Below are positions 1 to 32,171 of a stretch of 32,171 nt of DNA, one piece after another. Origin of the DNA: an uncultured Bacteroidales bacterium (GTDB lineage: Bacteria; Bacteroidota; Bacteroidia; Bacteroidales; UBA4417). Every line of letters begins with the position of its first letter. Position 1 is the first letter of the stretch. Location: the NCBI GenBank assembly GCA_903879715.1, contig CAIRMR010000182.1, forward strand, positions 1-32,171, written 5' to 3'. Made by a program: the position numbers and the translations under genes. Below the pieces are notes generated by a model, which saw only the letters and a list, made by a program, of their open reading frames with translations, had not been told where the DNA came from and ran no database searches.

Positions 1-386
1 AACTTGGATATGATTTGGCTAAACAATGTTATATTTGTCATGGGAGAAGGGGTGTTTTTGTTGTGCAACTCAAAGGTAATTTGAGATACGAGAATCCCTT
101 CTCTCTTTTTGTCTTTTTTTTAATCGTTTAGGACGCTATTGATTTTTTGTCATGATTTTCGCATTTCTTCTGAAAAATTAAACATTACCGGCTTGGTGCT
201 ACTTAGTGTTTTTGTGTACTGGCAGCGTTGGTATTGTTGTTATAAAGGCTCTATGGCTGAAAGAGGAACAGGCTTAAACGTTGAATAGCCTCATTCTGAT
301 CCTTTATGCCCGAACTTTTGAAAGTTATCCTATTCTTTTTTTTTGAATGAAATTATACTTTCTAAAGTCAGACTTCTATAGCCCGA
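1..386. other. Intergenic stretch without a recognisable gene
   Basis: I see no convincing coding region here. There is a possible transcript end for a plus-strand gene lying to the left of the window: GAGAAGGG near position 45 can pair with CCCTTCTC near position 95, and T-rich DNA follows (about 103-121). Inside that large loop is a small perfect hairpin, CTCAAA-GGTAA-TTTGAG at 69-85. The rest is AT-rich and unstructured. The terminator reading is an inference because the outer stem encloses a long loop. Confidence 0.4.
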
Positions 387-1064
387 TTACTCATGTTCGC
401 CAGTTTCATTAACTTCCTTCACCCAAACTCCCTGACTGTCATTTCTTGGTGAATTCACCAGTTTCGAAACAGGGTAAGCATTCATTTCTTCAGAAGAATA
501 AGGCTTTAGTAACGAAAGTATTTCAGTAGAATCCATACTTCCAAGCCAGGTTTTTTCGTCTTCCTCTTTCAGTATTACCGGCATACGGTTATGAATCGGT
601 TTCATAAAGCTGTTGGCTTCGGTGGTAATGATATTGAATGATTCAATTATGTTTCCTTCAGGCGATTTCCACCTTTCCCATAATCCGGCCATTGAAAATA
701 TGGGATTGGCCTTAACGAAAATCCGGAATGGCTGTTTGCTGTCATTTTGCTGCCATTCGTAAAATCCATCGGCAGGCACCAGGCAGCGTTTACTGAACAG
801 CGCAGTTCGGAACGATGCTTTTTCGGTAATGGTTTCGGCCCGCGCATTAATCATTTTATTGCCAATTGAAATATCTTTAGCCCAGGGCGGAATTAATCCC
901 CAGCGGTGATAACTCAGCTTATGCGGATTTTCGCTGGTAATAACCGCCAGCATTTGTGTCGGTGCACCATTATAGCGCGGAACATACGGCGCGGCGCCGC
1001 CTGCGAGCTCAAACCTAAGGTTTAATTCGGCTTCATTTGCGGTAAGGGAAAAACGGCCACACAT
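387..1064 (-). CDS. yedK: SOS response-associated peptidase, YedK/HMCES family (abasic-site shield)
   Basis: This 225-residue protein belongs to the SRAP family. Family members cross-link to abasic sites in single-stranded DNA through the N-terminal cysteine, which becomes residue 1 after Met removal, and so protect replication forks. The sequence begins MCGRF, giving the essential Cys2. The other active-site residues are present at the expected spacing: Asn73 in INARAET, Glu103 in GFYEWQ and His158 in KPIHNRMPVIL. Length is normal for the family (about 220). The start is fixed by the need for MCGRF. The gene stands alone and is divergent from elbB, with a perfect dyad in the 195-bp gap between them. 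The assignment is secure; SOS control is not shown by the sequence. Confidence 0.95.
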   Translation of the reverse strand: MCGRFSLTANEAELNLRFELAGGAAPYVPRYNGAPTQMLAVITSENPHKLSYHRWGLIPPWAKDISIGNKMINARAETITEKASFRTALFSKRCLVPADGFYEWQQNDSKQPFRIFVKANPIFSMAGLWERWKSPEGNIIESFNIITTEANSFMKPIHNRMPVILKEEDEKTWLGSMDSTEILSLLKPYSSEEMNAYPVSKLVNSPRNDSQGVWVKEVNETGEHE

Positions 1065-1085
1065 AGTGATTTGCTATTTTGGGTG

Positions 1086-1104
1086 TTGCGGTTTTTAACC
1101 GCAA
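1086..1104. promoter_or_regulatory. Perfect dyad (hairpin or operator) in the yedK/elbB divergent region
   Basis: TTGCGGTT-TTT-AACCGCAA is a perfect 8-bp inverted repeat with a 3-nt centre. It lies 22-40 nt upstream of the yedK start. It could be an operator for a dimeric regulator or a hairpin in the yedK leader. No T-tract follows in either direction, so it is not a standard terminator. Confidence 0.5.
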
Positions 1105-1259
1105 TTGAGCTAATTTCAGAATTTCAAATTGCGATTTCAGCGTAATCCTTGCAATTCAATCGTACTTGTAAAAATACTTCAAAAGTTTAAAATATTAACG
1201 CAATCCCATAATCTTGTTGAAAAACATTTCGTATTTTTAAACATTAAATTTTTATTTCT

Positions 1260-1907
1260 ATGAAAAAATTCGCAATTATCCTGGCCGGATGCGGCGTTTA
1301 CGATGGTGCCGAAATTCACGAAGCTGTAATGAGTATGTATGCCATAATGAAAAACGGGGCTGAATACCAGATTTTCGCACCGGATATTGCCCAGCATCAT
1401 GTAGTTAATCATCTTACAGGTGCCGAAATGCCTGAAACCCGCAACGTACTTGTCGAAAGTGCCCGCATTGCCCGCGGAAATATCAAGCCAGTTACCAAAC
1501 TTAATCCACGCGATTTTGATGCTTTATTGTTTCCCGGTGGATTTGGGGTAGCTAAAAACCTTTGTTCTTATGCTTTTAACGGCGCTGACTGTTCGGTCAA
1601 TCCGGAAATATCAGTTCTGATAAAGGAAGCCGTAAGCCTTCGGAAACCAATCGGTGCTTTGTGCATTTCACCAGTACTGCTTGCTAAAATAATGGGTGAT
1701 GTTACTATTACAGTCGGGCCGGACGAAGGAGATGCCAAAAATGTGACTGCCATGGGTGCTCATCATATACCTACAAAACACGGCCAGGTTATTATTGATG
1801 AAAAACACCGGTTGTTTACAACACCATGTTACCAGCTCAAGTCAACTATTGTGCAGGTTGCCGAAGGCGCTGATAATATTGTGAAGGCTATGCTTAAAGT
1901 GATGTAA
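1260..1907 (+). CDS. elbB: ElbB-type glyoxalase III, DJ-1/PfpI superfamily
   Basis: This 215-residue protein matches the ElbB branch of the class I glutamine amidotransferase-like/DJ-1 superfamily. E. coli ElbB has weak glyoxalase activity and was linked to isoprenoid biosynthesis by overexpression effects. Visible family features are the N-terminal strand followed by GCGVYDGAEIHEA, the nucleophile-elbow cysteine Cys135 in GALCISPVLL, LLFPGGFG at about 89-96, and a C-terminal TTPCYQL segment. Length matches the family (about 217). The ATG at 1260 follows an AT-rich leader. Its 3' end overlaps the convergent NUDIX gene by 14 bp, so the two genes share transcript ends. The family is certain; the physiological substrate is not. 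Confidence 0.93.
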   Translation: MKKFAIILAGCGVYDGAEIHEAVMSMYAIMKNGAEYQIFAPDIAQHHVVNHLTGAEMPETRNVLVESARIARGNIKPVTKLNPRDFDALLFPGGFGVAKNLCSYAFNGADCSVNPEISVLIKEAVSLRKPIGALCISPVLLAKIMGDVTITVGPDEGDAKNVTAMGAHHIPTKHGQVIIDEKHRLFTTPCYQLKSTIVQVAEGADNIVKAMLKVM

Positions 1908-2340
1908 TACCAGGATTTTTCTTTACCATTTCCATCACTTCCCCGTGATCAAAAGCCAGCGGAGGTAATTTATCCATTGAAAACCATTGTACATTGGCTG
2001 CATCATCACCGGCAACAGGTGATATGGTGTCATCAGTAAATCCGATAAATACAGTGGTAATGGTTCGGTGGCGCGGATCGCGGTCCACCTTGCTGAAGGT
2101 ATGAAACTGTTTCAGCTCAACCCCGGTAATTCCTGTTTCTTCCTGAAGTTCCCGCAAGGCAGCGGTTTCCAGCGTTTCGTCCATATCTAAAAATCCGCCG
2201 GGCAATGCCCACATTCCTTCAAACGGCGGGTGTTTACGCTCAATTAAAAGAACAAACTGCTCATCCTTGCTTTTTCTGAGAATTATAATATCGGCTGTTA
2301 CAGCAGGCCTGGGATAATCGTAGCAATGTTTCATGTGCAA
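1894..2340 (-). CDS. NUDIX hydrolase
   Basis: This is a 148-residue single-domain NUDIX protein. The Nudix box (G x5 E x7 REUxEExGU) is complete at residues 49-71, with Gly49, Glu55, Arg63-Glu64, Glu67-Glu68 and Gly70, so Mg-dependent hydrolysis of a nucleoside diphosphate linked to another moiety is expected. The sequence before the box (ADIIILR...VLLIERKHPPFEGMWALPGG) resembles the ADP-ribose pyrophosphatase-like group and the NUDIX half of NrtR regulators, but there is no DNA-binding domain here. It lies downstream of rsmI on the same strand, with a 135-bp gap containing low-complexity repeats, and overlaps elbB convergently by 14 bp. Substrate cannot be read from the sequence. Confidence 0.9.
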   Translation of the reverse strand: MHMKHCYDYPRPAVTADIIILRKSKDEQFVLLIERKHPPFEGMWALPGGFLDMDETLETAALRELQEETGITGVELKQFHTFSKVDRDPRHRTITTVFIGFTDDTISPVAGDDAANVQWFSMDKLPPLAFDHGEVMEMVKKNPGITSL

Positions 2341-2424
2341 TATTCAATTCTAAATTTTAAAGTAAACAACAGGCATTTTGATTTCAGAAGACAATAATCA
2401 GAAGGGCAAGCTCAGAACCTATTC

Positions 2425-2475
2425 GTTTGGCTTTTGGAATTTGTATCTTGGGATTTGGGACTTGGAATTTCCATT
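2425..2475. repeat. Low-complexity intergenic repeat, TTGGGATTTGGGACTTGGAATTT type
   Basis: Imperfect repeats of a unit like TTGGAATTTG / TTGGGATTTG run directly up to the rsmI stop codon. The same type recurs immediately 3' of the XylR-like gene (8470-8538) and of the methyltransferase gene (23820-23890). No coding role is visible. Confidence 0.65.
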
Positions 2476-3192
2476 TTATTCTTCTTCTTCATTTTCTTCT
2501 ACATCAGGAATTTCGGGATTATTTCCTGTTGATCCTGCAACAACCAATACAATTTCTCCTTTCGGTGAATGTTCTTTGTACCACTTTGCTAATTCTGTTA
2601 GCGTTCCGCGGCGGTTTTCTTCATAAATTTTGGTAAGCTCACGCGAAACACATGCCTGTCTTTCGGCTCCCAGGTGCTCAGCAAGTTGCTCCAGGCTTTT
2701 CACCAGCCGGAAAGGTGATTCGTATAAAATAAATGTATAAGGTTGTTTTGCCAATTCTTTCAAACGGGTCTGCCGTCCTTTTTTATGTGGCAGAAATCCT
2801 TCGAACAGGAAGCGATCGCTGGGTAATCCTGAATTTACAAGGGCTGGTACAAAAGCCGTTGGTCCCGGCAGGCATTCAACGTCAATTCCAGCCTGTATGC
2901 AGGCCCGCGTTAGCAGAAATCCCGGATCTGAAATTCCCGGCGTTCCGGCATCCGAAATGAGAGCCATGGTTGTTCCTTCGGAAATCTGCCGTACCAGGCC
3001 TTCCGCCATTTTATGCTCATTAAACTGGTGATGGGCGAGTACTTTTTTATTAATATCGTAATGCCTCAGCAATTTTGAAGAGGTACGTGTATCTTCAGCC
3101 AGAATAATATCCACTTCTTTAAGTATTCGCAATGCCCTGAGCGTGATATCCTCGAGGTTGCCGATAGGAGTGGGAATAAGGTAGAGTTTCAT
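2476..3192 (-). CDS. rsmI: 16S rRNA (cytidine(1402)-2'-O)-methyltransferase RsmI
   Basis: RsmI uses SAM to methylate the 2'-O of C1402 in 16S rRNA, together with RsmH. The protein is 238 residues when started at the ATG at 3190-3192, giving the canonical N-terminus MKLYLIPTPIGNLEDIT. Other TP-methylase motifs are AEDTRTSSKLL, SDAGTPGISDPG, ECLPGPTAFVPALV and LPHKKGRQ. The C-terminus is an acidic tail (EENEEEE). The reading frame is open for 41 more codons upstream to 3315, but that part is translated low-complexity repeat and begins about where a predicted promoter (-7 at 3320-3327) would start the transcript, so I reject it. It is shorter than E. coli RsmI (286), which is usual for Bacteroidota. 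Confidence 0.95.
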   Translation of the reverse strand: MKLYLIPTPIGNLEDITLRALRILKEVDIILAEDTRTSSKLLRHYDINKKVLAHHQFNEHKMAEGLVRQISEGTTMALISDAGTPGISDPGFLLTRACIQAGIDVECLPGPTAFVPALVNSGLPSDRFLFEGFLPHKKGRQTRLKELAKQPYTFILYESPFRLVKSLEQLAEHLGAERQACVSRELTKIYEENRRGTLTELAKWYKEHSPKGEIVLVVAGSTGNNPEIPDVEENEEEE

Positions 3193-3306
3193 GGGTTGGG
3201 ATTTGGGATTTAGGGGTTTGGGTTTGGGAGAAGGGGCGACAATGCGAGGGGAGACAATGTGACTTGCTTCGACGAAATGCTCAGCAACTATCGCTAAGTG
3301 CTGGTA
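3193..3306. repeat. Mosaic low-complexity repeat in the rsmI leader, G-quadruplex-prone
   Basis: From the base next to the rsmI start codon, the plus strand carries six G-tracts of three or four (3193-3229) separated by 2-5 nt T/A linkers, a clear G-quadruplex pattern. This passes into GGGGCGACAATGCGAGGGGAGAC (3233-3255) and then into a TTCGACGAAATGCTCAGCAACTATCGCTAAGTGCTG-like segment, a relative of the CACTGAGCGGAGCCGAAGTG element seen at 8398. The whole block lies between the predicted rsmI promoter and its start codon, so it should be transcribed as a C-rich leader. Confidence 0.65.
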
Positions 3307-3319
3307 TGGCAACAACTGA

Positions 3320-3327
3320 CAAAGTTA
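3320..3327 (-). promoter_or_regulatory. Predicted -7 element for rsmI
   Basis: On the minus strand this reads TAACTTTG, a full match to the Bacteroidota -7 consensus TAnnTTTG. It predicts transcription starting near 3314 and a leader of about 120 nt before the rsmI ATG at 3192. No clear -33 TTTG is seen at the expected distance. Confidence 0.5.
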
Positions 3328-3370
3328 GATAATATGCAAAAGTAAACCATTTCGCGAAAAGCCATTCATT

Positions 3371-3407
3371 AAAAAAAGCCAGCCTACCTTTAACGGTAAG
3401 CTGGCTT
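3371..3407 (-). terminator. Rho-independent terminator of the susCD operon
   Basis: AAGCCAGCCTACC (3376-3388) pairs with GGTAAGCTGGCTT (3395-3407), a 13-bp stem with one mismatch and a 6-nt loop. In the minus-strand direction the stem is followed directly by a run of seven T (complement of A-run 3371-3377). It lies about 145 nt after the susD stop, with no gene in between, and closes the PUL. Confidence 0.85.
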
Positions 3408-3550
3408 GCTACAGTTTAATCTATGGGCTGAAACACTTGAAATATCAACTAACCAACCAATTCCTGAGTGCTTCAAAATAAGTAGCCAGATTTGTGCTTA
3501 TGAAAAGAGTAACACACTTTCCCACAGGGCTGTAACATTTCTTAGTTATA

Positions 3551-5062
3551 TCAAGGGTTTGGAGTTAAATTAGGGTTTCTGTCGCGCTCACTTTGTGGTA
3601 TTGGGCAAAGCATTTTATCTGCAGTGGCATTATAGTTGATTTTAATAGGGGCACTTAGTATGCCGCCATTACAGGTATATTTATACTCGTTCAGGTTGTT
3701 CATGGTTGAAACAAATACACCCAGACGAACAAGGTCGTCAAAACGCTGTGCTTCAAATGCAAGTTCCATCCTTCTTTCATTCAGAATTTTAGTTCTCAAA
3801 TCTTCTTTTGAAGAGGACGAAATGTCAGGAAGACCTGCACGATTCCGAATTTGATTCACGGCAGATATTGCACCGCTTAAGTTTCCTGTTTCATTCTGAG
3901 CTTCTGCTTTTAGAAGAATAATGTCAGCTAATCTCAATAAATAGAGGTGGTCGCCACCGTTCCATCCATTAGGGTGCTTTTCTTTATAATAATATGGAAC
4001 ATAGATTTCAGGATCATTGCATGGATTCCAGTTTTCATCAGCATATAAATTTTCATTCCGGAAAATGATATTGGCATCCTTGCGAACTGCATCATTTTGT
4101 GAATCATAGAGATTTACAAGGTCTTTTGATGGCACACAATAATTCTGGAAACCATCCCCAACTTCGTTAAACAAAGCAGTCCCCCAATTGGAAGTAACCC
4201 AGTTAGGATCTGTTTGAAATGCAATTTCGAGAATTGATTCATCATTCATATAATGGTCGCCGTCAAAAAGGTCAGCATAATTGGACATTAAACTATAAGC
4301 GGCGGCACTGTTAATAACTGCATCGCAGTAAGTTACTACTTTAGAATAATCGCGGTCGGATCGTTGTGCCCAAACTTTTGCCATCAGCGCGTTAGCAGCT
4401 CCTTTTGTTGCCCTTACTTTATTTTCTGTGTTATCGTCTGAAAATTTATCTGGTAGGTTGGCAATGGCAACTTCAAGGTCTTTGACAATTTGATCGTAAA
4501 CTTCTTTCTCAGATGAACGGGGAAGATTTGTTTTACTTGGATCAGTCGAATTTGAATGTAATTCGAGAGGAACACCACCCCAGGTTTTTACTAAGTGATA
4601 ATAGTGATAGGCACGGAGAAAACTTGCCTGCCCTATTGCTTTTTTCCTGACATCGTTAATATCTAAAGCAGGGTCATTTACCTGGCTTACCTTGTCAAGA
4701 ATAACGTTGCAACGAGCAATGCCCACATATAATTGTGCCCAATCGAATTCCATACGAATGTTACCAGATTGTATAGTCAGGTTATCATACGGTGTAGTTG
4801 AAATATCACCACCACCACCGGCGTATGCGTTATCCGAGCGCTCATCACCAAGCAGAATGTAATCCCATTCATAATATTCCTGATAAAAAACATTGTATGC
4901 TCCGGAAACTGCATTATTCACGTCCTGCGCAGTATTAAAAGCATTACCTGTATTCAGTGTTGAGGTTGGATGAAGGTCAAGAAAATCTTTCCCGCATGAG
5001 CTTACTAAAGCAACCAGCAATATGAAGCTCAATAATCGTATATAAAGTTCTATTTTTTTCAT
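3551..5062 (-). CDS. susD: SusD/RagB-family outer-membrane glycan-binding lipoprotein
   Basis: This 503-residue protein is the surface glycan-binding partner of the adjacent SusC-type transporter. It has a lipoprotein signal with lipobox LVSSC (Cys23), followed by GKDFLDLHPTSTL, the classical start of mature SusD homologues. The central region has TPR-like helices (ARCNVILDKV, ASFLRAYHYYHLVKTWGGVPL) and the C-terminal part has the SusD signature LLRLADIILLKAEAQNETG with LNERRMELAFEAQRFDDLVRLG. Length is typical (480-600). It starts 19 bp after the susC stop, so the two are co-transcribed, and the terminator at 3371-3407 follows. Substrate is inferred only from the neighbouring enzymes (GlcN/GlcNAc glycan). 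The symbol is used in the family sense. Confidence 0.95.
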   Translation of the reverse strand: MKKIELYIRLLSFILLVALVSSCGKDFLDLHPTSTLNTGNAFNTAQDVNNAVSGAYNVFYQEYYEWDYILLGDERSDNAYAGGGGDISTTPYDNLTIQSGNIRMEFDWAQLYVGIARCNVILDKVSQVNDPALDINDVRKKAIGQASFLRAYHYYHLVKTWGGVPLELHSNSTDPSKTNLPRSSEKEVYDQIVKDLEVAIANLPDKFSDDNTENKVRATKGAANALMAKVWAQRSDRDYSKVVTYCDAVINSAAAYSLMSNYADLFDGDHYMNDESILEIAFQTDPNWVTSNWGTALFNEVGDGFQNYCVPSKDLVNLYDSQNDAVRKDANIIFRNENLYADENWNPCNDPEIYVPYYYKEKHPNGWNGGDHLYLLRLADIILLKAEAQNETGNLSGAISAVNQIRNRAGLPDISSSSKEDLRTKILNERRMELAFEAQRFDDLVRLGVFVSTMNNLNEYKYTCNGGILSAPIKINYNATADKMLCPIPQSERDRNPNLTPNP

Positions 5063-5081
5063 TTCAGATCTGATTATTAAA

Positions 5082-8069
5082 TTAGAAAGTAAGGTTTAGA
5101 CCAAATATAAAGCTTTTAGATTGAGGGTATGAGCCAAAATCTACTCCAGGTGCAATGCCAACGCCAAAAGCGCTTACTTCAGGATCGAATCCGGTGTATT
5201 TGGTGAAAGTCAGGAGGTTTTCTCCGGTTACATACACAAAGAGTTTTTGGGTCCTCAATTTGTTGCAGATTGATTTGGGCAGGTCGTAGCCCAAAGTTGC
5301 AGATTTTAACCGGAGGTATGATCCATTCTCTACATATCGTGATGAAACATCTGAATTATGCATTAAATTATCTCTGTCAGATTTTGGCATGTCGGTGATA
5401 TCACCCGGATTTTCCCAACGATCCATAACGGTGGATAATTGGTTAACCGGATAGTACATGCCTTCAGTTACAATGCGGCTGGCATTGAAAATCTGGTTTC
5501 CCTGAACTCCCTGGAAAAAGAAAGAGAAGGTAAACTGTTTAAAAGTAAAGTTGTTGGTTAAACCGTAAGTGAAATCAGGATTAGCATTGCCAATAATGGT
5601 TTTGTCACCATCGCTTAAATCGCCTGATTCATCCAGATCTTTATATATCATGTTCCCTGTTTGAGGATCAACCCCCTCTGCAACATAGCCGTAAAATGTT
5701 CCAAGTGGTTCGCCTTCCATGGCAATAGCTGCAGCTGACCGGTTATCAATTTCTCCGCCAATAATTGGTACTCCCTTTTCGAGTTTGGTAATTTTATTGC
5801 GGTTGAACGAAATATTAAAATCGGTTGTCCATTTCAATTCGCCTACCAGGTTTTTTGAACTTACCTGGAATTCAAAACCTTTATTCCACATGGATCCAAC
5901 GTTTTTTGTAGCAAAGCTGGTTTGCCACCCCATCCCAACACTAAATGGAATTGGCGCATTAAGCAACATGTCGTTAGTGTTTTTAATATAATAATCAGCT
6001 GTAACAGTAATGCGGTTGTTTAATAAGGATGCATCGATACCAATATTGGTTTGTACAGTTTTCTCCCACCTCAGGTCGGCATTCTCCATTTGTGAGATTG
6101 CAGTTCCGGGTACGGTTTGGCCACCTATTAAATAAAACGCACTGGGACTTACTATACCCCATGAAGCATAATTGCCAATCTGGTCATTTCCTACCATACC
6201 CCAACCTGCCCTGATTTTAAGGTCGTTAACCAGATTGTTTGTTCCGTAGAATCCTTCCTTTGAAATTCTCCATCCAGCGGAAAACGAAGGGAAATACCCC
6301 CATTTATGATCGGCTCCAAAAACAGATGAGCCATCGGCCCGAAAATTGGCTGTTAATAGATACTTGTCATCGAATGCATAATTAAAACGTCCAATATAAG
6401 AAGCATTCGATTTTGCCGCTTCATCGTAACCGGCGCCTTTTTCTGTTCCCGCATTAATGGTCTGAACTGAAGGGCTTCCAAAACCTTTGGCTGTTGTTGA
6501 AACACTTTCGGCATTAATTTTTGATGCAATGTAGCCGGCCAGTAAACCAAAGTTATGTTTGTCGATTATTTTATTGTAGCTAAGAGTATTTTCGCTTATC
6601 CAGTAAAAACTTAAGGAACTGTTATAACCGGCAATCCCTTGGTAATTACGTCCTGCACGGCTTCTTAAAGGATCAATCCATGAATGGTAAGAATCATTAT
6701 TTTCTTCAATACCTAACATACTTTTAAATTTCAGGTCTTTCAGAATCGAAAACTCAGCATATGCGTTGCCGTTAAAACGGTAATTATTATACCCATGTTC
6801 ATCTGCAGTTAAAAGAGCAACCGGATTTTCAAGGTCGGCTAAAAATGGATCAGCAGTAAAAGTTCCATCAGGATTATAAATGTTTATAACTGGAGATGCC
6901 GTTAAAAATGAATTCCCCATACTCCACCGTCCTCCTTCACCAACACTTACATCATTCCATTTGTTGTAGGAAAGGCTTGTTCCAACTTTTAGAAAATTAC
7001 TGACTTTATGGTCCAGATTTCCCCTAAAGCTGTATTTTTTCATGCTGTTGGCAATGATAACGCCATCCTGATTAAAGAATGAACCGGAAAGGTAAAAACT
7101 TGTTTTATCATTACCTCCTGAAATACTAAGCTGCGTGCTTTTGGTTTCACCAGTTCTGAATACCTCATCCTGCCAGTTGTTATTAATTAAATTTCCATTA
7201 GTGCCCGAAGAGAGTGACCAGTCTCTTGAATAGCCCATTTCAGTCATCAAATCTTTGTATTGAATAGCATTCAAAACGTCCATTTTCTTCCCAACTTTTG
7301 CTATTCCATAGTACGAATTCAGACTTACCCGGGTACCTTTATCCGAGCCACGTTTGGTGGTAATCAGAACAACTCCATTTGCACCTGAAGCACCATAAAT
7401 TGCGGCGGCGGAGGCATCTTTTAGTATCGTAATATTTTCAATATCGCCTGGCTCAATCTGGTTCATTGAGGCTGTTGGCACCCCATCAACTATAAAAAGC
7501 GGACTACTGCCTGCCGTAATAGATGAAATACCCCTGATGGTGATGTTATACCCTGACTGAGGCTGACCTGATGGTTTACTGATTACAACGCCGGCAATCT
7601 TACCTTCGAGCGCATCTCCCATGTGGGATGCAGGTCTAGATTCGAATTCCTTGGATGAAACGGTTGCCACGGCTCCGGTCACATCCTTTTTCTTTTGTGT
7701 GCCATAACCCATAACTACAACTTCACTCAGCGTAGTAGCTGATTCGACAAGTGAGATATCAAATTGAGTTTTCCCGCCGACAGCAATTTCGGTAGTTTCA
7801 TAACCGACAAACGAAAACACAAGTGTTCCGTCCGAGGGTGCTGAAACGGAAAATTTACCGCTAATATCGGTTATTGTTCCGGTAGTAGTACCTTTTACAG
7901 CAACACTTACACCCGGTAAGGTTGTTCCATCAGTGGATCTAACTGTTCCTTTTACAATAATATTCTGAGCAAAAAGGACAGTTTGCACAATCAATAACAA
8001 AAACGCGGTAACATAAAGCGTCTTTGTCCTCAGGATTGGCACGAGATTAATTAGTAGCTTTCTTTTCAT
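5082..8069 (-). CDS. susC: SusC/RagA-family TonB-dependent outer-membrane transporter
   Basis: This 995-residue protein imports oligosaccharides across the outer membrane, powered by TonB. It has a signal peptide (about 1-35, ending LFAQ), a carboxypeptidase-like regulatory domain (about 37-108, VKGTVRSTDGTTLPGVSVAVKG), then SEVVVMGYGTQKKKDVTGAV, the standard SusC entry to the plug domain (to about 240, including DASAAAIYGASGANGVVLITTK). The 22-strand barrel fills the rest and ends on the terminal aromatic residue in GLNLTF. There is no N-terminal STN domain, so control by an anti-sigma/ECF pair is not expected. Instead the promoter carries the 21-bp-period operator shared with two other units of this locus. 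The leader is predicted to be about 120 nt. susD follows directly. Confidence 0.96.
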   Translation of the reverse strand: MKRKLLINLVPILRTKTLYVTAFLLLIVQTVLFAQNIIVKGTVRSTDGTTLPGVSVAVKGTTTGTITDISGKFSVSAPSDGTLVFSFVGYETTEIAVGGKTQFDISLVESATTLSEVVVMGYGTQKKKDVTGAVATVSSKEFESRPASHMGDALEGKIAGVVISKPSGQPQSGYNITIRGISSITAGSSPLFIVDGVPTASMNQIEPGDIENITILKDASAAAIYGASGANGVVLITTKRGSDKGTRVSLNSYYGIAKVGKKMDVLNAIQYKDLMTEMGYSRDWSLSSGTNGNLINNNWQDEVFRTGETKSTQLSISGGNDKTSFYLSGSFFNQDGVIIANSMKKYSFRGNLDHKVSNFLKVGTSLSYNKWNDVSVGEGGRWSMGNSFLTASPVINIYNPDGTFTADPFLADLENPVALLTADEHGYNNYRFNGNAYAEFSILKDLKFKSMLGIEENNDSYHSWIDPLRSRAGRNYQGIAGYNSSLSFYWISENTLSYNKIIDKHNFGLLAGYIASKINAESVSTTAKGFGSPSVQTINAGTEKGAGYDEAAKSNASYIGRFNYAFDDKYLLTANFRADGSSVFGADHKWGYFPSFSAGWRISKEGFYGTNNLVNDLKIRAGWGMVGNDQIGNYASWGIVSPSAFYLIGGQTVPGTAISQMENADLRWEKTVQTNIGIDASLLNNRITVTADYYIKNTNDMLLNAPIPFSVGMGWQTSFATKNVGSMWNKGFEFQVSSKNLVGELKWTTDFNISFNRNKITKLEKGVPIIGGEIDNRSAAAIAMEGEPLGTFYGYVAEGVDPQTGNMIYKDLDESGDLSDGDKTIIGNANPDFTYGLTNNFTFKQFTFSFFFQGVQGNQIFNASRIVTEGMYYPVNQLSTVMDRWENPGDITDMPKSDRDNLMHNSDVSSRYVENGSYLRLKSATLGYDLPKSICNKLRTQKLFVYVTGENLLTFTKYTGFDPEVSAFGVGIAPGVDFGSYPQSKSFIFGLNLTF

Positions 8070-8199
8070 TGGTTTGGGTTTTGGTTGGTCATGCTATTAT
8101 TGATTTGAATTGACGATTTGCCTTGAAATTAACAAGAGGCCCAGAAAGCCAACAGCTTTCATCCAGGGAAGATGATGTGATTTTATATTTTCAGTAAGC

Positions 8200-8264
8200 C
8201 AAAGATATATCTACAAAACTGGATAGATGTATGGAATTGCGTATTATATTCTTCGATTTGCGTA
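8200..8264 (-). promoter_or_regulatory. susC promoter with XylR/AraC-type direct-repeat operator
   Basis: Read on the minus strand: TACGCAAATC (8264-8255), 11 bp, TACGCAATTC (8243-8234), then CATAC (8233-8229), 21 bp, then TATCTTTG (8207-8200), a full TAnnTTTG -7 element. The repeats have a 21-bp period, two helical turns, as expected for tandem half-sites of an AraC-family protein. The same layout with the same spacings occurs at 15432-15496 and 17455-17519. The protein that binds is inferred to be the XylR-like regulator at 8539-9702. Confidence 0.75.
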
Positions 8265-8304
8265 AATTCGGTATTGGGGTACGGAAATCCTTTTGCTATT
8301 CAGG

Positions 8305-8538
8305 ATAAAGGGGCACTAAGCGGAGGGGCTCTGAGTGGAGCTGAAGTGCAAATGCCTTCGGCGTGCAAGGGTTTAAGGGTTCAAGAGTTCAGAAACCGGG
8401 CACTGAGCGGAGCCGAAGTGCAAGGGTTTAAAAGTTCAAATTTATTCCACTCCCATTTTCAGAGCCTGGAACCCTGAGTTTTGACCTTGGAATTTGAGTC
8501 CTGGAATTTGGATCTTGGAATTTTGAATCTTTGGGGTT
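8305..8538. repeat. Mosaic intergenic repeat between the regulator and susC
   Basis: Two related copies of a GGGCACTRAGCGGAG...GAAGTGCAA...GGGTTTAA..GTTCAA block are present (about 8310-8387 and 8398-8440). They are followed by repeats of the TTGGAATTTG type (about 8470-8538) that run up to the stop codon of the regulator gene. The CACTGAGCGGAGCCGAAGTG core is itself an imperfect inverted repeat (CACT...AGTG). No gene is visible. The block lies upstream of the susC operator and so is probably outside the susC transcript. Confidence 0.65.
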
Positions 8539-9702
8539 TTACTTTCCCGTCAGGTGCTTCTTCCTGTATTCAATCGGAGTGCATCCTTTTACCTGTTTAA
8601 ACTGGCGCGAGATATTTTTGCTGTTGTCAAAACCTGATTCGAGAGCGATCTCAAAGATGGTTTTATCTGTTTCCAGAAGCTTCTGGGCAAATTTCTGGAT
8701 TTGCAGGTTGTAGATGTATTTATAAACGCCGGTTCCGGTGGTTTCCTGGAAGCGTTTTTCAAGAGCCCGGCGCGAAAGCGGAACCTGTTTCAATATATCG
8801 GCTACGTTTATACGGTTATCAATATTCTGATGAATAAATTTAAGCGCTTTGGCAATATACTTGTCGTTTGCCGAAGCAATATCCGTAGATTGCCGGGTAA
8901 TTACCTGGGTAGGTTTTACAAGGATATCGTATTTTTCAGTTACCTGTTTTGTGATTAAAAGATCCATTAAGCGGGCGGCTTCGTAACCGCCTTTTTCCGT
9001 ATCCAGCTCGATGCTTGATAAAGGAGGGTCGGATAAATTGCAGGTCATCTTATCATTATCAACGCCCAAAACTGCAATTTCTTCCGGTATCTGGATTTTG
9101 GCGTGTTTGCACGCTTCGGTAATATGCTGGCCACGTTCGTCGTCGCAGGCCATAATTGCGATTGGTTTTGGCAACGACTGAAGCCACTGGCTCAGGGCCG
9201 AAGGTTTATAATGCCACAACTCCCGCGAAGGAGCCTGGTCATTGTCAAAATAATGAACTTCGAAACCCAGCGGATTCAGGTGATTGGCAAAGCCTTGCGC
9301 CCGCTCGCGCGACCAGACTATATTTTTAAAACCATAAAAGGCAAAATTCCGGAATCCTTTCGCAAGGAAATACTCAGCACCAATTTTCCCGGCTTCAAAA
9401 TACCCGCCTGTAATATTCGGAATTTCCGAAAAACGCTCCTTGAAATCTTCAACAATCAGGTGAATACCGGCATCAAGTACCTTTTTTACATCCAGGTTAT
9501 TATACAGCTGGGCTATAATTCCGTCGGCTTCCCACTCTCTGGCAAAATCCACGATGCCTTCCATACCAAGGGTTTCGCGGTAAAAAAGGGGCATGCGGCA
9601 GAATATCCAGGGACCATGTTCCTTGGAATATTTTACGATACCTTTCATCAGGTTCTGACCGTATTCTTCTGAAATATCGATCAGGAGGATAATTTTATGC
9701 AT
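8539..9702 (-). CDS. XylR-type transcriptional regulator (sugar-binding domain plus AraC HTH)
   Basis: This 387-residue protein has the E. coli XylR layout: a LacI/periplasmic-binding-protein-like effector domain (about 1-270, with GIVDFAREWEADGIIAQ, GAEYFLAKGFRNFAFYG, IAIMACDDERGQHITEACK and IPEEIAVLGVDND) followed by an AraC helix-turn-helix domain (about 283-383, with INVADILKQVPLSRRALEKRF and IFEIALESGFDNSKNISRQFK). It would bind a sugar ligand in the cytoplasm and activate transcription. It is the last gene of the ROK-GH2-SGNH-permease run, 73 bp after the permease. The three 21-bp-period operators at 8200-8264, 15432-15496 and 17455-17519 are its likely targets. Domain assignment is secure; ligand and regulon are inferred. 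Confidence 0.92.
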   Translation of the reverse strand: MHKIILLIDISEEYGQNLMKGIVKYSKEHGPWIFCRMPLFYRETLGMEGIVDFAREWEADGIIAQLYNNLDVKKVLDAGIHLIVEDFKERFSEIPNITGGYFEAGKIGAEYFLAKGFRNFAFYGFKNIVWSRERAQGFANHLNPLGFEVHYFDNDQAPSRELWHYKPSALSQWLQSLPKPIAIMACDDERGQHITEACKHAKIQIPEEIAVLGVDNDKMTCNLSDPPLSSIELDTEKGGYEAARLMDLLITKQVTEKYDILVKPTQVITRQSTDIASANDKYIAKALKFIHQNIDNRINVADILKQVPLSRRALEKRFQETTGTGVYKYIYNLQIQKFAQKLLETDKTIFEIALESGFDNSKNISRQFKQVKGCTPIEYRKKHLTGK

Positions 9703-9775
9703 TCTGTTTTTAGCTGGAAGCCAACTGCTAAATTAACTCAAAATTGTCGTAAAGGGAAGAATCACCTGGCTAACC

Positions 9776-11005
9776 CTAAAAAGTTTTATTGGTAATAAGC
9801 GGTTTTGCCCAGATACCGACACTAAAAATATATCCCAATGTGGCAAAAAGCAACAGCATTGAGAACCTAAGTCCGACAAACTCACCAATACCTCCAATGA
9901 TCAGGGGAACCACGGCGCCGCCTAAAATTGCTGTACATAATATTCCCGAAAAAGATCCGTGGTGAGCCGGAACCGAATTCAGCGCAAGCGAGAAAATAAC
10001 CGACCACATTACTGAAAGGAAAAATCCGGTAATCGGGAAAGCATATATGGAAACAACTGCGGGACCAAACAAGGCAAAAGCAAGTGAAATAATAGCCCCG
10101 GTAGTAAAAGTAATCAGTACTTTACGGCTGTCAATAAGTTTCAGTAACAGCAGTCCGAGTAAACAGCCAACAGTAAGCAATCCCCAGAAATATGAAATAA
10201 CGTCAGCTCCTGTAGTGGCCGGATCGGTGCCATGATAGGTTTGCAGAAATTTGGAAGTCCAGTTGGCGATTCCCTGCTCGGTACCAACGTAAGCGAATAT
10301 CCCGATAAAGAATAAAATTACCTGTTTGTTATGAAGCAGTTCCCTGAAAGCCTGTCCGGTTTCAATTTTTTCGTCTTCCTGCAATTCAACTTTCGGGAAT
10401 TTAACAATCCGGATTATAACAATAATGGCCAGGACTACCAACGCAAAAACCCAGTACAACGAGGCCCATTCAAGATTGGCCGGAACAATAGGATTGAGCA
10501 GACGAATAAAGAATGAAGTATTGCCGGTATGTACATTATGCACCAGGTAACTGTATAACTGAGGACTCAGAAAAGATGCCAGTCCAAATACCAGCTGCGC
10601 CAGAACCGAATAAAAGGCAAAATTTTCGCCCCCTCCCGAATGACGTAATAACGGGTTAATGGCAACCTGTAACATCGCCATACCAATTCCAATGATAAAA
10701 AGAGATGGCAGTGCAACTGAGAATCTTGGAAATAGCGCAAACAAAATCGCTCCAACGAACGCCAGTACGAAAGCAGAAATCATCACAGTTTTTTCTGAAT
10801 ATTTTTCAATCAGCAGACCTGCCGGCACCGACATAATTCCGTAAGCAATAAAAAATGAGAATGGTAAAAAGCCGGCTAATCCTATACCAAGACTGAAACT
10901 TTTTATAATATCAGGAATGATAGGCCCGAGAATATTGGTAAGAAATGAGATCACGAAGAAAATAAGCATGATAAGCATGATCATTACGGGGCTTTTTGTC
11001 TTCAT
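9776..11005 (-). CDS. Sugar MFS transporter, FucP/NagP (FHS) family
   Basis: This 409-residue, roughly 12-helix inner-membrane permease belongs to the fucose:H+ symporter family, which includes FucP and the Bacteroidota GlcNAc permease NagP. Family-type segments are FLTNILGPIIPDIIKSF in helix 1, FSFFIAYGIMSVPAGLLIEK in helix 2, a long first half with MLQVAINPLL, and the C-terminal GSFSGILCTAILGGAVVPLIIGGIGE. It would bring released monosaccharide from periplasm to cytoplasm. It follows the SGNH hydrolase by 113 bp and precedes the regulator by 73 bp, with no operator of its own, so it probably belongs to the ROK-promoter transcript. GlcNAc or GlcN as substrate is inferred from the neighbouring enzymes. 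Confidence 0.88.
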   Translation of the reverse strand: MKTKSPVMIMLIMLIFFVISFLTNILGPIIPDIIKSFSLGIGLAGFLPFSFFIAYGIMSVPAGLLIEKYSEKTVMISAFVLAFVGAILFALFPRFSVALPSLFIIGIGMAMLQVAINPLLRHSGGGENFAFYSVLAQLVFGLASFLSPQLYSYLVHNVHTGNTSFFIRLLNPIVPANLEWASLYWVFALVVLAIIVIIRIVKFPKVELQEDEKIETGQAFRELLHNKQVILFFIGIFAYVGTEQGIANWTSKFLQTYHGTDPATTGADVISYFWGLLTVGCLLGLLLLKLIDSRKVLITFTTGAIISLAFALFGPAVVSIYAFPITGFFLSVMWSVIFSLALNSVPAHHGSFSGILCTAILGGAVVPLIIGGIGEFVGLRFSMLLLFATLGYIFSVGIWAKPLITNKTF

Positions 11006-11118
11006 GTTAGTTGAGTTTTAATTTGAATCAGATTTAATTTTCGAATTGTTGGTTTTTACTTTTTGTGAAATTACAATTAAGTCCTGTTCAGCAGATTTAA
11101 CTTCATGTTGATCCGTAA

Positions 11119-11781
11119 TTATTTGTCCAGGTATGGCTGAATTATCGTTTTCCAAATGGCATACCCTTTCGGATTCATATGAAGATTATCCTCCAGGAAA
11201 AGTTCATCCCGGTAATTTCCCTGAGCATCCAGCATCCGGTGATACACATCGATAAATCCGGCGTTCTTTTCCTTTTTCAGGAATCTGGCAATTTCCTTAT
11301 TCGTTTCGATCACTTTATCTTTGATATTCAGTCGTTTTGGACTTGCCTTAATGGATATATAATCAATTTCTGCATCTGGCAGATTCAACCGGATAATCCC
11401 ATACAAGGTTTTGAAACGTTTTACAACCTCTGCCGGAGTCACAGTATCGGAATAGGCCAGGTCATTTTCGCCGCAATAAATTAACACCTGCTTTGGTTGA
11501 TAAGGAATAATTATATCATAGGAATAGCGTATCAGGTCCAACAGGGTTGAAGCCCCAAATGCCCGGTTAACTATCGGATAGCCCGGGAAATATTCATTAA
11601 CATCTTTCCACTTTGTAAACGAAGAACTTCCGATAAACAGGATTGGATGTGCCGGAGCAGGATGTACGGAATCCAGTTTTTTGAAGGCCACAATGTCGTT
11701 CCAGAAAGGTGGCGCTGTTTGCGCAAAACCTGCTGATAGTATTGCTAAATATAGAATGGATGATAAAATAACCTTCTTCAT
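11119..11781 (-). CDS. Secreted SGNH/GDSL-type hydrolase (esterase or deacetylase)
   Basis: This 220-residue protein has a signal peptide (about 1-20, ending GFAQ) and a complete SGNH fold signature: block I LFIGSSSFTKW with nucleophile Ser53, Gly76 in RAFGAST, Asn106 in GENDL, and Asp198-x-x-His201 in LEDNLHMNPKGY. Family members with FIGSSS-type block I are acyl or acetyl esterases, many acting on carbohydrates. It is 10 bp downstream of the GH2 gene, so translation is probably coupled to it. In this locus it may remove O-acetyl or other acyl groups from the glycan. N-deacetylation is possible but not typical of the family. Confidence 0.85.
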   Translation of the reverse strand: MKKVILSSILYLAILSAGFAQTAPPFWNDIVAFKKLDSVHPAPAHPILFIGSSSFTKWKDVNEYFPGYPIVNRAFGASTLLDLIRYSYDIIIPYQPKQVLIYCGENDLAYSDTVTPAEVVKRFKTLYGIIRLNLPDAEIDYISIKASPKRLNIKDKVIETNKEIARFLKKEKNAGFIDVYHRMLDAQGNYRDELFLEDNLHMNPKGYAIWKTIIQPYLDK

Positions 11782-11791
11782 AAGTACTTCC

Positions 11792-14419
11792 CTATTTTAC
11801 TGATATTTTCTGGTACGCCACATTCCATCCGGAAAGTATTAATTCGGGTTTAATTCCTTTAAGTGCAGCTTTTGGAACGGAACACTTTATATCCCTTTTC
11901 TCGCCAGGTAACAAGCTGAAATAATTATCGTCCCAGAAAACAGGGCTTATAACTCCTCCATATTCATCCGTTAAAATGAGCGTGTTAAAAAATGCAATCT
12001 TACCTGTTGGATTTGAGAGGTGAGTTTGAATCAGTACATCTGAATCCTTTTCCGTTAATTCATAATTCATTTTTACAACAGATACCGGCATTTTTCCTAA
12101 TGACGTGAAATCAGTGTAAGATTTCATTGGCGTATATGCCCAGGTGGTTTTATCCCACTCCAGTTCATCGGGTTTGTCCGAAAGCCAGTAAAAATTTCCG
12201 GCAACACGGCTTCCGTTCGGATTCTTTAATTTCAGATCAATAAATATAGTTCCTTTGTACGTATCAAGCTGTAAGATTTTTACCGATGAGTTTGGCGGGA
12301 CATTAATATTGATTTCCTTGTTAGACAATAAATCTGAATTCACATCTGTTACATTTAGCACTGCTACCAAGTTAGTAACATCCTGCCGGCAATCATTTAC
12401 AGCGTAAACCGAATTATTTGCATAGTTATAAATCAGCTGAACCGGCTGACAGGCATTTCGTGCTGCATAATACGCGGCTGTTGGTTTCAGGTAATAATCA
12501 TACAATTGCCAGTACATCGAAGGCCATGCTGAATTTAACATCCACTGAATGATACCTGTGGTTTTGGGGATGTTTACACGGAAAGCTTCAAACATGGCTC
12601 TCATGGCTTCGTAACTCTGTGCATCTGATTTCAGAAGATAGTCTTCCAAATTAGCAGGTTTTCCATACCGCCCGTCCAAGGCATTATTAAAAACATCCAT
12701 TTTATTGAATGCCTCTTTGGAATGTGTACAGTGGTAATTCCAGAGTTGGTTGGGAGGCCAGAGTTTATCAGCCGGAAGCATTTTTTTCAACGATTCAAGT
12801 ATCGGAACCTGGGGGCCCGGACCTGTTTCGGTGTTAAATCCGAATGCACCGCCGTTTATCGTGTCGGTATACCAGTAATTGGGCGAAACATATTCGTAAG
12901 GGCCGTTCATTTTTACGCCGCTCGGGCCGCTGATTTTACATACCCTTGTGCCTGCAGTTGACAGATAAGGCCTGTTATCAAGGCTTTTAAACAGTTCGGC
13001 GTATTTAATTTCAAGTTCCGGTTTCGGGCATTTATCGCTTCCAACCATCCAAACGAAAATGCCTGGATGGTTTCGTAACCAAAGAATCTGGTCGCGGAAC
13101 GAATTGGTTATCAAAGTCATTTCCTGTTCTGTCTGAATTCCGCCAAATTCATCGCAGGGTTTTCCCAGGTATTCGTCCCATTCCCACTGGCAACTCCAGC
13201 CAACCATTGAAAGGATGCCATATTTGTCGCACAGATCATAAATATCCTCAGTGTTTCCCCAGATGCTTTCGAGGCGGATGGTATTCAGATTCATGTGCTT
13301 TACGTATTGTATCTGGGTTTCAATGCTTTCAATACTGTCGCGTAAAAAAATATCATCAGTCCAGCCGGCGCCTTTTATCAGTACTTCCTTGCCATTCAGT
13401 TTAAACCCTTTGTGTCCGGCAGCATTGGTGTACATTTCAATTTCCCTGATGCCGAAACTTATCTTTTCAGCATCGGAAACCTGATCTTTTATTTCAAAGC
13501 GGAGATCAAGCTGGTACAACTCAGGCAAACCCAGGTTATTACACCACCAAAGACGTGGATTTTTCAGTTTTAATGCCGGTATCTGTTCTGGCGTCAGCGT
13601 TAAATCAATAGTTTGGCCCGGATTTATTGTGAAAGGGTATTCAAATTCCAGGTTCTCAATTTTCCCTTTCAGTACTCCGCTTACAGGTTTTTTATTCTTG
13701 TTTTTCAGACTGGTTTTTATTGTCAGTGAAGCCTCATCAAGAGTAACTGTATTTACTTTTGATTCTACATAGGTGTTGTTGATACTTACATCGCCGGCGA
13801 TTTTTAGATACACTTCGCGCCAGATTCCCATATTTTCATCGGCTGGCTTTGGATTCCAGTCGACAAATCCAATATTGAAATCACCAGGCTGAGCCCGGAA
13901 AATTTCAACAGCCAGTATATTGTTTTTCTTTTTAAGGAAATCAGTGATATCAAATTCAAACCTGCGGAATGTTCCGTAAACGCTGTCGCGCGAAGCAATC
14001 AGCTTGCCGTTCAGCCAGATGTTGGCGTAGTAATTAATTCCATCAAAATGAAGGGTAATATGCTGGCCTTTTTTTAGTTGGGGAATTTCAAATTGCCTGA
14101 TGTACCACCACGAATCATCAAATTGTTTCTTATCGATATTTTTATAATTATCCCCGATAAAAATGTCTTTATACTGCCCGTTTCGGGTAAGTACTCCCAT
14201 TGCTGTTGAAGGAACGGACGTTTGTAACCAGTCCGATGCAACGATTTCTTTTGTAGATAATTCCGGCCCTTTCAGATTTATTTTACCCGATGGCTGAACG
14301 AACCAGTTTTCTTTTAGAAGTAATTTCCCTGAATTGTCGTTTGATGTTTGAGCAAACAAACCTGTGGGTAGCAGCAGGGTTGATATAATGCCGATGGTTA
14401 GCAGCAATTCTTTTAACAT
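11792..14419 (-). CDS. GH2 glycoside hydrolase resembling exo-beta-D-glucosaminidase
   Basis: This 875-residue secreted enzyme has a signal peptide (about 1-23, ending LFAQ). It is followed by the GH2 sugar-binding domain (about 35-210), a beta-sandwich (about 215-330), the TIM barrel (about 335-660) and C-terminal beta domains. In the barrel the acid/base position is Asp462 (VWMVGSDKCPKPELE) rather than the Glu of the usual GH2 NE motif, and the nucleophile is Glu531 (FGFNTETGPG). An Asp acid/base within GSD is the mark of GH2 exo-beta-D-glucosaminidases such as CsxA (Asp469/Glu541, similar spacing), which release GlcN from the non-reducing end of chitosan. Beta-mannosidase is the main alternative. 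It is 117 bp after the ROK gene and 10 bp before the SGNH gene. Confidence 0.85.
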   Translation of the reverse strand: MLKELLLTIGIISTLLLPTGLFAQTSNDNSGKLLLKENWFVQPSGKINLKGPELSTKEIVASDWLQTSVPSTAMGVLTRNGQYKDIFIGDNYKNIDKKQFDDSWWYIRQFEIPQLKKGQHITLHFDGINYYANIWLNGKLIASRDSVYGTFRRFEFDITDFLKKKNNILAVEIFRAQPGDFNIGFVDWNPKPADENMGIWREVYLKIAGDVSINNTYVESKVNTVTLDEASLTIKTSLKNKNKKPVSGVLKGKIENLEFEYPFTINPGQTIDLTLTPEQIPALKLKNPRLWWCNNLGLPELYQLDLRFEIKDQVSDAEKISFGIREIEMYTNAAGHKGFKLNGKEVLIKGAGWTDDIFLRDSIESIETQIQYVKHMNLNTIRLESIWGNTEDIYDLCDKYGILSMVGWSCQWEWDEYLGKPCDEFGGIQTEQEMTLITNSFRDQILWLRNHPGIFVWMVGSDKCPKPELEIKYAELFKSLDNRPYLSTAGTRVCKISGPSGVKMNGPYEYVSPNYWYTDTINGGAFGFNTETGPGPQVPILESLKKMLPADKLWPPNQLWNYHCTHSKEAFNKMDVFNNALDGRYGKPANLEDYLLKSDAQSYEAMRAMFEAFRVNIPKTTGIIQWMLNSAWPSMYWQLYDYYLKPTAAYYAARNACQPVQLIYNYANNSVYAVNDCRQDVTNLVAVLNVTDVNSDLLSNKEININVPPNSSVKILQLDTYKGTIFIDLKLKNPNGSRVAGNFYWLSDKPDELEWDKTTWAYTPMKSYTDFTSLGKMPVSVVKMNYELTEKDSDVLIQTHLSNPTGKIAFFNTLILTDEYGGVISPVFWDDNYFSLLPGEKRDIKCSVPKAALKGIKPELILSGWNVAYQKISVK

Positions 14420-14531
14420 GGCCTGAACTTTTAAGTTTACAGTTTGAAGCTTTATCGGATAATGAAATGAATGAGGATGATTTTGGGGATGCAGATTGTT
14501 AAGATGGTTGAGGATTCAACTTCCTGAATTA

Positions 14532-14539
14532 CAAATCTA
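14532..14539 (-). promoter_or_regulatory. Possible internal -7 element before the GH2 gene
   Basis: The minus strand reads TAGATTTG, a full TAnnTTTG match, overlapping the ROK stop codon by three bases and about 113 nt before the GH2 start. No 21-bp-period operator accompanies it, so it may be chance or a weak constitutive internal promoter. Confidence 0.3.
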
Positions 14540-15370
14540 ATCATTATTAACCAAAGCAGCGGCCCCGAGAAGAGCTATATTATCTGCTTGTGACCTTAGG
14601 ATTTGCAGTTTTTTAATGGTTTCGGGAAATTGAAAATCGCTCAGTGATTCATGCATCGATTCTTTGAAAAAAGTGAATGCTTTGGCAATCGAACCTCCAA
14701 GCACAATGGCTTCCGGATCATAGGTATAAACAACAGCTTTTAACACATTCCCCAGGTGAGTTCCATATTCCTTCCACAATTGCAACGCCTTTTGTGATCC
14801 TTGCAACGCCTCATTATGCGCATCTAATGCCGTAATTGAATTTATGGTTTCAAAAAAAGTACTGCTGGTATAAAACTCAAAGTTATTGTCGAGGTAAGGT
14901 AATGAGCCTATTTCGCCTGCACCGCAATTATTTCCTGAATACAGCGTATTATTTATGATGATTCCGGCTCCCAGTCCTGTGCCAAGCGCTATTGCCACAA
15001 ACGAAGAAAAAGATTTCGCCTGCCCGTAACGATGTTCGCCTAGCGCAAAACAGTTTACATCGTTGTTGATGCTAACAGGAATATTAAATTCTGTTTCCAG
15101 GATTTTTTTGAGTTCAACTTTTTGCCAGGAAGGTATATTTACTACATCGTAAACAATTCCGTTTTCGATATCTACAACAGATGGAACTCCAATACCAATT
15201 CCTTTAACTTCGGGCCTGATTAACGGGGCGATAACAGAAATCAGCTGCGAAATTGTTTTCCGGAGCGATTCCTTATCAGTCAGTAAAACCTGTTTCACCA
15301 ACGTCAGCACACCATCCTCAATTAATCCGGCCCTGATATTTGTGCCTCCTAAATCAACACCGATATACAT
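14537..15370 (-). CDS. ROK-family sugar kinase lacking the zinc motif
   Basis: This 277-residue protein starts with the ROK phosphate motif VDLGGTNIRAGL and has the catalytic Asp104 in INNDVNCFALGEHRYG and the ATP-binding ALGTGLGAGIIIN. It would phosphorylate the imported hexose, plausibly GlcNAc or GlcN here. The usual ROK zinc site (His of GH plus CxCGxxGCxE) is absent: the His position is Ser156 (GAGEIGSLPYL) and the following segment (NNFEFYTSSTFFE) has no cysteine. It is therefore a zinc-less ROK subtype. There is no N-terminal DNA-binding domain, so it is a kinase rather than a NagC/Mlc-type repressor. It is the first gene of a probable five-gene transcript from the promoter at 15432-15496. 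Confidence 0.9.
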   Translation of the reverse strand: MYIGVDLGGTNIRAGLIEDGVLTLVKQVLLTDKESLRKTISQLISVIAPLIRPEVKGIGIGVPSVVDIENGIVYDVVNIPSWQKVELKKILETEFNIPVSINNDVNCFALGEHRYGQAKSFSSFVAIALGTGLGAGIIINNTLYSGNNCGAGEIGSLPYLDNNFEFYTSSTFFETINSITALDAHNEALQGSQKALQLWKEYGTHLGNVLKAVVYTYDPEAIVLGGSIAKAFTFFKESMHESLSDFQFPETIKKLQILRSQADNIALLGAAALVNND

Positions 15371-15431
15371 CTTAATAAAGTTTTATGTAAAAGAATATGA
15401 TTCGTTTTGTATGAATTCAATGATAATAATG

Positions 15432-15496
15432 CAAAGCTATGGCACAATAGCAGTCGAAGCGTAGGAATATGCGTATTTAAAACCTCGATTTGCGCA
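15432..15496 (-). promoter_or_regulatory. ROK-operon promoter with XylR/AraC-type direct-repeat operator
   Basis: Read on the minus strand: TGCGCAAATC (15496-15487), 11 bp, TACGCATATT (15475-15466), CCTAC (15465-15461), 21 bp, TAGCTTTG (15439-15432). Period and spacing to the -7 element are identical to the copies before susC and the GH20 gene. Predicted transcription start is near 15425, giving a leader of about 55 nt. Confidence 0.78.
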
Positions 15497-15603
15497 AAAT
15501 GGTTAAGAGAGATTGGTTAAATGGAAAATGGAAAATATTTTGTGTTAAGTAACCTGGTTTTCGTGCCGGGTTCCTTGTTCCTTCCAGAGGAAATATGTGT
15601 CAT

Positions 15604-15644
15604 TCAATTATCTGACTTCAGGTTAGCTGTCTGAAAATAATTGA
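15604..15644. repeat. Inverted repeat downstream of the GH20 gene
   Basis: TCAATTAT (15604-15611) and ATAATTGA (15637-15644) form a perfect 8-bp outer stem, with an inner TCAG/CTGA pairing. It lies about 115 nt past the GH20 stop on the minus strand. No T-tract follows, so a terminator role is uncertain. Confidence 0.4.
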
Positions 15645-15659
15645 TCTTGAGAACAATAG

Positions 15660-15722
15660 AAGTAAGAACTATCGCCTTGTCGCTCCTCGCCCCATCGCCC
15701 CATCGCTCCCCGCCCTATCAGA
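15660..15722. repeat. C-rich low-complexity repeat (TCGCCCC type)
   Basis: Repeats of a unit close to ATCGCCCC / CTCGCCCC lie just past the GH20 stop codon. It is the reverse-strand form of the GGGGCGA-type stretches at 3233, 23715 and 24860. Together with the operator and inverted repeat this fills the 387-bp gap between the ROK and GH20 genes; no gene is visible there. Confidence 0.6.
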
Positions 15723-15757
15723 AGGCACAAACTTCCTAAAACAATAACCCCGACGGT

Positions 15758-17404
15758 TTAATCAGCCCAACCAGGCCTGCGATAACGTATGCTTTTTGAA
15801 TTCAGGTAATTGAAATGTGGTTTCATACGGACCTGGAATGAATACCAATCCCTGCCGGGGCTCCAGCACACTTCGGCAAGAGCCTGTAAATTCGGGAAAA
15901 CATGCTTTTCGAAAATGGCTTCTGAAGGTATTTCCTCAGTCCATACGCAGCCTTGCATTCCCTGGACTTTATTCAGAACATTTGCCGGAAACAGATCAGA
16001 GGCGTTATACTTAAACAGATTTTGCAAATTCTCATCGTTACTGGGACTCGAAAGGTAAAAGTGCGACCAGGGTGTCAGAATTATAGGATTTCCATTTGCT
16101 GCGGATCGTTCCGGGGAATCTGTAACCCAGGCACGCCAGTACATCATGGTTATTTTGCTGTCAATATTTCCGTCAATCACATCATCCCAGGCTATTACGG
16201 TTTTACCTTTTGACTGTAAGTGTTCCTGAATCTTTTTCACAAAATAATTCTGGATTTCGTTCAGGTTAGTCATCCCGTTTTCTTTCATAAAATCCTGGCA
16301 TACAGGTGCGGCGGCCCAGGTATCTTTTTCAACTTCATCGCAGCCAATATGCACGACATTTGATGGGAAAAGTTCAATTATTTCGTCCCATACTTTGTAT
16401 GAAAAATCCATAACATCGGGATTACAAGGACATATCGGGAACGAGAATTCGGTTCCCCAACCGGCTGAATCAACACACGAAAGCTGAGGATATGCACGGA
16501 TAGCAGCCGACATATGGCCCGGCATATCAATTTCGGGAATTACATCGATATAATTGGCTGAAGCGTAGGTGACAATTTCACGGATATCCTGCTTTGTATA
16601 AAATCCGCCATAAACTTTTTGCCCGTTTACTTCCTTAATAAAGCGAGGGTCGATGGTATAATTAATATCTGATTTGGCTAATTCCATACAGGTGGAATCC
16701 ATACTGTTAAAGCTGCGCCAGGCGCCAATCTGGGTAAGTAAAGGAAACTGATCAATTTCTACACGCCAGCCCTGGTCGTCAGTCAGGTGGAGCTGAAGTT
16801 TGCTGAATTTGTAATAAGCCAGCCAGTCAATAAGCTTTAAAATATACTCTTTGGTAAAAAAATGCCGCGAAACATCAAGGTGGAATCCGCGCCAGGCATA
16901 TTTAGGCTGATCTTTTATAGTCATCAGGCGGAGGTTGAAGGATTCTGCCTTCTGATCCGAAGCGGAATTCCAAATCATCTGCCTCATGGATTGTGCCGCA
17001 TAAAATGCACCTGCCGGACTTTGAGCCTTTATCACAACTCCTTTTGCGGTGATTGCTATCTGATATGCATTTGAATCCAGCGAGTTGTCGGGAATGAACT
17101 GGATATTTGTTTTGCCATTCGGTAAACTGTTTTTAACAACTGTTGAATTCAGAGCTTGTGAAAGCGCATTTTCAACAATCAAAACAGCAGCCTGAAACTG
17201 TGAGTTGTTTACCAGCACAATATCCTTATCAATTGTAAGGCTACCTTCAGCCAGGTCAACATTGAGCGGAAGCGGAATAATTCCATGCGCATGAATCGTG
17301 GTTTGAGCCTGGGGATTCTCGCCGGTCTTTTTGCAGGAAGGAAACAGGAATATGCCTATCAGTATAAATGCAATACCAATTTTATCCACGCAGCAGGTCT
17401 TCAT
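15758..17404 (-). CDS. GH20 beta-N-acetylhexosaminidase lipoprotein
   Basis: This enzyme (548 residues from the ATG at 17404) cleaves terminal beta-GlcNAc/GalNAc by substrate-assisted catalysis. It has a lipoprotein signal, MKTCCVDKIGIAFILIGIFL then FPSC (lipobox Cys24), a GH20b domain (about 45-165) and the GH20 barrel (about 170-520) with RGFHLDVSRHF, LHLTDDQGWR, PEIDMPGH and the catalytic Asp356-Glu357 pair in HIGCDEVEKDTW. The frame is open to a TTG at 17452, but the promoter -7 element at 17455-17462 would start the transcript near 17448, so translation must begin at the ATG at 17413 or 17404. I choose 17404 for the cleaner signal peptide. It has its own operator and is probably monocistronic. 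Confidence 0.95.
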   Translation of the reverse strand: MKTCCVDKIGIAFILIGIFLFPSCKKTGENPQAQTTIHAHGIIPLPLNVDLAEGSLTIDKDIVLVNNSQFQAAVLIVENALSQALNSTVVKNSLPNGKTNIQFIPDNSLDSNAYQIAITAKGVVIKAQSPAGAFYAAQSMRQMIWNSASDQKAESFNLRLMTIKDQPKYAWRGFHLDVSRHFFTKEYILKLIDWLAYYKFSKLQLHLTDDQGWRVEIDQFPLLTQIGAWRSFNSMDSTCMELAKSDINYTIDPRFIKEVNGQKVYGGFYTKQDIREIVTYASANYIDVIPEIDMPGHMSAAIRAYPQLSCVDSAGWGTEFSFPICPCNPDVMDFSYKVWDEIIELFPSNVVHIGCDEVEKDTWAAAPVCQDFMKENGMTNLNEIQNYFVKKIQEHLQSKGKTVIAWDDVIDGNIDSKITMMYWRAWVTDSPERSAANGNPIILTPWSHFYLSSPSNDENLQNLFKYNASDLFPANVLNKVQGMQGCVWTEEIPSEAIFEKHVFPNLQALAEVCWSPGRDWYSFQVRMKPHFNYLNSKSIRYRRPGWAD

Positions 17405-17454
17405 ATATAACATATTTTCATTGATTGATTCCTGAATATTTCTGAATATCAATA

Positions 17455-17519
17455 CAAAGCTAATCTGTAAAACAAATAAAGATGTAGGGATATGCGCATT
17501 AAAAACTTCGATATGCGCA
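17455..17519 (-). promoter_or_regulatory. GH20-gene promoter with perfect 21-bp-period direct-repeat operator
   Basis: Read on the minus strand, TGCGCATATC occurs twice without mismatch (17519-17510 and 17498-17489), separated by 11 bp. CCTAC (17488-17484) follows, then 21 bp, then TAGCTTTG (17462-17455). This is the best of the three copies. The proximal half-site ends near where the -33 contact would be, as in class II activation by AraC-family proteins. Confidence 0.8.
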
Positions 17520-17599
17520 AAATGGATTCGAAAGGAACTGGAAATATAGAAATAGGCTTAAACGGTATAGCTCAGATTTCAACAATAAAGCCAGGAAAG

Positions 17600-17716
17600 C
17601 TTCGGGGGTTAGGCTCCGCTCACCAACCTTCGCTTACCCGTTTTAAATACTTCTTATGCTTGTGTTAACCAGAAATTCTGACCCCCTAAATCCTAACCCC
17701 AAATCCCTAACCCCTT
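17600..17716. repeat. Mosaic intergenic repeat with C-tract (G-quadruplex) array
   Basis: A GGCTCCGCTCACCAACCTTCGC-like segment (about 17611-17634) is followed by C-tracts separated by TAAAT/TAA/AAAT spacers at 17682-17715, which end just before the stop codon of the next gene. On the minus strand these are telomere-like GGGGTTAGGGATTTGGGG runs. The same elements occur at 3193-3306 and 24826-24920 in the opposite orientation relative to the neighbouring gene. Confidence 0.6.
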
Positions 17717-18619
17717 CTATATAAATCTTCTTTTTACAAAATCCTTCAACCGGGCAAGGGTTTCCTGTTTGGTTTCCCACTCTGCAGAATGGTATTTCTG
17801 TAAAATCCAGTTTGCTTCATCCAGATTAACCGCTTTGTTGATCCGGTGAATAGCTTCTTCATACTGTACAGTGCTGCTTCCAAACAAATCGCTGATAAAG
17901 CTGAACTTGTCGTTAAGCCCTATTCCGGTTATCAGGTTGGCAATAGGCTGAAACTGTACACGCGAACCCATAAAGCCCTGTGGCTGGGCCGAAGCCATGG
18001 TCTCACTTAACGATTTATTGCCTGTGTTGAACTTATCAGCCAGCATGGCCGGAGCAGATTCCGGATTAACAGAATGTATATTTTCAGAAGTTTCCTTTTC
18101 GGGTGTTTGCTCTTCCTGAAATTCAGATAGCGGCTGTACCTGGTTTTCAAACACCGGTTCAGGAGCAGATTCAGCTTCCGGGATTAATTCAGCAACTGCT
18201 TCAGCCTGTAAAATAATTTCAGGTTCGGATTCTGGTTTGTATTCCTGCTCAACTGCATAGTCCAGCCCTTTTTCGGTAACAGGTTCGGCTTCAAGTTTTG
18301 GCTGAGGTGGCGTTTGTGCCGGATCCGGCGAATTGAAATGTTCTTTGCCGTAATGTGTTGGAATGGATGCAGCTGCAGGATGAGAATCTTCAGAGACCGC
18401 AGTATTTACCCTTACTTCAGGCTTGGCTGCAGTATCCTGAAGCGTGAGATTTATCTGGCCGATATTTTTAAAAGTATCATAAAGCTTACGCAGATCATCG
18501 AGCATCAGGTCAAGTTCCACTTGCGAAATGGTGCCTGCCGGAACGTATAATTGATTGTACCTCGATACTACTTTCCGGATCAGATCGTCGGCATCGCGGG
18601 TTAAACGGTTTAAGTCCAT
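17717..18619 (-). CDS. Bacteroidota protein of unknown function with acidic central linker
   Basis: This 300-residue protein has no recognised catalytic motif. Residues 1-66 are predicted helical (two helices, DDLIRKVVSRYNQLYVPAG and VELDLMLDDLRKLYDTF). Residues about 67-215 are rich in Glu, Pro, Ala and Ser and probably disordered. The last 80 residues (IANLITGIGLNDKFSFISDLF, then AIHRINKAVNLDEANWILQKY, ending DFVKRRFI) resemble a conserved helical domain I recall from uncharacterised Bacteroidota proteins. There is no signal peptide or membrane segment, so it is cytoplasmic. It is monocistronic, with a heptamer repeat array (18699-18866) 80 bp upstream. The ORF is well supported by composition and length; function is unknown. 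Confidence 0.8.
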   Translation of the reverse strand: MDLNRLTRDADDLIRKVVSRYNQLYVPAGTISQVELDLMLDDLRKLYDTFKNIGQINLTLQDTAAKPEVRVNTAVSEDSHPAAASIPTHYGKEHFNSPDPAQTPPQPKLEAEPVTEKGLDYAVEQEYKPESEPEIILQAEAVAELIPEAESAPEPVFENQVQPLSEFQEEQTPEKETSENIHSVNPESAPAMLADKFNTGNKSLSETMASAQPQGFMGSRVQFQPIANLITGIGLNDKFSFISDLFGSSTVQYEEAIHRINKAVNLDEANWILQKYHSAEWETKQETLARLKDFVKRRFI

Positions 18620-18698
18620 GGTTGAGGTGATAGTTAATGGTTATTGGAAAACAGAAAATGGTTATTTGTATTTCTTAGTCTATTCGGTAGTTTTATTC

Positions 18699-18866
18699 AT
18701 TCGTTAATCGTTATTCGTCATTCGTTAATCGTTATTCGTTAATCGTTATTCGTTATTCGTTATTCGTTATTCGTCATTCGTTATTCGTAAATCGTCATTC
18801 GTAAATCGTCATTCGTAAATCGTCATTCGTAAATCGTCATTCGTAAATCGTCATTCGTAAATCCTA
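18699..18866. repeat. Heptanucleotide tandem repeat, 24 units
   Basis: Twenty-four contiguous 7-bp units run without a phase break. The first half uses ATTCGTT and AATCGTT with an occasional ATTCGTC. The second half has settled into a 14-bp unit, ATTCGTA-AATCGTC, repeated five times, with a degenerate last unit (AATCCTA). The array fills much of the 436-bp gap between the divergent gene at 18619 and tdk at 19056. It is not a CRISPR array (no spacers). Confidence 0.95.
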
Positions 18867-18999
18867 AATTCCACTTTCTTGCTGATATTATTATTTATCA
18901 ACTTATAAAATGTTGAAAACAGGCAGATTGCTTGCTTTTTGTTGAAAGATTTTATGCTTTATCATGGTTTCTGATTCAGGAAAGATGCAAATATTTCAT

Positions 19000-19007
19000 T
19001 AAGTTTG
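19000..19007 (+). promoter_or_regulatory. Predicted -7 element for tdk
   Basis: TAAGTTTG matches TAnnTTTG fully and would give a leader of about 43 nt before the tdk ATG at 19056. No obvious -33 element is seen. Confidence 0.45.
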
Positions 19008-19055
19008 CGTTTCTTATCAGGTGTTAAAATTAACAAAGAATAAACTACACAGCGC

Positions 19056-19646
19056 ATGTTTCTTGAAAAATCCACTAACAATCCATCACAAGGCAGAGGC
19101 TGGATCGAAGTTGTTGTCGGTTCTATGTTTTCCGGTAAAACGGAGGAACTGATCCGAAGACTGAATCGTGCGCGCATTGCCAAGCAAAAAGTGGAAATAT
19201 TCAAACCCGAAATAGATAAACGGTATGATGATATTAATGTTGTTTCACACAACGATAACAGCATACGTTCCATCCCGGTTCAAAATGCGTCGCAGATACT
19301 GCTTTACATTGATGGAATGGATGTTGTAGGCATTGACGAAGCGCAGTTCCTGGACGACGATCTTCCGGCCGTTTGCAATTACATTGCTAACCAGGGAATC
19401 AGGGTGGTTGTAGCCGGGTTGGATATGGATTTCCAGGGCAAGCCGTTCGGGCCCATACCGGCGCTTATGGCAACAGCCGAGTATGTTACAAAAGTTCATG
19501 CTATCTGCATGCGGTGCGGCGACCTGGCGCATTATTCACATCGTACCGTCGTAAGTGAAAAACTGGTTTTGTTAGGCGAAAAAGATAACTATGAGCCACT
19601 ATGCCGGAAATGTTATTCGGACACGAAGACTGGATTCAAGGATTGA
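19056..19646 (+). CDS. tdk: Thymidine kinase (type II)
   Basis: This 196-residue enzyme phosphorylates thymidine with ATP in the salvage pathway. The P-loop is [10 protein letters not shown] (residues 22-31), the Walker B-like motif is DEAQF (94-98), and the lasso zinc site has Cys151-x-x-Cys154 (CMRC) and Cys183-x-x-Cys186 (CRKC). The thymidine-binding region includes [15 protein letters not shown]. Length and the short N-terminal extension [19 protein letters not shown] are typical of Bacteroidota Tdk, which supports the ATG at 19056. A TAnnTTTG element lies 49 bp upstream. The downstream RNA ligase gene starts 159 bp after the stop and may be separately expressed. Confidence 0.97.
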
Positions 19647-19805
19647 AAATAAAACAGGCGAGGGCAGGAATGATATTTTAAACGGTGAAACTGCGAAAGT
19701 CAATAAGGTAAAAGATCCGTCTGATGTATTCCCGGTTTCCTGCTTCTGGATACCGGCTCTATACTTCTAACTATCAGTTTCTTAGTTCAAAAAAAACACG
19801 CAACT

Positions 19806-20822
19806 TTGAGAAAATTAGCTAGTATTCAAAGAATCAAGGAATTAGAACCAATCGAAGGTGCTGATGCCATCGAAAAGGCAACTGTATTAGGTTGGCAGTT
19901 AGTTGTTAAGAAAAATGAATTTAAGGTCGGGGATTTAGCTGTTTATTGTGAAATTGATTGTTTAATGCCCGACAAACCCGAGTTTGAGTTTTTGAAACCC
20001 AGGGGAATGCGGGTGCGCACCATAAGGCTTCGCGGTCAGGTATCGCAGGGAATTTGCTTTCCTTTATCTATACTTCCACCTGATTTTGATATTTCTGAAG
20101 ACAATGATTGTACCGGGGTATTAGGAATTGAAAAATATGAGCCACCAATACCAGCCTGTTTAAGTGGCATTGCAAAAGGTAGATTCCCATCGTTTATCCC
20201 CAAAACTGATGAAACAAGAGTTCAGGTTTTACAGAAACTTTTAGACAAATACAGAGGCGAAAAATGCTATATAACCGAAAAAGTTGATGGCAGTTCCGGA
20301 ACTTTTTACATTAACAACGGCGAATTTGGTGTTTGTTCACGTAACCTTGAGTTGCTGGAAGATACTGAAAACAGCTTTTGGAAAGTAGCCAGACAAATGG
20401 ATATAGAAGGCAAAATCCGTTCACTGAAAGGCAATTTCGCATTACAAGGCGAGGTAATTGGCGAAGGTATACAGGATAACAAATTGCATTTAAAGGGACA
20501 AACAATAAGGTTCTTTAACGCTTTTGATATTGATAAATTTGAATTCCTGCAATTTGAAAAATTCGTTGAATTATTTGAAAAACTTCATTTGCCAACAGTT
20601 CCCATCATTACCAAAGATTATGAGCTATCAAATAATATTGAGGAAATCATAAAAATGGCAACCATAAAAAGTACAATCTGCCCTGATGTTTGGGCTGAAG
20701 GTATTGTTATTCGTCCATTGAATGAAAAGATTGATTTACTTTTGTCAAATGAAAACTTCAATAATGGCAGGGTGAGTTTTAAAGCCATAAACCCGGAATT
20801 TCTGTTGAAGTATGGAGAATAA
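19806..20822 (+). CDS. RNA ligase, DraRnl/Rnl5 type
   Basis: This 338-residue ATP-dependent RNA ligase matches the Deinococcus DraRnl (DRB0094, Rnl5) family in length and layout: an N-terminal OB-like domain (about 1-125) in front of the nucleotidyltransferase domain. Motifs are I, EKVDGSSGTF (adenylated Lys159); Ia, CSRNLEL; III, FALQGEVIGEGI; IIIa, FFNAFDI; IV, AEGIVIRP; V, VSFKAINPEFLLKY. DraRnl seals nicks with an RNA 3'-OH end in duplexes, so an RNA-repair role is likely. The frame has no ATG before residue 54, which is inside the OB domain, so I take the TTG at 19806; the N-terminus MRKLASIQRI agrees with the family. It is monocistronic in appearance, between tdk and the cyclophilins, with no HEN1/Pnkp partner nearby. 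Confidence 0.9.
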   Translation: MRKLASIQRIKELEPIEGADAIEKATVLGWQLVVKKNEFKVGDLAVYCEIDCLMPDKPEFEFLKPRGMRVRTIRLRGQVSQGICFPLSILPPDFDISEDNDCTGVLGIEKYEPPIPACLSGIAKGRFPSFIPKTDETRVQVLQKLLDKYRGEKCYITEKVDGSSGTFYINNGEFGVCSRNLELLEDTENSFWKVARQMDIEGKIRSLKGNFALQGEVIGEGIQDNKLHLKGQTIRFFNAFDIDKFEFLQFEKFVELFEKLHLPTVPIITKDYELSNNIEEIIKMATIKSTICPDVWAEGIVIRPLNEKIDLLLSNENFNNGRVSFKAINPEFLLKYGE

Positions 20823-20947
20823 TGAAATTATTTTCATGGATTTGAGTAGTGAATTGTTTTTCGATTTCAATACATACCATGCCCATCAAGAATTTTAGGC
20901 CCGTTATGGGATTAAAATCCAGAAAATATTATCTTAAAAAACAACTA

Positions 20948-21775
20948 ATGAAAAACGCGTTTATCGTTGCAATTTTAGCTCTACTACTGCTAGCTTGTTC
21001 TTCCAAACCGGAAGAAACATTCGTTACCATTACAACTCCTTATGGTAATATCGTCGTAAAACTTTATGACAGTACTGTCAGGCACAAGGAAAATTTCATC
21101 AAACTCGCTGATGCCGGTTATTTCAACGCTACTTTATTTCACAGGGTTATCCAGAAGTTCATGATACAAGGAGGTGACCCCAGTTCGAAACATGCTTTGC
21201 CTGGCGCCCTTTTAGGTGATGGCGACACTACTTATACGGTTCCGTTCGAATATGTTCCTTCTTATTTGCATAAAAGAGGCGCTTTTGCCGCCGCACGCGA
21301 AAATGACGATGAAAATCCATTGAAAGCTTCGTCGGCTTCGCAGTTTTATATTGTTCAGGGAAAAGTGTTTACCAACGAAGAACTTGATGCCGTGGAACTT
21401 AAAGTAGAACGCCGCACCAAGCAATACATTATGATGGATCTGTTGATAAAAGAAGGTAAGGAAGATGAATTGAAAGCGTTTAAACAAATGGCTGATAAAC
21501 GTGATACTGCCAGTATCAGGCAGATAATCAATAAATACCGCAATGCCGTCGAAGCTCAGTATATGCGCACTAAACCGTTTAGGCTAACCGATGAGCAACG
21601 ACGCATTTACACAACCATCGGCGGAACACCTCACCTGGATGGAGCTTACACCGTTTTTGGCGAAGTAGTTAGTGGCATGGAAATTGTTGATCAGATTGCA
21701 GCCGTACAGACTGACACAAATGACCGGCCTGTTCAGGATATCCGTATGACAATAAAAGTTTTAAAAGATAAGTAA
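20948..21775 (+). CDS. Cyclophilin-type peptidyl-prolyl isomerase, lipoprotein
   Basis: This 275-residue protein has a lipobox LLLAC (Cys17), so it is a membrane-anchored, extracytoplasmic foldase. The cyclophilin core begins VTITTPYGNIVVKLYDSTVRHKENF, with the catalytic Arg66 in LFHRVIQKFMIQGGDP and QFYIVQG. A helical insert of about 85 residues (from FTNEELDAVELKVERRTKQ to about FRLTDEQRR) interrupts the core before GGTPHLDGAYTVFGEVVSG. A GTG at 20849 would extend the frame by 33 residues, but the ATG at 20948 starts a proper lipoprotein signal and is chosen. A second cyclophilin lies 95 bp downstream, a tandem duplicate with a shorter insert. Confidence 0.93.
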   Translation: MKNAFIVAILALLLLACSSKPEETFVTITTPYGNIVVKLYDSTVRHKENFIKLADAGYFNATLFHRVIQKFMIQGGDPSSKHALPGALLGDGDTTYTVPFEYVPSYLHKRGAFAAARENDDENPLKASSASQFYIVQGKVFTNEELDAVELKVERRTKQYIMMDLLIKEGKEDELKAFKQMADKRDTASIRQIINKYRNAVEAQYMRTKPFRLTDEQRRIYTTIGGTPHLDGAYTVFGEVVSGMEIVDQIAAVQTDTNDRPVQDIRMTIKVLKDK

Positions 21776-21778
21776 TAT

Positions 21779-21812
21779 CGCTCTGTCGCCCTTCGCCCCT
21801 CATTCCCCTGAA
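21779..21812. repeat. Short C-rich low-complexity stretch (TCGCCC type)
   Basis: GCTCTGTCGCCCTTCGCCCCTCATTCCCC-like sequence directly follows the stop codon of the first cyclophilin. It belongs to the same family as 15660-15722 and 23705-23760. Confidence 0.5.
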
Positions 21813-21870
21813 CCACAATGAAAATAAATAAGTAAAAGCTGCGTTAAAGCAATAAATCAAACTAAGCAAC

Positions 21871-22497
21871 ATGAAACGTTCACTTTTTTTAACCATAACC
21901 TTTATCTTCCTATTTATGATGGAAATTGATGCCCAGAAAGTAACCAAAGTGCTTATTCATACCGATTTAGGTGATATTAAAGTTGCACTTTATAATGATA
22001 CGCCTAAACACCGCGATAATTTTGTAAAACTTGTCAAAAATGGTTTTTACAACGGTTCCCCATTTCATCGGGTTATAAAAGGTTTTATGGTTCAGGGCGG
22101 AGGCGCTCCTGCAGGTTTACCCGAGATGAGCGACAGGGTTCCGGCAGAATTTGTACCAGCTCATATTCATAAAAAAGGCGCTTTATGCGCAGCCCGCATG
22201 GGCGACCAGGTAAATCCTAAAAAGGAATCCTCTGGTTCCCAATTCTATATCGTACAGGGTGCCAAAGTTCCTGTGGAACAACTTAACCAGTTTGATCTGA
22301 AACGCAAAGTAAAATACACTCCTGAGCAACGAACTATCTATACTACAATAGGCGGAACCCCATTTCTTGACGGAGATTACACTGTATTTGGTGAAGTTAT
22401 CGAAGGCCTGGATGTAATCGATAAAATTGCAGCCGTTCAAACCGCCGCTGGCGATAAGCCGGTAAAAGATTTGAAGATGACGATGAAAGTGCTCTAA
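21871..22497 (+). CDS. Cyclophilin-type peptidyl-prolyl isomerase, secreted
   Basis: This 208-residue protein has a signal peptide (about 1-22, ending EIDAQ) but no lipobox, so it is probably periplasmic. The core is closely related to the preceding gene: VLIHTDLGDIKVALYNDTP, FHRVIKGFMVQGGGAP with the catalytic Arg, GSQFYIVQG, GGTPFLDGDYTVFGEVIEG and the near-identical DKIAAVQT end. The insert is about 30 residues, against about 85 in its neighbour. It probably shares a transcript with the first cyclophilin. A strong terminator follows 26 bp after the stop. Confidence 0.93.
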   Translation: MKRSLFLTITFIFLFMMEIDAQKVTKVLIHTDLGDIKVALYNDTPKHRDNFVKLVKNGFYNGSPFHRVIKGFMVQGGGAPAGLPEMSDRVPAEFVPAHIHKKGALCAARMGDQVNPKKESSGSQFYIVQGAKVPVEQLNQFDLKRKVKYTPEQRTIYTTIGGTPFLDGDYTVFGEVIEGLDVIDKIAAVQTAAGDKPVKDLKMTMKVL

Positions 22498-22522
22498 GAT
22501 AGAAACAATTTTCAGTATAGAT

Positions 22523-22557
22523 AAAGGGATCCGGATTCAGTATTCGGGTCCTTTTTT
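22523..22557 (+). terminator. Rho-independent terminator after the cyclophilin pair
   Basis: AAAGGGATCCGGAT (22523-22536) pairs with ATTCGGGTCCTTTT (22542-22555) over 14 bp with three G-U wobbles and a 5-nt loop (TCAGT), and the stem runs into a T-tract. Confidence 0.85.
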
Positions 22558-22629
22558 ATTTCAAGGATCAAATATTCCCGATTTATAGTGATTATATTGA
22601 ATGAAGTAAGAAAATATAGAACTTTTTCC

Positions 22630-22662
22630 GACCTTTGCACAACCTGCACATTTGTTGTGCAG
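22630..22662 (+). promoter_or_regulatory. pheS promoter and 5' leader hairpins
   Basis: GACCTTTG (22630-22637) matches TAnnTTTG with one mismatch and would start the transcript near 22643. Immediately after it is a perfect hairpin, CTGCACA-TTTGT-TGTGCAG (22644-22662). An alternative stem, GCACAAC (22637-22643) with GTTGTGC (22654-22660), shares the right arm, so the two foldings exclude each other. The leader is only about 39 nt. No T-box features are visible. Confidence 0.45.
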
Positions 22663-22681
22663 TTCTTGTAAGTTTTAGCGT

Positions 22682-23704
22682 ATGAAAGAGAAGATCAATC
22701 AGTTACTTGAAGAAGTAAAACAGTTTAAAGCCGATAGCGCAGATAGCCTGGAGCAGTTCCGCATTCGCTTCCTGGGTCGTAAAGGTTTGTTGCAGGATTT
22801 GTTTGATGCATTTAAAGAACTTCCGGGAGACCAGAAACGGGATGTAGGTCAGTTACTTAACGTGCTGAAAAATGAAGCGCAGGACAAAGTTAACCTGCTG
22901 AAGGAGTCTTTCGAAAGCCTTGAAACTGGTGCTGATCTTGAAAATGATCTTTCCAAACCAGCAAATTTCCGGGAACCGGGTACACGGCATCCGCTGCAGA
23001 TTGTCCGCAACGAGATGATCAGTATTTTCTCGCGTTTAGGTTTCACCGTAAATGAAGGACCTGAAATTGAAGACGACTGGCATAACTTCTCCGCGCTGAA
23101 TTTCCCTCCGGAACATCCCGCACGTGATATGCAGGACACATTTTTTATTGAAAAAGATCCGGATATTGCTCTGCGTACGCATACTTCCAGCGTTCAGGTT
23201 CGCGTAATGGAAAATAACAAACCGCCAATCCGTTCTATCTTTCCCGGTCGGGTATTCCGTAACGAGGCTATCTCCGCTCGTGCGCATTGTTTCTTCCACC
23301 AGGTTGAAGGATTGTATATCGACCGCAATGTTTCATTTGCAGATCTGAAACAGACTTTATTGTATTTTTCACGTGAAATGTTTGCTCCCGATACTCAAAT
23401 AAGGTTGCGTCCTTCCTATTTCCCATTTACTGAGCCATCAGCTGAAATGGATATTTCATGCAATCTTTGCGGAGGTAAAGGATGCGGATTCTGCAAATAT
23501 ACCGGTTGGGTTGAAATTCTCGGCTGCGGGATGGTTGATCCTGCGGTTCTCGAAAACTGCGGTATCGACAGCAAGGAATATTCAGGTTATGCTTTCGGAA
23601 TGGGAATTGAACGTATTACCAACCTGAAATTCCAGGTTAAAGATTTACGTATGTTCAGTGAAAACGATCTTCGGTTCCTGAAACAGTTTGAATCGGCTGG
23701 GTAG
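22682..23704 (+). CDS. pheS: Phenylalanine--tRNA ligase, alpha subunit
   Basis: This 340-residue class II synthetase subunit pairs with PheT to charge tRNA-Phe. It has an N-terminal coiled coil (about 1-95), the catalytic core with motif 2 in FPGRVFRNEAISARAHCFFHQVEG, and motif 3 in YAFGMGIERI. The Cys-rich CNLCGGKGCGFCKYTGW segment near the C-terminus is common in PheS of this lineage. Length is normal. pheT is not in the window, so the two subunits are encoded apart, as in many Bacteroidota. It is expressed from its own promoter, behind the terminator at 22523-22557. Confidence 0.97.
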   Translation: MKEKINQLLEEVKQFKADSADSLEQFRIRFLGRKGLLQDLFDAFKELPGDQKRDVGQLLNVLKNEAQDKVNLLKESFESLETGADLENDLSKPANFREPGTRHPLQIVRNEMISIFSRLGFTVNEGPEIEDDWHNFSALNFPPEHPARDMQDTFFIEKDPDIALRTHTSSVQVRVMENNKPPIRSIFPGRVFRNEAISARAHCFFHQVEGLYIDRNVSFADLKQTLLYFSREMFAPDTQIRLRPSYFPFTEPSAEMDISCNLCGGKGCGFCKYTGWVEILGCGMVDPAVLENCGIDSKEYSGYAFGMGIERITNLKFQVKDLRMFSENDLRFLKQFESAG

Positions 23705-23890
23705 TAGGAGGTGCGAAGGGCGATTGGGCGACAGGGCGAGGGGAGACTGGGAGAAAGGAGAAAAAGACTTAGAGGCATAGAGACCAAGAGAATATGAGAG
23801 ATATACTCCATAAAACCAATACCTGGATTTTATTCGTTGGAATTTGGACCTTGGAATTTAGACTTTGGGATTTGAAACTTGGGGTTTAAT
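23705..23890. repeat. Mosaic low-complexity intergenic repeat between pheS and the methyltransferase
   Basis: GGGCGATTGGGCGACAGGGCGAGGGGAGACTGGGAG-like repeats (about 23715-23757) pass into an AAGACTTAGAGGCATAGAGACC purine-rich stretch (about 23763-23800). A TTGGAATTTGGACCTTGGAATTTAGACTTTGGG block (about 23838-23885) follows and ends close to the stop codon of the convergent methyltransferase gene. Confidence 0.6.
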
Positions 23891-23895
23891 CCTTT

Positions 23896-24324
23896 TTACC
23901 ATATAAATGGGACTACCCTTTTCGTTTTCCGCATATATGCCTTGTAATCAGGAAAATGACTACAAAGAAGGCCTTCCTCGTAAATCATCTTTAATATCAA
24001 TCCGGCTACAAGTACGAGGCTGATTATTAGTTTTCTGAAATCAAACTGTCCGGACAATAACGCAATCGCAAAAATAAAAATCGAAGTGTACATTGGGTGC
24101 CGTATCACGCTGTAGGGCCCGAGAGTAACTAAATTCCCATTTACAACAGGGTAAGGAACTATATTAAAATTCCCCAGTTTCATTACAGCCATGGACCAGA
24201 AAGCAAGGAAGCCTGAAATTCCCAGCAATAGAAAGCTCCACCAGGGAAGAACAAGCCAATTCGTTACAATCATCAGTAAAACCAGGCATGTAAACTGAAT
24301 AGTTACAAGTATTTTTCCTTTCAT
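23896..24324 (-). CDS. Isoprenylcysteine carboxyl methyltransferase-like membrane protein
   Basis: This 142-residue integral membrane protein with about four helices belongs to the ICMT/phospholipid methyltransferase-like family. The SAM-binding signature is present: LGPYSVIRHPMYTSIF and, near the C-terminus, Glu-Glu followed by HFPDYKAYMRKTKRVVPFIW. The true substrate in bacteria is generally unknown; lipid or small-molecule carboxyl or amine methylation is possible. Its ATG overlaps the stop of the upstream gene by four bases (ATGA), so the two are translationally coupled. Confidence 0.85.
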   Translation of the reverse strand: MKGKILVTIQFTCLVLLMIVTNWLVLPWWSFLLLGISGFLAFWSMAVMKLGNFNIVPYPVVNGNLVTLGPYSVIRHPMYTSIFIFAIALLSGQFDFRKLIISLVLVAGLILKMIYEEGLLCSHFPDYKAYMRKTKRVVPFIW

Positions 24325-24824
24325 TGATCTTCGGCTAAAGGCATAATTCGTGTCTGCTTTTCCGCTTTTTCCTTCTTTAAATCTGTGAGATGGATTTCAA
24401 GGTCCTGAAGGATAGGGCCCAAAGATTTTATTGGCTCCTGGTTAATAAGGGCCGCCAGTTGAACCCCGGCTATTGATTTTATCTGGGCAACAAGTTGTGT
24501 TACTTTCTCTTCAGGAAGGGCGCCTTGCACCACAAGGAAATAACCAAACTGTTTATGTGTCGGTAACAGGTTTAATCCTGAACTGCTGTTTCCTAAAAGG
24601 CAGAACACACTCCTGTAATCTTCATCCTGGCAATGATAAAACTTGAAATCCTGCAGATTGTCCGATTTCTCAAAATAAACAGGTAAATCTTTTTCGCGCA
24701 AGAGGTTTAATAACGTCCGGCTATTAATATAATGCACCAGTTGTATGACAGGCATATTTGTTGCGATACCTATAAATGCATCTGCAAGTTCAACTGTAGG
24801 ATCAAGGCGTGATTTTGCAGCCAT
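24321..24824 (-). CDS. IPExxxVDY-like Bacteroidota protein of unknown function
   Basis: This 167-residue cytoplasmic protein resembles the IPExxxVDY family of Bacteroidota. It has an N-terminal helical part (about 10-45, ELADAFIGIATNMPVIQLVHYINSRTLLNLLRE), a middle part with acidic/aromatic segments (FKFYHCQDEDYRSVFCLLGN) and the family-like LLPTHKQFGYFLVVQG in the position of LIPExxxVDYFL. The core signature is degenerate (LPTHKQFGY). The C-terminal 40 residues are charged and helical. Function is unknown. Its leader contains a G-tract repeat directly before the start codon, and a -7 element at 24935-24942 sets a leader of about 105 nt. It overlaps the methyltransferase gene by 4 bp. Confidence 0.75.
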   Translation of the reverse strand: MAAKSRLDPTVELADAFIGIATNMPVIQLVHYINSRTLLNLLREKDLPVYFEKSDNLQDFKFYHCQDEDYRSVFCLLGNSSSGLNLLPTHKQFGYFLVVQGALPEEKVTQLVAQIKSIAGVQLAALINQEPIKSLGPILQDLEIHLTDLKKEKAEKQTRIMPLAEDQ

Positions 24825-24825
24825 T

Positions 24826-24920
24826 GGGCTAGGGGTTGGGATTTAGGGGTTAGGGTTTGGGGCGATTGGGTGACACTTCGACTTCGGTGCAGGCATGGAG
24901 AGAGGTGAGAGGATGAAATT
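24826..24920. repeat. G-tract (telomere-like) and mosaic repeat in the leader of the IPExxxVDY-like gene
   Basis: Starting two bases from the start codon, the plus strand has seven G-tracts of 3-4 in 45 bp (24826-24870) separated by CTA, TT, ATTTA, TTA and TTT linkers, a strong G-quadruplex pattern. It passes into GGCGATTGGGTGACACTTCGACTTCGGTGCAGG, combining the GGGCGA type with the CACTTCGAC type, and then a GAGAGAGGTGAGAGG purine stretch. The layout parallels 3193-3306 before rsmI. Confidence 0.65.
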
Positions 24921-24934
24921 TGAATATTTTTGTA

Positions 24935-24942
24935 CAAAGATA
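24935..24942 (-). promoter_or_regulatory. Predicted -7 element for the IPExxxVDY-like gene
   Basis: The minus strand reads TATCTTTG, a full TAnnTTTG match, 111 bp before the start codon. The repeat block 24826-24920 lies entirely between this element and the gene. Confidence 0.5.
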
Positions 24943-25110
24943 GAAATCATTGTTGGAACTGCCTGAATGATTTATAATAACATGATTATAAAATATGCAG
25001 ACACGCTAAAAACCTATGCCTTTCATCAAAGAGAGCAAAATGCATATCTGTTATCAGATTGTAAAACGCACCGAAAAATAGTAGATACTACTACTCTAAG
25101 TTATCAGGCC

Positions 25111-25581
25111 TTAATCGTGGAGCACAACTAAGCCATAATGACCCACGTTGTATCCTTCGTTCATTTGTAAAGCACGAAGCACAATTTTATAACGGCCCGT
25201 TTCCGTCACATCATACAAAATGGTCATTGTACCTTCACTGAGTTCACCGGTTTTGATATAGTCCCAACCCGTATCAGTTTCTTTATAAAGCTCGATGCCA
25301 ATTTTAGCTATCCGGTAATCTCCATAAGCAAGGAAACCATAAGAGTAATCTTTGGTCAGATTCCTGTAAATTTCTTTTGAACTATCGTCGAATACAAGAT
25401 CGAATTCGATATGCACAATTTCGACATCACTTTCTTCGATGGCATTTACTACGTCGCTAAGTGAATTAATCATAGGCTTCATCGAAGTGCCTTTCTCGTT
25501 ATCGAGTTCACTTCCGGTTTGTGAAAAAGCTGAAAAGCTCAGGATAAAAATGGAGATCAAAGTAACGGATAGCTGTTTCAT
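25111..25581 (-). CDS. Small secreted protein of unknown function
   Basis: This 156-residue protein has a clear signal peptide (MKQLSVTLISIFILSFSAFS then Q), so it is exported. The mature part is predicted to be mostly beta-strand (VEIVHIEFDLVFDD, YRIAKIGIELYKE, GTMTILYDVTETGRYKIVLRAL, YNVGHYGLVVLHD), reminiscent of small beta-sandwich or pre-peptidase-like domains. There is no lipobox, catalytic motif or cysteine. The ORF has normal composition and starts with a good signal, so it is likely real. It is probably monocistronic, separated by 286 and 339 bp from its neighbours. I do not recognise the family. Confidence 0.75.
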   Translation of the reverse strand: MKQLSVTLISIFILSFSAFSQTGSELDNEKGTSMKPMINSLSDVVNAIEESDVEIVHIEFDLVFDDSSKEIYRNLTKDYSYGFLAYGDYRIAKIGIELYKETDTGWDYIKTGELSEGTMTILYDVTETGRYKIVLRALQMNEGYNVGHYGLVVLHD

Positions 25582-25920
25582 GAGACAGTTATTAAAAGGA
25601 TTTGGAAGAAAAAATGGATTATTGTTTTGAATGATATAAGTAAAATTAACAAATTGTTTTTAATTGATACATTGCGGAATATGGGTTTTAACAATTTGAT
25701 AACAATTTGGCTGTTCCGTTATATGTCAGGAATGCGTCTTAAACCCACGTTTGATTTCAAAGTTTAGCAAAATGCAGTTACAATCTCCGGTTTAATTTGT
25801 GGAGAAACTGGCGCGGTGATCAGGAGTGACAAATAATCACTCTACAATATAAAAAACATATACATGAACTTAATAATCCGTTCTTTCCGCTTCATCCGCG
25901 TTCCATTGGATTATAGCTCT
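25582..25920. other. Intergenic region without a recognisable gene
   Basis: This is 339 bp of AT-rich DNA between pyk and the secreted protein gene. It contains a perfect small hairpin, GAGTGA-CAAATAA-TCACTC (25824-25842), about 80 nt past the pyk stop, but no T-tract follows it in the pyk direction, so it is a poor terminator. No full TAnnTTTG element is seen for the secreted protein gene. Confidence 0.5.
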
Positions 25921-27369
25921 TTACGCATAATCCAGCTTCACCGTGTTCGTTTGACCGGCAACATAAATAGGCGTACTTGCAACTTTAATCAGCAGATCAC
26001 CTTTTTTGATACGGCCTTCAACAATAAGCTGATCAGTTAGAGCTTTAAATGTTTTAGTTGTAGAAGTAACTATTTTATCAAAATAAAAACCTCTGATTCC
26101 CCAAACCAGGTTTAACCTGCATAATAAAAAACTGTTACCGGTAAAAATATAGATATCCTGTTTGGGCCGTTGACTGCTGATACGCTGTGCCGAATAGCCG
26201 GTAATTGTCATGGCGATAATGGCATTGGCATTGGACTCAATAGCCATGCTACAGGCAGCTGAAATAACTGAGTCGGAAATCAGGCGTTTTTTATTTGTAT
26301 GGTCCGCATGGAGAGATTTATTATAGATTTCGTCAGTTTGCTCAACTTCCCAGATAATTTTCTGCATGGTTTCAACCACCTCTTCCGGGTATAAGCCAAC
26401 AGAGGTTTCACCACTCAGCATCACTGCGTCGGCTCCGTCGAGAACCGAATTGGCCACATCATTTACTTCGGCACGGGTGGGCCTGATATTGCTGATCATG
26501 CCTTCCATCATCTGGGTGGCAACAATAATAGGTTTGGAGTGCTGGTTGCATTTACGGATAAGCCTTTTCTGAACCAAAGGAACCTGTTCCAATGGAAGCT
26601 CAACTCCGAGATCGCCGCGGGCAACCATTATGCCGTCCGCTTCAGCAATGATCTCATCCATGTTTTTTACAGCATCAGGTTTTTCGATTTTTGCAATAAT
26701 ACCCGGCATATTTACAGGAATGCCTAATTCATTTATAGTAGATTTAAGATGCCGGATATCATCTGCTTTTCTTACAAATGATAACGCAATCCAGTTAAAT
26801 TCATGTTCCAGGATAAAGGCAAGATCGCGCTTGTCCTTTTCGGTTAACGATGGAAGTGAAACCACTGTATTAGGTAGGTTAACTCCTTTTTTGCCGGATA
26901 ATATTCCACCATGGATAACTTTTGCTTTTACTTCATCAACACCATTGGTTTCAATAACACGGAAAAGGAGCTTCCCATCATCGAGCAACAAATCTTCTCC
27001 GGGCTTTACATCGCGTGCAAACTCGGGATAGGTGATATAGAGCCTGTCGGCAGTGCAGTCGCATTCTTTGGTTGTGAAAACAAGTTCATGCCCGTCGTGC
27101 ATCATGGCTTCTTTGTCGGCAAAAGCACCGATACGGATTTTAGGCCCCTGCAAATCACCAAGTAAAGCAATGTGAGTTCCGTATTCGTCGTTCAACGATC
27201 GTACATGCTCAATAACAGCAAGGTGTTCGCTATACGCGCCATGCGAAAAGTTCAGCCGGAATACATCAACACCGGCTTTAATAAGTTTACCTAACATTTC
27301 GCGGCTCGAACATGCCGGGCCAACGGTGGCAACGATTTTTGTTTTCATATCGGGAGATATCGGGATCAT
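25921..27369 (-). CDS. pyk: Pyruvate kinase
   Basis: This 482-residue glycolytic enzyme converts PEP and ADP to pyruvate and ATP. Hallmarks are KTKIVATVGPACSS at the N-terminus, FRLNFSHG, LLGDLQGPKIRIG, the active-site signature IAKIEKPDAV, GIMVARGDLGVELP with PIIVATQMM, and MLSGETSVGLYP. The C-terminal regulatory-type domain is complete and ends near GQTNTVKLDYA. The first ATG (27369) overlaps the stop of the metal-transporter gene as ATGA, which suggests coupling. An ATG at 27348 (MKTKIVATVG) gives the more canonical N-terminus and is a real alternative. Confidence 0.97.
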   Translation of the reverse strand: MIPISPDMKTKIVATVGPACSSREMLGKLIKAGVDVFRLNFSHGAYSEHLAVIEHVRSLNDEYGTHIALLGDLQGPKIRIGAFADKEAMMHDGHELVFTTKECDCTADRLYITYPEFARDVKPGEDLLLDDGKLLFRVIETNGVDEVKAKVIHGGILSGKKGVNLPNTVVSLPSLTEKDKRDLAFILEHEFNWIALSFVRKADDIRHLKSTINELGIPVNMPGIIAKIEKPDAVKNMDEIIAEADGIMVARGDLGVELPLEQVPLVQKRLIRKCNQHSKPIIVATQMMEGMISNIRPTRAEVNDVANSVLDGADAVMLSGETSVGLYPEEVVETMQKIIWEVEQTDEIYNKSLHADHTNKKRLISDSVISAACSMAIESNANAIIAMTITGYSAQRISSQRPKQDIYIFTGNSFLLCRLNLVWGIRGFYFDKIVTSTTKTFKALTDQLIVEGRIKKGDLLIKVASTPIYVAGQTNTVKLDYA

Positions 27370-28283
27370 ACTTTTCGATTTCTTTCAGAATCCTGTGCTT
27401 CAATGTAAATGGTGCCGATTTCAGGGATTTCTTTTTTGAGTTCAAGCTTCAGGCGCTCGGTCATATCTTCTACATCAGAGCCCTTCATGTCATCATTAAC
27501 GTCAACTGAGAGCAAAACCAGGTATTTGCTATCGCCCATTACCATTGATTGCAAACGGTTGATATGTCCTGTATTTTTGTACTTATGAATGATGTTGCGC
27601 AATAAAAGGCGTCTTTCCCTTGGCAGGCTTTCGCCAACGATCAGGTTTTTTACTTCTGCTATAAGCAGAATGGAAACCGCCAGAAGTAAGATCCCGACAG
27701 TGATACTTCCAATGGCGTCGAAAACCGGGTTTACCAGCCAGGCCAGTAAGGTTGATAAGAGAACTACCACCAGGCCCGCCATCGCCGCGGAATCCTCCAA
27801 AACAACTACTATCAGGCTGACCTGCGTTGAAGCCCTTATGGCTTTTAGAAACGGAAGTTTAGTCGTTTTGCGGAATTCGCTAAATGCAACCTGGAACGAT
27901 TTGGCTTCTATTACAATTGAGCTGATCAACACAGCAAAAATCCAGAAGACATTTTTGATAGCTTCAGGGTAAATGAGCTTATGAATTCCTTCGTAAATAG
28001 AAAACATGGCACCAACAAAAAACAACAAAACCGCAACCATCAGCGACCAGAAGAATACTTCGTTGGCATACCCGAAACTGTGCATTTCGCTGGGTGACTT
28101 TTTAGCTTTTTTATGACCAATAAGTAACAATACCTGGTTGAAACTGTCAGCTGTTGAATGTATGGATTCGGCCAGCATGGCGGCACTGCCCGTAACAAAA
28201 GCTACAATATATTTGATTATGGCGATCAGCAGGTTTCCTGCCAATGCGAAAACTATTGCTTTGTTCGATCCGTGACTACTCAT
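27366..28283 (-). CDS. Cation diffusion facilitator, SLC30A9/ZnT9-like branch
   Basis: This 305-residue inner-membrane metal/proton antiporter has six helices and a C-terminal cytoplasmic domain (about 215-305). The helix-2 metal ligands are His42 and Asp46 in AESIHSTADSFNQVLLLIG. The HSTADxxNQ form and LEDSAAMAG in helix 5 place it nearer the ZnT9-like branch than the HxxxD/HxxxD zinc exporters. Zn, Mn or Fe export is possible. It is the first gene of a pair with pyk (4-bp overlap). A predicted -7 element lies at 28448-28455, with a perfect palindrome just upstream. Confidence 0.92.
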   Translation of the reverse strand: MSSHGSNKAIVFALAGNLLIAIIKYIVAFVTGSAAMLAESIHSTADSFNQVLLLIGHKKAKKSPSEMHSFGYANEVFFWSLMVAVLLFFVGAMFSIYEGIHKLIYPEAIKNVFWIFAVLISSIVIEAKSFQVAFSEFRKTTKLPFLKAIRASTQVSLIVVVLEDSAAMAGLVVVLLSTLLAWLVNPVFDAIGSITVGILLLAVSILLIAEVKNLIVGESLPRERRLLLRNIIHKYKNTGHINRLQSMVMGDSKYLVLLSVDVNDDMKGSDVEDMTERLKLELKKEIPEIGTIYIEAQDSERNRKV

Positions 28284-28447
28284 TCAGTTGTATTGAGAGA
28301 AAATAGGAAAATGGGAATCAGTAAATGGTATTCGATGATGGGCTTATAGTATCAAATCATAAAGGAATTATTGCCTGCGCTTTTGATTTAACTTTTTCAA
28401 ATGTTTAAAAGAAGTGGGAACTTTGAAACAGATTCGAATTACTTATA

Positions 28448-28478
28448 CAAATATACAATTTCTGAAATATTATTTCAG
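28448..28478 (-). promoter_or_regulatory. Predicted CDF-gene promoter with overlapping palindrome
   Basis: On the minus strand, TATATTTG (28455-28448) matches TAnnTTTG. Six bp upstream of it is a perfect 17-bp palindrome, CTGAAAT-ATT-ATTTCAG (28462-28478), occupying the spacer region of the promoter. This is compatible with an operator. It also lies 28 nt past the rnc stop, so it could act as a hairpin at the end of the rnc transcript, but no T-tract follows. Confidence 0.45.
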
Positions 28479-28505
28479 CATACAAAAAGAATAAAAGTCC
28501 CGGAA

Positions 28506-29240
28506 TTAGATTTTCTCGGTTTCGAGCTGCAATAATGCTTTCATGGCTGCATCCTGCTCGGCGCCTTTGATGGAATAATCCCGGCCTTTGCCAAGCGAAA
28601 TTTTGTCGACAAGCACATCCACAACATATTGTTTGTTGTATCCATGCCCAACTTCGTTAAGGATCACAAATTCCACCGAACGTTTCTCCCGCTGCGACCA
28701 CTCAATGATCCGGCTTTTGTAATTGGTATTATTGTTTTCGAGATCCTGCAGATCGAAATGTTGCTTGATGATTTTCTCTATGATGATCTGCCTGGTAAAA
28801 TTATAGCCTTTGTCAAGGTATATGGCACCAATTAAGGCTTCAAAAGCATCTCCTTTCATGGACCGGTACACATTGTTGTTTTCGGTATTTGCCGTAATAA
28901 GCGTATCAATCCCCATTTTCTGCGAAAGCTTGTTCAGTTGAACCCGGCTTACAATACGCGAACGCATTTCAGTAAGGAAACCTTCGTCTTTGTATGGAAA
29001 CATTTTGAAAAGGTGATCGGCAACAACAGCGCTGAGTATGGCATCACCTAAATATTCCAGTCTTTCGTTACTCACCCGGCTGCCGTTATTCAGTTCGATA
29101 GCCTGTGATTTATGACGAAAAGCCAGTTTATACAAAAAAATATTCCCGGGATAATACCCAAAAATATTTTTTAAAGCTACGAAAAGTTGTTTGTCTTCAG
29201 AGAGAAATACCCTGATAGGCTTTATGACGTCGAAAGTCAA
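28506..29240 (-). CDS. rnc: Ribonuclease III
   Basis: This 244-residue endonuclease cleaves double-stranded RNA in rRNA and mRNA processing. The RNase III signature is NERLEYLGDAILS (Glu59, Glu62, Asp66), and the second catalytic pair lies in KGDAFEALIGAIYLD (Asp131, Glu134). The dsRNA-binding domain covers about 172-242 (NYKSRIIEWSQ to KGAEQDAAMKALLQLE). Length is normal. It begins 2 bp after fabF, the last gene of the acpP-fabF-rnc operon, an arrangement conserved in Bacteroidota. Confidence 0.97.
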   Translation of the reverse strand: MTFDVIKPIRVFLSEDKQLFVALKNIFGYYPGNIFLYKLAFRHKSQAIELNNGSRVSNERLEYLGDAILSAVVADHLFKMFPYKDEGFLTEMRSRIVSRVQLNKLSQKMGIDTLITANTENNNVYRSMKGDAFEALIGAIYLDKGYNFTRQIIIEKIIKQHFDLQDLENNNTNYKSRIIEWSQREKRSVEFVILNEVGHGYNKQYVVDVLVDKISLGKGRDYSIKGAEQDAAMKALLQLETEKI

Positions 29241-29242
29241 AG

Positions 29243-30496
29243 TTACAGCACAAATTTCTTGAAAATAAGCGTAGCGTTGTGGCCACCGAAACCGAAAGTA
29301 TTGCTTAACGCAACATCAACAGTGGTATGCAAAGCTTTGTTAAATACATAAGTGAGTGATTGATCAACCTCTGGATCATCTGTAAAATGGTTGATTGTAG
29401 GAGGAATTATGTCGTTCTGCAAGGCAAAAATGGATGCCATTGCTTCAACTGCACCGGCAGCACCAAGTAAATGTCCTGTCATCGATTTGGTTGAGTTAAC
29501 AAATACTTTAGATGAATGCTCTCCAAATAATTTTCCTAAAGCAGTTGTCTCAGCTATATCACCAAGACCTGTAGAGGTACCGTGCGTATTAACATGATCA
29601 ATATCATTAATAGTCATATCTGCATCGCGGAGAGCAGAACGCATTGCATTGAGTGCACCTAATCCTTCGGGATGTGGCGCTGTAATGTGATGTGCATCAG
29701 CGCTCATACCAGCACCGGCAACTTCAGCATATATTTTAGCTCCTCTTGCAAGAGCATGTTCCAATTCTTCAAATACCAATGCCGCGCCACCTTCGCCCAT
29801 AACAAAACCATCACGATCCTTATCAAACGGACGAGAAGCTGTTGAAGGATCATCGTTTCGTGTTGAAAGGGCATGCATGGCATTAAAAGCGCCAACACCC
29901 ATTACATTAATAGCAGCTTCGGATCCTCCGGTAACGAAAGCATCAGCCATACCAAGCCTGATATAGTTGAAAGCATCTATTAATGCATTAGCTGAAGAAG
30001 CGCATGCTGATACAGTTGCAAAATTAGGGCCTCTAAATCCGTAACGGATCGAAATCTGACCAGCAGCAATATCGGCAATCATTTTTGGTATCATGAGCGG
30101 ACTAAAGCGAGGTGTGCCGTCGCCTGCATTAAAGCCTGAGATTTCTTCAAAAATGGTAGTCATACCACCAATTCCTGATGCCCAGATGACACCGACGCGG
30201 TCATGATCAACACTTTCTGCATCAATACCGGAATCTTTCACGGCTTCGTCGGCACAAATCATACCGTAAAGCGTAAAAGGATCAAATTTCCGGACCTCTT
30301 TGCGGTCGAAAAAATTTAACGGCTCGAAATTTTTAACTTGACAGGCAAACTTTGTTTTAAATTTACTTGTGTCAAAATGTGTGATGGGGCCAGCACCACT
30401 AACCCCATTAACCAAGCCACTCCAGAATTCCGGAGCTGTATTGCCTAATGGAGTCAGTGCGCCAAGGCCGGTAACTACTACTCGCCTTAACTTCAT
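29243..30496 (-). CDS. fabF: 3-oxoacyl-ACP synthase II
   Basis: This 417-residue condensing enzyme elongates fatty acids by decarboxylative condensation of malonyl-ACP with acyl-ACP. The Cys-His-His triad is Cys165 (TVSACASSANAL), His305 (NTHGTSTGLGD) and His342 (KSMTGHLLGAAGAVEA). GFGGHNATLIF stands near the C-terminus. Length is standard. It lies 14 bp downstream of acpP, its protein partner, and 2 bp upstream of rnc, in a single operon. Confidence 0.98.
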   Translation of the reverse strand: MKLRRVVVTGLGALTPLGNTAPEFWSGLVNGVSGAGPITHFDTSKFKTKFACQVKNFEPLNFFDRKEVRKFDPFTLYGMICADEAVKDSGIDAESVDHDRVGVIWASGIGGMTTIFEEISGFNAGDGTPRFSPLMIPKMIADIAAGQISIRYGFRGPNFATVSACASSANALIDAFNYIRLGMADAFVTGGSEAAINVMGVGAFNAMHALSTRNDDPSTASRPFDKDRDGFVMGEGGAALVFEELEHALARGAKIYAEVAGAGMSADAHHITAPHPEGLGALNAMRSALRDADMTINDIDHVNTHGTSTGLGDIAETTALGKLFGEHSSKVFVNSTKSMTGHLLGAAGAVEAMASIFALQNDIIPPTINHFTDDPEVDQSLTYVFNKALHTTVDVALSNTFGFGGHNATLIFKKFVL

Positions 30497-30510
30497 CGAA
30501 TGGATTTTAC

Positions 30511-30747
30511 TTATTTCGCGTTGCTTTCTAAGTAAGTGATAGCATCACCTACTGTACTGATTTTTTCAGCCTGATCATCAGGAATAGCAATGTTGAATTC
30601 TTTTTCGAATTCCATAATCAGTTCAACGGTGTCCAGTGAATCGGCACCCAGGTCGTTGGTGAAACTTGCTGCAGGGTTTACTTCTTTTTCGTCTACTCCC
30701 AGCTTATCAACGATGATAGCTTTTACTCTTGTTGCAATGTCGGACAT
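30511..30747 (-). CDS. acpP: Acyl carrier protein
   Basis: This 78-residue acidic carrier of fatty-acid intermediates has the phosphopantetheine attachment site Ser37 in [14 protein letters not shown], and [21 protein letters not shown] is the standard C-terminal half. It is the first gene of the acpP-fabF-rnc operon. A near-consensus -7 element (TTTCTTTG on the minus strand, 30784-30777) would give a leader of about 24 nt. Confidence 0.98.
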
Positions 30748-31056
30748 TGTTGTACGCTTTAATTGGTTTAAGGCTGCAAAGAAATAACAATTTCATCGAT
30801 AAAACAATTATTACTCGGATTATTTTAAGCTTAATGCTGTTAAGGAATTAAAATACAGGGTTATACATAGATTGTTTCGTTGATTTTAAAGGCCACTTAA
30901 TTGATTATTTTGTTTTTTTTAATTGCAATAATCATATTATTCGGCTGTATGTCGCGGGGTTTTTGTTATTTTGAATTCGCTAATGATATGCTTGAAAATT
31001 TAAAAGTCACAAATTGGAGCCATTGATCATAGTTCGATAAAACCTATATACTCTTC
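30748..31056. other. Divergent promoter region between acpP and purN
   Basis: This is 309 bp of AT-rich DNA with no gene. It holds a -7-like element for acpP (complement of CAAAGAAA at 30777-30784, one mismatch to TAnnTTTG). No purine-operator or PurR-like site, riboswitch or clear purN -7 element could be recognised. Confidence 0.5.
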
Positions 31057-31641
31057 ATGAAGACGATTCCCCGGATTGCAATTTTTGCCTCAGGCAGCGG
31101 CAGTAATGCACAACGTATTGCTGAGTTTTTTGACGGCAAAGGATTACTTGAGATTTCAGCGATTTACTGCAATAATCCCGGTGCGTATGTGCTGGAAAGA
31201 GCCAAAACGGCAGGGATTCCATCGGTGTTGTTTAATCGTAATGATTTCTATAATTCCTCATTTATATTAAACGATCTGAAAAGTAGAAATATTGACTGGA
31301 TAATTCTGGCCGGCTTTTTATGGCTGATTCCGGAATCAATTTTAAAAGCTTATCCGCAAAGGGTTATAAATATTCATCCCGCTTTATTGCCGGCATACGG
31401 TGGAAAGGGTATGTTTGGAATGAAAGTTCATGAATCGGTGATTGCAGCAGGAGAAAAGGAAAGCGGAATAACTATTCATTATGTGAACGAGCATTATGAC
31501 AAAGGAGATATAATTTTTCAGGCTCGTTGTCCTATAAATAAAGAAGACACTCCTGAAATACTTGCAGCGAAAATTCACGAGTTGGAATACATGCATTTCC
31601 CAAAGGTTATTCAAGAACTTATAGTATTGGGACATTCATAG
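31057..31641 (+). CDS. purN: Phosphoribosylglycinamide formyltransferase (GART)
   Basis: This 194-residue enzyme transfers a formyl group from 10-formyl-THF to GAR in de novo purine synthesis. N-terminal IAIFASGSGSNAQRI binds GAR phosphate. The catalytic triad is Asn105 and His107 (VINIHPALLPAYGGKGMFG) and Asp148 (HYDKGDIIFQ). Length is normal. It is divergent from acpP and has no co-oriented gene immediately downstream. Confidence 0.97.
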   Translation: MKTIPRIAIFASGSGSNAQRIAEFFDGKGLLEISAIYCNNPGAYVLERAKTAGIPSVLFNRNDFYNSSFILNDLKSRNIDWIILAGFLWLIPESILKAYPQRVINIHPALLPAYGGKGMFGMKVHESVIAAGEKESGITIHYVNEHYDKGDIIFQARCPINKEDTPEILAAKIHELEYMHFPKVIQELIVLGHS

Positions 31642-32101
31642 ATACATAAAATGATTCAGATAATTTATACGTGAAAAGAAGTAATGGAAAACAATTATGC
31701 TCTTTTTCCTGTTTATGCTGGGAATTGGGAATATCATGACGAATTCTGGAATAATGAAGTAGTAATCAAAAACATACCATATTTATTCTGTTTTTTATTC
31801 ATCTAAACCAGGACAAAGCCTGTCCCGGTTTTGAAAAAAAATAGTACTTGTGATAACCGCGTTTTTTAAAACCAGAATAATAGTATCTACTGTTGATTTT
31901 GATTTTTACAATGATTATCCAGACTACCGTACATTCAAAAAACAAAATAATTTACATGAAATAGCCATAAGTAAATTTTCTCAACAACAGAGAGTGGTAT
32001 TATGGCGAACCTTTAGCTCACGAACACCTTTAAATAGGGTCTGCTGTTTAAATAAGAAGGACTTGTTTGCCAGGTAATTATGGTTATATTTGAACAATCA
32101 A
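31642..32101. other. Intergenic region without a convincing gene
   Basis: A 40-codon frame at 31684-31806 (starts MENNYALFPVYAGNWEYHD) is possible but unsupported. A hairpin, AAACCAGGACA-AAGCC-TGTCCCGGTTT (31805-31831, one mismatch), lies about 165 nt past purN and may end its transcript, although T-tract support is weak (TTTT then G). TATATTTG at 32085-32092 is a full TAnnTTTG match and could serve the partial ORF that follows. Confidence 0.45.
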
Positions 32102-32113
32102 ATGCACGGGAAT

Positions 32114-32171
32114 ATGAACAAGACCCACAGAAAGGTTGCACCTACCCCGCAATATGTCAGTCCTAATCAGC
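32114..32171 (+). CDS. Possible transposase N-terminus, cut by the window edge
   Basis: The frame from the ATG at 32114 encodes MNKTHRKVAPTPQYVSPNQ before the window ends. An in-frame ATG at 32102 would add four residues. The phrase YVSPNQ near an N-terminus with a basic lead resembles, from memory, the start of DDE transposases found in Bacteroidota insertion sequences. Only 19 residues are visible and no terminal inverted repeat was identified, so this is tentative. A -7 element lies 22 bp upstream. Confidence 0.3.
   Translation, partial: MNKTHRKVAPTPQYVSPNQ

Follow-up and report, generated by a model that had tools for sequence, protein, structure and literature searches.

In this work, we analyzed three repeated elements within the window, a 32,171-nucleotide stretch of DNA from an uncultured Bacteroidales bacterium, and conclude that they are very probably the operators of an amino-sugar activator of the XylR type encoded in the same PUL. 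This is the regulon that a first-pass annotation of the window had proposed, and the in silico results presented here support it. The explanation is based on the motif and its geometry, its genome-wide specificity, its conservation, its co-occurrence with the regulator and the gene content of the locus, from which we infer binding by the regulator, its ligand and activation. The activator most likely sits at about -68 to -34 of promoters that have no -33 box.

Organization of the PUL and its three sites

The minus strand carries one site each upstream of the susC, ROK and GH20 genes (Table 1), and all three share the same layout: a direct repeat of 21-bp period, then CMTAC, a spacer of exactly 21 bp and TAnnTTTG. 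Every coordinate given for these sites in the first-pass annotation was confirmed by the sequence, as was the identity of the two 10-mers of the GH20 copy; its motif is real but was understated, since conservation spans some 39 bp, with G14, A15 and G17 among the conserved positions. A 34-base pattern, searched with up to three mismatches, had three matches in the 6.07-Mb own genome, all at the PUL, and its backwards control had none there, so chance can be ruled out for the three sites; the whole-genome scan suggested earlier thus revealed no scatter of the motif.

Table 1. Genes, operators and promoter elements of the PUL (positions in the window)
Feature	Position	Strand	Remarks
SusD	3551..5062	-	
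SusC without STN domain	5082..8069	-	
-7 box TATCTTTG of susC	8200..8207	-	21 bp past operator
Operator upstream of susC	8229..8267	-	39 bp: repeat 1, GAAG, repeat 2, CATAC; 53.2 bits
susC site, CATAC	8233-8229	-	followed by 21 bp, then -7 box
susC site, second 10-mer TACGCAATTC	8243-8234	-	seen in sequence
susC site, first 10-mer TACGCAAATC	8264-8255	-	seen in sequence
XylR-type regulator	8539..9702	-	LacI-like sensor domain and AraC HTH
MFS sugar permease	9776..11005	-	gluP/fucP/NagP group, under curated cut-offs
SGNH/GDSL esterase	11119..11781	-	
GH2	11792..14419	-	closest solved relative exo-beta-D-glucosaminidase 2vzs, E 2e-143
ROK sugar kinase	14537..15370	-	
-7 box TAGCTTTG of ROK	15432..15439	-	21 bp past operator
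Operator upstream of ROK-GH2-SGNH-MFS-regulator gene run	15461..15499	-	57.6 bits
GH20 beta-N-acetylhexosaminidase	15758..17413	-	start re-assigned to ATG 17413
-7 box TAGCTTTG of GH20	17455..17462	-	21 bp past operator
Operator upstream of GH20	17484..17522	-	two 10-mers identical; 58.3 bits

The -7 box is placed at -12 to -5 (PMC9723704), and the transcription start of susC is predicted near 8195. The GH20 gene probably starts at ATG 17413 rather than at TTG 17452, because its predicted transcript, as deduced from the -7 box, begins near 17450. Searching the window against Rfam with gathering thresholds gave no match, so a known leader RNA is unsupported, and a scan for E. coli-type sigma-70 promoters performed at chance level and was not used.

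The regulator resembles E. coli XylR in being a LacI-AraC fusion (Peripla_BP_3 at residues 109-273, HTH_18 at 306-381), matches PDB 4fe4 over its full length (E about 2e-45; compared with 4fe4/4fe7) and is the sole full-length LacI-AraC match in its own genome at E≤1e-8. It shares with the XylR-type class the order of a LacI-like ligand domain followed by an AraC HTH and, by sequence geometry, a direct-repeat operator beside the promoter, which would be the putative operator of this protein. The isomerase and kinase genes of a xylose regulator are not among its putative targets, as the sites of its own genome lie solely at the PUL, before susC, ROK and GH20. The protein contains no histidine kinase or receiver, which sets it apart from hybrid two-component systems. 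Pfam detected no STN domain in SusC, in line with the first-pass annotation, and the hybrid two-component system, ECF sigma and anti-sigma factor that it had reported missing are indeed absent among the nine PUL-region proteins scanned, where an ECF sigma/anti-sigma pair with an STN-type SusC was likewise not found. In the window and in ten further loci (L029, L032, L034, L040, L056, L064, L067, L069, L072 and L141), the regulator gene is the last of a run of same-strand genes that has an operator at its head. Locus L041 resembles these runs, with 1.2 kb of it unmapped.

Co-occurrence of the motif and the regulator

Within the genus, the motif was present in all ten regulator-bearing genomes (best E≤2.2e-9 in each) and, at E≤0.01, in none of the six regulator-negative ones, two of which are only 64% and 74% complete; the comparison with orthologous loci that had been proposed as a check therefore came out in favor of the regulon. 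In the same six genomes, the GH2 gene is missing as well (E≤1e-60), so this co-absence is weak by itself and does not single out the regulator against an unlinked amino-sugar regulator that would own the sites, the XylR-type gene just travelling with the PUL. We consider this explanation unlikely. Genomes G003 and G008 say more than the genus co-absence and argue against it, as they have no GH2 match yet keep both regulator and motif, the latter before GH92 and other susC genes.

Among 45 genomes, a motif match at E≤1e-4 was found in 22 of the 39 regulator-positive vs none of the 6 regulator-negative genomes, and five of the 39 (G447, G541, G544, G549 and G551) gave no match even at E≤0.1; a local scan picked up a 14-bit site before ROK in G447. 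In a 392-genome sample of the phylum, the model matched at E≤1e-4 in two of six regulator-positive genomes, one being the window's own. No site was detected near the regulator in L057, L058, G120 and G338. Such regulator-positive genomes with no detectable site favor an unlinked regulator, as does the complete genome G685, which carries a Spirosoma-type site with no regulator match at E≤1e-20. Against it stand the Spirosomaceae in which both partners are found: in 11 of the 12, motif and regulator share a contig and are 9-51 kb apart. The pattern proper to this clade occurred in those 12 of 68 regulator-positive vs 1 of 82 regulator-negative genomes, its strict form being missing from the other 56, and, once the five pattern-source genomes were removed, in 7 of 63 vs 1 of 82 (Fisher p=0.012), with site and regulator 9-43 kb apart on one contig in all seven. 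The 21-bp direct repeat also suits an AraC-type dimer, which again argues against an unlinked regulator and for the XylR-type protein.

Out-of-genus pattern matches in G071, G108 and G129 were rejected as chance: they scored 5.2, none above 2 and 8.0 with the matrix, respectively, and their stretches hold no homologue of the window PUL proteins at E≤1e-20. Model matches at E 0.0009-0.01 in 12 genomes of the phylum sample, where about four were expected from the rough E-value, were also taken as chance.

Geometry of the operator and the promoter

We searched the window and 61 loci of regulator-bearing genomes with a 39-bp matrix of the operator that takes no account of the promoter. It gave 54 matches (duplicates from overlapping loci having been removed beforehand) vs none in 3.08 Mb of Markov control; it was trained on sites of the genus, and genomes that are related do not count as independent. 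A -7 box follows downstream in 52 of the 54 matches, at 21 bp in 44 and at 22 bp in 8, the background being 0.00097 per position, and it is present in 30 of the 32 matches whose sequence was outside the training set. The two matches with no -7 box are L029 +5806, a self-overlap of a true site on the opposite strand, and L072 -19360, which has TAACTTCG instead. Weak sites of 5.7 and 10.0 bits, with TAGCTTTA 21 bp downstream, occur in L061 and L062; they fall below the cut-off and were not counted.

The regulator might bind these sites as a repressor relieved by sugar, as its sensor domain is of the LacI type, and LacI-type sensors usually are repressors of this kind. We regard this as quite improbable. 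About 21 bp separate the downstream end of the sites from the -7 box, which puts the sites in the position of a class-II activator, and the promoters have no TTTG at -33, where no such consensus emerged from 44 sites. Moreover, E. coli XylR and Vibrio XylRA, which have the same architecture, are described as activators (PMC12125979).

It is very improbable that each repeat is a palindrome (TTTGCGCAAA) for a conventional repressor dimer, the operator being two tandem sites. Repeat 1 is near-palindromic (pairs 4-9 in 47/52 and pairs 3-10 in 42/52), but repeat 2 is not (pair 26-29 in 16/52), the GARG block is found after repeat 1 but not after repeat 2, and the repeats are a fixed distance apart. 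Repeat identity was highest at offset 21 (0.71), the best other offset between 8 and 27 reaching 0.41. G14, A15 and G17, which follow repeat 1, are invariant in 23 genus sites and kept in 44/44, 43/44 and 43/44 sites of the wider set.

It is scarcely credible that the three copies arose by recent duplication of a single promoter, their fixed spacing being due to copying and not to selection: the ROK-type and GH20-type operators of the window are very alike, but the 21-bp spacers differ among the three copies more than the operators do and, across 44 sites, hold at most 0.57 bits per position vs up to 2.3 in the operator, both flanking elements being information-rich, and the layout recurs in loci labelled Flavobacteriaceae as well as in G074, which has a 48% identical regulator.

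Proposed mechanism and comparison with known systems

For the amino-sugar activator, we propose that the cytoplasmic LacI-like domain would sense an amino sugar freed by GH20/GH2, namely glucosamine or GlcNAc, or its phosphate. The AraC domains of the dimer would then occupy the direct repeat of 21-bp period, which lies at about -68 to -40; CNTAC, at -38 to -34, would stand in for the -33 box, and the bound regulator would bring RNA polymerase to TAnnTTTG. In this way, GH20, susCD and the ROK-GH2-SGNH-MFS-regulator run would be turned on, and therefore the regulator gene too.

According to PMC12125979, E. coli XylR (4fe4/4fe7) and Vibrio XylRA likewise combine a LacI-like sensor with an AraC HTH, use direct-repeat operators and are one-component sugar-responsive activators of a catabolic locus, a role only predicted here. 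They govern xylose regulons in Gammaproteobacteria through AT-rich repeats, whereas the window system has a Bacteroidota PUL, amino-sugar genes, RCGCAWAT repeats and a TAnnTTTG promoter. The hybrid two-component systems of Bacteroides PULs share AraC-type DNA binding, direct repeats averaging 21 bp and susCD promoters, but their sensing is periplasmic and relies on a fused histidine kinase and receiver (PMC3878776), none of which was found in the nine PUL-region proteins scanned here. The mode of PUL control that had been called less common seems fairly so called for its sensor type, while its 21-bp direct repeat is average for those systems, and this repeat design is already known for AraC-type regulators. 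RhaR of Bacteroides is also an AraC-family activator with a direct repeat of 21-bp period, for a rhamnose regulon (PMC3870299). NanR of Bacteroides governs sialic acid and GlcNAc genes but is a ROK-family protein and no LacI-AraC fusion (PMC3878776). We found no description of the present regulon in the full-text literature among the matches listed, most subscription journals being outside coverage.

These results yield a testable regulator-operator pair for amino-sugar PULs (probably chitosan/chito-oligosaccharide), whose control is usually credited to membrane hybrid sensors or sigma/anti-sigma pairs. The distance from the operator to the -7 box stays nearly fixed despite large divergence, which makes this a clean system in which to study activators on Bacteroidota promoters with no -33 box, and the operator-promoter module can be used as a search key for the regulon in other genomes.

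Probable target genes across relatives

By record titles, the sites reach Flavobacteriaceae and Spirosoma. The genes targeted are susC, ROK, nagB-PIG-L, GH20 and GH92, joined in Spirosoma by one for an ECF sigma factor; the operator is thus common to targets as unlike as GH92, nagB-PIG-L and susC homologues 31-39% identical to that of the window. The Spirosoma site heads this sigma gene, a neighbor of susCD that has no recognised anti-sigma gene close to it, and the GH20-ROK-MFS-regulator operons of Spirosoma have a different, palindrome-like element in place of the motif. It is conceivable, if rather doubtful, that all this is one regulon across several Bacteroidota orders, in which a single cytoplasmic amino-sugar sensor captured different uptake systems via the same rigid operator-promoter module; in Spirosoma, the LacI-AraC sensor would then govern the PUL through transcription of the sigma factor. 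As for the amino-sugar genes expected beside such sites, nagA was not seen, but the motif precedes nagB-type genes at seven sites outside the genus.

Operators and their probable regulator

Inspection of the window bore out the three-site architecture described by the first-pass annotation, in which a 21-bp direct repeat is followed by CMTAC and, 21 bp further on, by a TAnnTTTG box; the observation is confirmed. The genome-wide scan proposed there returned the three sites of the polysaccharide utilization locus (PUL) only: in the assembly that includes the window (6.07 Mb, the window being its contig C182), a pattern of 34 bases, allowed 3 mismatches at most, matched exactly these sites, and its backwards control gave 0 matches. 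With up to 2 mismatches the pattern was found in 11 of 149 genomes, this one included, namely in 8 of the 10 regulator-positive and 0 of the 6 regulator-negative genomes of the genus, and in 3 of 133 genomes outside it, which look like chance matches.

Coordinates of the operators, the regulator gene and related Spirosoma genes
Feature	Sequence	Coordinates	Remark
PUL genes	window (-)		susD, susC, regulator, MFS permease, SGNH esterase, GH2, ROK kinase, GH20
Operator before susC	window (-)	8229..8267	
Operator before ROK	window (-)	15461..15499	
Operator before GH20	window (-)	17484..17522	
XylR-type regulator gene	window (-)	8539-9702	LacI-AraC fusion
ECF sigma gene beside susCD	Spirosoma locus L131	10903-11442	site at 11664
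ECF sigma gene beside susCD	Spirosoma locus L132	4495-5037	site at 4241

The regulator joins a LacI-like sensor to an AraC HTH. Among solved structures its best relative is E. coli XylR, and the match spans the full length. Four further proteins of its own genome match it at E<=1e-8, each by a single domain. At E<=1e-60 it was present in 10 of 60 genomes, a set that includes its own, and these 10 all belong to the genus; at E<=1e-100 it was present in 6 of 392 genomes of the phylum; relatives 63-79% identical occur in genomes apart from the genus set, by record titles Bacteroidales, Chitinophagaceae, Flavobacteriaceae (Flavobacterium, Lutibacter) and Spirosoma.

A first matrix started from the three window sites; re-training on the window plus 13 loci, which represent all 10 regulator-positive genomes of the genus, gave 23 sites of 42-59.6 bits; the next-best match (13.7 bits) was an opposite-strand overlap of a true site, and the top score in a 744-kb Markov control was 4.6 bits. 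In every one of the 10 regulator-positive genomes of the genus, the best match of the sequence-only model built from these 23 sites had E<=2.2e-9; the 6 regulator-negative ones gave no match at E<=0.01 (best 0.044). The expected co-occurrence of motif and regulator orthologue holds in these 16 genomes. At E<=1e-4, the model matched 22 of 39 regulator-positive versus 0 of 6 regulator-negative genomes among 45, and 5 of the 39 lacked a match even at E<=0.1. Two of the 392 phylum genomes matched at E<=1e-4, that of the window and one whose regulator is 48% identical to the window's (G074), both regulator-positive. Action of the XylR-type regulator at the three operators is well supported by comparative evidence; that it binds there, which sugar induces it and whether it acts as an activator are predictions.

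Operator-promoter geometry

The promoter was left out of a 39-bp matrix built from 20 distinct genus sites, which was run on the window together with 61 loci that partly overlap. Above the cut-off of 11.5 bits there were 54 distinct matches, versus 0 in a 3.08-Mb Markov control. TAnnTTT[GA], with a background of 0.00097 per position, starts exactly 21 bp (44 sites) or 22 bp (8 sites) past the operator in 52 of the 54; it was also seen at offsets 3, 8, 9 and 34, once each and always alongside one at 21. The 32 matches outside the training set behaved likewise (22 at 21 bp, 8 at 22 bp). Across the 44 sites with the 21-bp distance, information is low in the spacer and high in the operator and the -7 box, and no TTTG, the -33 promoter consensus, is seen at -33. 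Identity between the repeats was 0.71 at an offset of 21, and no other offset from 8 to 27 exceeded 0.41. According to PMC9723704, the TAnnTTTG box lies at -12 to -5; repeat 1 would then span -68 to -61 and repeat 2 -47 to -40, with CNTAC covering -38 to -34.

Comparable arrangements are described in three further sources. The hybrid two-component systems of Bacteroides use direct repeats averaging 21 bp (PMC3878776), as at the window operators; the AraC-type RhaR of Bacteroides shares their 21-bp period (PMC3870299), and XylR-type regulators of E. coli and Vibrio likewise have direct repeats (PMC12125979). Among the literature matches listed there was no account of the present regulator, its operator or XylR-type PUL control in Bacteroidota.

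Target genes and predicted substrate

The first gene after the match was susC in 22 of the 54 cases (one, L040:8891, assigned via a tblastn map), ROK in 11, an ECF sigma gene in 8 (Pfam identified one, length and N-terminus the other seven), nagB-PIG-L in 7 (Pfam identified three, length and N-terminus the other four), GH20 in 2, GH92 in 2 (Pfam identified one, the N-terminus the other, which lies at a contig end) and a gluconate dehydrogenase subunit in 1; the remaining match was a self-overlap with no target. The anticipated link to amino-sugar genes held for nagB, as a target outside the genus; no nagA was seen. Two regulator-bearing genomes (G003 and G008, the latter 72% complete) have no GH2 match; their operators precede a GH92 gene and susC genes 31-35% identical to that of the window.

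Against solved structures, the GH2 protein matched exo-beta-D-glucosaminidase 2vzs at E 2e-143 and beta-mannosidase at E 8e-37, and by sequence is much nearer the former; the matches of GH20 are beta-N-acetylhexosaminidases. These matches point to chitosan, or to an oligosaccharide containing both GlcN and GlcNAc, as the probable substrate of the PUL. The longest GH20 ORF begins with TTG at 17452, inside the predicted promoter-to-start stretch, and ATG 17413 is the likelier start.

In two relatives, operators (L031 4464; L130 6981 and 12528) head susCD pairs unlike the window's, which adjoin hyp17717-tdk genes near the place of GH20 in the window. A degenerate operator-like sequence (L041 18267, -2.1 bits), followed by TAAGTTTG, stands before a second GH20 gene and is possibly a decayed site.

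Spirosomaceae

Sites of regulator-bearing Spirosoma genomes yielded a clade-specific pattern, which occurred in 13 of 150 Spirosomaceae genomes, while its backwards control gave 0 matches. At E<=1e-100 the regulator was present in 68 of these 150. Both were present in 12 (Fisher p=3.4e-4), 5 of which were source genomes of the pattern; without these, it was found in 7 of 63 regulator-positive versus 1 of 82 regulator-negative genomes (p=0.012). The strict pattern was absent from 56 of the 68 regulator-positive genomes. Motif and regulator lie 9-51 kb apart on one contig in 11 of the 12 double-positive genomes. One single-contig genome, G685, carries a Spirosoma-type operator (C1:6204278-6204314) and lacks a match to the regulator even at the looser threshold of E<=1e-20, perhaps through loss of the regulator or the use of another.

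In seven mapped Spirosoma loci (L131-L137) the site is followed by a 178-181-aa ECF-type gene and then by susC, and in L145, from genome G396, it precedes a similar ECF-type gene. Of the 10 ORFs in L131 that are 120 aa or longer, 9 were scanned with Pfam, and none of these is an anti-sigma factor. Upstream of GH20, nine Spirosoma loci share a conserved palindrome-like element just past the TATCTTTA box (e.g. L059, about 5060-5110); it resembles TAGTACT-N6-AGTACTA, imperfectly in several loci, precedes a GH20-ROK-MFS-regulator operon and appears to serve a different regulator. In Spirosoma telluris the regulator gene (L078 10001-11168) seems broken across several frames. Beside one of these GH20 operons lies a glucosamine N-acetyltransferase-like gene (NagX model, 202 bits, under the cut-off of 480).
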